Assembly: GCA_026391195.1 (NCBI GenBank)
Contig: JAPLEI010000100.1
Location: forward strand, 22,256-86,255
Reading direction: 5' to 3'
DNA: 64,000 nt
Source: Bacteroidota bacterium
GTDB taxonomy: Bacteria; Bacteroidota; Bacteroidia; Chitinophagales; Chitinophagaceae
Below are positions 1-64,000 of this stretch, piece after piece. Both the position numbers and the translations under genes were made by a program. A model generated the notes under the pieces. It was not told the origin of the DNA, made no database searches, and worked only from the letters and a program-made list of their open reading frames with translations. Position 1 is the stretch's first letter. Each line of letters opens with the position of its first letter.

Positions 1-211
1 TTAAATCTTCATTGGGCTTTACCAAATCTCCCAACAGTGAATTCAGTCCCTGAAACTCTTCTAAATCCGATTGCATCAGCAGCACATACAGCTCATCATT
101 ATCATACCCGAAAATCACACAATCTACCGACACGGCTATATTAAAATAGTCCTGACGATTTTTTTTCTCAATGGCCGCATTTTTCAACGCTTTGATAATC
201 TTTTCCGACAT
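1..211 (-). CDS. Nudix-related transcriptional regulator, N-terminal part (NrtR/AraR-like), runs off the window
   Basis: The first 70 codons of a gene that continues beyond position 1. The protein starts MSEKIIKALKNAA and carries the strand VSVDCVIFGYDNDELYVLLM, typical of the Nudix-like sensor domain of Bacteroidota sugar regulators; the visible end (LLGDLVKPNEDL) corresponds to the stretch just before the Nudix box. In this family a Nudix-like domain that binds a sugar or nucleotide is followed by a winged helix that binds DNA, but neither the Nudix box nor the winged helix is inside the window. It starts 11 bases after the stop of the upstream secreted amylase on the same strand, so the two are probably co-transcribed and the regulator may control the alpha-glucan genes. 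A simple Nudix hydrolase is the alternative. Confidence 0.75.
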   Translation of the reverse strand, partial: MSEKIIKALKNAAIEKKNRQDYFNIAVSVDCVIFGYDNDELYVLLMQSDLEEFQGLNSLLGDLVKPNEDL

Positions 212-222
212 AAAGACCCAAA

Positions 223-3114
223 TTAAGGCAATATAAAATGAATTGAGCGGGTTGCCGAAGAATTTTTAACTGAAAGAATATAATGGGCCGGTGGCAACTG
301 ATCAATGGCCGTTCCCAATACCATGGAATGCTTGCCAGCACTGAGTTTGCCAGAAAACAACACTTTCAGTTGCCTACCATCCGCCGTAAACAGCTCGGAA
401 GTGATTTTACTGGGCACCTTTACTTCTATCTCATAAATCGCTCGCTTATTTACCGGATTAGGAAATAACCTAACCTGAAAACCTGCATCAGCGGCCGATA
501 AGTTATCGCCAATTGCTGTTATCGGTCCCGTACTGGTTAACTTCCGGCTCAGGTAAACCTTGTATTCGCCGGGTTGTAGTGTAATTGATTGGGCCGCTCC
601 CGTTGCAGTAAATGTTTCCCCGGTAAGATGCTCATACCAAGTGCCGCTATTCGGAAATGTAACATTCGCAGTTGCCGGGCCTACATCAAAATTACCCAAC
701 ACACAAATATTAGAAGTATCGGTTACCAGCTGCATCCATTTAAAGGCACCCCCCAAAGAATAGGTAATTCGATTAGAGGTAAAATTATTCCGATACATAG
801 GATGGGTGCGCAATTGATTCAGCTTACTATATACCGTAAACAAGGCCTGCCGCTCGGGCTGCAGGCGATAATCCCACCGAATGGGTTTATTGCCAGTTCG
901 GCAATTGGCATTCACAGTTCCATCCATACAGTAGTTGATAGTATAATCATACCCCAACTCCCCAAATTGCCATATCATTTTAGGGCCGGGCGTTAATAAC
1001 CCAAATGCTGCTGTCAACTCCATTCGCTTGAGTGCAGTGGCCAAGGTGCGCGTATTATAACTGCCAGCCGAATTACCGAATTGAATGTTCTTGTACAGTA
1101 ATCTTTCTTCGTCGTGACTTTCCATATACCCCACCAAATTAGGCTGTACCCATCCACGGCTGGTAAAAATACTTCCCTCAAAATTGCTGTTTAGAAGAAA
1201 CCCCATAGCGGCTTCCTGAAAATTGTATGTATTATTTCCCCATAACAACATGCCATAATTACTCAATTCAATCTCTTCTGTATTTGCAGCAAAATGTTCT
1301 AAAATAGCATAGGACCCCGGAGATTTTACTTGCAGGGTATCGTAATATCTCTTCCAAATCGCTACCCGGCTGGCATCATACTGCCCCCACAATGCCACAT
1401 TGGATCCGGAATTTACCTGGGTAAAGCCTTTCGACAAATCGAATCGGTACCCATCTACCCTAAACTCCTTCAGCCAATATTCCATCACGCGGCTACTGAA
1501 ATACCGTGTTGCCAGCGACTCATGATTAAAATCGTGAAACACATTAAAGGGATGTCGGGCGGTTTCATTTAGCCAGGGATTATTGGCGGCAGGCTGATTT
1601 AAACTCGCATTCCAATAGAGTGCAGCTAGTGGACTATTGCCGGTAGTATGATTTAATACCACATCCAATAAAACAGCAATGCCCCTTTTATGACAAGTAT
1701 CAATAAATTCTTTCAGCGAATTGGCAGGGCCATAATATTTGTCGGGTGCCAAAAAGAAAGCCGGATTATATCCCCAGCTCTCATTCCCATCAAACTCATT
1801 TACTGGCATCAATTCAATAGCATTTATACCCAGTCGCTGCAGGTAGTTGAGGGTATCGCGAATCGTTTTCCAGTCATGCGCCAACACAAAATCTCGCACC
1901 AATAATTCGTATATGATCAATGAGCGTTTGTCCGGACGAGTAAAATTCGTTACCCCCCAATTGTATGCGGGGGGAGCTGTTTGAAGTATACCAACTATCC
2001 CCGTGGTTTTGCCGGTAGGATAGGCTTTGAGGTTAGGAAAAGTAGCAGCCGGAATAGTTCCATCATTCCAGGGATCTAGAATTTTTTCGGAATACGGATC
2101 CGCCACGCGCAGGGTGCCATCTACCAGGTATTGAAAAGCATATTCGGTGCCCGGGGTTAATCCGGTAATTTTTAGCCACCAATAATTTCCATCGGGCGTT
2201 TTATTCATGGCAAAGGCAGACTGTTCTATCCAGTTGCTGCCAGGAAATTCTCCTATTACAGAAACCCGATTTTTGCCCGGTGCGTATAATACCAACACAG
2301 CCGAAGTATTTCCCGCCTCATAATTAATGCCATCACGAACGCCTGCCGGCAGCGGAAGAATAGTACTGGAGCCCGATACAAAAAATTTGATGGTATCTCG
2401 AACCGTTACACTTCCCTTAACCGCTTCTGCAACCAATTCTTGATTGCCAGATTGGGTTATCGTGGGAGTAGCAGCCACAGATGTTACGCTGGAAGCGGTT
2501 TGCACAACCGATCCGTTATAGTATAAAGTGAAATTAGCCGAGGCATTTGCCTGTGCTACCACAGAAATGTTATCCCCCACCTGCTTGCTGATAGGTTCTG
2601 GAATCGGCAGGAACGTGGGTTGTAAAATTGGCTGAGTAAAACGGAGCGCTAAATTAGCAGCGTAAATAGGTAGGTACATATCCGTGCCATCTGTATTCGC
2701 CTGCTTTAAGGTTCCATTGCCATTGCGAAATAAAATGGCAATTTTTAGAATGGTCTCTCCGGCCGGCACCCCATAAAAAGCCCGGATATTAGTAATATCA
2801 TATCGCCACCGGTTATTGCCCAACGAAACCGCCTGCAATTCGGGAAGCGTTTTACCCCAGGGACTTTGACTGCCTAGTTTAACGTATTTCCAATCGCTGA
2901 CACTGGTACTCAAATTGGTGATTACGCCTGTATGAACGTACACATCATTTAGGGATCCATAATTATTTAAACCCCCATTTCCTTTGGAGGCATCCACTGT
3001 GATAGATAAATTATCGGTATCTGTAGGGAATACTACCGAACCGGTTAATAATTGACCCTGCACCTGAATACCATATATACAGAGGCATAAAAATAACAGC
3101 AGGGTCTTTTTCAT
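223..3114 (-). CDS. Secreted multidomain GH13 alpha-amylase with type IX sorting domain
   Basis: A 963-residue extracellular starch-degrading enzyme. Signal peptide at residues 1-20, N-terminal carbohydrate-binding/Ig-like regions to about 250, a CBM48-like domain at about 258-355, then the GH13 barrel from about 400. The conserved GH13 regions are visible: DVVLNH (484-489), GYRFD with the nucleophile D559, ILEH with acid/base E606, and ESHD with H667-D668. The last 80 residues (from FPNPVNK) are a type IX secretion sorting domain, so the enzyme should be exported through the T9SS and cell-attached or released. It hydrolyses alpha-1,4 (possibly also 1,6) glucans outside the cell. It is divergent from the next GH13 gene (158 bases between start codons) and is followed by the Nudix regulator. 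The exact subfamily is not certain. Confidence 0.92.
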   Translation of the reverse strand: MKKTLLLFLCLCIYGIQVQGQLLTGSVVFPTDTDNLSITVDASKGNGGLNNYGSLNDVYVHTGVITNLSTSVSDWKYVKLGSQSPWGKTLPELQAVSLGNNRWRYDITNIRAFYGVPAGETILKIAILFRNGNGTLKQANTDGTDMYLPIYAANLALRFTQPILQPTFLPIPEPISKQVGDNISVVAQANASANFTLYYNGSVVQTASSVTSVAATPTITQSGNQELVAEAVKGSVTVRDTIKFFVSGSSTILPLPAGVRDGINYEAGNTSAVLVLYAPGKNRVSVIGEFPGSNWIEQSAFAMNKTPDGNYWWLKITGLTPGTEYAFQYLVDGTLRVADPYSEKILDPWNDGTIPAATFPNLKAYPTGKTTGIVGILQTAPPAYNWGVTNFTRPDKRSLIIYELLVRDFVLAHDWKTIRDTLNYLQRLGINAIELMPVNEFDGNESWGYNPAFFLAPDKYYGPANSLKEFIDTCHKRGIAVLLDVVLNHTTGNSPLAALYWNASLNQPAANNPWLNETARHPFNVFHDFNHESLATRYFSSRVMEYWLKEFRVDGYRFDLSKGFTQVNSGSNVALWGQYDASRVAIWKRYYDTLQVKSPGSYAILEHFAANTEEIELSNYGMLLWGNNTYNFQEAAMGFLLNSNFEGSIFTSRGWVQPNLVGYMESHDEERLLYKNIQFGNSAGSYNTRTLATALKRMELTAAFGLLTPGPKMIWQFGELGYDYTINYCMDGTVNANCRTGNKPIRWDYRLQPERQALFTVYSKLNQLRTHPMYRNNFTSNRITYSLGGAFKWMQLVTDTSNICVLGNFDVGPATANVTFPNSGTWYEHLTGETFTATGAAQSITLQPGEYKVYLSRKLTSTGPITAIGDNLSAADAGFQVRLFPNPVNKRAIYEIEVKVPSKITSELFTADGRQLKVLFSGKLSAGKHSMVLGTAIDQLPPAHYILSVKNSSATRSIHFILP

Positions 3115-3272
3115 AAATAGCTAGTAATCGTTTTACTAAAATACAAATATGTACTAAAAACACATTAATTTTCAAAAAATTATTAATCTTGTTGAAGGAA
3201 TAAGTGAAAAAGCCCATTGATACTTACCCTAACCCGCAAAAATCTATTTTTCAAGATTGCAATTACCCTGCC

Positions 3273-5132
3273 ATGAATAAACGCATCCCTGGTTATCTGC
3301 TCATCAGCTGTCTGCTCCTGTTTCAAAGCTTATTCGCCCAAATTGATCATGTAGAACCCCTAAACTGGTTCATCGGCATGAAGAATCCTAGGGTACAATT
3401 ATTGGTTAACGGAGCCGACATCGGTACCAGCACTCCCTCTATCAAATATCCGGGCGTATCGATTGAAAAAGTTCATCGGGCAAACAGTAAGCAGTATCTA
3501 TTTATCGACCTCTACATACAACCCTCCGCTAAACCTGGCACCCTTTCCATTCGTTTTGAGAAAAATGGTAAAACCATTGCCACTTACCCTTACACATTAT
3601 TGGCACGCACGCAAGATCCCAATCAGTTCAAGGGTTTTACGGCTTCCGATGTAGTTTACCTGATTATGCCCGACCGTTTTGCCAATGGCGATACCACCAA
3701 TGATGTAGTTGCCGGAATGAAAGAAAACCAGGTAAACCGAACACGCCCCGGCGGTAGACATGGCGGAGATATTCGGGGTATCATCAACCACCTCGATTAT
3801 ATTCAAAAAATGGGGTTCACAGCCATCTGGTGTACACCCATGATGGAAAACAACATGGCAGGATATTCTTATCATGGATATTCCATCACCAACCACTACA
3901 AAGTAGATCCCCGCTATGGCACTATGGAAGATTACATAGAACTATCTGCCAAAGCAAAAGAAAAAGGAATCAAATTAATATTTGATGAAGTGCTCAATCA
4001 CTGCGGCAGTGAACATTGGTGGATGAAAGATTTGCCTTTCCCTAACTGGATAAATAAAGCCGACTCTTTTCAACTCAGCACGCACCGTAGAACTACCAAT
4101 CAAGACCCCTATGCCGCCGAATACGATAAAGACCTGATGACGCGTGGCTGGTTTGATAAAACGATGCCCGACCTGAATAGTGAAAATCCATTCATGGCAA
4201 ACTACCTCATACAAAGAAGTATCTGGTATACCGAAACCCTACAGCTGGGCGGCATCCGGCAGGATACGTATGGCTACAGCAATAAAAATTTTTTACAAAA
4301 ATGGAGTTGCCGGATGATGGAAGAATATCCCCGGTTTAGTATGGTAGGGGAAGAGTGGACCTACAATCCCCTGATTGAATCTTACTGGCAAAAGGGAAAG
4401 ATTAACAGCGATGGGTACAAAAGTTGCTTGAATACGGTAATGGACTTCCCCTTACAACAAGCGTTAACAGAAGGAATCCGCGAACAGGAAAAACCTTATT
4501 CCTCAACTGGTTTTACACGGATGTATGAAGCACTGGCGAATGATTTTGCTTATGCGAATCCGAATCAAATGCTGATTTTTGGCGACAACCACGATATGGA
4601 TCGGCTGTTCACCCAAATGAAGGAGGATCTTGCCCTAACTAAAATGGCGATTGCCTATTTACTAACTATGCGTGGCATCCCCCAGTTTTTATATGGCACC
4701 GAAATTTTAGCAACCAATAGCAAACACCCCAACGACCATGGGTATATTCGAATCGATTTCCCAGGCGGCTGGAATGCAGATACGACAAATGGATTTACCG
4801 GGATGGGTTTAGCTCCTGCTCAACTAGACATGCAATCATTTATGAGAAAAATGCTTAACTGGCGTAAAAATCATCCGGCCATTACTTCGGCTGCTACGCT
4901 ACATTTTGCTCCTTTTGAAGGGCTGTATGTTTACTTCCGCTATAACCAACAAGAAACCATCATGGTGGTGATGAATCGTAACAACGAAACGGCGCAACTG
5001 AACACGGCAAGAATGAAAGAAATCCTCCAGAATAAATCAATCGCCCAGCCTATTTTCAGTAACGAAAAACTACCACTCGCCAAACCCATCCCCATTCCCG
5101 GAAAAACAGCGATGATTTTTACCATAGAGTAA
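3273..5132 (+). CDS. GH13 cyclomaltodextrinase/neopullulanase-like alpha-amylase (SusA-like)
   Basis: A 619-residue periplasmic or outer-membrane GH13 enzyme that would cut imported maltooligosaccharides or cyclodextrins. I chose the ATG at 3273 because the signal peptide MNKRIPGYLLISCLLLF begins there; an upstream GTG at 3204 only adds a non-signal extension. An N-terminal beta-sandwich (about 25-110) precedes the barrel, which opens with YLIMPDRFANGD. GH13 motifs, numbered from the chosen start: DEVLNH (238-243), IRQD with nucleophile D331, GEEW with E360, and DNHD with H440-D441. A C-terminal beta domain follows. With the divergent secreted amylase it forms an alpha-glucan pair, but no SusC/SusD lies beside it. 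Confidence 0.9.
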   Translation: MNKRIPGYLLISCLLLFQSLFAQIDHVEPLNWFIGMKNPRVQLLVNGADIGTSTPSIKYPGVSIEKVHRANSKQYLFIDLYIQPSAKPGTLSIRFEKNGKTIATYPYTLLARTQDPNQFKGFTASDVVYLIMPDRFANGDTTNDVVAGMKENQVNRTRPGGRHGGDIRGIINHLDYIQKMGFTAIWCTPMMENNMAGYSYHGYSITNHYKVDPRYGTMEDYIELSAKAKEKGIKLIFDEVLNHCGSEHWWMKDLPFPNWINKADSFQLSTHRRTTNQDPYAAEYDKDLMTRGWFDKTMPDLNSENPFMANYLIQRSIWYTETLQLGGIRQDTYGYSNKNFLQKWSCRMMEEYPRFSMVGEEWTYNPLIESYWQKGKINSDGYKSCLNTVMDFPLQQALTEGIREQEKPYSSTGFTRMYEALANDFAYANPNQMLIFGDNHDMDRLFTQMKEDLALTKMAIAYLLTMRGIPQFLYGTEILATNSKHPNDHGYIRIDFPGGWNADTTNGFTGMGLAPAQLDMQSFMRKMLNWRKNHPAITSAATLHFAPFEGLYVYFRYNQQETIMVVMNRNNETAQLNTARMKEILQNKSIAQPIFSNEKLPLAKPIPIPGKTAMIFTIE

Positions 5133-5232
5133 TAAACGCAAAAAAACCGATTCCTTGCTTTTCAAGGTAATTGGCATACTTCAGCAATAAAATAGATACA
5201 TTTATCTACGATTTACTGCTCAATTGCCTGCC

Positions 5233-6660
5233 ATGAAAACATTACAAGCATCCTATACCGATGGATTTTTTGATGTGAGCGCCGCGCATGGATTTTTGCC
5301 GGCTGTTCCACCGCTGATTTCATTACCCCACATCTATCAGGCCCTGCAAGAGGTTCTTGATAACATGCCCATACAACTCAGTGATGAGCAACCCGGCTAT
5401 CTGCATTTCCCGGGAAAAATTCAGGAAGTAGCTAACCAATTACCCAATTATTTAGCAGAGGTAAAACAAGAAAGCGATATCCGAATTATTCAGGCTTTAT
5501 ACAGAGGCTATGCCTTTCTTACTTCTGCCTATACCCTGGAGCCCGCTTTTCAACATTACAAACAAACGGGAACCTATGGCAAAGCCATCAACACCTTACC
5601 CGCCAATATTGCCCAACCCTTTGTAGCGGTTTGCGAAAAATTAAACGTTTTTCCTTGGTTAGATTATCACTACGGTTATTCCCTGGGTAATTTTTATAAA
5701 ATTAATCCGGAAGGCTCACTCGAGTGGGATAACCTTCAAATGTGCGTAAAATTTTCTGGTCAGCCAGATGAAGCCGGCTTTATTTTATTGCATGTAGACA
5801 TCAATCAATTTTCACCCAACCTGGTAGGCTCCGTGTTAGCTACCTTAGCAGCAGTTGAAGCCAATGCAATCAATCAAGTGGAGGCAGGATTAGATAAGAA
5901 CCTCGATACCCTCACGCAAATGAATATCCGCAGAAAAGAAATGTGGAAGGCTTCTAGATGGCAACACTACAACGACTTTCGGGTTTTTATTATGGGCATA
6001 AAAGGGAATGAAGAAATTTTTGGTGAGGGTGTAACCTATACAGGGGTTTGGGATACCCCCCAACAATTCAGGGGGCAAACGGGTGCTCAGGATGATATCA
6101 TTCCAATGGAAGATATTTTTTCAGGGGTTACCCGATATTATTTAAAAAATGAACTGACCGACTATCTGCTGGATCTGCGAAAATATCGTCCCCACTGTGT
6201 ACAGGCATTTTTTGTAGACCTGGAAACACAAGTAAAACAGGTTCATGCTGATGGATTAGCTGGGTATTTATTTGAACAAGCTTCCGTGAATGGATTGGCA
6301 CGACTTCTCGGCATTTTAGAACAGATTTATCATTTCCGAAACGGGCACTGGCAATTTGTACAAAAATATATAATGGCCAATACCCCGTATGCAAAAGCTA
6401 CCGGCGGTACACCCATTACCACCTGGCTGCCCAATCAGATTACTGCGGTATTGCAACAAATGGAAGGAGTAATGCAATCGATTGCCTTATTATCTGATAT
6501 CCCAGATGAAAAAGGAACACTACTAATAGCTAACAATCAAGCTACCTTCCAACACAAAAAACAATTACTCGCAGAACAATTATCGATGGTTAGCCAAGAT
6601 ACCTATTCGGCAGATACTCTTTTTTCACTCAATTCCCGGTATGGCTTGTCGGACCAGTAA
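5233..6660 (+). CDS. Indoleamine 2,3-dioxygenase-like haem protein
   Basis: A 475-residue cytoplasmic protein of the indoleamine 2,3-dioxygenase family, which opens the indole ring of tryptophan with O2 to give N-formylkynurenine. The N-terminal signature FDVSAAHGFLPAVPPLISLP is typical of the family, the segment HWQFVQKYI carries the likely proximal haem histidine, and ATGGTPIT corresponds to the GTGGT substrate loop. The ATG at 5233 is used in place of a TTG nine bases upstream. The gene stands alone between a GH13 enzyme and a sulfatase; no kynureninase or formamidase is nearby. Bacterial members have often weak or untested activity on tryptophan, so the substrate is open; the fold assignment is firm. 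Confidence 0.82.
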   Translation: MKTLQASYTDGFFDVSAAHGFLPAVPPLISLPHIYQALQEVLDNMPIQLSDEQPGYLHFPGKIQEVANQLPNYLAEVKQESDIRIIQALYRGYAFLTSAYTLEPAFQHYKQTGTYGKAINTLPANIAQPFVAVCEKLNVFPWLDYHYGYSLGNFYKINPEGSLEWDNLQMCVKFSGQPDEAGFILLHVDINQFSPNLVGSVLATLAAVEANAINQVEAGLDKNLDTLTQMNIRRKEMWKASRWQHYNDFRVFIMGIKGNEEIFGEGVTYTGVWDTPQQFRGQTGAQDDIIPMEDIFSGVTRYYLKNELTDYLLDLRKYRPHCVQAFFVDLETQVKQVHADGLAGYLFEQASVNGLARLLGILEQIYHFRNGHWQFVQKYIMANTPYAKATGGTPITTWLPNQITAVLQQMEGVMQSIALLSDIPDEKGTLLIANNQATFQHKKQLLAEQLSMVSQDTYSADTLFSLNSRYGLSDQ

Positions 6661-6756
6661 TACAATCATTCTTCAACCATCCCCAGCAGTAGGATTTCGA
6701 TTTCGAAAAGATACCAGTGCATCCAAATCATGCGAAAAGTAAAATGCTGTAACATC

Positions 6757-8271
6757 ATGCGAAAACAACATTGGGGGCTGATAATATTTTTACTGCTCTG
6801 CTCAATAGTAACCGCCCAATCAAAAACCCGTCCCAATATATTATTTATTCCGGTAGATGATTTGCGACCTATTATGGGCTGCTACGGCAATCCACTTATT
6901 AAAACACCTAATATTGACCGACTTGCAAAAAGCGGTCTGTTATTTAAGTACGCCTATTGCCAGCAGGCGGTTTGCAATCCTTCCAGAGCCAGCTTGTTAT
7001 CGGGATTAAGACCTGATAGCTTACAGGTATGGGACTTATATACGCCCTTTAGATCTATTTCGCCTACCCTGGTTACTTTACCGCAATATTTTAAACGCAA
7101 TGGATATACTACCATTGGTATAGGAAAAGCCTTTCATAATATTTTTCCGGATGATAGTTCCTGGACGGAGTCGTTGCATGTAGAAGGGTTTCCCTTTGAT
7201 CCGGATGCCGTATATACGGATGAACCCAATCTAAGCCTGATTGCAAAGAAGAAAGAAAGTTTTATCGCCAGAAATATAGACCGAAGAGACCCTTATGGCA
7301 TTTGGTATATCAAGGCCAACTCCATGGAGAAAGGCAGTGGTTCAGACGATAGCTATTACGACGGAGCGCAAACAACCCTGGCAATTGAAAAATTAAAACT
7401 GCTGAAAACTGCTGCCAAACCGTTTTTTTTATCCGTAGGCTATTATAAGCCCCACCTGCCTTTCAACGCTCCCGAAAAATACTGGAACCTATATCAAGAA
7501 GCAGAAATGCCCATTGCAAAAAACGGATTCCCCCCACTGAATGCGCCTGCTTTTGCGCTCAGCGGCGACGAAGAATTGCGGAATTACGACGACCAGCACG
7601 ATTTACCTAAGCCATCCGAAAACCCCCTGGAAAAAAAGAGACAGCAACAACTGGTTCACGGATATTATGCCAGTATATCTTATCTGGATGCGCAAATAGG
7701 AAGACTGCTGGATGCTTTAGATGAACTTGAACTGAGCAACAACACCATCATTGTATTATGGGGCGACCATGGATGGAAATTAGGAGAACACAATAGCTGG
7801 GCCAAACAAACCAACTACGAAATAGATACCCGGGTTCCACTGATTGTAAGCGGTAAAAACGTGCAAGCGCAGAATCAAACTTCGAATGCATTGGTAGAGT
7901 TGGTAGATATTTATCCAAGCTTATGTGAAATAGCAGGATTGCCTATCCCCAACTACTTGCAAGGCAAAAGCTTTTACCCACTAACCAAAAACCCTTCCCT
8001 CCCTTGGAAAAAAGCCGCATACAGTCAATTTTTAATGGGGCATTTTATAAAAAAGGATATAGGCCTAAACGACAAGATGGGCTATGCAATCAGAACCCAA
8101 AACTTTCGGTATGTAGAATGGTATACCTGGAAAAATGGTAAGCGCGAAAACCTGATTGCACAGGAATTGTATGACGAAATAAACGATCCGGATGAAAACA
8201 ACAATATTGCAGGAATGAACAAATACAAAAAATTAATTACGCAGCTATCGCAACAGTTACTGCTTAAATAA
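6757..8271 (+). CDS. Iduronate-2-sulfatase-like sulfatase (family S1)
   Basis: A 504-residue exported sulfatase. The start at 6757 begins the signal peptide MRKQHWGLIIFLLLCS; the ATG at 6730 adds nine residues that do not look like a signal. The metal-binding DDLRP follows the signal peptide, and the formylglycine motif CNPSR has its cysteine at residue 73. The wording around it (QQAVCNPSR, then LLSGLRPDS) is close to human iduronate-2-sulfatase, as is WGDHGWKLGEH later on, which holds further metal ligands. It should remove sulfate from a uronic or sulfated sugar. A formylglycine-generating or sulfatase-maturing enzyme is needed and is not in this window. Confidence 0.88.
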   Translation: MRKQHWGLIIFLLLCSIVTAQSKTRPNILFIPVDDLRPIMGCYGNPLIKTPNIDRLAKSGLLFKYAYCQQAVCNPSRASLLSGLRPDSLQVWDLYTPFRSISPTLVTLPQYFKRNGYTTIGIGKAFHNIFPDDSSWTESLHVEGFPFDPDAVYTDEPNLSLIAKKKESFIARNIDRRDPYGIWYIKANSMEKGSGSDDSYYDGAQTTLAIEKLKLLKTAAKPFFLSVGYYKPHLPFNAPEKYWNLYQEAEMPIAKNGFPPLNAPAFALSGDEELRNYDDQHDLPKPSENPLEKKRQQQLVHGYYASISYLDAQIGRLLDALDELELSNNTIIVLWGDHGWKLGEHNSWAKQTNYEIDTRVPLIVSGKNVQAQNQTSNALVELVDIYPSLCEIAGLPIPNYLQGKSFYPLTKNPSLPWKKAAYSQFLMGHFIKKDIGLNDKMGYAIRTQNFRYVEWYTWKNGKRENLIAQELYDEINDPDENNNIAGMNKYKKLITQLSQQLLLK

Positions 8272-8324
8272 TTATTCATTCGCCAACTGTATCGGCTATC
8301 CAATAAGCACCCCCGCAAATCCTG

Positions 8325-10598
8325 TTACTTTTTGAGCGTAAACTCAGTTGCCTGCACATCTCGGCTGTTACCGCCTACCATTACTGAAAATTCTCCTGGC
8401 TCGGAACCATATTTCATATCAGCATTCCAGAAAGCCAACATGCTCTCCGTGATTGTAAAAACTACTTCTTTACTTTCACCGGCTTTTAAAGCAACTTTCT
8501 GAAAGGCTTTTAATTCTTTTCCAGGAGGGGTAATGCTGCGTACTTTATCCTGTATATAAAATTGTACCACTTCACGTGCATCATATTTTCCAGCATTGGT
8601 TACCCGAATTTTTACAGTAAGCGAGCCCTTATTGGTTAAGGTGGTTCCACTCAGTACCGGCTTCCCATATTCGATGGTGCTGTAGTTAAGTCCAAACCCG
8701 AAAGGGAAAAGTGGCTCATTGGGAATATCCAGGTATTTACTGCTGAACTTATTATCTGGACTTTGGGGGCGACCGGTATTTTTTTGTGAGTAGTAAACGG
8801 GGATTTGACCTACTGCTACCGGAAAGCTCATGGTGAGTTTGCCAGATGGATTTACTTTTCCGAACAATACATCTGCTATCGCATAGCCGGCTTCTATTCC
8901 GGGATGCCATACTTGTAGAATGGCAGCGGCTCCTTCGGTTAGTCCGGTTAGTACCAGCGGACGACCACTCATATTAACTACTACTACCGGTTTGCCGATT
9001 GCATACAAGGCTTTTAATAATTTTTGTTGAGATGGTGGTAAAGTAATATCAGCGCGACTGGCAGCTTCGCCACTCATTTCAGATGCCTCGCCTACTACTA
9101 CTACCACTTTGTCGGAAGCCCTTGCTAATTGTAGGGCTTCCTCTAACATAACCTCGGGAGTACGGGCATCTATTTCTGCACGCATGCCAAATACATTGGC
9201 ACGGGCAGCCAATGCAGGGTCGTCGGTTATATTTGCCCCTTTTGCATATTGAATGGTAACGCCAGTTCCTGCTACCTGCTTCATGCCTTCTAATACAGGA
9301 ATTGATAATTGCGGATCACCGCTTACAGCCCAGGTACCGAGCATATTACTTTTATCATTGGCCAGCGGACCAATCAGTGCAATGCTTCCTTTAGCGGCCA
9401 GTGGCAAGGCTTGTTGATTGTTTTTCAATAACACAAAACTCTGGGTAGCCACTTCTCTCGCAAAAGCACGGTTCTCTGCACTTAAAATTGTCGCTTTGGC
9501 TCGGGCCGCATCCATGGTTTTATAGGGCTGGTCGAATAAACCCAGCTTATATTTTGCTACCAGAATATTGCGGCAGGCAGCATCAATTTGCGCTTGGGTT
9601 ACTTTTTTCTCTTTCAGTGATTGTGAGAGGGTATTTAATAATCCTTCGGCAACCATATCCATATCCAGACCTGCATTCAGTGCCTGTGCAGATACTTCCT
9701 GCAGATTACCCGAGCCATGGTTAATCATTTCGCTGAGTGATGTATAATCGCTCACTACAAATCCGTTAAACTTCCATTGTTTGCGCAAGAGGTCGGTTAA
9801 TAACCAGCGATTACCAGTAGCAGGAACCCCATCAATATCATTGAAAGAACTCATTACCGAAGCAACTCCAGCATCTACTGCCGCTTTATAAGGAGGCAGG
9901 TATTCGTTGTACATACGATTGCGGCTCATGTCTACCGAATTATAATCCCGGCCAGCTTCCGCAGCACCATATAAAGCAAAGTGCTTAACACAGGCCATTA
10001 ATGTATTATTGGCCGCCAGTGAATTCCCCTGATATCCTTTTACCATGGCAGCAGCAATTTGTGATCCTAAAAAAGGGTCTTCTCCCGAACCTTCGGCTAC
10101 CCTGCCCCATCTGGGATCACGGGCTATATCTACCATAGGAGAGAAAGTCCAGTTCAATCCATCCGCCGAAGCCTCATTGGCAGCCATCATGGCCGAGCGA
10201 CGAATCAGTGCCGTATCCCAGCTACAACTCATCGCCAGTGGAATGGGAAAAGTAGTTTTATATCCATGTATCACATCCGAACCAAAAAATAACGGAATTT
10301 TCAATCTAGATTCTTTCATTACAATGTCTTGCGCTTTCCGGATATTTTCATAGCCGATTACACCAAACATGCCGCCCACTTTACCTTCTCGTAATTTTTT
10401 TTCTACATCCGTACTTACTACAGATCCCGTGGGAATTCCTGAACCGGGGGTTATCAAATTCAGCTGACCTAGTTTTTCTTCCAGCGTCATTTGTTTCATC
10501 AGCCCATCAATAAAACTATTCATCCGAGATTCGGAAGTTTGCGCAACACCCCAGAGGGCAATAAAGGTAGACAATAGCAGTAAGGCGATTTTTTTCAT
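8325..10598 (-). CDS. bglX: GH3 beta-glucosidase (BglX-like), periplasmic
   Basis: A 757-residue GH3 enzyme that removes terminal beta-linked glucose (or xylose) from oligosaccharides. I start at 10598, where the signal peptide MKKIALLLLSTFIALWGVAQ begins; the open frame extends 20 residues further without looking like a signal. GH3 features: KHFALYGAAEAGRDYN, the nucleophile aspartate D284 in VVSDY, an alpha/beta sandwich with GEASEMSGEA carrying the likely acid/base region, and a C-terminal Fn3-like domain. It lies 13 bases after the GH43-like gene on the same strand, so both are probably one transcript acting on the same plant or algal glycan. Confidence 0.9.
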   Translation of the reverse strand: MKKIALLLLSTFIALWGVAQTSESRMNSFIDGLMKQMTLEEKLGQLNLITPGSGIPTGSVVSTDVEKKLREGKVGGMFGVIGYENIRKAQDIVMKESRLKIPLFFGSDVIHGYKTTFPIPLAMSCSWDTALIRRSAMMAANEASADGLNWTFSPMVDIARDPRWGRVAEGSGEDPFLGSQIAAAMVKGYQGNSLAANNTLMACVKHFALYGAAEAGRDYNSVDMSRNRMYNEYLPPYKAAVDAGVASVMSSFNDIDGVPATGNRWLLTDLLRKQWKFNGFVVSDYTSLSEMINHGSGNLQEVSAQALNAGLDMDMVAEGLLNTLSQSLKEKKVTQAQIDAACRNILVAKYKLGLFDQPYKTMDAARAKATILSAENRAFAREVATQSFVLLKNNQQALPLAAKGSIALIGPLANDKSNMLGTWAVSGDPQLSIPVLEGMKQVAGTGVTIQYAKGANITDDPALAARANVFGMRAEIDARTPEVMLEEALQLARASDKVVVVVGEASEMSGEAASRADITLPPSQQKLLKALYAIGKPVVVVNMSGRPLVLTGLTEGAAAILQVWHPGIEAGYAIADVLFGKVNPSGKLTMSFPVAVGQIPVYYSQKNTGRPQSPDNKFSSKYLDIPNEPLFPFGFGLNYSTIEYGKPVLSGTTLTNKGSLTVKIRVTNAGKYDAREVVQFYIQDKVRSITPPGKELKAFQKVALKAGESKEVVFTITESMLAFWNADMKYGSEPGEFSVMVGGNSRDVQATEFTLKK

Positions 10599-10611
10599 GG
10601 GTGCAATTTGA

Positions 10612-12342
10612 TTAGTCAACTTGTATAATGGGGGAAGGTATGGATATTCCATTTTCATTCAATGCTTCTATTCGGTAATAGTAAGTTTTTTTACTGTCCA
10701 TCCCCTTATAATAATATTCATTGGCACCATATACCATCACACATTGATAGAGTTGATCGGGAGCAGTACCAAAATAAATATTATAGGCATAAGCGGCATC
10801 ATTGGGCGCCCATTTTAACCAGGCACTGCGCTTGTCTTTTTCCGTTCTCAATACCACAAAGTCTTTTACAGCAGCCGGCACCGCGCCCTTCCCTTTTCCA
10901 AAAACCCGCAATCCGCTGATGGCAAAATTACCTGAAGGCAGGTGTTTATTCTCGAGGCGGATATACCGTGCCTGAATGGGCTGAGGCAGTTCAATATAGT
11001 CGTGGGGTATATCCTGCTGATTATTCGATTTGTCAATCATCAGTTTCCATTGTTTGCCATCGGCTGAATAGCTAACCAGGTATTGATGATATTCCCCGAT
11101 GGTTTTGCCCAAAAACTGTGCATCCTGATCGGCATAGTTGATTTGTAAAGCACGTACTTCCAACACCGCACCTAAATCGGTTTGTATCCATTCACCTGGG
11201 TTGCCTGTTGCGGCAGACCAGTAAGTTTTAATGCTTTCATCTACTGCATAGTTGGGCTGATAATTGCCGGCTACAGAAGATACGGTTACCGGTTTCTGAT
11301 AATTCAGTAACATCCATCCGGTGAACCCTTTTCCAGGTGCATTTTTACCGGGCAGGTAATGAGGATAATCACCAAAAGCCGTATTACAATACATCACATC
11401 TTTTTTATCAAAGCCGGCGGGCCAGATACCGAGGCGCCGTTCGAAATTATTTTTTACAGAAATAGCAATGGTAGATACATGCCACCAGTTTTTTTCATTA
11501 TCCTGAAATGTAGCACCATGCCCTGCCCCGCGGGCAAATCCACCAGCTTTCATGCTGAGGGGGTCGGATTGATTTTGAAAAAAGTTCAAAGGCCCATCTC
11601 CTACGGCTACCCCATCGGCATATCCGCTGAATTCTGTTCCGGGTGCGGCATATTGAAAATAGTATTTGCCGTTGTGTTTGGTCATCCAGGCGCCTTCGAT
11701 AAACCCATCCAAAAAAGTATCGTCCATATATTCTCCAAAGCGATGCCAACCATAGCGCCAGCTTTCTAAAAAGAACAGCTCTTTGCGGGTACCAATGGGT
11801 TGCAGGGTTTTTCTATTTAATTCGATGCCATACAAGGGAAATCGATTACTGCTTCCGTTATATAGATACAATCTGCCATCATCGTCTGTAAAAAATGCCG
11901 GATCCCAGCCACCAATTTCAAAAGAATCTACAAGGGGCTTCCATTGATCGTGCAATGGATCTGTACTCATCCAGATGGTAAAATTTTTGGCGTAGTTTGA
12001 GCCCATCACCAGCATGGTATCGCCAATAATGCCAACTGCGGGTGCACATAATTCGTCGTATACCTGATTCCAGGGGCGCAGAAAGCGGCGGGAAATAAAA
12101 TGCCAACTGCTCATATCATTACTCCACCAATAGCCCCATTGATTGGTACTAAATAAATAGTAAGTGCCCTTATAATTTACAATTACCGGATCAGCCGTTG
12201 CTCGGTGTTTTCCCCAGGTAGAGAAATTAGGAATGGGGGTATACCCATAATCTAGGTTAATGGGATTGCAATAGGTAGTGGGTTGGGTATAGCTGGTAAG
12301 CGAAATCAGTACCCATAAAAATATGCCGAAAAACTTTTTCAT
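10612..12342 (-). CDS. GH43-like five-bladed propeller glycosidase with F5/8C and Fn3 domains
   Basis: A 576-residue secreted protein, start at 12342 where MKKFFGIFLWVLISLTSYTQ gives a signal peptide. The first about 320 residues form a GH43/GH117-type propeller with the three expected acids in order: ADPVIV (first Asp), GGWDPAFF (second Asp) and FIEGAWM (Glu). An F5/8 type C sugar-binding domain follows (about 350-485, containing YWSAATGNPGEWIQTDLG), and a C-terminal Fn3 domain ends the protein. It probably trims arabinose, xylose or galactose side units. It is the upstream partner of the GH3 gene. The exact GH43 subfamily and substrate cannot be read from the sequence. Confidence 0.82.
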   Translation of the reverse strand: MKKFFGIFLWVLISLTSYTQPTTYCNPINLDYGYTPIPNFSTWGKHRATADPVIVNYKGTYYLFSTNQWGYWWSNDMSSWHFISRRFLRPWNQVYDELCAPAVGIIGDTMLVMGSNYAKNFTIWMSTDPLHDQWKPLVDSFEIGGWDPAFFTDDDGRLYLYNGSSNRFPLYGIELNRKTLQPIGTRKELFFLESWRYGWHRFGEYMDDTFLDGFIEGAWMTKHNGKYYFQYAAPGTEFSGYADGVAVGDGPLNFFQNQSDPLSMKAGGFARGAGHGATFQDNEKNWWHVSTIAISVKNNFERRLGIWPAGFDKKDVMYCNTAFGDYPHYLPGKNAPGKGFTGWMLLNYQKPVTVSSVAGNYQPNYAVDESIKTYWSAATGNPGEWIQTDLGAVLEVRALQINYADQDAQFLGKTIGEYHQYLVSYSADGKQWKLMIDKSNNQQDIPHDYIELPQPIQARYIRLENKHLPSGNFAISGLRVFGKGKGAVPAAVKDFVVLRTEKDKRSAWLKWAPNDAAYAYNIYFGTAPDQLYQCVMVYGANEYYYKGMDSKKTYYYRIEALNENGISIPSPIIQVD

Positions 12343-12453
12343 ACACGCAGGTGTTAGGGCAAGCCGTTTTTCGGAATGGTAAACAAACCTCGCTAAAGGA
12401 TGCCCTACTAAAAGTATTGAAAACATTCAAACTGTACAATACTACCGAAGGAA

Positions 12454-13671
12454 TTATCGGTTAATAGGTATTACCTCAATTTTTTTATACTGCTTCAATC
12501 TGGCGATGGGTACTTTATAGTCGAGAGCCAGAACGCCTGTTAAAACACCTCCCTGTGAAGGAATCACCAGGGTTTGACTGTAGGAATAATACTTGATCCG
12601 GTCGAGTGGGGTTTTTCTGAGTTCACTCATATACATGTAGGGAGCATAATTATTTACCTCATACTTTCGGTAACGGTTACTCAGGGTTTCTATGGGCGTA
12701 AATGAGGATGATCCAATTTGATCGGTAGAACCCGTCATGCGAACGTTAAATCGTTTATTCATGTTTAACACGGCCGTTTGGCCAAATAAGTTATAGAAGA
12801 AGTCGCGGGGATTGTTGCGCAGGTAAAACGTATTTTTAGCAGTACGATTAGGAAACATATTATTGCCGGTATGCCAGCCAGCGTAATATCTTTTAATATC
12901 CTCTTCGGAAAATACAGAAACTTCATACACTTCTTTTCCCATTTTTTTATAGGTAGCCGCTTCACTGGGCGTCATAGTGATTCCTTTAAAAGTGGTAATG
13001 ATTTCCTGATACACGATTTTAAAATTATCGTTCGAATACACTTCTACGGTAAGGGGAAGTATAAACTCATCTGTAGCTACCCATTCCCTGTCGGCAGTGT
13101 ACTTGCTATAGGGATTGAGTTTGGGCTCATCGGATATGATTTTATAATCAAAAGCCCGATTGAGAATTGCAGCTACTTTATCTGAAAGCGCGGATAAAGC
13201 AACCTTTTCTCCGCTTTCATTTCTCTCTTGCCGGCCAAATTCACTGGCAATAGCCGATCCCTGTATTTCGGTTCCTATGCCATTATTTTTACAAAAAGTC
13301 ATTACTTCTTTAACCGAAACATGTGCCCGGATAGTAATGGATTTACCATTAAATGGTTTTACCGGTTCTACTTTTGTAATGGTGCCGGCTGCTATTTCAG
13401 CAATCTTATCAGAAACCAGTCGATCGTTTACCACTTCGGTTTCTTGGGTAACAAAAGAACCGATGGTACTTACGATTGCTTTTACTTCTGCATTCATCCG
13501 AGCTTCTTCTTCGGTTTTTCCATATCCGGTTACTTCTACTACATTGCTTTTTGAAGCAGAACCGGTTGTTGACTGACTGCCTTGTTTTGCAGAGGTACAG
13601 GATAACAAACAAATTAGTATACAAACAATACTTACTGCTCCATTATTGCGGAGCCCTTTGAAACGAATCAT
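12454..13671 (-). CDS. Lipoprotein with LPP20/FlgT-like N-terminal domain
   Basis: A 405-residue predicted lipoprotein. Start at 13671 (MIRFKGLRNNG), with a hydrophobic segment and the lipobox LLSC. After a Ser/Gln/Thr-rich linker comes VVEVTGYGKTEEEARMNAE, the pattern of LPP20/FlgT-type domains that bind or organise envelope components, followed by a long mixed region without a motif I recognise. A longer open frame starts at 13716 but adds residues ahead of the signal. The gene is divergent from the DUF3667 gene and is separated from the glycosidase pair by 111 bases, so a role in glycan use is not implied. The function is unknown. Confidence 0.65.
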   Translation of the reverse strand: MIRFKGLRNNGAVSIVCILICLLSCTSAKQGSQSTTGSASKSNVVEVTGYGKTEEEARMNAEVKAIVSTIGSFVTQETEVVNDRLVSDKIAEIAAGTITKVEPVKPFNGKSITIRAHVSVKEVMTFCKNNGIGTEIQGSAIASEFGRQERNESGEKVALSALSDKVAAILNRAFDYKIISDEPKLNPYSKYTADREWVATDEFILPLTVEVYSNDNFKIVYQEIITTFKGITMTPSEAATYKKMGKEVYEVSVFSEEDIKRYYAGWHTGNNMFPNRTAKNTFYLRNNPRDFFYNLFGQTAVLNMNKRFNVRMTGSTDQIGSSSFTPIETLSNRYRKYEVNNYAPYMYMSELRKTPLDRIKYYSYSQTLVIPSQGGVLTGVLALDYKVPIARLKQYKKIEVIPINR

Positions 13672-13985
13672 ATAGAAATAATTGGATGATAAATGAATGG
13701 GGGAATATATAAACACAACTTTTTTCGGGTCAAATCACCGAAAATAAGGGTTAGAATAAACTGAGGGAAAAGAGTAGTTGTAATCTGGTAAAAAGAATGC
13801 TGGTATAGCGTATATACAGATAGAATGCCCTGCCGAATTTGCATAGGATGGATAATTGGAGGGCTAAATTATAGAAAAAACAACTGCAAAGAATATAATA
13901 GGCAAGCGAGATGATCTACAAATGAATATAAAAATGAATCTTTGTAGATATAAAAATTACCAATCACAAAAGTAATTTTATTTAT
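13672..13985. other. 314-base intergenic region between divergent genes
   Basis: AT-rich spacer holding the promoters of the lipoprotein (minus) and the DUF3667 gene (plus). The only clear structure is the inverted repeat at 13914-13949. No tRNA or open frame is supported. Confidence 0.6.
13914..13949. promoter_or_regulatory. Inverted repeat upstream of the DUF3667 gene
   Basis: Perfect 9-base arms, ATCTACAAA and TTTGTAGAT, separated by 18 bases and ending 36 bases before the DUF3667 start codon. The spacing brings the arms onto the same DNA face at about 27 bases centre to centre, as for a dimeric regulator. It may instead be an mRNA leader structure. Confidence 0.45.
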
Positions 13986-15101
13986 ATGTCGGGAAGTCGT
14001 ATTAGAAAAGAGCCGGTTTGCCTCAATTGTGGTCAGGATGTGCAGGGGAGATTCTGCACCGTATGTGGCCAGGAAAATATTGAGCCGAGGGAAAATTTTC
14101 GCAGTTTATTAACGCATTTTATTAAGGATTTCACTCATTTCGACGGAAAATTCTTTCATACCATTCGGGTATTGCTCTTTCAGCCGGGGGAGTTATCAAA
14201 AGCATATATCAATGGAAAAAGGGCTTCCTATCTGCATCCTATTCGGATGTATCTGTTTATTTCCTTTGCTTTTTTCCTTATCATTTATCTAACCGAAAAG
14301 GTTTCATCTACAGAGGTTCCTGCTTCGCAAACTCCTTCCATAGATTCGGTTACTACGGTTCTTACGAAACAAATTGTCGCCTTACAAAAAAAACAGCAGC
14401 CCAATGATTCGGGTATAGGAGATTTTGTAATTCGAGAGAAAATTCTTCAATTAGAAAAAAGAAAATGGCAACTGAAAGCAGATTCATCTCAGATAACAGA
14501 AATATGGAAAAATCTGAATGACAGTTCATTGGTTTTCGATAGCAAAGACAGTAATTTAGTAAGTGCTGAGTGGTACGAATTACAACAGCGCCAGTTGCCT
14601 CCGGAAAAAAGAGATAGCGGGGTAGAGCATTGGATAAAGAAAAAAATTGCCAGGGCAAACGGAAAGTTCAATAGTAGTTCAGAGCTGATAAGCCTACTAA
14701 GTGAGAAATTCCCGGCACAGCTTCCTAAGTTGCTGTTTATTTCATTGCCCTTGGTTGCATTATTGCTGGCGGGCTTATATTTTAGGCGTAAACAATGGGG
14801 GTATGCAGATCATGCCATACTTACCCTGCATCTGTTTAGTGCCACTTTTCTTCTTTTAGCAATACAACTCATTCTCTCGCTGGTATTCACCATGCTTCAC
14901 TGGAATCTGATTAATCGGATACTTGGTATAGGATTTGGCATCCTATTACCTTTCTTTTATTATAGCAGCCTACGAAATTTCTACGCACAATCAATTAGAA
15001 AAACTATCTGGAAAACTTTCCTGCTTTTACTTGGAAGTACGTTTATTTTGGTGATTATTTTCAGCATGTCGGTTTTACTAGCTTTATTGAGTCTTCACTA
15101 G
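13986..15101 (+). CDS. DUF3667 membrane protein with N-terminal zinc ribbon
   Basis: A 371-residue inner-membrane protein. The N-terminus has a zinc ribbon of four cysteines (CLNCGQ and CTVCGQ), then the DUF3667 core with FDGKFFHTIR, LLFQPGELSKAY and GKRASYLHPIRMY, the signature of this Bacteroidota family. About five membrane segments: one directly after that core and four between residue 240 and the C-terminus. A charged, Gln-rich soluble loop lies between the first and second. The function of DUF3667 is unknown. It is a single-gene unit with a divergent neighbour. Confidence 0.85.
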   Translation: MSGSRIRKEPVCLNCGQDVQGRFCTVCGQENIEPRENFRSLLTHFIKDFTHFDGKFFHTIRVLLFQPGELSKAYINGKRASYLHPIRMYLFISFAFFLIIYLTEKVSSTEVPASQTPSIDSVTTVLTKQIVALQKKQQPNDSGIGDFVIREKILQLEKRKWQLKADSSQITEIWKNLNDSSLVFDSKDSNLVSAEWYELQQRQLPPEKRDSGVEHWIKKKIARANGKFNSSSELISLLSEKFPAQLPKLLFISLPLVALLLAGLYFRRKQWGYADHAILTLHLFSATFLLLAIQLILSLVFTMLHWNLINRILGIGFGILLPFFYYSSLRNFYAQSIRKTIWKTFLLLLGSTFILVIIFSMSVLLALLSLH

Positions 15102-15151
15102 TCTGCTAATTTCTGCAAGGTTCTGTCAGTAATAAATTACATCAGTAAGTT

Positions 15152-15182
15152 CAAAAAAAACAGGCGACCATGGCCGCCTGTA
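15152..15182 (-). terminator. Rho-independent terminator of the SusC-SusD-DUF4397 operon
   Basis: On the minus strand a GC-rich stem (ACAGGCG paired with CGCCTGT) is followed by a run of eight T. It lies about 25 bases after the stop of the DUF4397 gene. The plus-strand DUF3667 gene ends just beyond it, but the T-run favours the minus strand. Confidence 0.85.
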
Positions 15183-15207
15183 TGAATTGAATTAACTGGT
15201 AATTGAA

Positions 15208-15945
15208 TTAGTAGTTCACAAAAGAACTTAAAAACCGCGCAGTAGAAACGCGATGGATGCCCCGATAAATCAGGGTATAGCTGCGTTTTTCTGTTCCCAG
15301 AAAGCCGTTCAACTGGGCCAATACGTTAGAAGTTCCTGCTTCGCGCACTTGCAAAGTATCACTAAGCCGAGAAGGGAAAGCAATAAAACTGCCTATGGAT
15401 GTAGGCGACACATTGGTAAATACATTTCCCATTCGCTTGAAGGAATAGATATCTACGTTAGGCATTGCAACGGTTGAATACGCAAAATGTGCAAAGCGAA
15501 TACGGCAGGAAGTGTCTTCCGGAATGGTGATCGTAGTAGCGACTGTTCTTTGCTTTACAGCAGTGATTGTATCAAAAGTGAAGATGGTATAATTTTTCCC
15601 ATACTCCAATACATTATCAAAGCTAATCGGCAACTGAGTAGTTGTTTTTAGTGTGTCACGAACCTGAAATACGCGCTGGCCCATGGGAACTACAAATCCG
15701 TAACCCACTGCAGGAAAAACACTCCCGGCACTAAGTGCGGATCCATTTTGAGGCACTCCATCCACAAAAACATAGTTTCGGGCGGCGCCTACTGTAGCGA
15801 TATATACCTGCACAACGCCACTTTGATCGGTTATATTTCGGTCTTGCGTTGTTTTTTCGTCGAAGCTCTTTTCACAGGATGACAATAAGAGTCCTGTAAA
15901 AAATACAGTTCCTATACCAAGGATATGTTTCAAATTAACTTTCAT
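15208..15945 (-). CDS. DUF4397 lipoprotein, third gene of a SusCD operon
   Basis: A 245-residue outer-membrane or periplasmic lipoprotein. Two ATGs, at 15951 and 15945, both lead into the signal MKVNLKHILGIGTVFF with the lipobox LLSSC. The body is a beta-rich DUF4397 domain (VQVYIATVGAARNYVFVDG, then RIRFAHFAYSTVAMPNVDIY). DUF4397 proteins are thought to be Ig-like surface domains. It follows the SusD-like gene after 11-17 bases and precedes the terminator, so it probably is a surface glycan-binding or accessory part of this importer, analogous to SusE/SusF by position only. Confidence 0.8.
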   Translation of the reverse strand: MKVNLKHILGIGTVFFTGLLLSSCEKSFDEKTTQDRNITDQSGVVQVYIATVGAARNYVFVDGVPQNGSALSAGSVFPAVGYGFVVPMGQRVFQVRDTLKTTTQLPISFDNVLEYGKNYTIFTFDTITAVKQRTVATTITIPEDTSCRIRFAHFAYSTVAMPNVDIYSFKRMGNVFTNVSPTSIGSFIAFPSRLSDTLQVREAGTSNVLAQLNGFLGTEKRSYTLIYRGIHRVSTARFLSSFVNY

Positions 15946-15962
15946 ATACATAGTTTAAATTG

Positions 15963-17609
15963 TTAGGGTAGAGAAAACCATTGCTCTTTCGTGTGATAAT
16001 CTAATGCCAATCCACCAACGCCATTCAGTGCATCTATGTTATAGAGGTATTCTGAATTATAGCGTGGACGAGCACGATACACCCATTTATTGGCATTGTT
16101 GGTGAATAAATCGATACCTGAGGGAGGAGTGAAGCCGGCATATACTTGTTGCCCTGTTACGGGATCCAAATCAGTATAGTGATAGCGCCGAATATCTACC
16201 CAGGTTTCCTGTAATCCCCAGCCATACATGGCTATATATTTTTGCAACATAATATGTGAACGAGTAAGACTACCAACTGCAGGTACCACAGCCGGATTGG
16301 CCAAATAGGCGGCCCTGCCGGCAGGAGTAATCTGAAGAGCAACTGGAACACTAGTATGATAATCAGCTGTGTTTATTAACATATCGAAGTTGGCATTGAT
16401 TCCGTCGATGTACGACTGCCTGGCTTGAGCAGCAAAAGCAGCTCCCTTTCTAAGAAATGCCTCAGCCTTCATAAAATGATTTTCAGCTGCCGTTAAAATC
16501 GGGAATGGAGCACCGTTGCGAAAGATATATCGGGAAGTTGCATCTGTTCCGGGAGCAGCGGTGGAAGCAAACGTGCCTCCCCAAAAATTCTGGGGTTGAT
16601 CATTGAGCGCCAAACCGTCTGTGCCTTTATTTGGCCGTATACCGCGGTAAGTGCCATTAGTGTTTTCTCTCAATAAATAGGAGGTACGCGGATCAACAAC
16701 CCCGGTAAACATGGTACTCAACCCCTGCATCAGGTCTACTACAAATCTTGATTGGCGTAAGGCACCTACGTTGCTTCGGAATGGACCATAGAAATTATAG
16801 GTTCCTGAAAGTCCGGAAGCCTGAAATTTTGCCGTAGCATCATCTTTGGTAAGATTAATTCCCAGATTAGCATATGCAATAACAGAATCAGGCTGGTAAG
16901 TACTCTTATTGGTTAAATGATTGAAACTGCGTGCCATAACCGAATAAACAAATTTCTTCCATTTATCGCGATCGCCATTATAAAAATAAGCATCCCCTAT
17001 GGCCAGATTAGTTTGGCTCACATTATCTCCACTTTGATTGAGGAAGGTAAGTGCCAGACTAGCCTGTCTGCGGCATTCATCATACATCTCTTGCTGGGTA
17101 TCATATTTAAAAACCAGTAAATTGGCATCAAATGCTTGTTTCTGTATGGCTTCTCCATATGTAGTGGTTAAAGTAAGCCAACTCCAGGCCAATAGGGCAT
17201 GCCCTACGCCAACATAATCCCATTTCTTTTCTTCCGTACCCCACTCAATCATACGTTGCAGGTTTTGGCCCATTCCATAATAATGCATAGCCCAAATAGA
17301 ACCCAGCACATCACTGGCTCCAGTAGCACCCCCCATCTGATCGTATTGATTTCCAGTAGAATTGGTTCCCCAATTCTGTATATAACGGCCAATGTATAAA
17401 CCATCATTGGCTACCCCATAGGCACTTCCCTGTGCAGAGGAATTTCCTACTAAGGTTCCAATAATACCCGGTAAAAGAGTCTCCACCGGAACCCGTACAC
17501 TGGCATTGGGATTTTTATAGGCCTCATCGATTTTTTTGCTGCAGGAGGGGGCACACAAGATGAGTGTGACAAAGAACAACAGCGGCAGTAATTTATGTAA
17601 ATATTTCAT
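15963..17609 (-). CDS. SusD/RagB-like nutrient-binding lipoprotein (SusD-like_2 type)
   Basis: A 548-residue outer-membrane lipoprotein that caps the SusC partner and captures the substrate. The ATG at 17609 starts the signal MKYLHKLLPLLFFVTLILC with lipobox APSC; a TTG at 17633 would overlap the SusC stop. The pattern (WAMHYYGMGQNLQRMIEWG, ENHFMKAEAFLRKG, ETWVDIRRYHY) belongs to the SusD-like_2 branch, which is distinct from the two other SusD proteins in the window and often linked to non-starch or peptide substrates. The gene follows SusC after 20 bases in the same operon. Confidence 0.88.
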   Translation of the reverse strand: MKYLHKLLPLLFFVTLILCAPSCSKKIDEAYKNPNASVRVPVETLLPGIIGTLVGNSSAQGSAYGVANDGLYIGRYIQNWGTNSTGNQYDQMGGATGASDVLGSIWAMHYYGMGQNLQRMIEWGTEEKKWDYVGVGHALLAWSWLTLTTTYGEAIQKQAFDANLLVFKYDTQQEMYDECRRQASLALTFLNQSGDNVSQTNLAIGDAYFYNGDRDKWKKFVYSVMARSFNHLTNKSTYQPDSVIAYANLGINLTKDDATAKFQASGLSGTYNFYGPFRSNVGALRQSRFVVDLMQGLSTMFTGVVDPRTSYLLRENTNGTYRGIRPNKGTDGLALNDQPQNFWGGTFASTAAPGTDATSRYIFRNGAPFPILTAAENHFMKAEAFLRKGAAFAAQARQSYIDGINANFDMLINTADYHTSVPVALQITPAGRAAYLANPAVVPAVGSLTRSHIMLQKYIAMYGWGLQETWVDIRRYHYTDLDPVTGQQVYAGFTPPSGIDLFTNNANKWVYRARPRYNSEYLYNIDALNGVGGLALDYHTKEQWFSLP

Positions 17610-17629
17610 AATCTTTTTTTTGACTTTTA

Positions 17630-20600
17630 TCAAAAGGAAGCTCTGATTCCAAAGTTTAATTGTAAAGGAGAAGGAAGGGTTCCATAATCAAAACCAAAAG
17701 CACCTACCCCCAAACTTCCGGCGGTATTACCATTCACTGCCGGATCTGCTCCGCTATAGTTGGTAAGCAATACCAAATCGTTGCCTGTAACAAACACACT
17801 CAACAATTTAATTCGCTTCACAAAGGTTTTAGGGAAGGTATAATTCAATGTTACATCCCGTAACCGGAACCAGTTCACATTGCGCTCTATAAAGGCCTCT
17901 TCTGGCATGGTTGAATAGTACTGGTCGTTGAAAGCCGGTATCACTGCAATGGCATTTGGCGTAGGCGTTGCGGAATTCTGCAAGCCGTCGTTCAACACAC
18001 CCGAAATAACCCGCGGGGTATAACGATCTTCCGTTAACTTACTCTTACCAATCCGTGTGAGGTAGGCATTCGTACCATTGAAAATATCACCACCCACTTT
18101 CAAATCCCAAAGCATACTGAGTCTCCAATTACCCCAACGAACAGTGTTGTTCCAACCAAGGGTAAACGCAGGATTGCGATCGCCAGCAACCGTGAAAACA
18201 CCGTTCCCAACTGGCAAACCATTAGAAGGATTAATTAAGATTTGACCAGCATTATTTTTTGCATATCCAAAAGCTGTAATTGAAGTGGTAGGTCCACCAA
18301 ATGTTAAACCACCTCGTGCATTTCCATATAGCCAGGTATCAGAAATATAATACTCGGCAACATTTTTTGGAAGTCCAATTACTTCATTCCACATCCGGTT
18401 AAAGTTGAAACGCATGTTCCAAACCAATCCTTTTTTACGGATTACATCATAGTCAAGGCTTAACTCAATACCCTGATTAAGCGTGCTGGCAGCATTCTGC
18501 GTATTTAAAACGAAACCAGTACCATAACTCAAGCGGAAGGCTTGAATGATTTGACCCGTATTCTTTGTGTTGTAATAAGTAACATCCAGGTTTAACCGAT
18601 TATTAAGCAATCGGAATTCCGTACCCACCTCATACGTGCGTTGTCTTTCGGGTGCCAAATCAGGACTGTTGTTGAAGAATCCGTATGAGAATCCACCACC
18701 ACTGGCAAAATTATTAACGAATACAGATTGCGTTGAATAGGGTGTATTGAGGCGAGCCGTTCCAGCCAGAGAGGTCCGCAGCTTCCAGTAATTAATTAAT
18801 CCATTGGTTTTTAATGAGGGGAAGATATCACTCATAATTAAACTCAAACTTGCACCCGGGTAATTGTACTGTCGATTTTGAACCGGCAGTGTAGAGGCTT
18901 CTTCAAAACGATGGGTGTAACTAAAGAAGGCATAGTTTTTATAACTCACGGCAAATTCACCAAAATAGGCGTTCTGACGAAGAATTTGTTGGTTGTATTC
19001 GCCATAAGCATTCCGTAGCAAACGCAAACGAGTATTTCTGCGCGTAACATTGCTATCCATATAATTGCCAACAATTCCTTGTAAGTCACGATCGGTAACC
19101 AAAACCTGCGTTCCTCCTACTACCGGATCGCCATTGGCATCCCGTGGTGTGCGGTACATTTTCCCATCTGTAGAGTTAACATTATCTATAATATTGGTTC
19201 CTGAAACAGCCCACATGCGGGTTTCATAATTCTGCCACATCGTTCCCACCATCAAACGCAGACTCAGATCTTTGCCAATATTTTTTTTGAAAGTAGAAGT
19301 AATGGTATGATTATAGCCAATGTATTTTCTCCAATATTGGTCTAAGTTACCCCCCGATCCGGCTGAAACGTAGAATGACTGCGGATGATAGAACCAATAA
19401 CCATTTAGATCATAGGTATCATATCCGAAACGGCCAGAGATGGTCCACCATTTGGTAGGATTAATGTTGATTCCCAATGTTGCAGTGATACGGTCGGTTT
19501 GATCGTATGCCCGATTCTTTTTAACGTTGAACAAGGGATTGTCAATTTCTGCATTGGCAGACAAACCAGAATATAGGTCAAGCTTATCGCCGGTTGAAAG
19601 GTCTTCATAATTACGAATATCATTGTTGTTGGGCCAGGATAATAGAGAAAGCAGATAACCTCCCGCACTTCTTAGCACTTTATTATTTTCTGAGCGGATA
19701 TAAGCAAGTGAAGGTATTAATTCAACTTTGTCTTTAAATAATTTAGTGGTATTGCTGATACGCAGATTATAGCGACGGAATGTATTTTCAGGCACTACAC
19801 CCTCCTGATCAAAATAACTGGCAGAAATGCGGAAAACAGATTTTTTAACCCCGAAGTCCATCCCCAAATTGTGCGTTTGTGCACGACCTGTTCGGAAGAA
19901 TTGGTTTTTATTATCATACAGCTGAGTGCCTGCAGCCCAACGAGGACCAAAATAAGAAAATAGGTTAGACGGATTATTATTCTGACCATTGGAATATTCG
20001 TCATTTACCTGAGGCCAACGGGTTACTTTCTGAATACGAAAACTATTGTCGTACTGAATTGCCAGTTTATTATTTTTAGCCTTTTTGGTTGTAATTAAAA
20101 TAGCCCCGGAACTCGCCTGGCTTCCGTATAAAGCAGTAGCCTCAGGCCCTTTTAATATAGTAATGGTTTCAATATCATTCGGATTAATATCTGCAATCCG
20201 ATTCTGATAGTCGTTATTCCGGTTAGGTCTGTCTGATGCAAGCCCAACACCCTGACCTCCACTAGAGGTTTCGTTTACTGTTTGGTTATCAAGAATAACA
20301 CCATCTACTACATACAAGGGTTGGTTACTAAGAGACAATGAATTGAAACCACGAAGCACAACAGAAGAAGATGCACCTGCAACTCCTGAAGTTTGGTCGA
20401 GCGTTAAACCAGCTACACGACCTTGTAATCCGTTCAGGAAGTTCTCACGCTGAGTCTCCTGCAATTCTTCTCCTTTTACCGTTTGGGTCGAATACCCGAG
20501 CGAACGAGGATTTCGCTTAATATCCATGGCAGTTACTACTACCTCTCCCATCGTATTATCCGATACCCCAAGCTTCACATTTATGGATGGAGCAGATCCA

Positions 20601-20860
20601 ACTTTAATGTCTTTGGTGGTATACCCCACATACGAGAACTGTAATATTTCCCCTTCAGAAGCCTGAATAGAAAATTTACCATTGGCATCCGTTTGGGTAA
20701 GTCTTCTTGTTCCCCTGATTTTTACAGTTGCCCCTGCCAGAGGAGATTGATTATCTTCTGCGATGATTGTTCCAGAGACTGTCTTCATCTGTGCCTGCGA
20801 AACGGGCATCCACAGAAAAAACATGGAAATTATCGCTAATAAGAAGCGCGATTTTCTCAT
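17630..20860 (-). CDS. SusC/RagA TonB-linked outer-membrane transporter
   Basis: A 1076-residue TonB-dependent importer. Signal peptide at residues 1-23, a carboxypeptidase-like regulatory domain (TVSGTIIAEDNQSPLAGATV), a short linker with GEVVVTAMDIKR, a plug with DGVILDNQTV and ILKGPEATALYGSQASSGAI, and a 22-strand barrel ending in an aromatic-rich strand (LNFGIRASF). The TonB-box-like linker and plug motif are the usual SusC signatures. It is the first gene of the SusC-SusD-DUF4397 operon, with the terminator after the third gene. The substrate is unknown; the nearest enzyme upstream is a sulfatase on the same strand. Confidence 0.93.
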   Translation of the reverse strand: MRKSRFLLAIISMFFLWMPVSQAQMKTVSGTIIAEDNQSPLAGATVKIRGTRRLTQTDANGKFSIQASEGEILQFSYVGYTTKDIKVGSAPSINVKLGVSDNTMGEVVVTAMDIKRNPRSLGYSTQTVKGEELQETQRENFLNGLQGRVAGLTLDQTSGVAGASSSVVLRGFNSLSLSNQPLYVVDGVILDNQTVNETSSGGQGVGLASDRPNRNNDYQNRIADINPNDIETITILKGPEATALYGSQASSGAILITTKKAKNNKLAIQYDNSFRIQKVTRWPQVNDEYSNGQNNNPSNLFSYFGPRWAAGTQLYDNKNQFFRTGRAQTHNLGMDFGVKKSVFRISASYFDQEGVVPENTFRRYNLRISNTTKLFKDKVELIPSLAYIRSENNKVLRSAGGYLLSLLSWPNNNDIRNYEDLSTGDKLDLYSGLSANAEIDNPLFNVKKNRAYDQTDRITATLGININPTKWWTISGRFGYDTYDLNGYWFYHPQSFYVSAGSGGNLDQYWRKYIGYNHTITSTFKKNIGKDLSLRLMVGTMWQNYETRMWAVSGTNIIDNVNSTDGKMYRTPRDANGDPVVGGTQVLVTDRDLQGIVGNYMDSNVTRRNTRLRLLRNAYGEYNQQILRQNAYFGEFAVSYKNYAFFSYTHRFEEASTLPVQNRQYNYPGASLSLIMSDIFPSLKTNGLINYWKLRTSLAGTARLNTPYSTQSVFVNNFASGGGFSYGFFNNSPDLAPERQRTYEVGTEFRLLNNRLNLDVTYYNTKNTGQIIQAFRLSYGTGFVLNTQNAASTLNQGIELSLDYDVIRKKGLVWNMRFNFNRMWNEVIGLPKNVAEYYISDTWLYGNARGGLTFGGPTTSITAFGYAKNNAGQILINPSNGLPVGNGVFTVAGDRNPAFTLGWNNTVRWGNWRLSMLWDLKVGGDIFNGTNAYLTRIGKSKLTEDRYTPRVISGVLNDGLQNSATPTPNAIAVIPAFNDQYYSTMPEEAFIERNVNWFRLRDVTLNYTFPKTFVKRIKLLSVFVTGNDLVLLTNYSGADPAVNGNTAGSLGVGAFGFDYGTLPSPLQLNFGIRASF

Positions 20861-21282
20861 ATTACCTAATTTTAGTTTGGTTAAATTAACACCGAATCCG
20901 CGTTGCGGACTGAAATGTTAAACATATGCAAAATAGGGAATTTTTTTTAAATACTTTCTTTTTAATGGATGAGCGGAATAAAATAAATACTATTTTATTT
21001 TTATGTGTAAAACGTTATTATTAATTGGATAGCATAATCAAACGAGAGCGTACACCCAATTTCGTATTGTTCTAACTAACAGATGTGCTGCATTTAATTG
21101 CCCCCAGCAGTTGAGTATCAATCACATCATTTGCAATCATTTTTGAGGAGGAGTTAGGGAGCATGCATATACCGGTAAACAATTTCTTGGTTTGGGATAA
21201 TCAGCATCCTACTCGCGACAAATTTCGCTGCCGCAACTGATTGCTAAACAATAACGGCAGCTGTGTAGGACGGCATTAAAAA
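20861..21282. other. 422-base intergenic region with leader hairpin
   Basis: Holds the promoter region of the minus-strand SusC gene. A small hairpin (TCCGC, loop GTT, GCGGA) lies at 20897-20909, directly ahead of the SusC start, and a minus-strand -7-like box (TATTTTGC) lies about 35 bases further upstream. The remainder, to the sulfatase stop at 21283, has no supported gene, and I see no strong terminator for the sulfatase. Confidence 0.5.
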
Positions 21283-22770
21283 CTAATGACTGGTAGCATG
21301 TTCCACCATCAACTCCCACTCTTTCAGCAAAGGATGCTGATGCTCTTTTTTCACAATAGCTTCCATCTTACGGATTATTTTTGGAAAGCGGCTGGCAATA
21401 TCTTCTCGTTCAGCAGGATCCCGCTCTAAATCGAATAACATCCAAGACTGCCCAGGATTTTTTCGGATGTCTTTTTTTACCCCTTTCCATTTCCCCATCC
21501 GAACTGCTAGTTGTCCGCCTGTTTCGGGAAACTCAAAGTATAAAAATGGATGTTGCTGCTGTGCAGCATTGTTTCCCAGTAAAGTAGGCAGCATAGAAAT
21601 GCCATCGGTTGCCGGAATAGTTTGCTGCGTAAGCGCTGCAAAAGTTGCCATCCAATCGTATTGAACCGAAATATGATCCGACACAGCACCCGCAGCAATA
21701 TGTCCGGGCCATCGGGCAATCATGGGTACGCGGATACCCCCTTCGAATAATTCTCCTTTGGTTCCCCGCAATGCACCATTGCTATTGAAAAAAGGCGTAT
21801 TGGCTCCGCCTATATCAAACGTAGCACCGTTATCACTCGAAAAAATTACCAGTGTATTGCTATCTAATTTTCGGTCAGCCAACAGTCCGAGTATTTTACC
21901 CACCTGGGCATCTAAATACGTAATCATAGCCGCATAGGCAGATAGGGGATATCGCTGGGGGGCATAGCCTTTTTGACCATAATAAGAACGCTCCTCAAAA
22001 ACTCCCTCGTATAATTTGCGCAACGAATCGGGTATCTGCAGAGAGAGATGCGGCAAAGTATAGGGTAGATATAGAAAGAAGGGTTCCTTGGCATGCTGCT
22101 CAATAAATCCCATCGCCTTTTCGGTTAGTTTATCGGGGGCATATATTTTCTGCTGATAATACGCAAATGCACTATCGGTAGCAGTTGTACTATCGATGGG
22201 CCGATGAACTTTTATTTCAGTATTACCCAGCATATCTTTTTTGCCATTATCCCATAAATGGGTAGGATAATAATTATGTGCCTGTTTTTGATCGAGGTAG
22301 CCATAGGCAACATCAAAGCCCTGACTATTGGGATTGCCGGAATTATTGTTCATGCCCAATCCCCATTTGCCAATGATAGCCGTAGCATACCCGGCCTGCT
22401 TTAGTAAGTGAGCCATTGTAAAAGTTCCGGCTGGCAAGGGCATTTGTCCTCGCTCGGTAGAATCGGCATAACCACCCAATTCAAAATTACCCCGAATGGC
22501 TGCGTGGCCTGGGTGCTTGCCGGTTAATAACATGCAACGAGAAGGGGCGCATACCGGTGCTCCGGCATAATGTTGCGTAAACCGAATGCCGGCTGCTGCC
22601 AACTGATCGAGATAAGGGGTTTTTATTTTTTGCTGTCCATACGATCCCAATTCGCCATAACCCAAATCATCCGCATATATAAAGACAATGTTAGGCCTAC
22701 GTTGGGCCCATGTAGAATTGACAACAAGCAGGAAAAGGGAAAAAATAATATGAAAACGATAATACTTCAA
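21283..22770 (-). CDS. Arylsulfatase A-like sulfatase (family S1)
   Basis: A 495-residue exported sulfatase. Signal peptide MKYYRFHIIFSLFLLVVNSTWA, then RPNIVFIYADDLGYGELG with the metal-binding DD, and the formylglycine motif CAPSRCMLLTG. IGKWGLGMNN and FSSDNGA hold further metal and sulfate-binding residues. The overall pattern is that of arylsulfatase A / N-acetylgalactosamine-6-sulfatase-like enzymes. It lies between two SusC/SusD systems in opposite orientations: 422 bases upstream of the SusC at 20860 on the same strand, and divergent from the SusC at 23085. With the other sulfatase it indicates use of sulfated glycans. Confidence 0.88.
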   Translation of the reverse strand: MKYYRFHIIFSLFLLVVNSTWAQRRPNIVFIYADDLGYGELGSYGQQKIKTPYLDQLAAAGIRFTQHYAGAPVCAPSRCMLLTGKHPGHAAIRGNFELGGYADSTERGQMPLPAGTFTMAHLLKQAGYATAIIGKWGLGMNNNSGNPNSQGFDVAYGYLDQKQAHNYYPTHLWDNGKKDMLGNTEIKVHRPIDSTTATDSAFAYYQQKIYAPDKLTEKAMGFIEQHAKEPFFLYLPYTLPHLSLQIPDSLRKLYEGVFEERSYYGQKGYAPQRYPLSAYAAMITYLDAQVGKILGLLADRKLDSNTLVIFSSDNGATFDIGGANTPFFNSNGALRGTKGELFEGGIRVPMIARWPGHIAAGAVSDHISVQYDWMATFAALTQQTIPATDGISMLPTLLGNNAAQQQHPFLYFEFPETGGQLAVRMGKWKGVKKDIRKNPGQSWMLFDLERDPAEREDIASRFPKIIRKMEAIVKKEHQHPLLKEWELMVEHATSH

Positions 22771-22993
22771 AGCAGTCCAATATACCCTGAAAGTAATAAA
22801 GTAAATGCGTTTAAATGATTAATCAATATATATTAAAAATAGCATATTCATAAGCCCGTTTTTTCCATACTCGATTGCCGATTGAGTAAAAAAAGAATTT
22901 ATTAACATTTTAAATGAAAATTTTTAAATATTAATTATGTATATTAAATTGATTATCATTATTTTAGGCAGTTTGATTAAATTAATTTATTGA

Positions 22994-23027
22994 TTGACTC
23001 AAAAAAATTTATATTCCTTTAACTTTG
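22994..23027 (+). promoter_or_regulatory. Bacteroidota-type promoter of the second SusC gene
   Basis: TTGAC at 22994-22998 and TAACTTTG at 23020-23027, 21 bases apart, match the -33 and -7 boxes of the Bacteroidota housekeeping sigma factor. Transcription should start about 5-8 bases later, giving a leader of roughly 50 bases that includes the following hairpin. Confidence 0.7.
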
Positions 23028-23030
23028 CGT

Positions 23031-23050
23031 TCCCTATTTTGTTATAGGGA
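23031..23050 (+). promoter_or_regulatory. Leader hairpin ahead of the SusC gene
   Basis: Perfect 7-base arms TCCCTAT and ATAGGGA with a 6-base loop, directly after the -7 box and 35 bases before the start codon. It may protect the 5' end of the mRNA or bind a regulator. Confidence 0.5.
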
Positions 23051-23084
23051 TGTTAACAAAAGGACATTTAACTAAAACTACATT

Positions 23085-26081
23085 ATGAGAAAATTACTCA
23101 CAACACTTTTTTGTGTGTATGCGGTGCTGTTACAAGTAGCAGCCCAAAATCGCACGATTAAAGGAAAAGTTACTGATGCTAATAATTTGCCAGTAGCAAA
23201 TGCTTCAGTAGTTGTAACCGGTGCTACATCCGGAACCACCACCGATGCTGGTGGAAATTTTTCAATCAGTGTTCCTGCAAATGCAAAGTCACTGTCTATT
23301 TCCTCCTTAAATTTTGCCCCACAACAGGTATCCATTGGAGGTAAATCAACGATTGCTGTTTCAATGGCAGCAAAATCCAACGATTTACAAGAAGTGGTAG
23401 TTACTGGTTATGGTACATCTAAAAAATCAGATTTAACCGGATCAGTAACCACTGTGAAAGCTGCAGACATTGAAAACCTGCCTTTTTCTTCAGTTGATAA
23501 GGCCTTACAAGGTAAGGTAGCTGGTTTACAATCGGTGGCCGCTTCCGGACAACCCGGTGCTTCTCAAAATATTATTATCCGTGGAGTTAGTTCCATCAGC
23601 GGTAGTAATAACCCTTTATGGGTAATTGACGGTATTCCTGTGAATATTGGGGATGCCTCTCGCTTGCAGACCACTGCTAACTTATTAAGTACGCTCAATC
23701 CCAATGACATTGAAAGTATCTCTGTTTTAAAAGATGCTGCTTCTCAGTCTATCTACGGAAGCCGCGCTGCCAATGGAGTTATAGTAGTTACTACCAAAAA
23801 AGGTAAGGCCGGTAAAACCAAATTCAGATTCGATACTGAATTAGGTCAATCTAATACCGCTTATACTAACCCAGCTTACCGCCCACTGAATGCCCAGGAA
23901 TATGTAAATATTACTCGCGAAGGTTTGGTGAATTTAGGGGTAGCACAAGCAACCATTGATGCCACCCTGGCTTCATTAGGAAGTACCAGTGGAGTTGATT
24001 ATAACTGGTTAAACAATGTTAGCAGAAATGGTACCCAACAACAGTACAACTTTAGTGCAGATGGCGGTAACGATAAAACAACTTTTTATCTTTCCGGTGG
24101 ACGTTTTATTCAAGAAGGAACTACCATCAACTCGAAATTAACCCGAACCAACTTTAATGTTCGCATTAACAATAAAGCCACCGAACGCATAAATATTGGC
24201 TTTAACCTGAATGGTGGATATGTTAGTCAAAGAGCCCCACTGGCCGGTGGCGCTTTTGGTAATCCGGTTCTTTCTTCTTACTTCTTATTGCCTACTCGTT
24301 CTGCCTATAATACAGATGGCACTTACAATATCACCAATACAGGTGGCTTACACAACACCATCGCTTTAACAGAATGGGATAAGCGGTTTTTGAGACAAAC
24401 CTCTTTAAGAGGTAGCGTGTATGGAGAATATAAGATTTTCGAAAACCTGAAATTCAAAACTAATTTTGGCGTAGATTATAACGTATTGGAAGAAGATCAG
24501 TATAACAACCCATTACATGGTGATGGCGCCGCTTCAAACGGTAGAGCTTTTGCTTATTATACAAGATATTTCAACTGGGTATGGACCAATACCCTCGATT
24601 TGCAACAAAATATCACCAAAAATGGCGACCTGTCTTTGAATGCACAAATTGGTTATGAATCACAAAAATCAAATGGCTACTTTACCTCACTGCAGTCTCA
24701 ACAGTTTCCTCCTACCCTGGCGTTAACCTATCCTGCATCCGGTGCTAGTCCAACAACTGCCACCGCTTCGATTTCAGATTATTCATTTGCTTCTTCGTTT
24801 GCTACAGCAGCCATCAATTTCCAAAACAGATTTGTAATTTCAGGTAGCTTCCGTAGAGACGGTTCTTCTAAATTCAGCTCGAACTTTAAATATGGTAACT
24901 TTTATTCAATAGGAGGTACCTGGAATATTGATCGGGAGAAGTTTATGCAGAACAACCGGTTTTTCACTCAGCTGAAACTCCGTTCTTCTTATGGGGTGAA
25001 TGGTAACAATACTGCCATTGGTAACTACGACGCCTTACCATTATATGGTTATGGCTTTAATTACAACCAATTGCCAGGTAGTGCGCCTTCTAACGTAGGT
25101 AACCCTATTTTATCTTGGGAATTGAATAAGCCATTCAATATCGGCTTAGACATGAGTTTCTTAAAAAGCAGAGTAAGCATCACTGCTGAATACTATACCA
25201 GAACTACTTCCGACCTTTTATTAGGAGTTCCGCTTTCCAGAACTTCCGGATTCAGCACTGCCACCCGGAACATCGGTTCTATGGAAAACAAAGGATTTGA
25301 ACTTACATTAAATGTTATACCAGTTCAAACTAAGAACACTCGTTGGGATATAGATTTCAACTTTGCGAATAATAAAAATCAGGTGTTGAGTTTACCAGAT
25401 GGTAACGACATCGTGAATGGATCTTTCCTAATCAGACAAGGCGTTGCCCTCAACTCTTTCTTCTTAAGAGAGTGGGCTGGTGTTGATGCTGCCAACGGAG
25501 ATCCACTTTGGTATGCAGATGACAAAAGAGGTTCAACTACAAATATTTATCCAGGAGTTGCTGCCAGAGTAATTGCAGGTAACGCCCAGCCAAAATATTT
25601 TGGATCATTGGCTACCAGCGTAAACTTTAAAGGGTTCTATCTGCAAGTTTCCTTCTACTACAACTACGGTAATAAAGTGTATGATACCTGGGGAAGCTAT
25701 TACTTAGGATCTGGATTTGGAGCCGTGTATAATAAAGTAGCTCGTCAAATGAATCGTTGGATGAAACCAGGCGATGTTACCGATATTCCTAAATACATCT
25801 ACAACGGTAATAAAAACTTCCAAAGTTCTTCAACCTTCTACTTGAACGATGGCGATTTTGTTCGCTTACGTGAATTACAAGTTGGGTATACGATACCAAA
25901 AGAAGTATTAGCAAAAGCGAAAATTACCAGTGCTAACTTCTATGTGAGAGGAACGAACCTGTTTACTTGGGTAAAAGACAAAAACATACCTTTTGATCCA
26001 GAGCAAGGAACAGGAAGCGCCACTAACTTGAACGTTTTTATTCCGAGAACAGTTACTGTAGGACTTAATATCACTTTTTAA
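23085..26081 (+). CDS. SusC/RagA TonB-linked outer-membrane transporter
   Basis: A 998-residue TonB-dependent importer. Signal peptide at residues 1-20 (MRKLLTTLFCVYAVLLQVAA), a carboxypeptidase-like regulatory domain (TIKGKVTDANNLPVANASVV), the linker DLQEVVVTGYGTSKK, a plug with GSNNPLWVIDGIPV and VLKDAASQSIYGSRAANGVI, and the barrel ending in TVTVGLNITF. The VVVTGYGT segment is the most typical SusC mark. It is the first gene of a two-gene operon with the SusD gene 28 bases downstream, closed by a strong terminator. The substrate is unknown. Confidence 0.94.
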   Translation: MRKLLTTLFCVYAVLLQVAAQNRTIKGKVTDANNLPVANASVVVTGATSGTTTDAGGNFSISVPANAKSLSISSLNFAPQQVSIGGKSTIAVSMAAKSNDLQEVVVTGYGTSKKSDLTGSVTTVKAADIENLPFSSVDKALQGKVAGLQSVAASGQPGASQNIIIRGVSSISGSNNPLWVIDGIPVNIGDASRLQTTANLLSTLNPNDIESISVLKDAASQSIYGSRAANGVIVVTTKKGKAGKTKFRFDTELGQSNTAYTNPAYRPLNAQEYVNITREGLVNLGVAQATIDATLASLGSTSGVDYNWLNNVSRNGTQQQYNFSADGGNDKTTFYLSGGRFIQEGTTINSKLTRTNFNVRINNKATERINIGFNLNGGYVSQRAPLAGGAFGNPVLSSYFLLPTRSAYNTDGTYNITNTGGLHNTIALTEWDKRFLRQTSLRGSVYGEYKIFENLKFKTNFGVDYNVLEEDQYNNPLHGDGAASNGRAFAYYTRYFNWVWTNTLDLQQNITKNGDLSLNAQIGYESQKSNGYFTSLQSQQFPPTLALTYPASGASPTTATASISDYSFASSFATAAINFQNRFVISGSFRRDGSSKFSSNFKYGNFYSIGGTWNIDREKFMQNNRFFTQLKLRSSYGVNGNNTAIGNYDALPLYGYGFNYNQLPGSAPSNVGNPILSWELNKPFNIGLDMSFLKSRVSITAEYYTRTTSDLLLGVPLSRTSGFSTATRNIGSMENKGFELTLNVIPVQTKNTRWDIDFNFANNKNQVLSLPDGNDIVNGSFLIRQGVALNSFFLREWAGVDAANGDPLWYADDKRGSTTNIYPGVAARVIAGNAQPKYFGSLATSVNFKGFYLQVSFYYNYGNKVYDTWGSYYLGSGFGAVYNKVARQMNRWMKPGDVTDIPKYIYNGNKNFQSSSTFYLNDGDFVRLRELQVGYTIPKEVLAKAKITSANFYVRGTNLFTWVKDKNIPFDPEQGTGSATNLNVFIPRTVTVGLNITF

Positions 26082-26109
26082 TTAATACAGATAACTTAAA
26101 TAATTATAT

Positions 26110-27519
26110 ATGAAACATAACATAACCACTAAACTGTTACCCATTGTAATATTACTGGTAACAATGGCCTCCTGTAGTAAGAGTTTTGTTGAATTAACTC
26201 CTCCCACTTCTCTTACCCCTTCACAGGCTTTATCAACTGAAGCGGATTTGCTGGTTGCTCTTCGGGGTGCCTATGCCGGTTTGCGCGGAGTTGATTTTTA
26301 CGGAAGATCTATCCCAGTAATGGGTGATATCATGGCCGACAATGCGTATCAATCTGCATTGAACACCAACCGATATACTTTCTTCAACGACTACAGCACC
26401 ACCAAGGGCTGTACCGCCGGAGACGGAAATGTATTGGGAATGTGGACTTCTGGATACAGCACTATTCTGCGTGCGAATAATATTATCAATTCGAGCTTAG
26501 CTGCTAATGCAAATATTGATCAATATAAAGGAGAAGCATATGCTATTAGAGCATTGTGCTATTTCACACTGGTACGTAATTTCGCTACTCCGTATGCTGA
26601 CAATCCTGCTGCTTTAGGTGTTCCTATAGTCACTACCTATAACCCAGATTTAAAGCCCGGCAGAAGCAAAGTATCTGAAGTATATGCTCTGATGATAGAC
26701 GACTTAAACAAGGCGTATACCTTGATGACTAAATACTCAAACTCTTCTCAATTCAGCAAATACGCTGCCAAAGGTCTTCAGGCAAAAATATACCTGAATA
26801 TGGGAGATAAAACCAATGCAAAAGCAGCCGCACTGGATGTGATTAACAATGGTGGATTTACCCTGGTTACTCCAACTACCCACGCTGCCTATTGGGCAAG
26901 TGCAACCGTTAGAACAGATAAGTTAGAAACCCTGTTTGAGGTTTCTTCTGATGCGGTTGCTAACCTGGCATTTGATGCTCTTAGCTACCTGTATAGCCAG
27001 GCAGGAAACTACGGAGACTTGCTTTGTGCAGATGATTTGTACAATTCTTTTGATGCAACCGATGCTAGAAAAGCACTTTATTTTCCAACAACCCGTGCAG
27101 GAGTTCCTGTATTTGGTGTTAATAAATATCCTGTTATTTCCGGCGACCTGAGCGATACGAAAGTATTACGCCTAAGTGAACTGTATTTAATCGCTTCTGA
27201 AGCTTCTTTGCCAGCAAATGAAGGAGATGCATTAACGTATGTTAATTTTCTAACTTTCAGAAGAGGCGCAAATACAATTACTTCCTCAGGAACTCAGTTG
27301 TTCGAAGATGTTATCAAAGAAAGAAGAAAAGAACTGGCATTTGAAGGAGATCGCTTCCACGATTACCAGCGCTTGAAAAGAGATATCACTCGCTCTACTA
27401 ACTATCCGGCTACTTCCAGAAGTATCCCTTACTCTACTTTTAGAAGATTACTTCCAATTCCACAAACAGAAGTGGATGCAAATCCTACGATAAAAGCACA
27501 GCAAAATCCTGGCTATTAA
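26110..27519 (+). CDS. SusD/RagB-like nutrient-binding lipoprotein
   Basis: A 469-residue lipoprotein partner of the SusC just upstream. Lipoprotein signal MKHNITTKLLPIVILLVTMASC, then an N-terminal TPR region (LRGAYAGLRGVDFY, GEAYAIRALCYFTLVR) and the C-terminal RagB region with VLRLSELYLIASEA, IKERRKELAFEGDRFHDYQR and the closing LLPIPQTEVDANP. These are classical SusD landmarks. It probably forms the lid over the SusC barrel and binds the glycan at the cell surface. Confidence 0.93.
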   Translation: MKHNITTKLLPIVILLVTMASCSKSFVELTPPTSLTPSQALSTEADLLVALRGAYAGLRGVDFYGRSIPVMGDIMADNAYQSALNTNRYTFFNDYSTTKGCTAGDGNVLGMWTSGYSTILRANNIINSSLAANANIDQYKGEAYAIRALCYFTLVRNFATPYADNPAALGVPIVTTYNPDLKPGRSKVSEVYALMIDDLNKAYTLMTKYSNSSQFSKYAAKGLQAKIYLNMGDKTNAKAAALDVINNGGFTLVTPTTHAAYWASATVRTDKLETLFEVSSDAVANLAFDALSYLYSQAGNYGDLLCADDLYNSFDATDARKALYFPTTRAGVPVFGVNKYPVISGDLSDTKVLRLSELYLIASEASLPANEGDALTYVNFLTFRRGANTITSSGTQLFEDVIKERRKELAFEGDRFHDYQRLKRDITRSTNYPATSRSIPYSTFRRLLPIPQTEVDANPTIKAQQNPGY

Positions 27520-27539
27520 TCGTTTACTACTTTTTATTA

Positions 27540-27569
27540 AAGGCTGCCCACTGGGCAGCCTTTTTTTTG
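27540..27569 (+). terminator. Rho-independent terminator of the second SusCD operon
   Basis: AGGCTGCCCA, two bases, then GGGCAGCCT followed by eight T. It lies 21 bases after the SusD stop and isolates the operon from the next gene. Confidence 0.92.
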
Positions 27570-27626
27570 CGGTTGACTAGCTATAAAAAAAATACTAGCT
27601 TTATAAAAATATTTAATCCGATAGCG

Positions 27627-28286
27627 ATGAAAAAAAGTTTATTGAGTGTATTGCTGCTGGGGTATCTCTCAGGCTTTAGCCAAAACATTACCCAACTAAG
27701 TGATCCCGTTACCAATAAAAACTTTTCACTGGAGAAGTATTCAGAAATTAAAGGGAGTCCATTTATGATTGATAAATGGATCGAGGGCAGCGTAACCACC
27801 CCCAAGGGCATTTACCAAAAACTCTTGCTAAAATTTAATGCCTACGACAACCTGCTGATTTTTAATAACAACGATGAACCCTACGAATTTCAGGAGACCA
27901 TTCTAGCCTTCTCACTAATGCCTAAAACTGGAGACAACGCATCCAATCTCAATTTTAAAAACGGCATTTCGGCTAACGGCATCCAGCCACAACAATTTAT
28001 ACAAGTGCTCGAAGAGGGAAAGATTAATCTGTATAAATATTTCGGCAAACAGGTATCTGAAATGAGCGAAATCAATGCAGGAATGGTTAAAACCTTTACC
28101 CCCAATATTAAATATTATATTGGCAATTCAGCTAACCTGAAATTTACTAAACTAAACAGTAACGAATGTTTACAACTGATGGCCGACAAAAAAGAGTTGA
28201 TTGATAAATATCTTGCCGAGAAAAAACTATCCCTGAAAAAAGAAAGTGATTTTGTTGAAATCATACATTATTACAATAGCCTTTAA
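27627..28286 (+). CDS. Secreted hypothetical protein
   Basis: A 219-residue protein with signal peptide MKKSLLSVLLLGYLSGFSQ; the start at 27627 is chosen for that reason, although the frame opens 60 bases earlier inside the terminator region. The mature part has alternating aromatic and charged residues (KGIYQKLLLKFNAYDNLLIFN, split by turns) and looks like a small all-beta periplasmic protein with a C-terminal helix. I recognise no family. It follows the terminator of the SusCD operon and so is transcribed separately. Confidence 0.6.
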   Translation: MKKSLLSVLLLGYLSGFSQNITQLSDPVTNKNFSLEKYSEIKGSPFMIDKWIEGSVTTPKGIYQKLLLKFNAYDNLLIFNNNDEPYEFQETILAFSLMPKTGDNASNLNFKNGISANGIQPQQFIQVLEEGKINLYKYFGKQVSEMSEINAGMVKTFTPNIKYYIGNSANLKFTKLNSNECLQLMADKKELIDKYLAEKKLSLKKESDFVEIIHYYNSL

Positions 28287-28426
28287 GTGCAATAGGATAA
28301 TAATGCCTATCCCATTATCAATATTGCCGTAGCATCCCTCCAGCAGATATCGAAGGGGCATCCCACTAAAGTAAATGCCTGATTAGCTACTGTGATAAAA
28401 ACGAAATCACCCAAGGCAGTTTACTA

Positions 28427-28816
28427 CTACTTAAATCCTAGCTCCCGCAACCTTTTATAGCGCAAGGTGTCGGCAGAACCCCTTTCTGTAATTAACCGGA
28501 TCAACTTGCCGGAAGGACAAGTACACGACAAACAACTGGACAGCTGAGTACTATCCTTTATTATCATAAATCGGCTGGTTTGGTCCAATAAGCTAAGCGA
28601 ATCAAGATACCGATATGCCATCAGTGCAGTACTTGAATCAGTTTTACCATACCCCCAAACATCGGCACATTGGGTTTGTTTGTATATCAATGAAGTATCA
28701 TTGAATGGAGGAGAAGTGCAGCCACCATCGGGGCCAATACCAATCTTGTCACATGAAATCATACCAGTTAGTAAAATAAATACCGCAGATAGGGTAACTA
28801 ACATAGACTTCCGCAT
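28427..28816 (-). CDS. Small hypothetical lipoprotein
   Basis: A 129-residue protein with lipoprotein signal MRKSMLVTLSAVFILLTGMI and lipobox ISC. The start could also be the ATG six bases upstream at 28822. The mature part carries several cysteines (GGCTSPP, TQCADVW, CLSCTC), which may form disulphides. No family recognised. It is divergent from the PSD1-DUF1553 operon, 87 bases away. Confidence 0.6.
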   Translation of the reverse strand: MRKSMLVTLSAVFILLTGMISCDKIGIGPDGGCTSPPFNDTSLIYKQTQCADVWGYGKTDSSTALMAYRYLDSLSLLDQTSRFMIIKDSTQLSSCLSCTCPSGKLIRLITERGSADTLRYKRLRELGFK

Positions 28817-28903
28817 AAGCATAATTTTAAAAATGAGACAGTTTTCGGATATCCAACTCCGTTTTTTCAGTCAATTTCGTATCTTTTGGCACGCTTTTAC
28901 CCC

Positions 28904-31657
28904 ATGACGCTGCCTGGCATTAAAAAAAAATACCTATTGTTAATCGGATTGCTATTATTGGTAGCATCCGCCTGGTATTTTTCTGATACGCCGGTAGACT
29001 ATAATGCCGACATCAAACCCCTGTTGAATAAAAAATGTATTACCTGCCATGGTGGGGTTAAAAAGCAGGGGGGATTCAGTTTGCTGTTTCAAGAAGAAGC
29101 CCTCGCACCAGCCAAATCGGGTAAAAAAGCCATCGTTCCCTACCACCCCGAAGAAAGTGAAATGATCCGCCGCCTCACCCTCTCCGATCCGGAAGAAAGG
29201 ATGCCCTATCAGCACGAAGCCCTCACCCCCACAGAAGTTTCCTTGCTCAAACGCTGGATCAAACAAGGTGCCCCCTGGGGTAAACACTGGGCCTATGTGC
29301 CGGTGAAGGCACCCCAAATTCCCGTTATCAATCATTGGTACTCACCCGGAAATGGCAACCGCTGGGCACAAAACCCCATCGACCATTATATTTGGCAATC
29401 CCTTCAAACACAAAACCTTTCCCCCTCACCCACTGCAGACAAAGCCACGCTTCTCCGAAGAGCTTCCCTCGACCTTACAGGTATGCTTCCTACTGAAACC
29501 CTTGCCAAAAAATTTCTCTCCAACAAACAACCCCTCGAATACGCTTCTCTGATTGATTCCCTGCTGGCATCTCCCCACTTCGGAGAAAAATGGGCCTCGG
29601 TTTGGATGGACCTAGCCCGCTATGCCGATACCAAAGGGTACGAACGCGACGACAGACGCTCTATCTGGCGTTACCGCGACTGGTTAATTCAATCATTCAA
29701 TAACAACAAGCCCTATAACGAATTTATTACAGAACAACTGGCCGGCGACCTGCTACCGAATCCATCCACCGATCAATTAATCGCAACCGCCTTCCATCGG
29801 AACACCCTTACCAATGATGAAGGAGGAACCGATAATGAAGAATTTAGAACCGCCGCAGTAATTGATCGTGTAAACACTACCTGGGAAACCTTAATGGGCA
29901 CCACTTTTGCCTGCGTTCAATGCCATAGCCATCCCTATGATCCCTTTAAACACGAAGAATATTATCAGTTTCTGGCATTTTTCAATAATACCCGCGATGA
30001 AGATACTTATGCCGATTACCCGCTGCTGAGAGAGTTTCATGGGAAAGACAGTTTACATTTTAAAGAAGTAACCGCTTTTCTTCAACAAAATGCACCAAAA
30101 AGAGCCCATGAGATTGGCTTCTTTCTCGCTACCGGTCAACCCGCCCTAAACTCCATCGCCGCCGACCAATTGGTGAACAGCGCCCTAACCGATACAAAAT
30201 GGTTGGTAATGCGCAACCACAGCGAAGCACGCATACCCAAAAGCCCTTTTGAAAATCATACCCAACTTGTATTCAATTATAAAACCTGGAAAGCCGGGGG
30301 TAAATTACAATTGAGATCCGATGCATCTAATGGTCCTCTTCTTGCTTCGATTCCGCTAACCAATACGGGCGGTAAATGGATGATACTTCAAATTAACCTG
30401 CCCACGCTGGCTGGCAACCACGACTGCTATCTACAATATAATAATACATCAACACGCGATCCATTAGAGACCGGCATTCAGTTCGACTGGTTCTTTTTTA
30501 CTGACCCTTTTCCCGGAAAAGGTTTACCAGGATATGATAGTGCCTATACCTATTATCAGCAACTGATGCAACCAAGTACAGCTACCTATACTCCTATTAT
30601 GGTGGAGAATCCCGAAGGCTTTAGGCGCAACACCTATGTATTCGAAAGAGGCAATTGGCTGGTGAAAGGGAAGCAAGTAACCGCAGATATTCCTGCCTAC
30701 CTGGGCAAACTTCCTGCAGGTGAAACCCGCAACCGATTGGCACTGGCCCGTTGGATAACCAGCGAAAACAATCCACTTACCGCCCGTGCACTCGTGAACC
30801 GAATATGGGAACAATTTTTTGGAAAGGGCCTCGTAGAAACCCTGGAAGATTTGGGTACCCAAGGCGCACAACCCACACACCCCGAATTGCTCGATTATCT
30901 TGCCTGGCAACTAGTACATACGTATCGGTGGGATATGAAAAAACTGATGCGCGAAATTTTACTGTCGGCCACCTACCAACAAAATAGCGCACCCACCAAA
31001 GAAACCCTTGCGAAAGACCCTACTAATAAATGGTATGCCCGCGGCCCGCGCATTCGCCTGAGTGCCGAGCAGGTGCGCGACCAGGCTTTGTGTGTGAGCA
31101 GCCAACTAAATACAAAAATGTTTGGTGCCGGCGTATTTCCGTATCAGCCCGAAGGTGTTTGGATGTCGCCATATAATGGGGCCACCTGGAAAATGAATGA
31201 AGATGGAGATCAATATCGAAGAGCAGTATATACCTATTGGAAAAGATCATCCCCCTATCCTTCTCTCATAAATTTCGATGGACCTACCCATGAAGTTTGC
31301 ACCGCCCGCAGAATCCGCACCAACACGCCGTTGCAATCACTTACCACGTTAAACGATTCGGCATATGTAGATTTGTGTAGAGCCTTTGCTTTTGCAACCG
31401 TTGCCCTTCCAGCAAATTCGTTTGCCGAAAAAATGCAACTGGCTTATCAAAAAGTTTTATTTGCACCCATACCATCTACTACATTAGCTGCTCTGCAAAA
31501 ACTATATCAACAATCTGTTCAATACTATCAATCCCATCCAGAAAGTATCTCACTAATAACCGGCAATCAGGCTACCCATCAACAACCTGCAGATGCTGCT
31601 TGGATAGTAGTGATGAATGCGCTGATGAACTTGGATGAAGTACTAACCAAAAATTAA
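28904..31657 (+). CDS. PSD1 cytochrome c-like / DUF1549 / DUF1553 protein
   Basis: A 917-residue envelope protein. Start at 28904 (MTLPGIKKKYLLLIG) leads into one N-terminal membrane anchor. Next is a Planctomycete cytochrome c (PSD1) domain with the haem motif CITCH near residue 45, then DUF1549 (NPIDHYIWQSLQTQNLSPSP, RRASLDLTGMLPT), an insert with a beta-sandwich/carbohydrate-binding look, and DUF1553 at the C-terminus (RLALARWITSENNPLTARAL, NRIWEQFFGKGLV). Proteins with this layout are typical of Planctomycetes and Verrucomicrobia and occur in sugar-degradation clusters; their chemistry is not established. First gene of a four-gene operon; the next gene starts 5 bases after the stop. Confidence 0.88.
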   Translation: MTLPGIKKKYLLLIGLLLLVASAWYFSDTPVDYNADIKPLLNKKCITCHGGVKKQGGFSLLFQEEALAPAKSGKKAIVPYHPEESEMIRRLTLSDPEERMPYQHEALTPTEVSLLKRWIKQGAPWGKHWAYVPVKAPQIPVINHWYSPGNGNRWAQNPIDHYIWQSLQTQNLSPSPTADKATLLRRASLDLTGMLPTETLAKKFLSNKQPLEYASLIDSLLASPHFGEKWASVWMDLARYADTKGYERDDRRSIWRYRDWLIQSFNNNKPYNEFITEQLAGDLLPNPSTDQLIATAFHRNTLTNDEGGTDNEEFRTAAVIDRVNTTWETLMGTTFACVQCHSHPYDPFKHEEYYQFLAFFNNTRDEDTYADYPLLREFHGKDSLHFKEVTAFLQQNAPKRAHEIGFFLATGQPALNSIAADQLVNSALTDTKWLVMRNHSEARIPKSPFENHTQLVFNYKTWKAGGKLQLRSDASNGPLLASIPLTNTGGKWMILQINLPTLAGNHDCYLQYNNTSTRDPLETGIQFDWFFFTDPFPGKGLPGYDSAYTYYQQLMQPSTATYTPIMVENPEGFRRNTYVFERGNWLVKGKQVTADIPAYLGKLPAGETRNRLALARWITSENNPLTARALVNRIWEQFFGKGLVETLEDLGTQGAQPTHPELLDYLAWQLVHTYRWDMKKLMREILLSATYQQNSAPTKETLAKDPTNKWYARGPRIRLSAEQVRDQALCVSSQLNTKMFGAGVFPYQPEGVWMSPYNGATWKMNEDGDQYRRAVYTYWKRSSPYPSLINFDGPTHEVCTARRIRTNTPLQSLTTLNDSAYVDLCRAFAFATVALPANSFAEKMQLAYQKVLFAPIPSTTLAALQKLYQQSVQYYQSHPESISLITGNQATHQQPADAAWIVVMNALMNLDEVLTKN

Positions 31658-31662
31658 ATCGC

Positions 31663-33162
31663 ATGCCTGCCCATCATAATAAACTTTTTGAAGAAGCTCA
31701 ATTACAACAGGCAGCCTATATTACCCGCAGATTATTTTTTAAAGATAGTCTGCTGGGGTTAGGAGGCCTGGCCCTGGGCTCGATGTTGGGAAGTTGTTCC
31801 GATTCGGTTTCACAGAATGGCATAATTGAGCGCGATCCCATTCACCCCTTATTACCCAGAGCCCCTCATTTTGCGCCACGTGCTAAATCAGTCATCTACC
31901 TACACATGGCCGGCGCTCCTTCTCAACTAGAACTTTTCGATTATAAGCCCGATCTGATGAAACTGGATGGACAATCTTGTCCGCCCTCCTTACTGGAAGG
32001 AAAAAAGTTTGCATTCATACGCGGCGTACCCACCATGTTGGGGCCACAGGCAAAGTTTGCACAAAGAGGCCAGAGCGGCGCCTGGGTTTCGGAACACTTG
32101 CCCCATTTTGCAGATGTAGCCGATGAAGTAAGTTTTTTAAAAGCCGTACAAACCGATCAGTTTAACCACGGTCCCGCACAAATGCTGATGCATACAGGTT
32201 CGGCTAGGGCGGGCAGACCTTCAATGGGTGCCTGGGCAACCTATGGACTGGGCAGTGAAAACAATAACTTACCTGGTTTTGTAGTACTCACTTCGGGGGG
32301 GCGTTTTCCAGATGCGGGTAAAAGTGTTTGGGGCAGTGGCTTTCTCCCTTCCGTTTATCAGGGAGTTCAATGCAGAAGTGAGGGCGACCCAGTACTTTTT
32401 TTACAAGACCCCGCCGGCATCAGTCGCGATTTGCGCAAAGCTTCTATTGAAGCGATTAACCAATCCAATGCAGCCACCTATGCTACTTTTCAGGATCCGG
32501 AAATCATTTCGCGGATGGCACAATACGAACTGGCTTTTCGCATGCAAATGTCGGTGCCAGATGTAATGAATATTCAGGATGAACCCGCTTATATTCATGA
32601 ACTCTATGGAAGTGACCCGGCAAAACCGAGCTTGGCCAATAATATTCTACTCGCCCGCAAGCTGGTAGAAAAAGGAGTACGCTTTGTGCAATTGTACGAC
32701 TGGGGCTGGGATACGCATGGAACCAGTGAAGACGGAGCGATTGATTATGGACTGATTAATAAATGTAAAACCATGGACAAACCCGTGGCTGCTTTATTGT
32801 TAGATCTGAAGCAACGGGGATTACTGGAAGATACCCTGGTAGTATGGGGAGGTGAATTCGGCAGAACACCAATGCAAGAGAACAGAGATGGCAAACAAAA
32901 TCCATTTAAGGGAAGAGACCATCATACCGAAGCATTTACCATGTGGATGGCAGGAGGCGGCATTCAACGGGGAACCAGTTATGGAGAAACCGATGAGATA
33001 GGCTATAGTGCTGTTTCCGGAAAAACAAGTACCTATGATGTACAAGCTACTATGCTGCATCAGCTGGGTTTCGATCATGAGCGATTTACCTATCCATTTC
33101 AGGGACGATCTTTCCGACTTACCGATGTGCATGGAAAAGTAATACAAGATATCATTGCATAA
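31663..33162 (+). CDS. DUF1501 protein (sulfatase/phosphatase-fold)
   Basis: A 499-residue DUF1501 protein, the usual companion of DUF1549/DUF1553 proteins. The N-terminus has a twin-arginine-like signal (RRLFFKDSLLGLGGLALGSM) followed by a possible lipobox (LGSC), suggesting folded export. Alkaline-phosphatase-superfamily landmarks are YLHMAGAPSQLELFDYKP, WDTHG and VVWGGEFGRTP, with GRDHH as a probable metal site. The enzymatic role is unknown. It sits 5 bases after the DUF1553 gene and 1 base before the next start. Confidence 0.88.
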   Translation: MPAHHNKLFEEAQLQQAAYITRRLFFKDSLLGLGGLALGSMLGSCSDSVSQNGIIERDPIHPLLPRAPHFAPRAKSVIYLHMAGAPSQLELFDYKPDLMKLDGQSCPPSLLEGKKFAFIRGVPTMLGPQAKFAQRGQSGAWVSEHLPHFADVADEVSFLKAVQTDQFNHGPAQMLMHTGSARAGRPSMGAWATYGLGSENNNLPGFVVLTSGGRFPDAGKSVWGSGFLPSVYQGVQCRSEGDPVLFLQDPAGISRDLRKASIEAINQSNAATYATFQDPEIISRMAQYELAFRMQMSVPDVMNIQDEPAYIHELYGSDPAKPSLANNILLARKLVEKGVRFVQLYDWGWDTHGTSEDGAIDYGLINKCKTMDKPVAALLLDLKQRGLLEDTLVVWGGEFGRTPMQENRDGKQNPFKGRDHHTEAFTMWMAGGGIQRGTSYGETDEIGYSAVSGKTSTYDVQATMLHQLGFDHERFTYPFQGRSFRLTDVHGKVIQDIIA

Positions 33163-33163
33163 A

Positions 33164-34111
33164 ATGCGAACCATGCCCATCAACCGAAGAAATTTTATAA
33201 CCCTTTCAAGTGCCCTAGCTGCAGGCAGTTTTTTGCAGGCAGGGGCTAATCATCCTCAAAAAAATTGTATGCAAATACCCGCCGAATTTTCTCCCCTGAT
33301 ACTAGCCACCAACTGGGGCTTTGAAGGAAGTACCGATGCCTTTTGTGCCAAAGCCAAAGCAGCCGGATATGATGGCATTGAAGTATGGTGGCCAACTTCG
33401 GAAGCAAGTCAACAGGAACTTTTTCAGGCGCTGGAAAAATATCAGTTACAGGTGGGCTTTTTAACCGGCGGCAGCAGTTCGCAACCCGAAAAACATGTAG
33501 AGCAGTTTACGCAAATGATAAAAGGAGCAATGTTGCAAACCCGAATTCGACCTTTGTATATCAATTGTCATTCCGGAAAAGATTATTTCACCCCGGCGCA
33601 AAATCTACCCTTTATCCAACTCACGCAACAACTCAGTGGGCAAACCGGCATTCCCGTATATCACGAAACCCATCGGGGACGTATGTTATATTCCGCACCC
33701 ATTACCCGCCAATACCTGGAACAACATCCTGATCTTAAACTAACGTTGGATATATCTCACTGGTGTAATGTGCATGAATCCTTATTGCAAGACCAAACCG
33801 AAACCATTCAACTGGCACTTAAAAGAACCGGACATATCCATGCCCGCATCGGTCATGCCGAGGGCCCGCAAGTAAACGATCCCAGAGCCCCCGAATGGAA
33901 ACAGGCAGTAGATCAACACTTGCAATGGTGGGATACCGTGGTGCAACAGGCAATTGCGGGAGGGGCTTCGCGGATGACCTTTCTCACTGAGTTTGGACCA
34001 GCAGATTATTTACCCACCTTACCCTATTCGAGACAGCCGGTGGCGAACCAGTGGGATATTAATGTATACATGATGCAATTGATTCGTAACCGCTATAGTG
34101 CTAAAAAATAA
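33164..34111 (+). CDS. Sugar phosphate isomerase/epimerase-like TIM-barrel protein, exported
   Basis: A 315-residue protein of the xylose isomerase-like / AP-endonuclease 2 TIM-barrel group. It has a Tat-like N-terminus (INRRNFITLSSALAAGSFLQ). Barrel landmarks are GYDGIEVWWP, PLYINCHSGKDY, PVYHETHRGRML and LKLTLDISHWCNVHE, the last three with typical metal-ligand His, Glu and Asp residues. It may isomerise or epimerise a sugar made by the pathway. The start could be ATG 33164 or 33173; both precede the Arg pair. Its stop overlaps the next start by one base. Confidence 0.82.
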   Translation: MRTMPINRRNFITLSSALAAGSFLQAGANHPQKNCMQIPAEFSPLILATNWGFEGSTDAFCAKAKAAGYDGIEVWWPTSEASQQELFQALEKYQLQVGFLTGGSSSQPEKHVEQFTQMIKGAMLQTRIRPLYINCHSGKDYFTPAQNLPFIQLTQQLSGQTGIPVYHETHRGRMLYSAPITRQYLEQHPDLKLTLDISHWCNVHESLLQDQTETIQLALKRTGHIHARIGHAEGPQVNDPRAPEWKQAVDQHLQWWDTVVQQAIAGGASRMTFLTEFGPADYLPTLPYSRQPVANQWDINVYMMQLIRNRYSAKK

Positions 34112-35505
34112 TGGAGTCAATCGTTACAATACTCGGAAAGCTTCACCCCTTATGGGTTCACTTGCCTGTAGGTGTTTTATTGCTCACGATTTTTTTTCAG
34201 TGGTTATCGAATAAAGAAAAATATGCCGGACTAATAGTGGCTATTCGGCCCGCTTATCTGGTGGGTATGGTAACAGCTGCTGCTGCCGTAGTAAGTGGAT
34301 GGCTGTTGGCTGATAGCGGTACCTATTCGCAGGAAGCGGATATTTTATTTACGCACCGCTGGTTGGGTATTGGCGTTTTGCTGTTGAGTGCAGGCGGTTA
34401 CTGGATGCAACCCCATGCTTCTCGTTTAGTACAAAATATTTGGGCAGGGGTGTTGTTGATGGTGGTAACAGCTGCAGGGCATTATGGGGGAACGCTTACG
34501 CATGGGGAAGGATATTTATGGACAGCTACGCCTGCGGCACCCACACAAGTAATCGCACCCATCACCTCAGCGCAGGATGCAGCAGTGTATGCTCAGTTGG
34601 TGCAACCTGTTTTAAACAGTAAATGTGTGGGTTGCCATGGACCCAAAAAGCAAAAAGGAAAACTCCGTTTAGACGATAGCAGTTATCTGTTGAAGGGCGG
34701 CGAACATGGAGTAGTTTTTAAAATGGGCCTTGCTGCTGAAAGCGAATTGTTCAAGCGCATCACGCTAGACCCCTTGGAAGAAAAACACATGCCTCCAAAA
34801 GGAAAGCCTGCTTTAACAGAACAGGAAATACAATTAATTACCTGGTGGATTAATAGTGGGGCGGGCTGGCATACAAAAGTAAAAGAGCTTGCCCAACCCG
34901 AACCCATTAAAAATTGGCTGAAAAGTTTAGAGAGTCCGATAAAAGAAAAGAGATCATTGATTCCGGAAATGCCAGTTGCGGCTGCGGCAGAAAAAATAAT
35001 AGCATCGCTACAAGCTGCGGGTGTAGTGATTGTGCCGGTTGCAGCGAATAGTAATTATTTATCGGCAAGTATGATTAATATGCCGGCTGCCTCCGATTCA
35101 GTTATACAACTACTGCAACAACTGCAAGCCCAAATTATCTGGATGAAAGCAGACTATCTGCCCGCTACCGAGCAAATTGTAAATGCCATTAGTTCTTTGA
35201 GCAATCTCACCCGGTTAAGCTGGGCGCATGGTAAATTAACAGATAAGTACTTGCCTGCTTTCCGATCGCTCAGTCAATTACAATACCTGAACCTCTCGAA
35301 TAATCCCATCAGTCGCGATGCCCTCTTTTCGCTACAATCGTTGCCTAAATTGCAGTCGCTGTATATATGGAACACCAAAATAGTAGGCAATGAAATAGCC
35401 GCTTTGGCTTCAGCGTTCCCCCACACACAATTGGATACTGGAAACTATCGGCTGGCAATGATAGCGGCGGATACAATTCCGGTGAAAGCACCACCGGTAA
35501 AATAG
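34111..35505 (+). CDS. DUF2231 membrane protein fused to Planctomycete cytochrome c domain and leucine-rich repeats
   Basis: A 464-residue protein. Residues 1-145 are a four-helix DUF2231-like membrane domain (LGKLHPLWVHLPVGVLLLTI, with a histidine pair as in haem-binding membrane proteins). Then comes a PSD1 cytochrome c domain with the CVGCHGPKKQKGK haem motif and the typical KHMPPKGKP, and last a leucine-rich-repeat segment (LSNLTRLSWA, LQYLNLSNNP, LPKLQSLYIWN). The layout suggests an electron-transfer protein anchored in the inner membrane. It closes the four-gene operon; I see no clear terminator in the 130 bases after it. Confidence 0.85.
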   Translation: MESIVTILGKLHPLWVHLPVGVLLLTIFFQWLSNKEKYAGLIVAIRPAYLVGMVTAAAAVVSGWLLADSGTYSQEADILFTHRWLGIGVLLLSAGGYWMQPHASRLVQNIWAGVLLMVVTAAGHYGGTLTHGEGYLWTATPAAPTQVIAPITSAQDAAVYAQLVQPVLNSKCVGCHGPKKQKGKLRLDDSSYLLKGGEHGVVFKMGLAAESELFKRITLDPLEEKHMPPKGKPALTEQEIQLITWWINSGAGWHTKVKELAQPEPIKNWLKSLESPIKEKRSLIPEMPVAAAAEKIIASLQAAGVVIVPVAANSNYLSASMINMPAASDSVIQLLQQLQAQIIWMKADYLPATEQIVNAISSLSNLTRLSWAHGKLTDKYLPAFRSLSQLQYLNLSNNPISRDALFSLQSLPKLQSLYIWNTKIVGNEIAALASAFPHTQLDTGNYRLAMIAADTIPVKAPPVK

Positions 35506-35603
35506 GTTTACATATAGTGTTTGGCTATTATCGGGAATTGAGAAACGGACAAGTATTTATTACGTATTCCCCTTATATATGTGGTGAATAATTGCTTTAT
35601 TCG

Positions 35604-35636
35604 CCGCAATAATGCGGAGAAAAAGAGCTATTTTTG
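35604..35636 (+). promoter_or_regulatory. Promoter and hairpin upstream of the Fic gene
   Basis: A -7 box TATTTTTG lies at 35629-35636, only 11 bases before the ATG. A short inverted repeat (CCGCA, ATAA, TGCGG) at 35604-35617 sits just upstream of it and could be an operator, since the Fic protein carries its own winged helix. Autoregulation is inference. Confidence 0.5.
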
Positions 35637-35647
35637 CCGCATAATTG

Positions 35648-36754
35648 ATGCGTACGATGGCAAAATACATCTATCAATATGAAAACTGGACAACCTTTAC
35701 ATGGCAAGAGACGGACGTAAATCTACTACTTGGTGAGGTAAGACATTTGCAAGGGAAGCTGCTTGGACAAATGAAAACGGTTGGATTTAACACGCAAGAG
35801 GAAGCCTCACTCAGAGCGCTCACCCTAGATGTTGTTAGCACCTCAGAAATAGAAGGGGAGAAATTAGATTACGCACAAGTTCGGTCGTCCATTGCCAGAA
35901 AATTGGGAATCAATATTGCCGGACTAGTTCCAAGCAATAGAAATGTGGAAGGTGTGGTAGAAATGATGCTGGATGCAACTCGGCAATTTCAGCAGCCGCT
36001 AACCAATAAACGGCTGTTTGCATGGCATGCTGCACTTTTCCCAACCGGATATAGCGGAATGGTTAAAATTGAGACAGGCAGGTATCGCTCAGAAGAAATG
36101 CAAATCGTTTCGGGAGCAATGGGTAAAGAAAAAATACATTATGTTGCCCTGCCAGCTAAAGAAGTAAAGGCAGCAATGAACAAATTCCTGGTGTGGTTCA
36201 ACAATAGTCAGCCCATAGATCCCGTAATCAAATCAGCCATTGCGCATTTTTGGTTTATCATCATACACCCTTTTGATGATGGGAATGGCAGAATAGCAAG
36301 AGCACTGAGTGACCTCCTGCTTGCAAAGTCGGAAGCAACATCCGAAAGATACTACAGCATTTCCAGTCAAATACTGGCAGAGCGTAAACAGTACTATGCT
36401 GTTTTACAAAGCATGCAACATAGTTCGGGAGATATTAGTGAATGGATAAACTGGTTTCTACATTGTTTGAAAAATGCATTGCTATCTTCAGAAAAAAGTT
36501 TACAAAATATTTGGAGAAAAGCTACATTTTGGCAAATACACGAAACAACAGCATTAAATGATCGACAGCGATATATGCTCAATAAACTATTAGATGGATT
36601 GGAAGGGAAACTAAAATCATCTAATTGGGCGAAAATGACAAAATGTTCTTCCGACACTGCACTTCGCGATATAAAAGACCTGATTGAAAAAGGAATTTTA
36701 CAACAAGAAAATGAAGGGGGTAGAAATACCAATTATGAATTGCGAGATTTTTAA
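35648..36754 (+). CDS. Fic family AMP-transferase with inhibitory helix and winged helix
   Basis: A 368-residue class II Fic protein. The catalytic motif HPFDDGNGRIAR is complete, so the protein should transfer AMP (or another nucleotide) to a protein hydroxyl. The N-terminal inhibitory motif (S/T)xxxE(G/N) is present as TSEIEG, in the DUF4172-like region, so it is self-inhibited. The C-terminal about 70 residues form a winged helix (MTKCSSDTALRDIKDLIEKG). This architecture often regulates its own transcription. It starts at ATG 35648 or 35657 after its own promoter and is convergent with the symporter gene. The cellular target is unknown. Confidence 0.9.
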   Translation: MRTMAKYIYQYENWTTFTWQETDVNLLLGEVRHLQGKLLGQMKTVGFNTQEEASLRALTLDVVSTSEIEGEKLDYAQVRSSIARKLGINIAGLVPSNRNVEGVVEMMLDATRQFQQPLTNKRLFAWHAALFPTGYSGMVKIETGRYRSEEMQIVSGAMGKEKIHYVALPAKEVKAAMNKFLVWFNNSQPIDPVIKSAIAHFWFIIIHPFDDGNGRIARALSDLLLAKSEATSERYYSISSQILAERKQYYAVLQSMQHSSGDISEWINWFLHCLKNALLSSEKSLQNIWRKATFWQIHETTALNDRQRYMLNKLLDGLEGKLKSSNWAKMTKCSSDTALRDIKDLIEKGILQQENEGGRNTNYELRDF

Positions 36755-36790
36755 AACCCGGATAGATTCTGAAAAACATTGTAAAAAGGA

Positions 36791-38017
36791 CTACTCAACC
36801 CGATGCAACCCCTTATGGCCAAAGGCTTGGTGCAAGCGGCCTTTATCAAACATCTTTTCATGATGCGAAATCACAATGGTAGCCACCCCATTACCGATAA
36901 AATTGGTTATCGCCCTGGCTTCCGACATAAATCGATCTACCCCTAACAAAAGTGCCAATCCTTCTATCGGTATAACTTTTGTTGCGGTTAAAGTAGAGGC
37001 TAATATAATAAAGCCACTACCCGTAACACCGGCAGCCCCCTTGGAGGTAACCATCAATATACCAATGATGGTGATGATTTGAGAGAAATTCAGGTTGATA
37101 TCAAATACCTGCGCCAGAAAAATCATGGCCATCGACAAATAAATAGAAGTACCATCCAGGTTAAATGAATAGCCGGCCGGCACCACCAAACCAACCACCG
37201 ATTTATGGCATCCCATAGCTTCTAGTTTTTCCATCAGCGAAGGCAAACCCGCTTCGGAAGAGGAGGTTCCGAGCACAATCAGCAACTCATTTTTTATGTA
37301 GGCGAGAAAAGCAAGTATACTGATAGAATAATATTTGAGCAAACCTCCCAATATCAAAAAAATAAACAATGCCATGGTTAGATATACGCACAACATCAAT
37401 TTACCCAAGGGCAGCAGGGAGGCAACTCCATATTTTCCGATGGTAAAAGCCATTCCGCCAAAAGCCCCCACCGGAGCGAGTTTCATAACCCAATGCAGTG
37501 CCTTAAACACATAAGAAGAGGCGATATAAAAGTAATGCAGCACTTGCTCTCTGCGCACACTGCGGCTGATAACAATACCCACCACAATGGCAATTAGTAA
37601 AACCTGAATGGTGCTATTGTCTTTAAAAAAATCTATCCACGAGATGGAAGGATTGCCTGTTTTGTATTTAGAAATATCCGCAGCACCGGCCGCCTTAGTA
37701 TTGATGCCCGCTCCAGGTTTAAAAATCCAGCCAACTGCCATGCCGATTATCAAAGCAATGGTGGTTACTATCTCAAAATAGAGTAAGGCTTTTCCGCCAA
37801 CCCTACCTACTTTTTTCAAATCACCCATTCCGGAAATACCGGTAACGATGGTAATAAAAATAATAGGACCAATAAACCATTTTACCACCTGAATAAAATA
37901 GTCGCCCAGTGGCTTCATCTTTACGGCTGTTGCCGGACTAAAGTGCCCCAACAGTACACCGGCAGTAATGGCGAGTAATACCCAAAAGGTTAAATTGGTA
38001 ATTAACTTCTTTATCAT
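36791..38017 (-). CDS. Dicarboxylate/amino acid:cation symporter (DAACS)
   Basis: A 408-residue inner-membrane sodium- or proton-coupled symporter of the GltP/DctA family. Start at 38017 (MIKKLITNLTFWVLLAITAG) where the first membrane helix begins; an in-frame TTG/GTG extension overlaps the gene upstream. Family landmarks: LGTSSSEAGLPSLMEKLE (hairpin 1 serine-rich motif), GYSFNLDGTSIYLSMA (helix 7 NMDGT-type motif), and TSKGAAGVTGSGFIILASTL (hairpin 2). All substrate-binding helices are complete. It closes the third SusC-SusD operon, 10 bases after the SGNH gene, which suggests uptake of an organic acid released from the imported compound; this is inference. Confidence 0.9.
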   Translation of the reverse strand: MIKKLITNLTFWVLLAITAGVLLGHFSPATAVKMKPLGDYFIQVVKWFIGPIIFITIVTGISGMGDLKKVGRVGGKALLYFEIVTTIALIIGMAVGWIFKPGAGINTKAAGAADISKYKTGNPSISWIDFFKDNSTIQVLLIAIVVGIVISRSVRREQVLHYFYIASSYVFKALHWVMKLAPVGAFGGMAFTIGKYGVASLLPLGKLMLCVYLTMALFIFLILGGLLKYYSISILAFLAYIKNELLIVLGTSSSEAGLPSLMEKLEAMGCHKSVVGLVVPAGYSFNLDGTSIYLSMAMIFLAQVFDINLNFSQIITIIGILMVTSKGAAGVTGSGFIILASTLTATKVIPIEGLALLLGVDRFMSEARAITNFIGNGVATIVISHHEKMFDKGRLHQAFGHKGLHRVE

Positions 38018-38027
38018 GTGCGGGGCA

Positions 38028-38819
38028 TTACTGATTTTGTTTACGCTGAATTTGCTCAACCATTTCGGCACATAATTTCATTTCCTGCTCTGTGAGCTGC
38101 ATCAATCGAAATGATTCCCCGTCTTTATCCGGATAATTATATACTGTTTGAAATTTAGAAGGAAGTTGTCCGGTTATTTTTTTTATAAAACTCAAGGCAA
38201 TTAAAAAAGTTCCCAAATTAGCCGGATGTGATCCGTCGGTAAAAAACAAGTTCATCTCCGGATGAAGCTCCCTCGCCAACTGCCAGGCATCCCCTACCGG
38301 CACTCGAGTGGCTCCGGTGTTGGCAGATAACTCCTGATAGGCCTGTGTAATTACCGACTGAGTTTCCGGTGTTTTCTCCCGGGCCCAGGTGGTATACAAA
38401 TAAGGGTTAGCCCCCTGTTTGCTGATCAATTTACAAAACAACGCACCATAATACAGAAGGCTGTCTTTATGCTCAATAGGCCACATGCTATTATCCTGAA
38501 TTACCACTACATCGTACTTCTTTTGGCTGATCAGTTCTTTAGAACGCAATCCCCGCAATCCACGCCAATGTTCACCCAGGTGGGCAGCCCCTACGGTTGA
38601 CTTAGTACAAATCAACTGAGTAGGCATCGACTCGGTGAGTAAATTAATCAGTTGTGAGAGGTTATTATAATATACATAGCTATTGCCCACAAACAATACC
38701 CGAATGGTATCGCGCTTATCGGCAGCTTGCAGTTGGGTGCTGCTCAATATTACTATGAACAGCATCCAACTTCTAAGCACTTGCCAATTGATAGCAAACT
38801 TTTTATTTACCCTATTCAT
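38028..38819 (-). CDS. SGNH/GDSL-family hydrolase, exported
   Basis: A 263-residue secreted hydrolase. The signal peptide is at residues 1-32. SGNH blocks are VLFVGNSYVYYNNL (block I, nucleophile Ser in GNSY), VVIQDNSMWP (in place of the block III region) and FTDGSHPANLG (block V, Asp and His). The expected function is an esterase or deacylase on a sugar or glycan. The gene starts one base before the end of the SusD gene (TAATG overlap) and is 10 bases ahead of the symporter, so it is translated together with the importer. The acyl group is not identifiable. Confidence 0.82.
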   Translation of the reverse strand: MNRVNKKFAINWQVLRSWMLFIVILSSTQLQAADKRDTIRVLFVGNSYVYYNNLSQLINLLTESMPTQLICTKSTVGAAHLGEHWRGLRGLRSKELISQKKYDVVVIQDNSMWPIEHKDSLLYYGALFCKLISKQGANPYLYTTWAREKTPETQSVITQAYQELSANTGATRVPVGDAWQLARELHPEMNLFFTDGSHPANLGTFLIALSFIKKITGQLPSKFQTVYNYPDKDGESFRLMQLTEQEMKLCAEMVEQIQRKQNQ

Positions 38820-40408
38820 TAGAATCCGGGGTTTTGCACCATATTCGGATTATTCTGCACCTGTGATACCGGAATCGGCAGAATAGTACGAAGTGTGTAT
38901 GAACTTGTTAGGGTAGCATATGAAATTAATCGGGAAGCGCCATTGCCGGCAGCATTGATTTTCACGTAATTCGTTTGGGTTCTGTTTAAATCAAACAACC
39001 GCTGCCCTTCTAACGCAAACTCCTTTCTTCTTTCTACAATAATACTATCTACAAAGGCAGTAGCCCGAATAGAACCCACTGGAGGAGTAGCTAATAATGA
39101 AGCTACATAGGGTTTGGTAGTAGAAGCAGTGTCGCGTAACTTTCTAATCAGGTTAATATCAGTAAGGGAGGAATTCAACTGGTTGGCATCATTATTTGCG
39201 ATAGCCAAACGTGCCAGTGCCTCTCCTCTAGACAAATACATTTCCGCTACCCGAAGCACTTTGATGTTTTCTAGATAGGTGCTGATATTTACATACTTGG
39301 CACAAAGGGGTACATTGGTTTCTCCGCCCAACGAATTACGATTTCCCAAGGCAATAAAACCTCTGCGCACATCGGTAGCAGCATAGGCATCATACAGGCC
39401 ACGGAACGTAGATAGGGTGGTACCTGTGCTTTTACTGTTCATGCTGGCAATGGTACCCAATAATTCGCCATATCCCTGCTGACTAGATAAATAAGCATAA
39501 GAATCGCTGCCGGGATTGTCGTTGGAATTATTAACTACTTCAAAAATAGACTCAATACTGTTTTGGGTACGGAAGTCTTGCACCATAGAACTATACGGAT
39601 ACAAGGAATATTTTCCTGAAGCAATCACTTCAGTGGAAGCAGTTACCGCCGTTGCCCAGTCTTCTTTAAAGATAGCAATTCTGGCACGAAGCGCTAATAC
39701 ACTAAATCTATTCAACCGGGTTCTGAACAAGGCGCTGTTTACTGTTCCGCTGCTGATTACCCCTCCACTAACGGGCATGCGCTTTAATGCATCTGTAATA
39801 TCCTTATCAATTTGTGTATACACTTCTGCAGCAGTATTACGGGCAGGATAAACTACATCGGCAATAGTAGTAATTGACTTTAAAACCAAGGGCACACAAA
39901 GGTGAGAACCATCGGCAGTAAATTTTAATGGGCGACCAAAGAATTTGGCCAGATCAAAATATACCAACGCTCTTACTGCATAGGCTTCTCCCACCAATTG
40001 CAACGCTTCTTCCTGCTCTAAAGCGGTGGCCACTTTTTTTATATTATCCTCATTGGCAATAATCGTATTGGCATTGGTAACTACCTGATACATCTGATTC
40101 CACATACGGCTTACATTGGCATCCGTAGCAGTATGCGTCATCGTATTCATACCAGTATATCGGTTTCCGGTTTTAACGCTTCGCGTCATGTTATCAGATA
40201 ATACCTCTGGAATTACCATAGCATCTCTTCCATAATAGCTATACGATTGCATCAAAGAATACAATCCGTTTACAGCTGCGCGAGAGGTGGATACCTGAGA
40301 AAACACATCCGTAGTTAACACACTTTGCTGTGGTTTCACTTCCAGGAAATCTTTGTTACAGGCAACTAAACAAGAGCCGGCAAAAACAATAAATAATAAC
40401 TTTTTCAT
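38819..40408 (-). CDS. SusD/RagB-like nutrient-binding lipoprotein
   Basis: A 529-residue lipoprotein. The start at 40408 (MKKLLFIVFAGSCLVAC) gives a clean signal and lipobox. The N-terminal SusD_3 region contains RAAVNGLYSLMQSYSYYGRD and GEAYAVRALVYFDLAKFFG; the RagB region contains VLRVAEMYLSRGEALARLA, IVERRKEFALEGQRLFDLN and ILPIPVSQVQNNPNM. It is the binding partner of the SusC 20 bases upstream and overlaps the SGNH gene downstream by one base. Confidence 0.92.
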   Translation of the reverse strand: MKKLLFIVFAGSCLVACNKDFLEVKPQQSVLTTDVFSQVSTSRAAVNGLYSLMQSYSYYGRDAMVIPEVLSDNMTRSVKTGNRYTGMNTMTHTATDANVSRMWNQMYQVVTNANTIIANEDNIKKVATALEQEEALQLVGEAYAVRALVYFDLAKFFGRPLKFTADGSHLCVPLVLKSITTIADVVYPARNTAAEVYTQIDKDITDALKRMPVSGGVISSGTVNSALFRTRLNRFSVLALRARIAIFKEDWATAVTASTEVIASGKYSLYPYSSMVQDFRTQNSIESIFEVVNNSNDNPGSDSYAYLSSQQGYGELLGTIASMNSKSTGTTLSTFRGLYDAYAATDVRRGFIALGNRNSLGGETNVPLCAKYVNISTYLENIKVLRVAEMYLSRGEALARLAIANNDANQLNSSLTDINLIRKLRDTASTTKPYVASLLATPPVGSIRATAFVDSIIVERRKEFALEGQRLFDLNRTQTNYVKINAAGNGASRLISYATLTSSYTLRTILPIPVSQVQNNPNMVQNPGF

Positions 40409-40428
40409 ATTCTTCATTTTTTCTGGAA

Positions 40429-43400
40429 TTATAAATTGATGTCAATACCTAACAATACGGTTCTAAATACCGGTGGACGCTGCGACAATACTCCGTCTAC
40501 AGAAACTTCCGGATCGGTATTAAATCGCTTGTCTTTGGTGTAGGTGAATACATTCTGTGCGCGCATATAAATTCGGGCACTGTTGATTTTCCATTTAGAA
40601 AGCATCTTAGGCGCAATCGTGTAAGACAAAGTAATATCTCTCAACCGCAGATAGCTACCATCATATAAAAAGCGACTGCTTTCTGGACTGCTACCAGCTG
40701 TAGGGCCAAGGAATATCGGCTTGGGCACATCCGTTTTTTGTCCCACCGTTGTCCACCGTCTTTCATATTCATATCTGCTTAAGCCATTGCTCTGATCGGA
40801 GAATCCCAGGTTCGCATCTGTTTTTTGCAGATATCCATACTCATCATAAATCGTATTACCCCAAAAAGCATAGAACTGAAAGCTAAGTCCAATTCCATGA
40901 TAAGTAAACGAGTTGGTAAGTCCTCCGTAAAACTTAGGAGAAGCACTTCCAAAAGCTTGCCGAGGTAATGCGGTAGTAAACACATTGGTTGTAGTGTCTT
41001 TTGCAGTATTTGTGTACCACAGCTGTTCGCCATTATCTGGATTTACACCCGCATAGGCCCTTTGATAGTGGGTATAAAAATCATATCCCACTTTACGCAA
41101 ATAGCTTCCGGATGGATAAGAAGGATCCAGTTCCGTTACCCGATTACGGTTTGTAGTAATATTAAAATCGGTGGTCCATTTTAACCCACGAGCAGATGTT
41201 GGTGCTATGTTAATAGAAGACAAAGTCAACTCCACACCACTATTTCGCATCGCACCGCTATTTACTGTAATGCTGGATACGCCATTTACACTGGGTACTG
41301 GCTGACTGATTAATAAATTACTACTAACCCGGTTATAATATTCGATGGACCCTGAAAAACGTCCTTTCGCCAATGCGAAATCGAGCCCTATGTTAAAGGG
41401 AATATTTTTTTCCCAGGTAAGGTTATCATTGGCCAACTGAGAAAGGGTAAGACCAGAACGGAAATCGTAGTCGCTACCTGCAGAATACAATCCCTGTGAT
41501 TCAAAGTTATCGATACCCTGATTTCCGGTATATCCATAGCTGGCTCTCAGTTTCAAATCTTTCACCCAATCTACGTTGAAGAATTTTTCATTGCTAATAT
41601 TCCAGCCCGCACCAACTGACCAGAATACGGCTGATTGAAAATTCTTGGCAAAACGAGAAGAAGCATCCTGACGAATAGATCCTGATACAAAGAAGCGATC
41701 GTTATAGCTATAGTTACCATTTAAAAATTTACTTAACAAGCGATTACCAGTAGCAGTTCCCGTGGTGGTAACCGGATTAGATCCGCCAGCAGGTGTATTG
41801 GTACCCGGTGCAATTCCATTTACTTCTATGGTGATATCCATATCTGACCGACTCTGGTTTTCGATACCGGCAAAGAGTTCCAGACTATGATCGTCTTTAA
41901 AAGTGGTTTTATATCGAACGATATTGGTGGTTATCCAGTTAATAATATCCTGCGAATAGTTGCTGATAACACCCCCAGCAGCCACATTTGCATTACCTAC
42001 GCGTGGATCATAAAAAATGGAAGTGAAAGCATGGTTAAAATCCAACGCATAATTTCCTTCAAAAGTGAGGCCCTTGGCTAAGCGAATGGTTGGACTCAGC
42101 ACCGCAGAAATATTATAGGTTTTCGCATTACGCTTGGTGGTTTCCAACACGGCTACTGGATTGTATCCGCTGTTGTAACCCAGTTCGTAGGTTGTACCAT
42201 CACTTTTATAAACGGGTAACCAAGGTGCTAAACGATACATAGCTCGCACGGGGTTTCCGAAGAAACTACCGCCCAAAAAGTTACTGGTACGCTGATAACT
42301 TCCGCTGATTCCGCCTTTGATAGTTATGCTTTTGGCAATTTCAGAGTTTACGTTTACCCGATAAGTGGCTTTATCGTAGTCGATATTTTTAGTAGGGGCA
42401 TCCGCTTTATAATAGCTTCCAGATAAGAAATAAGTGGTTTTATCACTTCCGCCACTGGCGTTGAGGTTATACTGTGAGTAGTTACCCTGACGAAGAACTT
42501 TATCAAACCAATCGGTATTTACGGTTGGATCTACGCCGTTGGCGGATAATAAAGAATCAAAAGAACTGGCTCTGTTGCCGGCATTTACCCAACCCTCTTT
42601 ATAATATTGTAAGTACTGGGGAGTAGTGAGTGTTTTTTGTTCTTCCCGAATGGTATTGCTGGTTACTCCACGCTGATAAATTAATCCCAGTTTGGTTTTT
42701 CCTGCCTTCCCTTTTTTGGTGGTAATTAATATTACCCCATTGGCAGCTCGGGATCCATATAAAGAAGTGGCGCTGGCATCTTTCAATACCGTAAGATTTT
42801 CAATATCGTTGGCGTTTAATCCGGCAATGGTGTTACTGTTCAAACCAGAAATATCTCCGCTCACCACCGGAATACCATCTATAACATACAAAGGAGCCGC
42901 TGTTGCATTGATAGAGCCTACACCCCGAATACGAATATTGGGCACACTTCCCGGCTGACCCGATCCGTTGGTACTTTGCACACCGGCAATATTGCCCTGC
43001 ATGGTTTCCTGTACAGAGGCATTGGGGGCAGATTCGATTATGGTATTTTTAATGGTACCTACCGAACCGGTAAATGTTTTCTTGCGCTGATTAGAATAAG
43101 CAACCACCAATACATCTTCCAGGTTATTCTCTGCCTGCTGCATTTGAACGGTGAGTGATTGATTGGGGAAGTTGGATACCGTTTCGGACTGCAGATCTAC
43201 CCGGCTAAAACGCAAGGTTTCTCCTTTTTTCAGTACGATGGTAAAAGACCCATCATCGGCAGTAACGGTTCCGGTTTTGCTTTTGGATGTTTGTACAGAA
43301 ACATTACCCAAGGGCGTGTTCTCTTTTTGTAAAACAACCTTCCCTTTTATGGTTCTGCTTTCGGGCACCGCGGTTTGCGACCAGGCCGCCTGTGGAACAG

Positions 43401-43449
43401 CTCCTACCAAAATACCCAAAAGGGCAACAATTGTGGCAACTCTTTTCAT
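40429..43449 (-). CDS. SusC/RagA TonB-linked outer-membrane transporter
   Basis: A 1006-residue TonB-dependent importer. The ATG at 43449 starts the signal MKRVATIVALLGILVGAVPQ; the frame opens ten residues earlier. It has the regulatory domain (TIKGKVVLQKENTPLGNVSV), the linker LEDVLVVAYSNQRKK, the plug with TAAPLYVIDGIPVVSGD and VLKDASATSLYGSRAANGVI, and a barrel ending VFRTVLLGIDINL. It begins the four-gene operon SusC-SusD-SGNH hydrolase-DAACS symporter. The substrate could be an esterified or acid-carrying sugar, judged only from the two downstream genes. Confidence 0.93.
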   Translation of the reverse strand: MKRVATIVALLGILVGAVPQAAWSQTAVPESRTIKGKVVLQKENTPLGNVSVQTSKSKTGTVTADDGSFTIVLKKGETLRFSRVDLQSETVSNFPNQSLTVQMQQAENNLEDVLVVAYSNQRKKTFTGSVGTIKNTIIESAPNASVQETMQGNIAGVQSTNGSGQPGSVPNIRIRGVGSINATAAPLYVIDGIPVVSGDISGLNSNTIAGLNANDIENLTVLKDASATSLYGSRAANGVILITTKKGKAGKTKLGLIYQRGVTSNTIREEQKTLTTPQYLQYYKEGWVNAGNRASSFDSLLSANGVDPTVNTDWFDKVLRQGNYSQYNLNASGGSDKTTYFLSGSYYKADAPTKNIDYDKATYRVNVNSEIAKSITIKGGISGSYQRTSNFLGGSFFGNPVRAMYRLAPWLPVYKSDGTTYELGYNSGYNPVAVLETTKRNAKTYNISAVLSPTIRLAKGLTFEGNYALDFNHAFTSIFYDPRVGNANVAAGGVISNYSQDIINWITTNIVRYKTTFKDDHSLELFAGIENQSRSDMDITIEVNGIAPGTNTPAGGSNPVTTTGTATGNRLLSKFLNGNYSYNDRFFVSGSIRQDASSRFAKNFQSAVFWSVGAGWNISNEKFFNVDWVKDLKLRASYGYTGNQGIDNFESQGLYSAGSDYDFRSGLTLSQLANDNLTWEKNIPFNIGLDFALAKGRFSGSIEYYNRVSSNLLISQPVPSVNGVSSITVNSGAMRNSGVELTLSSINIAPTSARGLKWTTDFNITTNRNRVTELDPSYPSGSYLRKVGYDFYTHYQRAYAGVNPDNGEQLWYTNTAKDTTTNVFTTALPRQAFGSASPKFYGGLTNSFTYHGIGLSFQFYAFWGNTIYDEYGYLQKTDANLGFSDQSNGLSRYEYERRWTTVGQKTDVPKPIFLGPTAGSSPESSRFLYDGSYLRLRDITLSYTIAPKMLSKWKINSARIYMRAQNVFTYTKDKRFNTDPEVSVDGVLSQRPPVFRTVLLGIDINL

Positions 43450-43493
43450 ATTACAATAGTTAAAATATAAGCGAATCAAATGACCTCACAATA

Positions 43494-43535
43494 AACATTT
43501 AATGTTGCCAAAAAGATTTGTTTTGTTAATCTTTC
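43494..43535 (-). promoter_or_regulatory. Palindromes upstream of the third SusC gene
   Basis: A 13-base palindrome AACATTTAATGTT at 43494-43506 and a second inverted repeat, AAAGATT with AATCTTT, at 43513-43535. Both are 45-90 bases upstream of the SusC start and 80-120 bases ahead of the divergent gene, so either gene could be the target. No regulator is encoded next to them. Confidence 0.4.
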
Positions 43536-43616
43536 TTTAACTTTATGTAAATCTGAAATAGCAGGTAAATTTCGGAAATTTTATAAAAAATTGATTACCA
43601 GTAATTTATAAATATT

Positions 43617-44870
43617 TTGACTGTATCCAGGGCTGAAATAATTTATCTCCTAACCCGCTGTATCGAAAAATATCAGCAGGAAACCGGCATGGCTTTGGTG
43701 CCCAACACCAATAAGAAAAACTACGAGCCCCTTTCTATTTTGTTGAGTGAAATCAGCAACCGACTCCCCGAAACGGCAGAATCTCAGCAACATATCCCCT
43801 ATACGCCAGACGCAAAAAAGCTTAGCACGGAGTATCCTTTTAGAAAATATGATATAACCGGCGGGCAAATAAGAGATGCTTTTATGGGGTTAGTAGCCAA
43901 CCCGCGCCCCTTTTTGGTAGATGCCTGCTATATATATCTGTATAAGGTAGGTAGACAAGGATTTGAAATGAATCCGGTTGATGAACAGTTAGAGAAAAAA
44001 ATAAAAGCCGAAGATTCGCAAGTTGGAGAGTCTTTATCCGTTTACCAGGAAAATGAACAGCTTAAAAATCAGCTGCAGGAATTACAATCGAGCCCACTTA
44101 CGCGTAATCCTACATCTATAAAATGGCTGAAGTTATTGGTGGGAGCTTTCGGTTTGCTATCCATTATACTGGGTACACTTTATTACAAATCGCATCTCTC
44201 GCATCAACGCCTGAGCAAACAAATGAGTTTGCTGCCCTATCAGCCCACTACAGCCGAAATAGATAGTTTACAAGGTATCTGGATTTGCTATACCGGTTCA
44301 CCACAGGTTCGGCAATCAGATCCGGACCGATACCATAAAATAGTGGCTAATCTAGTACAGATTACCTACCAGCCGGAGGGATATTTTTTGGTAGAAAGAT
44401 ATGGAGCCAGCTTCAATCACAACGGCTATGCCCAATTCGAAAGCCCGGGACTGGTATCTATCCATACCCATGTAAAAAATAACTTACAACAAATAGAGTC
44501 GCCCCGCCACTCACTACTTACCCTTCAACACAGTGCATCCTCTCCTTATATAAATGTAATGTCTACCTCCTGGAATTTTGATGTAGGCAAATTCAATCAG
44601 ATTATCGGCATCCGAGAAGTATATCAAAAGATCGGAAAAGGAGGCACCCTGGAAGAAGTATACAATTCACTGGAAAATGCGCAGTGCAAGTGTAAGATAG
44701 TACGCTGGCATCAACCTAATCAACCCACCCAAAGCTGGTTTCTGAAAAATAGTCCGATCGACTCGCTGCACAATAGCTACCTCTCAACACTGATTAATGA
44801 GAACAGCATTTTATTAAAAGATCCTGCGGGAAACCTGCGGCCAGATAGCCTTACCAACCAACATCCATAA
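43617..44870 (+). CDS. Hypothetical single-pass membrane protein
   Basis: A 417-residue protein of no family I can name. It starts with TTG at 43617; a stop lies five codons upstream and the next ATG would remove 24 residues (TVSRAEIIYLLTRCIEKY) that look like a real first helix. Residues 1-110 form a compact helical domain, then a charged coiled-coil-like stretch (YQENEQLKNQLQELQ), a membrane helix near residue 175 (LKLLVGAFGLLSIILGTLYY), and a 220-residue C-terminal domain, probably periplasmic and beta-rich (IWICYTGSPQVRQSDPDRYH). The layout suggests a sensor or signalling adaptor. It is convergent with the helicase gene (6 bases between the stops). Confidence 0.65.
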   Translation: MTVSRAEIIYLLTRCIEKYQQETGMALVPNTNKKNYEPLSILLSEISNRLPETAESQQHIPYTPDAKKLSTEYPFRKYDITGGQIRDAFMGLVANPRPFLVDACYIYLYKVGRQGFEMNPVDEQLEKKIKAEDSQVGESLSVYQENEQLKNQLQELQSSPLTRNPTSIKWLKLLVGAFGLLSIILGTLYYKSHLSHQRLSKQMSLLPYQPTTAEIDSLQGIWICYTGSPQVRQSDPDRYHKIVANLVQITYQPEGYFLVERYGASFNHNGYAQFESPGLVSIHTHVKNNLQQIESPRHSLLTLQHSASSPYINVMSTSWNFDVGKFNQIIGIREVYQKIGKGGTLEEVYNSLENAQCKCKIVRWHQPNQPTQSWFLKNSPIDSLHNSYLSTLINENSILLKDPAGNLRPDSLTNQHP

Positions 44871-44876
44871 ATTACC

Positions 44877-46187
44877 CTATCCCTTAGCAGAACTGTTAGA
44901 AGATCCTTTGGGCCGATGTACAGAAGACCGAAATCCCTGATGTCGGGTACCTTTCGAATGGGTATCCGTATGCGCTCCTTTATTGGGGCGTTGCGGGTAT
45001 TGACCGCCGCGGCCACCTGAGGGGCGAGCTGCTCGTGGATTATAGGCAGGCGTAGGGCCAAGTTGCTCGGGAACCGGACTTTTGGTAACTTCTTTGCCCA
45101 ATAGTTTTTCTATGCGGGAAAAAGATGCCTGTTCGCCCTCGGTAATAAAGGTATAGGCCGTTCCCTTACTTTCGGCACGGGCGGTTCTTCCGATGCGGTG
45201 GATATAATCTTCGCCATCGTGGGGCACATCATAATTAATTACCAGGTCAATATCCTCCACATCAATACCCCGGCTGAGGATGTCGGTAGCTACCAGTACT
45301 TTCACTTTACGATTACGAAAATCTTGTAATACCTGTTCGCGTTGAGACTGCTCCAGATCGGCATGAATTTCATCGGCATGCAGGTTGGCACGTTGTAAAT
45401 CGCGGGTAAGCTGCTTCACCTGTTGCTTTCTCGAGCAAAAAACAATCACACTTTGCTGCTCTCTTCCCGCCAACAGGGCTTTGATTAAGGGAATCTTCTG
45501 CGGCTCGTATACCACAAAAGCTTCTTGCACTATTTGCTCGGGTGGTTTAGAAACGGCAATATTAATCTCTAATGGATTATGCAAAATTTTTCGCGCCAGC
45601 TCTCGCATTTTAGCAGGCATGGTTGCCGAAAACAACAAATTCTGGCGTTGCTTGGGCAGGTAGGAGATGATTTTCATAATATCATCATGAAATCCCATAT
45701 CCAGCATCCGGTCGGCCTCATCTAAAATCAGGTATTTGAGCGATTTTACCTGCACATACCCCATATTCAGGTGGGTAATCATCCGCCCGGGCGTACAAAT
45801 CACCATATCAACTCCGGTTGTAAGTGCTTTCTTTTCTAAAGAAAAATTTATGCCATCCCCTCCCCCATATACCGCCATAGAACTAACGGAGGTAAAGTAA
45901 GAAAGTCCTTCCATTGCCTGCTCAATTTGCACTGCCAGCTCGCGGGTAGGCACAATAATCATGGCTTTGATCTGATGCTCTTCCTGTGGTTCGGTAAGTA
46001 TCCGGTGAATTACCGGTAACAAAAAAGCGGCTGTTTTGCCGGTGCCGGTTTGTGCGGAGGCAATAATATCTTTGCCCTCCAGAATGGGTTGTATCACCTG
46101 CTCCTGCACCGGGGTGGCCGTTTCATAGCCCATCGAATCAATTCCCTCTAATAATCTTTCATCCAGGCCTAACTCAGTAAATTTCAA
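44877..46187 (-). CDS. rhlE: DEAD-box RNA helicase, RhlE-like
   Basis: A 436-residue ATP-dependent RNA helicase. All motifs are present: Q motif with GYETATPVQEQ, Walker A AQTGTGKT, DEAD box in YLILDEADRMLDMGF, SATMP, VIVFCSRKQQVKQL, ATDILSRGIDVEDI and HRIGRTARA. The C-terminal tail is rich in Gly, Arg, Pro and His, as in RNA-binding tails of RhlE-type helicases. It is likely to act on ribosome assembly, mRNA turnover or cold growth. The gene is alone, convergent with the hypothetical protein gene. Confidence 0.93.
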   Translation of the reverse strand: MKFTELGLDERLLEGIDSMGYETATPVQEQVIQPILEGKDIIASAQTGTGKTAAFLLPVIHRILTEPQEEHQIKAMIIVPTRELAVQIEQAMEGLSYFTSVSSMAVYGGGDGINFSLEKKALTTGVDMVICTPGRMITHLNMGYVQVKSLKYLILDEADRMLDMGFHDDIMKIISYLPKQRQNLLFSATMPAKMRELARKILHNPLEINIAVSKPPEQIVQEAFVVYEPQKIPLIKALLAGREQQSVIVFCSRKQQVKQLTRDLQRANLHADEIHADLEQSQREQVLQDFRNRKVKVLVATDILSRGIDVEDIDLVINYDVPHDGEDYIHRIGRTARAESKGTAYTFITEGEQASFSRIEKLLGKEVTKSPVPEQLGPTPAYNPRAARPSGGRGGQYPQRPNKGAHTDTHSKGTRHQGFRSSVHRPKGSSNSSAKG

Positions 46188-46350
46188 AATTGCTTGTTTA
46201 ATAAATAATAGGACAAAGATAGGTTGTTTGGGTTGGCCGGGGGTGTTAATAGGCCCTGTTTGGGAGCTTTGGACTTGGTTTTAGGGGTTGAAGGGAGGTA
46301 TTTATATATTTTTGACTAATTTTTAACCCTCTTAATGCGGCCAATTCAGT

Positions 46351-46358
46351 TATTTTTG
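46351..46358 (+). promoter_or_regulatory. -7 promoter box of the beta-barrel gene
   Basis: TATTTTTG, a match to the Bacteroidota TAnnTTTG box, 39 bases ahead of the chosen ATG at 46397. It lies between the divergent helicase gene and the beta-barrel gene. Confidence 0.55.
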
Positions 46359-46396
46359 CCCCGCTACAGCAAATGATTGCTGTTCAACGTTACCAC

Positions 46397-47200
46397 ATGA
46401 AGAAACTACTGCTTTTATTATTCGTACTGCCAGCTGCGCTGGTGAGTTATTCCCAATCGACTTCTAAAGATTCGGCTGTTACTAAAAAACCAACGCCTCC
46501 TGCCAAAAAACAGGCAGTGGCTACCCCGGTAATGCCCAAAAAGGATTGGAGTAAGGTTGACTTATCATCCAGGGCGGCTGATCATATTATGATACAATAT
46601 GGCTCGGACACCTGGTTGAACCGCCCCGACAGTGTTCGCATAGGAAGTGGATTCAGTAGACATTTTAATATGTATGTAATGCTAGATAAGCCTTTTAAAT
46701 CTAATGCCCGGTTTAGTGTGGCATTTGGACTAGGCATTGGAAGTAGTCATATTTTCTTTAACAATACAAAGGTTGACATCAAAGCCAATGCAGCTCGTTT
46801 GCCGTTTACCAGAGTAGACAGTACCGATCATTTTAAAAAGTACAAGGTTACCAATGTGTATGCCGAAATACCCGTAGAACTTCGGTACTATTCAAACCCC
46901 GAAAACCCCAATAAATCGTGGAAAGCTGCTTTGGGCGTTAAAGTGGGAACCCTGCTGAAAACCTATACCAAGGGTAAAAACCAGCTCTCGAAAAACGGAT
47001 TTTCAACTTATGGGGCCACTTATATTCAGAAAGAAAGTGAAAAACGTTTCTTCAACGGAACCATGCTGGCAGTTACTGGAAGGGTAGGGTATGGATTTAT
47101 CTCTCTTGATGCCGGCTACCAGATAACAGGTGTATTAAAAGATGGCGCCGGACCGGTGATGAACAAATTCTCATTTGGTATTACCATCAGCGGATTATAG
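46397..47200 (+). CDS. Outer-membrane beta-barrel protein
   Basis: A 267-residue secreted protein. The ATG at 46397 starts the signal MKKLLLLLFVLPAALVSYSQ. A lysine/proline-rich linker (SAVTKKPTPPAKKQAV) follows. The rest alternates hydrophobic and polar residues with Gly-rich turns (SARFSVAFGLGIGSSH-like segments, GRVGYGFISLDAGYQITGVL) and ends in the strand NKFSFGITISGL, typical of an outer_membrane_beta-barrel domain of 8-10 strands. The substrate is unknown. A strong terminator follows. Confidence 0.75.
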   Translation: MKKLLLLLFVLPAALVSYSQSTSKDSAVTKKPTPPAKKQAVATPVMPKKDWSKVDLSSRAADHIMIQYGSDTWLNRPDSVRIGSGFSRHFNMYVMLDKPFKSNARFSVAFGLGIGSSHIFFNNTKVDIKANAARLPFTRVDSTDHFKKYKVTNVYAEIPVELRYYSNPENPNKSWKAALGVKVGTLLKTYTKGKNQLSKNGFSTYGATYIQKESEKRFFNGTMLAVTGRVGYGFISLDAGYQITGVLKDGAGPVMNKFSFGITISGL

Positions 47201-47225
47201 TCTAACACTCCATTAAATATTTACA

Positions 47226-47280
47226 ACCCCGTTTGTACGTGCGGTCCGCCAAAGGTGGACGTGCGAACGGGGTTTTTTTC
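47226..47280 (+). terminator. Rho-independent terminator with long stem
   Basis: A long imperfect stem, CCCCGTTTGTACGT paired with ACGTGCGAACGGGG, with a GC-rich inner extension, followed by a run of seven T. It ends the transcript of the beta-barrel gene. A GTG-initiated extension of hflX would run through it, which argues against that start. Confidence 0.85.
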
Positions 47281-47299
47281 GTGGGGGTGGCAATTGAAC

Positions 47300-47307
47300 T
47301 ACCTTTG
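47300..47307 (+). promoter_or_regulatory. -7 promoter box of hflX
   Basis: TACCTTTG, a match to TAnnTTTG, 17 bases ahead of the TTG at 47324. Its position after the terminator and before that codon decides the start of the gene. Confidence 0.65.
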
Positions 47308-47323
47308 CATAAAATCAGATTAC

Positions 47324-48511
47324 TTGATAGAAAGAAAATCAGCCGCTTTTAAAGAAGACCAGGCCGTGTTAGTGGGGGTGATACAGAAAGACCATACCGA
47401 AATTCAGGTAAACGAATACCTGGATGAGCTCACTTTTTTGTCGGAAACTGCCGGAGCAATCGCCGTGAAACGTTTTACCCAAAGATTGCCGCATCCCGAC
47501 AGTAGAACCTTTGTGGGCAAGGGTAAGCTGGAAGAAATTAAACAATACGTAAAACAAAAAGGCATTCCGCTGGTGATATTTGATGATGAACTTACCGGTT
47601 CGCAGATATCCAATATAGAAAAAGAGCTTGGCGTAAAAACCATCGATCGGAGTGATTTAATTCTCGACATTTTTGCCAGTCGAGCCCGCACCGCCCAGAG
47701 TAAAGTGCAGGTAGAACTGGCCCAATACCAATACTTGTTACCACGCCTCAAGGGCTTATGGAAACACCTAGAAAGACAGGGAGGGGGCATTGGTACACGA
47801 GGCCCCGGGGAAACGGAGATTGAAACCGACCGCCGGATAGTGAAAGACAAGATATCCCTGTTACGTAAGCGATTGGCCGAAATAGACAAACAATCCTTTA
47901 CCCAGCGCAAAGAGCGGGGTGAGCTGATACGGGTAGCATTGGTGGGGTATACCAATGTGGGCAAGAGTACGCTGATGAATGTGCTGAGTAAGGCAGAAGT
48001 ATTTGCCGAAAACAAACTCTTTGCCACCCTAGACACTACTACCCGCAAAGTAGTATTTGAGAATACGCCTTTTTTGTTAAGTGATACGGTGGGTTTTATT
48101 CGCAAGCTGCCCCATCATCTGGTAGAAAGTTTTAAAAGTACGCTGGATGAAGTGCGGGAGGCGGATATATTATTGCATGTGGTAGACACTTCTCATCCGC
48201 AATACGAAGAGCAGATTGGCGTAGTTAATAAAACCCTGCAAGAGTTAAAAGCCTTTGAAAAGCCGATTCTTACGATATTTAATAAGATGGATTTATATGT
48301 AGAACGGCATTTTGATCAGTGGCTGTCGGAAGATGTAAAAGAAGAGATTCTCCGCGATTTACGCCATCGCTGGGAGGAAGCCACGCAAAATCAGTGTGTA
48401 TTTGTTTCGGCTACCGAGCGCGACAACCTGGAGGCATTGCGCAACCTGATTTTAGAAAAAGTGCGCGATATGTACGGCATCCGCTATCCTTACAAAACCA
48501 TGATTTATTAA
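47324..48511 (+). CDS. hflX: HflX ribosome-associated GTPase
   Basis: A 395-residue GTPase that binds the 50S subunit and splits stalled ribosomes. N-terminal HflX domain (VLVGVIQKDHTE, RLPHPDSRTFVGKGKLEEI), the linker with RTAQSKVQVELAQYQYLLPRL, GGGIGTRGPGETEIETDRR, then the G domain: GYTNVGKST (G1), DTTTRK (G2), DTVGFIRKLP (G3) and NKMD (G4). No ATG is available near the N-terminus. I use the TTG at 47324 because the promoter box lies just before it and an upstream GTG falls inside the terminator. The Rieske gene starts 11 bases after the stop. Confidence 0.93.
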   Translation: MIERKSAAFKEDQAVLVGVIQKDHTEIQVNEYLDELTFLSETAGAIAVKRFTQRLPHPDSRTFVGKGKLEEIKQYVKQKGIPLVIFDDELTGSQISNIEKELGVKTIDRSDLILDIFASRARTAQSKVQVELAQYQYLLPRLKGLWKHLERQGGGIGTRGPGETEIETDRRIVKDKISLLRKRLAEIDKQSFTQRKERGELIRVALVGYTNVGKSTLMNVLSKAEVFAENKLFATLDTTTRKVVFENTPFLLSDTVGFIRKLPHHLVESFKSTLDEVREADILLHVVDTSHPQYEEQIGVVNKTLQELKAFEKPILTIFNKMDLYVERHFDQWLSEDVKEEILRDLRHRWEEATQNQCVFVSATERDNLEALRNLILEKVRDMYGIRYPYKTMIY

Positions 48512-48522
48512 TAGCAGTAGCC

Positions 48523-48867
48523 ATGCTGTATTGGTATAAAATAGCCGAGCACGCCAACGCACTTCCCTGGCAAGAAAATGGCATTTGTGTGGTACAAGTG
48601 CGTGGTAAAGATCGTTTACTGGCAAAGGTAGGCGAAGCCTGCAAGGCCGTATCTGCCACCTGTCCCCATGCCGGCGCCCCCCTGGCAGATGGATGCCTGA
48701 ATGCTCGCGGAGAAATTGTTTGTCCACTACACCACTACCGATTTCGCCTCCAAAATGGCTATAACAGTTCGGGGGAGGGCTACCGTTTAACTACCTATAT
48801 ATTGGAACAAAAGGCCGATGGATTGTATATAGGCCTGCCTGAGCCACCCGAAACAGATATAATTTGA
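48523..48867 (+). CDS. Small Rieske [2Fe-2S] ferredoxin-like protein
   Basis: A 114-residue soluble Rieske protein. Both cluster motifs are present: CPHAG (Cys-x-His) and, 18 residues later, CPLHHYRF (Cys-x2-His). The start at ATG 48523 gives MLYWYKIAEHANALPW, a typical N-terminus for these proteins; an open frame upstream overlaps hflX in another frame. It may be the ferredoxin of a dioxygenase or a nitrite reductase small-subunit relative, but no oxygenase is adjacent. Probably co-transcribed with hflX. Confidence 0.85.
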   Translation: MLYWYKIAEHANALPWQENGICVVQVRGKDRLLAKVGEACKAVSATCPHAGAPLADGCLNARGEIVCPLHHYRFRLQNGYNSSGEGYRLTTYILEQKADGLYIGLPEPPETDII

Positions 48868-48909
48868 GTTTTTTTTGCCTTCTGATTTCATCTCCAATAA
48901 ATTTTCCCC

Positions 48910-48917
48910 TACTTTTG
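48910..48917 (+). promoter_or_regulatory. -7 promoter box of tRNA-Asn
   Basis: TACTTTTG, a match to TAnnTTTG, 28 bases before the mature tRNA 5' end. I find no convincing -33 box at the usual distance. Confidence 0.5.
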
Positions 48918-48944
48918 CAATCCGCCGATAGCGGGAAAGCATAT

Positions 48945-49018
48945 TCCTCCTTAGCTCAGTTGGTTAGAGCATCTGACTGTTAATCAGAGGGTCGTCTGTT
49001 CAAGTCAGACAGGGGGAG
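48945..49018 (+). tRNA. tRNA-Asn (GTT)
   Basis: A 74-base tRNA gene. Acceptor arms TCCTCCT and AGGGGGA pair with one G-T, discriminator G. D arm AGCTCAGTTGGTTAGAGC; anticodon stem TCTGA/TCAGA with loop CTGTTAA, anticodon GTT; T arm GTCTG/CAGAC with TTCAAGT loop. CCA is not encoded. It forms the left border of the repeat array: the sequence of its 3' end and the bases directly behind it recur several times downstream. Confidence 0.97.
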
Positions 49019-49132
49019 CAAAACCAGTGTGAGAGCGAGTGTGGGTGTGGGAAATTTTTCCTACACTGATTTTACTTCACACTCAAACTCGAACTCACTC
49101 TACTTAAAGCCGGGATTTTATCTCGGCTTTTT
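49011..49132 (+). repeat. Array repeat copy 1, fused to the tRNA-Asn 3' end
   Basis: Starts in the tRNA acceptor arm and continues with AAAACCAGTGTGAGAGCGAG. It then has an inverted repeat (AAACCAGTGT against ACACTGATTT) around a GTGTGGGAAATTTTTCC core, the conserved tail CACTCTACTTAAAGCC, and an intrinsic terminator (AAGCCGGGA, loop, TCTCGGCTT, T-run, about 49105-49132) that probably ends the tRNA transcript. This is the shortest full form; it lacks the GCGCACAGG hairpin present in copies 2-4. Confidence 0.8.
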
Positions 49133-49152
49133 AATTGCTACTATTGGAAGGT

Positions 49153-49330
49153 AGCTGCATCTTTCGTCGGTAAGGGGAGCGAAATCAGTGTGAGAGCGAG
49201 ATTGAGTGTGGGAAAATCTCCTACACTGATTTTTCTTCGCTCTCAAATGCTCCAGAGGCGCACAGGCTCAAACCTTGTGCGCTGCAAGCGTATCACTCTA
49301 CTTAAAGCCCCGCTATAATCGGGGCTTTTT
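49153..49330 (+). repeat. Array repeat copy 2
   Basis: Begins AGCTGCATCTTTCGTC and AAGGGGAGCGAAATCAGTGT, which repeats the tRNA 3' end and its flank. Perfect 10-base inverted repeat AAATCAGTGT/ACACTGATTT. An added hairpin module (GCGCACAGG, loop, CCTTGTGCGC) is followed by the conserved tail TATCACTCTACTTAAAGC and an intrinsic terminator (AAAGCCCCG, loop CTATAAT, CGGGGCTTTTT, 49303-49330). Directly behind lies a further partial core at 49335-49378. Confidence 0.8.
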
Positions 49331-49334
49331 AATT

Positions 49335-49378
49335 CTACAACTGGAAGGAAGCAATAGCTTTTGTCAATAAGGAGATTA
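49335..49378 (+). repeat. Partial array core ahead of the HicAB module
   Basis: TACAACTGGAAGGAAGCAAT and AGCTTTTGTCAATAAGGAG match the left end of the repeat (compare 49136-49176 and 53050-53089) but the inverted-repeat part is missing. It marks the left border of the HicAB cargo. Confidence 0.6.
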
Positions 49379-49398
49379 GACATAAAAGTAAAAGGGTT

Positions 49399-49466
49399 AT
49401 ACTTTTAAAGTATGATTTTTTTGTATATGATTATTTAAATTTTCGGAGAAAGTAATAAATATATTA
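49399..49466 (+). promoter_or_regulatory. Two palindromes ahead of hicA, likely operators
   Basis: ATACTTTTAAAGTAT (49399-49413) has 7-base arms and a 1-base centre; TAATAAATATATTA (49453-49466) has 5-base arms and overlaps the likely promoter, with TACCTTTA at 49465-49472 as a -7-like box. Autorepression by HicB is usual for the family; binding here is inference. Confidence 0.5.
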
Positions 49467-49476
49467 CCTTTACTAG

Positions 49477-49662
49477 ATGAAATCCAGCGAACTTGTTCGA
49501 CTACTTAAAAAGGATGGTTGGTTTGTCATAAGGCAAACAGGAAGCCACATGATAATGGAGCATCCATCTAAAAAAGGACAGATAGTTTGCCCTTATCATG
49601 GCAGTCAAGAAGTCGGAAAGGGATTGGAAAAGAAAATTAAAAAAGACGCAGGCATTAAATAA
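49477..49662 (+). CDS. hicA: HicA-family mRNA interferase toxin
   Basis: A 61-residue toxin of the HicA/YcfA family, which cleaves mRNA on ribosomes. The pattern MKSSELVRLLKKDGW, RQTGSHMIMEHP with the catalytic histidine in GSH, and the final GKGLEKKIKKDAGI is complete and of normal length. The antitoxin gene follows after 8 bases. It is the first cargo module of the array, flanked on both sides by array repeats. Confidence 0.92.
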   Translation: MKSSELVRLLKKDGWFVIRQTGSHMIMEHPSKKGQIVCPYHGSQEVGKGLEKKIKKDAGIK

Positions 49663-49670
49663 AAATTTTT

Positions 49671-50048
49671 ATGAAAATTGAAATGATAGTTGAAAAAACA
49701 AAAACTGGCTATTCAGCCTATGCTGAAAAATATCCCGTTTATACAGTTGGGAAATCCTTGGATGAACTTAAAAATAAAATTATTGAAGCGCTCAATCTTT
49801 ATTTTGAGAAAGAGGGCACAAACATCACTGAAAAAGATTTAAAAATCAAGTTAGATCTACCTCATTTTTTTGAGTTTTATAAAGTGATCAATGCAAAAGC
49901 CTTATCAGAAAGAATCGGCATGAACCAAAGCCTTCTTGCTCAATATATAAAAGGAAATAAAAAACCATCTACAACCCAAACTCAAAGAATTTTAAAGGGA
50001 GTACAACAGATAGGCAGCGAGTTAGCGGCGATCCGTTTTTTACTTTAA
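49671..50048 (+). CDS. hicB: HicB-family antitoxin with HTH domain
   Basis: A 125-residue antitoxin. The N-terminal HicB domain is a partly degraded RNase H fold (MIVEKTKTGYSAYAEKYPVY, TVGKSLDELKNKIIEALNLY). The C-terminal half is an HTH_3-like DNA-binding domain (ALSERIGMNQSLLAQYIKGN, KKPSTTQTQRILKGVQQIG). It should bind HicA and repress the operon through the palindromes upstream. It is complete. Confidence 0.9.
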   Translation: MKIEMIVEKTKTGYSAYAEKYPVYTVGKSLDELKNKIIEALNLYFEKEGTNITEKDLKIKLDLPHFFEFYKVINAKALSERIGMNQSLLAQYIKGNKKPSTTQTQRILKGVQQIGSELAAIRFLL

Positions 50049-50130
50049 TGATTTAAGATTATTCCGGTTCGTTCAAATTTATATGAAGAAGATTCAGTTG
50101 ATATTTTTATTTATTACTCACATAGAGAAA

Positions 50131-50343
50131 TAGCAGCAGCATTTGTCAATAAGTAAAACGAAAATCAGCGTGAGTGCCTGTGCGGCTTTGGATTATGGGT
50201 GTGGGATATTTTCCTACACTGATTTTACTTCACATGCACCAAAGGCGCACAGGCTCAAATGCTCCAGAGGCGCACAGGCCTTACTTGTGCGCTGGAAGCG
50301 TATCACTCTACTTAAATTCCTGCTATAATCGGGGCTTTTTTTA
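50131..50343 (+). repeat. Array repeat copy 3, with damaged terminator
   Basis: Starts TAGCAGCAGCATTTGTCAAT; inverted repeat AAATCAGCGT/ACACTGATTT has one mismatch. The unit that holds GGCGCACAGGCTCAAATGC is present twice in tandem (50237-50275 region), then ACTTGTGCGCTGGAAGCG and the conserved tail TATCACTCTACTTAAA. The left arm of the terminator is altered (ATTCCTGCTATAATCGGGGC), so the stem can no longer form fully. It separates the HicAB from the HigBA module. Confidence 0.75.
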
Positions 50344-50409
50344 TTTCAATTTTAATGTTACACAGTTACAGGTGGTGGCAAAAATGGTGATATAATCAAA
50401 TTTGAAAGA

Positions 50410-50766
50410 TTACGCTAAGAGTACATCAGCAGGAATACTCAGTTCTCTGTGAAACAACTTTGCCAGTTCCAGTGTAAGGGGCTTACGCTTGTTGAGGAGT
50501 GCAGATACATACCCTTTGCTACCTACCTTCCCTACCAAATCCTTATTTTTTAATCCCAGGTCTTGCATCTTTAATTTGATGGTTTCAATCGGATCTGGTA
50601 CAGGTATCGGATAATGCAGATCTTCATATTGTTTAATCAGTAAAAGCGCGACCTGCACTTTTTCTCCCTTTGGGCTATCTGGTTTTACTTTTTTATCCAA
50701 TTGTTTATCAACCCAGTCAAGATATTCTTGGTATTGTTTTTTTGTTCTAATGATTTTGAGCTCCAT
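50410..50766 (-). CDS. higA: HigA-family antitoxin (XRE-type HTH)
   Basis: A 118-residue antitoxin. The C-terminal helix-turn-helix reads ETIKLKMQDLGLKNKDLVGK and VSALLNKRKPLTLELAKLFH, typical of HigA proteins; the N-terminal half is helical and likely contacts the toxin. Second gene of the pair; it begins two bases after the toxin stop. It probably represses the promoter through the palindrome at 51099-51117. Confidence 0.9.
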   Translation of the reverse strand: MELKIIRTKKQYQEYLDWVDKQLDKKVKPDSPKGEKVQVALLLIKQYEDLHYPIPVPDPIETIKLKMQDLGLKNKDLVGKVGSKGYVSALLNKRKPLTLELAKLFHRELSIPADVLLA

Positions 50767-50768
50767 AA

Positions 50769-51080
50769 TTATTTCTTTGAGTGTTGAATAGTAGTAACAT
50801 CAATTTTATCATACTCGGCATGTGTACCAAACCATTTGATCTGAACAACTTTGAAATCAAAAACAATTCGTACCACCAACCGGTATTTATTACCCATTAT
50901 ATTAAATACCACACAATTATCTGCCACAACCCTTACATTACCATATACCCTTTTTAACTCATTAAAGTTTTTAAAATCACTGTTTACCAACTCGTGATAC
51001 CATTCCTGTAAAGCTGTTGAAGCGGCAGGATATTTTTTACAATAATCCAACAAGGTCTTTCTGGTAATGATGCTAAACAC
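50769..51080 (-). CDS. higB: HigB-family mRNA interferase toxin
   Basis: A 103-residue toxin of the HigB (RelE-superfamily) group. The landmark NIMGNKYRLVVRIVF and VVQIKWFGTHAEYDKID is complete, so the ribosome-dependent RNase should be active. It starts with GTG at 51080. Toxin-first order with the antitoxin behind is normal for HigBA. The module is encoded on the strand opposite to the neighbouring cargo modules. Confidence 0.9.
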   Translation of the reverse strand: MFSIITRKTLLDYCKKYPAASTALQEWYHELVNSDFKNFNELKRVYGNVRVVADNCVVFNIMGNKYRLVVRIVFDFKVVQIKWFGTHAEYDKIDVTTIQHSKK

Positions 51081-51098
51081 AAGGCAAAGATGATAAAA

Positions 51099-51117
51099 TG
51101 TTTTCTATTAGAAAACA
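51099..51117 (-). promoter_or_regulatory. 19-base palindromic operator of higBA
   Basis: TGTTTTCTATTAGAAAACA has perfect 9-base arms around one central base. It lies 19-37 bases upstream of the GTG of higB, in the position of the promoter, and is the obvious HigA target. Confidence 0.7.
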
Positions 51118-51271
51118 ATTCCCGAAGCGTACTATTATTAAATTATTTTTACACAACCTCGTGTTTTAGTCACTTTACCATACAATTGCTCACCGTTACA
51201 ATCAACCTCGTGCAATTTTTGAACGAACTATTTTATTGATTTACAGATAATTAATATTTCCGACAGTCTAT
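51118..51271. other. Noncoding stretch between higBA and repeat copy 4
   Basis: About 150 AT-rich bases with no supported gene or strong structure. Together with 51272-51667 (repeat sequence) and 51878-52127 (noncoding, AT-rich) it makes the about 1 kb between higB and the MqsR-like remnant almost free of intact genes. Confidence 0.5.
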
Positions 51272-51469
51272 TATAGATGCATTTTTCGTCAATAAGGGGA
51301 GCAAAATCAGTGTGAGTGTGGGATTGGGTGTGGGAAATTTTCCTACACTGATTTTTCTTCGCATGCTCCAGAGGCGCACAGGCTCAAATGCACCAAAGGC
51401 GCACAAGCCTTACTTGTGCGCTGCAAGCGTATCACTCTAAGCGCATTCATTTTCGGATGCGCTTTTTTA
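51272..51469 (+). repeat. Array repeat copy 4
   Basis: Starts TATAGATGCATTTTTCGTC and AATAAGGGGAGCAAAATCAG; perfect inverted repeat AAATCAGTGT/ACACTGATTT. Two tandem copies of the GGCGCACAGGCTCAAATGC unit, then ACTTGTGCGCTGCAAGCG and TATCACTCTAA. The terminator differs from copies 1-3: AAGCGCATTC, loop, GGATGCGCTTTTTT (51438-51468). Confidence 0.8.
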
Positions 51470-51625
51470 TTAAATTAAATGCAAAATAGCTACAGCTTGC
51501 GTCAATAACGCAAAATGATAATCAAGCAGTTACGAGTTTATAGCCGTAGCTGCTTTTTTATTTGCACCAAAATTTGCACCACAAAGTCGGGGAGCTCGCA
51601 ATTGAAATGTGCGGGAATTAATTTT
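51434..51625 (+). repeat. Long direct repeat, copy A (partner at 58262-58440)
   Basis: The terminator of copy 4 and the following about 150 bases match 58262-58440. Shared blocks are GCGCATTCATTT, AAAATAGCT with GCAT/ACAG, GATAATCAAGCAGTTACGAG, and two adjacent TTTGCACC words (ATTTGCACCAAAATTTGCACC). The TTTGCACC pair could be recombinase binding sites; that is inference. It is followed by an HTH gene remnant, as is the partner copy after intervening cargo. Confidence 0.7.
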
Positions 51626-51667
51626 AAGAAATTCATCCAGCTTCCCATTCTTTTATAATTTTTAGCA

Positions 51668-51877
51668 ATGACTCCAAGTGAAATATTATTAAATGGCCTT
51701 TCCGTTTAGCAGTTGATCGAACTATTGAGACCTAAAATCAAAGAAGAAATTCGACAAGCGCAATTAGAACAGCCATAGAAACTGCTGTCACAAGCGGAGA
51801 CCTGTAAACTTTTTAAAGCGGCTATTACAAGAGCTACCCCGACTTCATTGACTAAACAGGGCCTTTTACAAGAGTAA
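51668..51877 (+). pseudogene. Decayed excisionase-like helix-turn-helix gene with two in-frame TAG codons
   Basis: A 69-codon frame starts ATG (MTPSEILLNGLSV) and ends TAA. It is interrupted only by TAG at 51707-51709 and 51776-51778. The second part (LIELLRPKIKEEIRQAQLEQ, LLSQAETCKLFKAAI, TPTSLTKQGLLQE) matches the layout of the small HTH_17 proteins on Bacteroidota mobile elements, where a short helix precedes a MerR-like helix-turn-helix. The normal final strand (YRIG...) is missing, so it is also truncated. A second remnant of the same family lies at 59237-59352. Confidence 0.6.
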
Positions 51878-52127
51878 TAAATCCTCTTCTTTTGTATCTT
51901 TTATCTGCAGCAGTTCCAGGCTGATGGATCACAGAATTCCCCCCGCAACGCCAATGCGAGATTGTTGTGCGAAATTTATCAGCTCTCTTATATTCAATCA
52001 TAACCAATTGATTTTCATACGATATTAATAAATTAGCCTTAATTCAGGCTCTTTTCATTTGCTAAAATAATTCCCAATCATTAGGAATTTTAAAAAATAC
52101 CCTTACCTTTAAAAAAGCAAGTAACTA

Positions 52128-52508
52128 ATGAAACAATAGCGATAAACAGAAGAGAATGTTTCCATTATACAAGACTTTTTAGATGAAACTAAGAAGCGAA
52201 TATCTGATGGTGTCGAAATTATTTTCACAAAAAAAGCTGGCTCTGAATTGGAAGATTTAGCTCTGGTTTACGATATCGAAGTGAGTGATATTGAAGCAGC
52301 TATATCAAATCTGACTACTGAAAATTATTATAGAGGAATTGATCCTTCTTGGAGCGCCGATTTTAATGTATGTGCATTTTGCACAAATATTGCAGAAGCT
52401 AAAATTGAAATTTATTTAAAATATAGGTTAGAGGTGAACGGTTTTCAGATTTTACTTTTCTCTAATCATGAACCAGATTTTCCGATGAAACAGCCTTTTA
52501 AAAATTAA
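52128..52508 (+). pseudogene. MqsR-like toxin gene with two stop codons close to the start
   Basis: The frame starts ATG-AAA-CAA, then has TAG (52137-52139) and, two codons later, TAA (52143-52145), and is open from there to 52508. The open part reads TEENVSIIQDFLDETKKRIS onward and ends with the MqsR-like IEIYLKYRLEVNGFQILLFS and HEPDFPMKQPFKN. Both stops would be Gln codons if C replaced T. Translation could start at the TTG at 52248, but this removes about 40 residues of the fold. So the toxin is probably dead or poorly made, while its antitoxin partner (4 bases downstream) is intact. The family call is moderate. Confidence 0.6.
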
Positions 52509-52512
52509 TATT

Positions 52513-53010
52513 ATGGAAACCAAGAAAGTATTAACAAGAGAAAATATTCCTACCAATGAAATTAGTGGTATGACTGAAAAAACTTTTAGAGGAATTAAAT
52601 TAAAGTACCCTGAAGTTTATTATCTTGATCATAATGTAGATGAAGAAACCGGAAAAATCAATAGAAGTGTAAAGGTTAAACATTACACTAAAAATCAAAT
52701 AGAACGAAATATTAAAGCACTTAAATCTGCTTATCTTATTGCAAAAGGAGCAGCAGACCCGAGTGAAATCATTGATTTTAGAAATAAGTATAAAATATCT
52801 GCTTCTATTTTTAGTATTATTTTAGGGTTTAGCAAAAACACGATTTCTAATATTGAAAACGAAGGGATGACATCCTTATCTACTGGCAGATTAATAAAAG
52901 TATGTTTAGATAATAAGGAAATCGTTTGTAAATATATTCAATTGTGTGACGCAATTGAACAAAGTAAAAAGGAAGAGTTGTCAAAAAGACTAATGGAAGA
53001 AACTATTTAA
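52513..53010 (+). CDS. Antitoxin-like HTH protein (MqsA/YgiT-like region)
   Basis: A 165-residue protein starting METKKVLTRENIPTNEISGM. The C-terminal half is a helix-turn-helix (KYKISASIFSIILGFSKNTI, SNIENEGMTSLSTGRLIKVC) as in MqsA-type antitoxins; the N-terminal half lacks the zinc-binding cysteines of classical MqsA and looks like a toxin-binding region (IKLKYPEVYYLDHNVDEETG). It follows the MqsR-like frame by 4 bases and is complete, so it may survive as an orphan antitoxin or regulator. A part-copy of the array repeat follows. Confidence 0.6.
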   Translation: METKKVLTRENIPTNEISGMTEKTFRGIKLKYPEVYYLDHNVDEETGKINRSVKVKHYTKNQIERNIKALKSAYLIAKGAADPSEIIDFRNKYKISASIFSIILGFSKNTISNIENEGMTSLSTGRLIKVCLDNKEIVCKYIQLCDAIEQSKKEELSKRLMEETI

Positions 53011-53040
53011 ATACTAATTCAGGCCAGGATTTAAGCTCGG

Positions 53041-53124
53041 CTTTTTTATTTCTACAATTGGAAGATAGCTGCAGGTTTTGTCAATAAGAGTAGCATGCAA
53101 GACCGGCTTTATGCCGGTCTTTTT
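53041..53124 (+). repeat. Partial array core followed by an intrinsic terminator
   Basis: TCTACAATTGGAAGATAGCT and GCAGGTTTTGTCAATAAGAG repeat the left end of the array repeat (compare 49136-49176). It is followed not by the AAATCAGTGT inverted repeat but by a different terminator, AAGACCGGC, loop TTTAT, GCCGGTCTTTTT (53099-53124). Confidence 0.65.
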
Positions 53125-53345
53125 CATTTTCTCGTATGCATGCCCCGACAACGCAGAGCGTTCGTCGGTGGTCCAACATGGGGAGCACTGAAAATCAATG
53201 GATTACAGAAATATAGCTCTTTTTTTATTAAGCCCTTCCGAAACAATTCCGAAACAAACGGCAAAATAAACCTGTTTTTAAGGGTTGCTGGTGGGCTGAA
53301 GGAAGCATCTATTTATAGCTACTTTAACTAATTACAGGCATTATT
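53125..53345 (+). other. Noncoding region between array core and HsdR remnant
   Basis: Holds a bulged hairpin (CCGACAACGC against GCGTTCGTCGG, 53148-53171) and, at 53180-53190, TGGGGAGCACTG, which again resembles the tRNA-Asn 3' end. I see no supported gene. Confidence 0.4.
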
Positions 53346-53897
53346 CAATCGGTTATCGGTTCGATGTATGGATCAGGAACAATTTGAATAATAGTTTGAG
53401 TGGCTTGTTCGGTTTCAGTTTCCAGTTGCAAGGGTATCAGCTTTGAAGCCAATCGGTAAAATTCGGTCGGGGTTCGCCTTCACCAGGCTACAAGGATCAC
53501 CGTCTTCTCTTCCTGAAATAGTTCAATTGCTTCAGCGAAGTGTTCCCTTATTGCACTGGTAACACGGTTCTCGGCAACTTTTGTATTTTTCAGTAAAAGG
53601 TGCAATACCTGTTCATTGGCGTCCATCAAATCTGTCGGTAAATCATAATCAGCTGCTGAATTTGCGCCGGTTGATCTTTCAGAAATGGATTGATTTTTAC
53701 CAGCCTTTCTGCTAGTAAATCTTTAAGTATTACTTCCCGCAGCGATTTAGGAAGGGATGTCGAGGTTTCGTTGACCTGATTAGCTTCGTTGAGCTCTTTC
53801 AACTCCCAGCTAATTCCTTGAGTTGATTAATAAAAGGGCTCTCTACTTTGGTGTACTCGTCTATACGGAGTTCCTTATTTTTTTGCAATTCGTACAT
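53346..53897 (-). pseudogene. Type I restriction enzyme HsdR N-terminal remnant, frameshifted
   Basis: Starts MYELQKNKELRIDEYTKVES, the typical N-terminus of HsdR subunits in Bacteroidota, and continues PFINQLKEL. A one-base loss in the expected GGCTGG codons (near 53822) shifts the frame; the next frame gives WELKELNEANQVNETSTSLP, then AERLVKINPFLKDQPAQIQQ. A further shift leads to DLPTDLMDANEQVLHLLLKN, then the match to HsdR ends and the rest (EFYRLASKLIPLQLETETEQ) is unlike HsdR and resembles the tail of a phage terminase small subunit. The nuclease and motor domains are missing. About 180 codons remain of an enzyme of normally about 1000. Confidence 0.65.
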
Positions 53898-53911
53898 AAC
53901 GTTTTTATTTA

Positions 53912-54300
53912 GCGCCGGAGTTTACCGGTTAATCCCGGCGCTGTCCGATAAAATAACGGACATGTCCGTTATCCTGTCCGATATGCCCGGTTTTCCGGCG
54001 GTTTTATCGCCGTAAATACCCGGGGAACCGCCCTAAACCGCAGCTTCTGCCGGCGGCTGGCGGCAAAATATCGGACATTGAGCTGGTAGCCTTCCGAAAT
54101 ACCGGCATTTTCCCGCCAACGGCGGCAGTTTTATCGGACACGTCCGATATTTTGTCCGATATATCCGGCTTTTCGGCGGTTTTATCGCCGCTGGCGGCGG
54201 CGGCGCCAAAATATAGGACACACTTGCGGCAGCCTGACCGATATCGCCGACATTATCCGGCTGATAGCGGCTAATATTACCGCCATGGCGGTGCCGATTC
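53912..54300. repeat. GC-rich palindromic repeat block with many TGTCCGATA words
   Basis: A 390-base block much richer in GC than its surroundings. It opens with a hairpin (GCGCCGG/CCGGCGC, 53912-53941). TGTCCGATA or its complement occurs at least six times, sometimes head to head. Two units of about 180 bases follow each other: GGACATGTCCGTT and CCGGCGGTTTTATCGCCG near 53953-54013 recur near 54137-54193 (GGACACGTCCGAT, CGGCGGTTTTATCGCCG). It lies directly behind the stop of the deaminase fusion gene. It may be a nonautonomous mobile element or a site array; it is not a coding sequence in my view. Confidence 0.65.
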
Positions 54301-54301
54301 A

Positions 54302-55786
54302 TCATTTGTTCTTTATAAAATACCTTGTCCCTTTCTTTTCACCCTCCCTGGCTAATACTTCATCCTTCACCAATTTATTCAAATGCCTTCCTGCTGTCTT
54401 TGGAACTAAATTAAAGTGCATAGCATAATCCCCGGTCGAAATCTTGCCCTTCTGCCTCACAAAAGCAACTACCGCTTCATCAGATAAAGCAGGGGCAACC
54501 GGCTTAACTTCCGTTGCTTTCTGCTTCTTCCGATAAACGGTTATTACAAAATAGCCTTCTTCCATCCTGAAATCCGGATCTGGTAACTCTTCATTATTCT
54601 TAAAGGCTTTCAGTTCCTTCATACCAATTCCCCGTTCTTCAACAACCCCCGATTTAAAAAAGACATATGCCAGTTTCGGATTACGACTAATGGAGGGCAC
54701 CTGGAATGCACGGAACCTTTCAATATCTATAATTGGTTCACCGGGGCTCCATATTTCTATTTTATCCTTTGAAGCGACAATCCGGATTTGCTTATTCTGA
54801 ATGGTATAATCCCGGTGAACAATTGCATTCACTATTAATTCACGCAGCAACTTCTTAGGAATATCAACTATCTCTTCCCGATGAAAATTATCACGATTAA
54901 TCTCAGGCAGAAAAGTTAAATCGAGTAAACTTTCTGCCTTATCTGGCATCAACAAGATTGGGCCTTCAATATCTTTTATTTTTGCATCACCAACAGATTG
55001 TTCTATTGTAAATTTTATCCTTGCTTGTTCAAAAGCAGACTGCGGATTACGACCCAACACCAATAACCCAAGGCCTGTCGGCTTTACAGTATTTGAATGG
55101 TCGGGTTTGTATAACATGTCCAACTGCAACAAGAATTTAAAAAATCCCTCTGACCCGACCTTAACACTCAAACCCATCCGATCAATCAATTCCTGCTGTG
55201 CTTCTTCTGAAAAATCTGTTAAATCGAAATTATTCATGTGCTGTGTCAATACAGTTACAGTAGGAACAAGTGTTTTATGGTGTTCCTCTTTCGCTCTTAT
55301 TTCAGCATCATCAAAAAACTTCTTGTTTTCATTATAAATAATATCATACAGGTCGCCATCGAAATAATCCACTTCAATTTTATTGGCAATTAAGAAATCT
55401 CTGCCTTCACCTGCCACGGAAGGGTCAGGATCAATTGCGCCAATATATACTTTACCTATACGGGCATTGGTTATCCTTTCGGCACAGGAAAGCTTGGGAT
55501 GGTTTCTTGCACCAGGAGCACAAGGCTCCAGTGTTGCAAATACCACAAGACCGGTAAGGTTACTGCCCCAGTGGTGACGTTCAATTGCAGTGAACTCTGC
55601 ATGATCGCCAATGCGTAATTCGCCACGATGTGATTTACCAACCAATTTTCCATCTGGTGTTGCAATCACAGCGCCTACTTTTGGATTAGGTTTACCATCA
55701 GACCTGTTGGGGTCGGGAACCGACTTTCGCATTTCCTCGATGGCCATTACCATCAACTCCCTTTGTGTATATTTTTTTGTTGCCAT
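54302..55786 (-). CDS. RibD-like deaminase fused to GHKL (RecG-C type) ATPase and winged helix
   Basis: A 494-residue cytoplasmic protein with three parts. Residues 1-150: a nucleotide-deaminase fold with zinc ligands H62-A-E64 (GDHAEFTAIE), C89 in TLEPC and C101 in LSCAERI, the RibD-type spacing, and proton-shuttle E64. Residues 160-415: a divergent GHKL ATPase of the kind found at the C-terminus of Schlafen/AlbA_2 regulators, with RELIVNAIVHRDY (E316, N320), SPGEPI and ERGIGMKEL. Residues 430-494: a winged helix (KISTGDYAMHFNLVPKTAGR, HLNKLVKDEVLAREG). So the deaminase stands where the AlbA_2 domain normally is. It may be a phage-sensing effector that alters nucleotides or a nucleotide-responsive regulator. 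The DUF1524 remnant lies 10 bases upstream; the GC-rich repeat block directly downstream. Confidence 0.78.
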   Translation of the reverse strand: MATKKYTQRELMVMAIEEMRKSVPDPNRSDGKPNPKVGAVIATPDGKLVGKSHRGELRIGDHAEFTAIERHHWGSNLTGLVVFATLEPCAPGARNHPKLSCAERITNARIGKVYIGAIDPDPSVAGEGRDFLIANKIEVDYFDGDLYDIIYNENKKFFDDAEIRAKEEHHKTLVPTVTVLTQHMNNFDLTDFSEEAQQELIDRMGLSVKVGSEGFFKFLLQLDMLYKPDHSNTVKPTGLGLLVLGRNPQSAFEQARIKFTIEQSVGDAKIKDIEGPILLMPDKAESLLDLTFLPEINRDNFHREEIVDIPKKLLRELIVNAIVHRDYTIQNKQIRIVASKDKIEIWSPGEPIIDIERFRAFQVPSISRNPKLAYVFFKSGVVEERGIGMKELKAFKNNEELPDPDFRMEEGYFVITVYRKKQKATEVKPVAPALSDEAVVAFVRQKGKISTGDYAMHFNLVPKTAGRHLNKLVKDEVLAREGEKKGTRYFIKNK

Positions 55787-55796
55787 GGTAACTTAT

Positions 55797-56185
55797 TTAA
55801 AGGCCATAGCCTTGTTTAATTTTATTCAATACCTCCGGGTGGCTCTTTTTAATATCATTCAGGTTCCATGTAGAGTATTGGTTGTATATCCTCCCAAAAT
55901 TGCTGAATAATTCAACGTGACTTTTAAAATACATTTCCTTTTTTTCGGCATAAGCTTTATTGCTTCGCGCTGATTTTTTTCTTCTTGAAATAAGCACCAG
56001 GTTCTGCATTTTATTTGTCCATTCTGATTCTTCTAAATCTGTAAAATCAATCTTTCTTTGGCTAGCATCCTGCGGTGTTTGTGGTAGTTCATGTTCTATG
56101 CTTATTGTTTCAGGCATTTCTAACTTGGTGGTGTAACCATGATAAAACAAGTCCAGTTTCAGCAAAACAAATTGTCAGCTCCCCT
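55797..56185 (-). pseudogene. C-terminal fragment of a DUF262/DUF1524 (GmrSD-like) restriction protein
   Basis: The open frame gives about 122 residues that start inside a protein (FVLLKLDLFYHGYTTKLEMP) and continue ISIEHELPQTPQ, WTNKMQNLVLISRRKKSARS and KKEMYFKSHVELFSNFGRIY, which is the DUF1524 HNH-type nuclease end of GmrSD-like type IV restriction proteins. The HNH histidine lies in IEHELPQ. There is no proper start, and stop codons lie directly upstream, so the DUF262 part is gone. It ends 10 bases ahead of the deaminase fusion start; read-through into that gene is possible. Confidence 0.7.
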
Positions 56186-56380
56186 AAAATCCGCCATATT
56201 CAAAAGTACAATCAATTTATTGCTTTTTAAGGGGCAAGTGTTAGGTAGATCCAACATAAATCCAGTTGTTATGATAAAGCATTTAGAAAATGAATACTGA
56301 TTGTCCCCAACTTAGTTCCCTCAAAATCAAACGAACTAATTCATTGATAATCAACAAATTTAAAACTGAGTAACCCGGAA
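56186..56380. other. Noncoding stretch ahead of repeat copy 5
   Basis: About 195 bases without a supported gene; the right border of the restriction-remnant module. It is followed by an array repeat (56381-56483) and the leader of the serine hydrolase gene. Confidence 0.5.
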
Positions 56381-56483
56381 TAGCTGCATCTTTCGCCAAT
56401 AAGGCGAGCGAAAATCAGTGCGAGCGCCTGTGCACTGCAAGCGTATCACTCTACTTAAAGCGCCGCTATAATCGGGGCTTTTT
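56381..56483 (+). repeat. Array repeat copy 5, short form
   Basis: TAGCTGCATCTTTCGCCAAT and AAGGCGAGCGAAAATCAGTG at the left end, then GTGCACTGCAAGCGTATCAC and TCTACTTAAAGC at the right end; the middle of the unit (right inverted-repeat arm and hairpin module) is deleted. Terminator AAAGCGCCG, loop CTATAAT, CGGGGCTTTTT, with one mismatch (56456-56483). Confidence 0.75.
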
Positions 56484-56534
56484 CTTTGTCCATCAGTGCG
56501 CTAGGGGGGGTGTATCTTTTCTTATATTCACCAT

Positions 56535-57629
56535 ATGAAAACATTTCTTTTTGTTCTAACCTTCTTACTGTATGGAAATTTATATTCCCAAAGTACGCTG
56601 AGTCCAAAAGAACCTGATAATAAGACGGTAAACATATTGAGCAAATACCCTAAAGAAATTGCCGAGATCATTTATTCAAAAACCAAAGATTTGCCAAATA
56701 ATACGCAACTTTCCATAGCCTTAATTGAAAATGGGGAAACCTATTATTATGGAATTATAATAGAAAATGACACCTTAAAACCAGCCGAAAATCAAAAGAA
56801 AATATTTGAAATAGGCTCAATCACAAAAGTATTCACATCAACTATTTTAGCGTCACTTGTTGAGAATAAAAAAATAAACTTGACTGACGAAATAAATTCT
56901 TATTACCCTTTTGCTTTCAAAGATAACATCAAGATAAATTTTGAGAGTTTAGCTAACCATACATCAGGGTTACCACGTTTGCCAGAAAACCTAGACTTAT
57001 CAAATCAAGTTAATCCATATAAAAATTTTGGCAAACCCGAAATTGAGCAGTATCTGAAAAATTTATTGAAACTTGGAAACAAAACATATTCATATTCAAA
57101 CTTGGGTGTAGGACTTTTAGGTTATACACTCGGTTTATCTCAAAAAACAAATTTTCAAAGCCTTTTACAAAAGAAAGTTTTTGACAAATACAAAATGAAA
57201 AATTCATTTACAAGTTCCCAAAATTTGGGGAATAATCTTATTAAAGGATTGAATAAAAAGGGAGAAGTTGTATCTAACTGGGATTTTGATGTTCTATTTG
57301 GAGCAGGAGGAATATTATCTACAACAGAAGATTTGGCACTTTTCGTAAATGCACAATTCAATCCTAAAAACAAAGAGCTCGAATTGACAAGAAAAACAAC
57401 TTCTGAAATTAAAGGAAATACGAAAATTGGTTTAGGCTGGCACAAATTAGAATCCGAAAATGGAAAAGGATTCCTTTGGCATAATGGAGGAACAGGCGGA
57501 TATTCATCTTCAATAATATTTAAAATTTCAGATAAAACGGCAGTTATTATCTTATCAAATGTATCAGGTATTAATGGCCAAATTGACGCTATATCCTACG
57601 AATTGATAAATAAAACGAATAAAAATTAA
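56535..57629 (+). CDS. Secreted beta-lactamase-fold serine hydrolase (class C / DD-peptidase family)
   Basis: A 364-residue exported protein, signal peptide MKTFLFVLTFLLYGNLYSQ. The three active-site motifs are in order: SITK (Ser-x-x-Lys), YSN (in YSYSNLGVG) and HNGG (in place of KTG, as in many esterase or peptidase members). It may be a DD-peptidase, an esterase or a peptide hydrolase; a true beta-lactamase role is not shown, and HNGG makes a D-alanyl or esterase activity as likely. AT-rich composition sets it apart from the core genes and suggests transfer. It is a single-gene cargo module behind array copy 5. Confidence 0.85.
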   Translation: MKTFLFVLTFLLYGNLYSQSTLSPKEPDNKTVNILSKYPKEIAEIIYSKTKDLPNNTQLSIALIENGETYYYGIIIENDTLKPAENQKKIFEIGSITKVFTSTILASLVENKKINLTDEINSYYPFAFKDNIKINFESLANHTSGLPRLPENLDLSNQVNPYKNFGKPEIEQYLKNLLKLGNKTYSYSNLGVGLLGYTLGLSQKTNFQSLLQKKVFDKYKMKNSFTSSQNLGNNLIKGLNKKGEVVSNWDFDVLFGAGGILSTTEDLALFVNAQFNPKNKELELTRKTTSEIKGNTKIGLGWHKLESENGKGFLWHNGGTGGYSSSIIFKISDKTAVIILSNVSGINGQIDAISYELINKTNKN

Positions 57630-57712
57630 CGAGCAAGATTAGTTATTTAAGATTGTGTGCGATGGCTTGTCAAATACTTTCCTGATAGTCACAAACTCAA
57701 TCATCGCATTTT

Positions 57713-57750
57713 GGCTGCATCTTTCTAGGAAAAGAGGAGCAAAATAAATG
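57713..57750 (+). repeat. Partial array core
   Basis: GGCTGCATCTTTCTAGGAAA followed by AGAGGAGCAAAATAAATG; matches the left end of the array repeat with several changes. No inverted repeat or terminator follows. It separates the serine hydrolase from the CDGSH gene. Confidence 0.5.
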
Positions 57751-57852
57751 TTTTACCGGTTTTTCTCTTAATTCCGATAATGCCAACAGTAAAATTAACA
57801 CCAGCCTGAATAAGAATTAAACAGCGTGAAAGTTCCCTAAAGTGATAAACTG

Positions 57853-58092
57853 CTACAATGTTTTATGCGAGCCATCACAAAACCCTGGATTTTTTGTATG
57901 CTTACAATTACACAAGTAGGCTGTTTTAGTTTCTTCAGCTACAAATACTTTTGGAACAAAAGAAGAACCTTTATGTGAACCATCACAAAATGGTTGATTA
58001 GTTGATTTGCCGCAAGAACACCATGCGTAAGTTTTACCGGCTTCTAATTGAACCGGTAGCGGAGTTTTTCCTGCAATTGTTGGGTTTTCCAT
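57853..58092 (-). CDS. Double CDGSH iron-sulfur protein
   Basis: A 79-residue protein with two CDGSH-type [2Fe-2S] motifs: CSCGKSTNQPFCDGSHKG and CNCKHTKNPGFCDGSHK, each with three Cys and one His ligand. Such tandem CDGSH proteins are small cytosolic redox or cluster-transfer proteins. It starts at 58092 (MENPTIAGKTPLPVQLEAGK). It lies between array elements on the minus strand, without partner genes. An inverted repeat (GGGTAAG/CTTACCC, 58132-58160) lies 40 bases upstream of the start. Confidence 0.9.
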   Translation of the reverse strand: MENPTIAGKTPLPVQLEAGKTYAWCSCGKSTNQPFCDGSHKGSSFVPKVFVAEETKTAYLCNCKHTKNPGFCDGSHKTL

Positions 58093-58131
58093 TTTTTTAT
58101 TGTGAAATTAAGTAATGTTTTCGATTAATTC

Positions 58132-58160
58132 GGGTAAGACTATGATGCCTTTTCTTACCC
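58132..58160 (-). promoter_or_regulatory. Inverted repeat upstream of the CDGSH gene
   Basis: Perfect 7-base arms GGGTAAG and CTTACCC with a 15-base spacer, 40 bases upstream of the start codon. Could be an operator or a hairpin in the leader. Confidence 0.4.
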
Positions 58161-58261
58161 ATGAGTTTGTAAATGCAAATAGCACTCATCAGTTTGGTGC
58201 CCATGCTTACGAAGCTGTAAAGAAAAGGAAGTTTTAAATTTTCTGATTAAGACAAAGTTAT

Positions 58262-58440
58262 AGCGCATTCATTTCTGGATGCCCTTTTTAATTACAGCAA
58301 ACCCAAAATAGCTGCATCTTAGACAACAAAGCAAGGTGATAATCAAGCAGTTACGAGTTTATACCCTATTTGCACCAAAATTTGCACCAAAAAATCGGGG
58401 TGGTTGGCTAGTAAAATGTCGGGGAATTATTTTCATCCGG
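58262..58440 (+). repeat. Long direct repeat, copy B (partner at 51434-51625)
   Basis: Begins with a terminator (AGCGCATTC, loop, GGATGCCCTTTTT, 58262-58289), then the array core AAAATAGCTGCATCTT, GATAATCAAGCAGTTACGAG and the two TTTGCACC words (58369-58389), then TCGGGG and TGTCGGGGAATTATTTT. The order and spacing match copy A. The HTH remnant that follows copy A directly is found here about 800 bases downstream, with other cargo between. Confidence 0.7.
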
Positions 58441-58637
58441 CTAATTGGCATCCTGCTATTTTTTACATGTAGATATAATTGCTAGTCAGACTTCATTGAA
58501 TAGGCTGTTTGTTGAGGTGTTGTTTGAATTTTTCAGGATCTTCAAATTCAAAATATTTCAGAAAGCATCAGAAGCAACAAACATCTGTTGTAATATTATG
58601 GTAGGATTAGCTACTTATACAAAGTAAATACATCATT

Positions 58638-58850
58638 ATGGACAAATTTGAATACAAAATACTGGATGTTTCCAGAACGCAGATTAAGAAGGAAGGATTT
58701 CAGTTAGAGTTAATGGAAAAGCTTAACGAACTCGGAGCCAAAGGTTGGGAGCTAATCACCATCGAGGGTATGACTGAAGGTTCAGCATTATTCCGTATAA
58801 GTGAGACGACGGATGTGCTGTTTGTTTTTAAAAGGAAGGTGAGTGGGTGA
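58638..58850 (+). CDS. DUF4177 small protein
   Basis: A 70-residue protein, MDKFEYKILDVSRTQIKKEG, then LNELGAKGWELITIEGMTEG, the hallmark of DUF4177, ending VLFVFKRKV. Complete and of normal length. Function unknown; DUF4177 proteins are small single-domain proteins often found near mobile DNA. It is a single-gene cargo module between two array repeats. Confidence 0.8.
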   Translation: MDKFEYKILDVSRTQIKKEGFQLELMEKLNELGAKGWELITIEGMTEGSALFRISETTDVLFVFKRKVSG

Positions 58851-58919
58851 GCGTAGTATAAGAAACGATGTTTTGAAATTTTCTGATATAGACAAATCTA
58901 TTCAACGAATAAGAAAACA

Positions 58920-59042
58920 TTATTTATCAGTAATGAGAGCAAAATCACCCTGAGTGTGTGCGCCAGTGGCGAAACAAAAGCTAAACACGTGGACTAAAAG
59001 CCTACCACTCTACTTTAGGCCACGATTTCTCGGCTTTTTTAT
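58920..59042 (+). repeat. Array repeat, degenerate copy 6
   Basis: TTATCAGTAATGAGAGCAAA and ATCACCCTGAGTGTG at the left, then the conserved tail CCACTCTACTTTAGGCCACG and a terminator (GGCC... TCGGCTTTTTT). The inverted repeat around the centre is lost. The tail makes it a member of the same family. Confidence 0.6.
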
Positions 59043-59091
59043 ATCTAAAAGTGGTAATTTACTTCTGCATTTTTAAACCAAATAACAAGTT

Positions 59092-59247
59092 ATGACTTCC
59101 GAATTAATTTTTAGTTTTTTAATGATTGCAACATACTTATACCTTGATTTTCTTGGGTATAAATTTATGTCCCAAAGAAAAGGGCTAATTCAAATGTTTA
59201 TAACAAAGTATAAAGCAAGAATTAAAATTAAACATACAGCAAGCTAA
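59092..59247 (+). CDS. Small putative membrane protein, 51 residues
   Basis: The frame reads MTSELIFSFLMIATYLYLDF, then LGYKFMSQRKGLIQMF and a basic tail (YKARIKIKHTAS). One membrane helix at the N-terminus and a positively charged C-terminus resemble small membrane toxins or leader proteins. It has no visible partner. Its last codons overlap the HTH remnant in another frame. It could be a chance frame. Confidence 0.3.
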   Translation: MTSELIFSFLMIATYLYLDFLGYKFMSQRKGLIQMFITKYKARIKIKHTAS

Positions 59248-59352
59248 ATTGCTGTCGTGGGCGGAGACTTTTAAACTATATAAAGCCGCTATATAAACAC
59301 TATGTTGGCTTCCTGGAATAAAAAAGGGATTCTTTAAGAGCATCGAATTAGG
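59237..59352 (+). pseudogene. Second decayed excisionase-like HTH remnant
   Basis: In frame, QQAKLLSWAETFKLYKAAI, then TAA, then TLCWLPGIKKGFFKSIELG. It corresponds to LLSQAETCKLFKAAI at 51779 onward in the other remnant, and at DNA level shares GGCGGAGAC and AAACT, TTTAAAGC-type blocks. The N-terminal part is missing. Same family as the remnant at 51668-51877, in the same orientation. Confidence 0.5.
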
Positions 59353-59545
59353 GGGGGCGTTTTATCTTCAGTCCGAGATCTTGGCATGTAAGAAATAGTT
59401 GATGAAATATCGGACTACATATTAAAATATAATAATATTATTCTTACATTTAAGGAATGCCTTATTCTTTTTTGCATATGTATCCGACTTTGAGTGCATA
59501 AGCGATAATGTGTGGCGAGTATAAATAAGTTAGTTGCAATAATAT
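59353..59545. other. Noncoding region before the lipoprotein gene
   Basis: About 190 AT-rich bases. No repeat core, terminator or gene that I can support. Confidence 0.5.
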
Positions 59546-60028
59546 ATGACTGTCTATTCCCGAATTATTTTACTCTCCATATTTTTATCTTGCGCCTGCT
59601 CGTTCGTTGATAAGACGACACCTAATGTTGAATATATAGTTTATGGTATTTATTGTGGAGAATGTTACGGTCATTGTGCAACAATGTTTAAAATTGACAA
59701 TACACATTTACTAATTGACACTACAGACTCATATTTTAAGAATCAGCCTCAAGGAGAAAAAGTAACTTTCACAGGAGATTCTTTAAACAGAGAGCAATTC
59801 CAAAAAGCCATCATTCTAAAGAGTACAATTCCTAAATTATTGCTTGACTCTAAAGACAGAAAATTTGGAAACCCAGACGAATATGATCAATGTGGTATTT
59901 TTATACAATTTAAGGTTGCTGATAAACTAAAGACATTTCATATTGACACTAATTTAAAAGAAGTCCCCGCTGAAATCCGGAGTTATGCTCAATCAATTAT
60001 GGCATTATCAAGATTTAGACCGCTATAA
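59546..60028 (+). CDS. Hypothetical lipoprotein
   Basis: A 160-residue predicted lipoprotein: MTVYSRIILLSIFLSC gives a short signal with lipobox FLSC. The mature part has a cysteine cluster (YCGECYGHCATMF) and is otherwise mixed alpha/beta. No family recognised; the CxxCxxxC pattern could be structural or bind a metal. AT-rich composition like the cargo modules. No array repeat is seen on its right side. Confidence 0.6.
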   Translation: MTVYSRIILLSIFLSCACSFVDKTTPNVEYIVYGIYCGECYGHCATMFKIDNTHLLIDTTDSYFKNQPQGEKVTFTGDSLNREQFQKAIILKSTIPKLLLDSKDRKFGNPDEYDQCGIFIQFKVADKLKTFHIDTNLKEVPAEIRSYAQSIMALSRFRPL

Positions 60029-60222
60029 TTGTTTCAGCTTACAAAAGTGTACAAAAATGCGGGGCTTTCAATGACACCTACAAGAAATTGTCGGTTCAGT
60101 AGTTAAAAAAGCTTTATGCCCGCATCAAGTTTAGTGGTGGCAGACAGTTTCATCTCTGAAATCGCCAACTTCTTTTAGCTGCAAAACGTTAGCGACAAGT
60201 TTAACAGACCCAACAAACGACA

Positions 60223-61026
60223 ATGTTTACGACAAAGAGGATTACAATAAAAGGAAACGACATTTACATCAATAAGCCCGGACTATTTGGACAAAAGACC
60301 GAAGAGTATTTGGGTGTGTTAAGTTTTGACACCTCGACACCGACAATAAAAGTTTTTGAAAACAACATACTGCTAAAGACTTTCAATATTGAAACCCTTG
60401 CAACAAATTCCAATCTCGCAGGACAATACTTTCATATTTCGGTTAGACTTTTAGAAAATGATGGAGTAATGATTGATGGTGTTATCTCCAAGCAAAAAGA
60501 CAAGCATCCCGACTGGCAGGATAGCGACTATGAGGCAATAAGATTTCAACCTTTCTTTTTGTCGACAGCCGACGTTGCGACAAGTCAGAGAATAATTGGT
60601 AAAGGAGTTTTTGAAAGAGGATTGCATTATTCAGGGACAGTAACACCGACAACTGTTCGTGTAATTTGTATTTGCGACAACTGCGACAAAAGTTTTACGG
60701 TTCAACACTTTCATGGTGGCTTTTCAGAAAGTCAATACTACTATTCAGAAGACAGCAAACAAACACTGACTGTGCCTTACGACAAAATAAAAAACTTGCC
60801 GACACATTTACAAAAAGAGGTTGACGAAAAAATAATCGCAGAAGTAGAAGCAGAACTTCCAAAGCCGACAAAGGGAAAAGGGAGTTACCGTTATTACAAT
60901 TCATTTTGTTGCCCGCATTGTTTAAGTCCTTATACTGACTTTCAAAAAAACAAACAAATTAGACAGACAGAATATTACGGACTAAAGTATATCAATGACA
61001 AATTTTACACACTTGATGAGCATTGA
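60223..61026 (+). CDS. Hypothetical protein with two CxxC-type clusters
   Basis: A 267-residue protein starting MFTTKRITIKGNDIYINKPG. Residues 1-150 look beta-rich; then come CICDNCDK and CCPHC, about 80 residues apart, which together can bind one zinc ion. The end (KQIRQTEYYGLKYINDKFYT) is polar. I recognise no family. Codon use is rich in GAC and ACA, unlike the core genes, which suggests recent transfer. It is convergent with the S9 peptidase gene. Confidence 0.6.
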   Translation: MFTTKRITIKGNDIYINKPGLFGQKTEEYLGVLSFDTSTPTIKVFENNILLKTFNIETLATNSNLAGQYFHISVRLLENDGVMIDGVISKQKDKHPDWQDSDYEAIRFQPFFLSTADVATSQRIIGKGVFERGLHYSGTVTPTTVRVICICDNCDKSFTVQHFHGGFSESQYYYSEDSKQTLTVPYDKIKNLPTHLQKEVDEKIIAEVEAELPKPTKGKGSYRYYNSFCCPHCLSPYTDFQKNKQIRQTEYYGLKYINDKFYTLDEH

Positions 61027-61125
61027 CACCCCCACTTAAGCAGTCAACAAATTAAAATAACAAGGCCCTTCATTTAGAGCCTACCTCCCATTCGAATATT
61101 TACCGCAGCTAAACTGCCTGCCAGT

Positions 61126-63180
61126 TTACTCAATAGGCAAACCAGATTCAGGCTCACCAAATACATAATGGTTAAACCATAACCAGTTATGCCAAATGGC
61201 TGCTAAGCGCTCTTTGGGCTTGGAAATGGAATGTCCAAAACCTTTGTACACGATTAATTTCGATGGGATGCCCCTATCCTGTAAGCCCCTGTATAATTCG
61301 TAAGCGTTCGAAATGGGTACGCGTTTATCCAGCTCACCATGCTGAATAAGGGTGGGTGTTTGGGCTTTGTTGATGTTGGTCATAGGAGAAGTGATGTTAT
61401 AGATCGCCTTATCCTGCCAGGGGGTGGCTTTTAAATATTGACGGGTAAAAGGAGTGATATCTGTACTTACATAATAGGTAATCCAGTTGGATATACCTGC
61501 ACCAACCGAGATTGCTCTAAATATGTTGGAATTGGTAGTTAAAAATGCTGAAATATATCCTCCCTGGCTCCAGCCCATGCAACCCATTTTTGATGTATCA
61601 ATAAATCCTTTTTTTGCCAATGATTCAACCCCACTGATTACATCCCACATATCGCCAACACCCAAATTACCCACGTTTAGTGATCTGAATTTTTCGCCAT
61701 AACCCGCACTCCCCCGATAGTTAACCCTTAATACTACTGCCCCCTTTTCTACCCATTGCTGAATTGGGTAAACATAAGTTGGGGTTGGTTCGGGCCGATC
61801 AGTACCGGTTGGACCACCATGAATTACCACCAGCAAAGGGTATTTCTTTTGAGGATCAAAATTCCGGGGCTTGTGCAAAACACCTTCTATTAGGGTACCA
61901 TCTTTACTGTTCCAATCAACTATTTCATTTACGGGTGTATTCCATGCACTGATTTGTTCCGTCATGCTGGTAATTTTTTGCCAATTGCCATTGATGGTTC
62001 CCAGGTATACTTCTGGCAGGTCGGTGAAGTTTCTGCCAAGAATGGTAATACCCTCTGATTTTTTACTAAAGCCTATATAACTAATTGTTTCCAGTGGTGT
62101 TTTGATACGTACAGATTTCCCGCTTACCGGATCGGCGAGGTACACACCGCTTTTCATTTTGAGTGCGACACCAAAATAAATACCCTGAGGCGTCCAGGAA
62201 AAGACTGATTTGTTTTCATCTATATCCTGACCAATTTCGTGGCTTTTTTTGGTAGCCGTATCATAGATAAAAAGTCGCCCATTTTTAAAAAAATTGGTAA
62301 CCGAATCATCAACAGAACTTCTATATACAAAGGCTTTGCCATCAGGACTCCAATCTGCAAAAGCATCATTTGCAGCATTGGCCACCAATATGTTTATTTT
62401 TTTTGTAGCAATATCTATACTCGCTATATCACTATAAATACCGGAATTAATCAGCGGATTCGGTTGCTTATTAAAAATAACGGATTGTCCATCTTTACTC
62501 CAGGCAAACCCGGCAACAGTAAAATCGCCGTCTGTTAATTTAGTTGCAAGGGGTATTTTAAAACAGGGATTTTGTTTTTCTGATCCTTCTTTTAGCCCAT
62601 TGCAGGGAAATTGACCTGCCAGCAAAATAGAATCATAGTTATAATTCAATAACCAAAGATGGCTTTGTTTGTACTCTTCTCCCTCTACAGCAAATGCGCC
62701 AAACCGCTCTTTAAACGCTTTATCTTTTTTGCTATCGGGTTCACTTTTTGTATAAATGATTTGTGTGCCAGCAGGATTCCATTCATATCCCGAAATGCCA
62801 TCTTCGTCTTTAGAAATTTGTAATGCTTCGCCGCCATCAACGGGAATGATGAATAGCTGTGCCTTATCACCCCTGTCGGCCAGAAAGCTGACATATTTAT
62901 TATCCGGAGTAAAGGCGGCAGCAGTGCTACTCCCCTTGAGGGTGCGCGTTAACTGAACAGGCGGCTGCCCCTCCTTTGATAAACAGATTTCTGCATCATA
63001 TCCATTATTTACCCAATCAGTGCCAGTAACCGTATAGGCGATGTATTTTCCGTTGGGAGAAATTACGGGTGCTCCTGCTTGTTTAAGGCTGAGCCATTTT
63101 TCAAAAGATATGGATGCATTTTTTTGCGCCGATGCCTGGCAACAAAAAAAGATTAGTAAAAGGGAGGTAAAATATTTCAT
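61126..63180 (-). CDS. S9 family peptidase (prolyl oligopeptidase / acylaminoacyl-peptidase-like)
   Basis: A 684-residue secreted serine peptidase. Signal peptide MKYFTSLLLIFFCCQASA; a seven-bladed propeller (AYTVTGTDWVNNGYDAEI, FTPDNKYVSFLADRGDKAQL and other WD-like blades) to about residue 420; then the alpha/beta hydrolase domain. The catalytic triad is Ser in GWSQGGY, Asp in HGELDKRVP and His in GFGHSISKP. GWSQGGY instead of the commoner GWSYGG is a small variation. It cleaves short peptides, probably in the periplasm. It is a stand-alone gene with more core-like composition than its neighbours. Confidence 0.9.
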   Translation of the reverse strand: MKYFTSLLLIFFCCQASAQKNASISFEKWLSLKQAGAPVISPNGKYIAYTVTGTDWVNNGYDAEICLSKEGQPPVQLTRTLKGSSTAAAFTPDNKYVSFLADRGDKAQLFIIPVDGGEALQISKDEDGISGYEWNPAGTQIIYTKSEPDSKKDKAFKERFGAFAVEGEEYKQSHLWLLNYNYDSILLAGQFPCNGLKEGSEKQNPCFKIPLATKLTDGDFTVAGFAWSKDGQSVIFNKQPNPLINSGIYSDIASIDIATKKINILVANAANDAFADWSPDGKAFVYRSSVDDSVTNFFKNGRLFIYDTATKKSHEIGQDIDENKSVFSWTPQGIYFGVALKMKSGVYLADPVSGKSVRIKTPLETISYIGFSKKSEGITILGRNFTDLPEVYLGTINGNWQKITSMTEQISAWNTPVNEIVDWNSKDGTLIEGVLHKPRNFDPQKKYPLLVVIHGGPTGTDRPEPTPTYVYPIQQWVEKGAVVLRVNYRGSAGYGEKFRSLNVGNLGVGDMWDVISGVESLAKKGFIDTSKMGCMGWSQGGYISAFLTTNSNIFRAISVGAGISNWITYYVSTDITPFTRQYLKATPWQDKAIYNITSPMTNINKAQTPTLIQHGELDKRVPISNAYELYRGLQDRGIPSKLIVYKGFGHSISKPKERLAAIWHNWLWFNHYVFGEPESGLPIE

Positions 63181-63807
63181 TGGTTTGTTTTTAATGGTAC
63201 ATCAGGCAATGCCATTTTGAAGTTATGGATTATTCATAAATTGAGGAAATAGCTTGTCACATTACCTACCACTAGTTAACCAAAATTTCTTTGTTTACTG
63301 TCTTTCTATTCTATCGCTAAAGGTTTTGTCTAAAAGCATTTAGCACAAAAATCTACTCGTTTACATTTCCTTAACAAATTGTTTTGAAGTTTAAAAAATA
63401 AATTTGGAAACCCCTTATTCGGAATAGTATATTTGCAAAATAGAAGAACTTAATTACTATTGAAAGTAAAATAATCTTTAAAATTATAAGCGTAAAATGA
63501 TATTACTATACCTTATAAAAGATTTATTAACAAGTTGGGCATCTATTATAATTTCCCCTTAAGTAATAGATAAAGGATAAAGCAAAGAATTTAATAAGCT
63601 ATCTACGTTTTAAATGGTAGAACAAGGTTAAAGCGTGTGTCTAATAAGTAGGCGTCGATTAAATGTATTTCGATATATGTAACCGTTAATTTATTATCAT
63701 TGTTGTCCGACTAAAGTCGGGTTTAAATTAGCTGTAACCCTTTTCTGTAAAGAGTTACAGCCCAAAAATACGTTATTTCAATTTCGGTGGTAGTACCCCA
63801 CCCTTTT
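63181..63807. other. 627-base AT-rich region with an orphan promoter box and a stem-loop
   Basis: Between the S9 peptidase start and the transposase end I see no gene. TATATTTG at 63428-63435 matches the -7 box but nothing long is encoded behind it. A stem-loop (CTGTAACCCTTT with AAAGAGTTACAG, about 63731-63760) and CCGACTAAAGTCGG near 63707-63720 lie close to the transposase and could be part of the insertion sequence end. Confidence 0.5.
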
Positions 63808-64000
63808 TTAAGGAGAAAATGCTAGGGGTAGTCCATTCATTTTTCTCCAGGCTTTATAAGTGTCTTTTATAAATTCCAGTAACCCTACATAGCTCATCAA
63901 ATGCAGGCGTATAACTGTAATCATATTGGCAAAAGACTTCTTGGTCGCCGCCTTTTTCCTTATAACTACCATCAGCAACTGAGCCATCAGCACACAATAA
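63808..64000 (-). mobile_element. IS4-like transposase, C-terminal end, runs off the window
   Basis: The frame is open from position 64000 to the stop at 63808. It reads CVLMAQLLMVVIRKKAATKK and then SFANMITVIRLHLMSYVGLL, which is the typical C-terminal helix region of IS4-family (DDE) transposases of Bacteroidota. The catalytic DDE residues are outside the window. The left end of the insertion sequence probably lies near 63700, marked by the palindrome there, but I cannot define the terminal repeat without the other end. Confidence 0.7.

Follow-up and report, generated by a model that had tools for sequence, protein, structure and literature searches.

A zinc deaminase fused to a GHKL domain and a winged helix, a probable antiviral effector associated with restriction operons

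Our analyses identify a protein of 494 amino acids that joins a RibD-type zinc deaminase, a GHKL domain of the HATPase_c_4 type and a winged helix (wHTH), and that is, judging from its fold, its zinc site and the restriction-operon context, probably an undescribed antiviral effector. The reading that we favour, with modest confidence, is that of a mobile effector accessory to defence by restriction, in which the deaminase would take the place of the Schlafen nuclease and be switched by the GHKL and wHTH parts. This reading is built on the fold, the conserved zinc site, the presence of the GHKL domain and winged helix, the interchange of N-terminal domains on a common scaffold, the embedding of the genes in restriction operons and the horizontal spread of the family. 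No description of a deaminase-GHKL-wHTH fusion was found in the literature searched, which did not extend to preprints and most subscription journals.

Domain architecture and predicted structure

The open reading frame begins with ATG and is intact within the window, by which we mean the whole stretch of 64,000 nucleotides that was analysed (Table 1). Pfam assigned residues 9-116 of the product to dCMP_cyt_deam_1 (PF00383, 6.8e-11), residues 332-416 to HATPase_c_4 (PF13749, 5.4e-15) and, in a weak match below the cut-off (0.003), residues 438-480 to HTH_DeoR. The GHKL domain displays an N-box (E316/N320), S347-P-G349, E383 and G388 as landmarks.

Table 1. Position of the deaminase-GHKL gene, its domains and residues, and the adjoining restriction gene in the window
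Feature	Coordinates	Strand	Evidence
Whole gene, RibD-type deaminase + GHKL ATPase + winged helix	54302..55786	-	ORF, Pfam, 81-protein alignment, purifying selection
RibD-type zinc deaminase domain, ~residues 1-165	55292..55786	-	Pfam, Foldseek to RibD, model pLDDT mostly >90
H62-A63-E64, zinc ligand and catalytic glutamate motif	55595..55603	-	Invariant 81/81; aligned to RibD HAE
C89 zinc ligand, TLEPC motif	55520..55522	-	Invariant 81/81; aligned to RibD
C101 zinc ligand	55484..55486	-	Invariant 81/81; aligned to RibD
Linker and middle region, ~residues 166-300	54887..55291	-	SIR2-PNTD match (PADLOC), Foldseek to DIP2311
GHKL (HATPase_c_4) domain, ~residues 301-420	54527..54886	-	Pfam PF13749, invariant residues
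C-terminal winged helix, ~residues 433-494	54305..54490	-	Weak HTH_DeoR, wHTH secondary structure in model, Foldseek
GmrSD-type restriction enzyme remnant, C-terminal domain only	55797..56165	-	GmrSD_C PF07510, 1.1e-13

Structure prediction from the single sequence gave a pLDDT of 31 and that model was not used, whereas the AlphaFold2 model built on an alignment of 81 sequences reached a mean pLDDT of 89.9. In Foldseek comparisons with the latter, the N-terminal part superposed on RibD (2b3z) at 2.2 A over 155 columns, with 32% identity, and also matched human dCMP deaminase (2w4l, 7e-7), while the portion beyond the N-terminus matched DIP2311 (3lmm, 8e-12), a Schlafen-like GHKL protein. The C-terminus of the model has the secondary structure of a winged helix, and wHTH proteins were matched there. 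This region also matched a Zalpha domain (4kmf, E 0.03), which was set aside as a similarity common to wHTH folds in general; by eye, the residues that contact Z-DNA are missing.

The Pfam, model and Foldseek results together bear out the three-domain anatomy of the original prediction, which had also named H62-A-E64, C89 and C101 as the zinc site. These residues are found at exactly those positions, and in the sequence alignment they coincide with the HAE, C and C of RibD, in keeping with a putative zinc centre of the RibD type.

Divergence from the riboflavin enzyme

Kinship with RibD raises the question of whether the protein could be a riboflavin-pathway deaminase, either a true RibD or its second copy. 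The deaminase fold and the HAE...PC...C zinc motif are indeed those of RibD, and the NCBIfam RibD model matches residues 31-140, but scores just 60 bits there, far short of the cut-off of 156, and no C-terminal reductase domain is found in the 494-residue protein. A separate RibD above the curated cut-off is encoded in the source genome. Moreover, positions that we take to contact the substrate in RibD are not retained: the Asn of NPxVG is variable (S in 40, D in 14 and P in 12 of 81 sequences), and the GxH and CxHxGKTPPC features are replaced in the family by RGExR and CxxxxRxxPKxxC-type motifs. The original prediction had regarded a defence role as unlikely should homologues lie consistently beside riboflavin genes; they adjoin restriction genes, and no riboflavin genes occur among their recurrent neighbours. 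A riboflavin role is thus already contradicted by the genomic RibD, the missing reductase, the changed loop motifs and the neighbourhood, and we consider it highly improbable.

The deaminase-GHKL family can also be told apart from ordinary RibD by profile. Among 396 genomes of the phylum, eight, including the source genome, matched a profile of the deaminase part at E ~1e-73 or better, with no other match at 1e-24 beyond those eight, and because of this gap the family is cleanly separate from ordinary RibD. In the same genomes, seven more homologues of full length were found, with 38-45% identity to the window protein.

Exchange of the N-terminal domain on a common scaffold

The original prediction held that related proteins carry an AlbA_2 domain in place of the deaminase. 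This proved correct, since 13 of the 19 nearest GHKL-wHTH relatives of the C-terminal part have SLFN_AlbA_2, a count which supports the view that N-terminal domains are swapped on a GHKL-wHTH scaffold of the Schlafen type. DUF4062 was matched in four of the 19; in some GHKL-wHTH relatives (L124-L143) it stands where others have AlbA_2, and may represent a further effector. The window protein has no match to SLFN_AlbA_2 (PF04326), its N-terminus being occupied by the deaminase, and it possesses the other features of the bacterial Schlafen proteins, that is, HATPase_c_4, recognized by both Pfam and the fold match to 3lmm, and the C-terminal winged helix.

Several known systems can be compared with this architecture. 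A survey of BREX loci published in 2026 described Schlafen RNases with a minimal histidine kinase and a wHTH as fusion partners (PMC12839542). Such SLFN_AlbA_2, HATPase_c_4 and wHTH proteins (PMC12839542; DIP2311, 3lmm) resemble the window protein in the GHKL domain, the wHTH, the size and the place in restriction-modification (RM) operons, and differ from it in carrying an AlbA_2/Schlafen domain where it has a RibD-type zinc deaminase. PADLOC found no known defence family matching over the whole 494 residues, and SIR2-PNTD proteins matched residues 136-399 (3.7e-16). The latter are built on a related scaffold, but SIR2 replaces the deaminase and they are linked to prokaryotic Argonautes; the linker and middle region is common to Schlafen-type and SIR2-type relatives. 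In AvcD-type proteins, a deaminase is paired with a P-loop domain and an RNA antitoxin. The window protein differs in being a RibD-type domain fused to GHKL-wHTH, and no P-loop kinase-like domain was found in it by Pfam, PADLOC or fold matches. What it would share with AvcD and with the dCTP/dCMP deaminase antiphage systems (PMC10511110) is the use of a cytidine-deaminase-fold enzyme as defence effector, a role proposed here. Taken together, these comparisons suggest that the GHKL-wHTH scaffold common in bacterial Schlafen proteins serves as a receiver of general use, to which different effectors can be fitted, namely AlbA_2, DUF4062, SIR2 and the deaminase.

Conservation and distribution of the family

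Of 267 relatives reported from GTDB genomes, the best 80 were aligned with the window protein to give the set of 81 sequences. These 80 are 36-70% identical to the window protein and match it over nearly the full length, except at contig ends. H62, E64, C89 and C101 are invariant in all 81 sequences, as are R54-G55, G60 and K98, which flank the zinc motif, and E316, N320, H324, R325, Y327, S347, G349, N369, E383 and G388 of the GHKL domain. In comparisons with the nearest relatives, pN (0.18-0.23) lies far under a pS of ~0.80, which is saturated, as expected for purifying selection.

The relatives span some nineteen bacterial and archaeal phyla, a spread in which some MAG contigs may be misbinned. 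Phyla are intermixed in the tree of the 81 proteins, where strongly supported branches force five changes for Planctomycetota and three for Ignavibacteriota, and archaea (Methanolobus) are placed among bacteria. The gene is absent from the 36 other genomes of the same genus that were searched. The mixed tree and this absence fit a mobile accessory gene of horizontal and patchy spread. As to its vehicle, no plasmid match covered 80% of the protein, and a phage home was rejected: the sole phage match with more than 80% coverage (L032) has an AlbA_2-like N-terminus, not a deaminase.

Deaminases of the same kind (YRGE...HAE) without the GHKL part were observed on viral or prophage contigs (L113:10001-10894, L114:4282-5316 and L115:9983-10804); they bear different extensions at the N- or C-terminus, for which Pfam gave no match. 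The one in L115 lies close to a C5 DNA methyltransferase, after genes reading as prophage lysis genes.

Genomic context

The genes neighbouring the 80 relatives were grouped blind to function, in single-linkage clusters that may contain strays, and identity was tested on representatives and on the nearest neighbours. The two largest clusters proved to be of the type I specificity/modification type (26 loci) and of the HsdR type (23 loci), and the identities obtained comprised Methylase_S, HSDR_N, SWI2_SNF2, EcoEI_R_C, N6_Mtase, GmrSD, HerA, OLD, YhcG and others. Linkage to type I RM or GmrSD genes is seen in 31 of the 76 non-redundant loci, and all 70 genes of these clusters are co-directional with the deaminase gene, compared with 467 of 694 other neighbours. 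Their share among neighbours declines with distance, from 21.5% in the first 500 bp through 12% (0.5-1.5 kb), 11% (1.5-3 kb), 6% (3-5 kb) and 2% (5-7.5 kb) to 0% (7.5-11 kb); a Fisher test of the first 500 bp against the genes beyond 5 kb gives p ~1e-11. Co-directional embedding among hsd genes is thus found across the family, most commonly in the order HsdM-HsdS-(accessory gene, e.g. GmrSD, HerA, OLD or YhcG)-deaminase-HsdR, and one locus (L068) has a type III-like arrangement, Res-deaminase-methylase. Flavobacterium luteum and Blastopirellula marina are examples of species whose homologue lies inside an RM operon. AlbA_2-type relatives in other genomes also lie among HsdM, HsdS and HsdR, in similar places of RM operons, and a single operon (L044:8882-16850) contains HsdS, the deaminase version, a gene of 195 aa, the SLFN_AlbA_2/HATPase_c_4 version (495 aa) and HsdR.

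In more than half of the loci, including those of the nearest relatives (L033, L035) and the window copy, no RM gene is present in the stretch examined, many contigs being short. The window copy is not embedded in a type I RM operon; a search of the window for HsdR, HsdM or HsdS remains found none. Its only adjoining restriction gene is the co-directional GmrSD_C remnant 10 bp upstream, so that the flanking restriction remnant of the original prediction is real: the C-terminal domain is well matched, and the N-terminal half is absent upstream of it in any frame. A relative on the sister branch (L037, 57% identical) has the order HsdR-HsdS-deaminase-GmrSD-HsdM. The defence setting proposed at the outset therefore gains strength from the relatives in restriction operons, beyond what could be seen from this sequence, whereas the neighbourhood in the window alone is weak evidence. 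Since several near relatives also lie outside RM operons, the deaminase-GHKL protein can probably act alone, without such an operon.

The stretch at 49000-60000 of the window has a G+C content of 29-38% over much of its length, compared with 43% for the first 48.5 kb, with the deaminase gene itself at 41%, and it may be an island assembled in several steps. Small gene pairs at 50410-51080 (minus strand) and 49671-50048 (plus strand) look like toxin-antitoxin genes of the HigBA and HicB kinds. In an empty-site comparison, the flanking gene chosen on the far side was absent from nearly all genomes of the genus.

A winged helix in the midst of RM operons could also belong to a transcriptional regulator of these operons, with the wHTH binding the promoter, the GHKL domain responding to a nucleotide and the deaminase fold acting as a ligand sensor or as destroyer of a small signal; Pfam names the DIP2311-like relatives transcriptional regulators. 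Nevertheless, the zinc ligands and the catalytic glutamate are invariant in the family, as expected of an enzyme, many copies lie outside RM operons, and the domains that take the N-terminal place in relatives, AlbA_2, DUF4062 and SIR2, are typical effectors. We therefore regard a purely regulatory role as unlikely.

Proposed mode of action

What the protein catalyses, on which class of substrate, on what trigger and with what effect on phages we infer as follows. As an effector, it would use its GHKL-wHTH part as sensor and switch, binding a nucleotide and a nucleic acid or partner, and would restrain the zinc deaminase at the N-terminus as long as no phage is present and the adjacent restriction system has not been overcome. 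The freed deaminase would then act on bases or nucleotides and thereby keep the phage from replicating, a response that is probably costly to the cell. Free pyrimidine nucleotides would be the simplest substrate, given the kinship with RibD and dCMP deaminase and the AvcD precedent (PMC10511110).

Alternatively, the deaminase might edit DNA or RNA instead of free nucleotides, its targets being either the foreign DNA on which the restriction complex acts, or tRNA or mRNA. Profile matches to TadA tRNA deaminases (5e-11), weak Pfam matches to Inv-AAD (AID/APOBEC) and the Schlafen domains of scaffold relatives, described as RNases (PMC12839542), point in this direction, and the wHTH could bring the deaminase to nucleic acid. 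However, the closest kin, RibD and dCMP deaminase, act on small substrates, and no uracil-DNA glycosylase or similar partner was found among the recurrent neighbours, which makes such editing a rather improbable option. A tighter coupling, in which type I/III restriction complexes would release the deaminase or guide it, and it would deaminate nucleotides or foreign nucleic acid, is conceivable, and we advance it only tentatively.

Conclusions

In the favoured reading, that of a mobile accessory effector, the deaminase and its GHKL-wHTH receiver would form a second line of defence beside restriction. Deamination tied to RM operons was not found described as a mode of defence in the literature searched; our results would connect restriction operons with the deamination of bases across some nineteen phyla.
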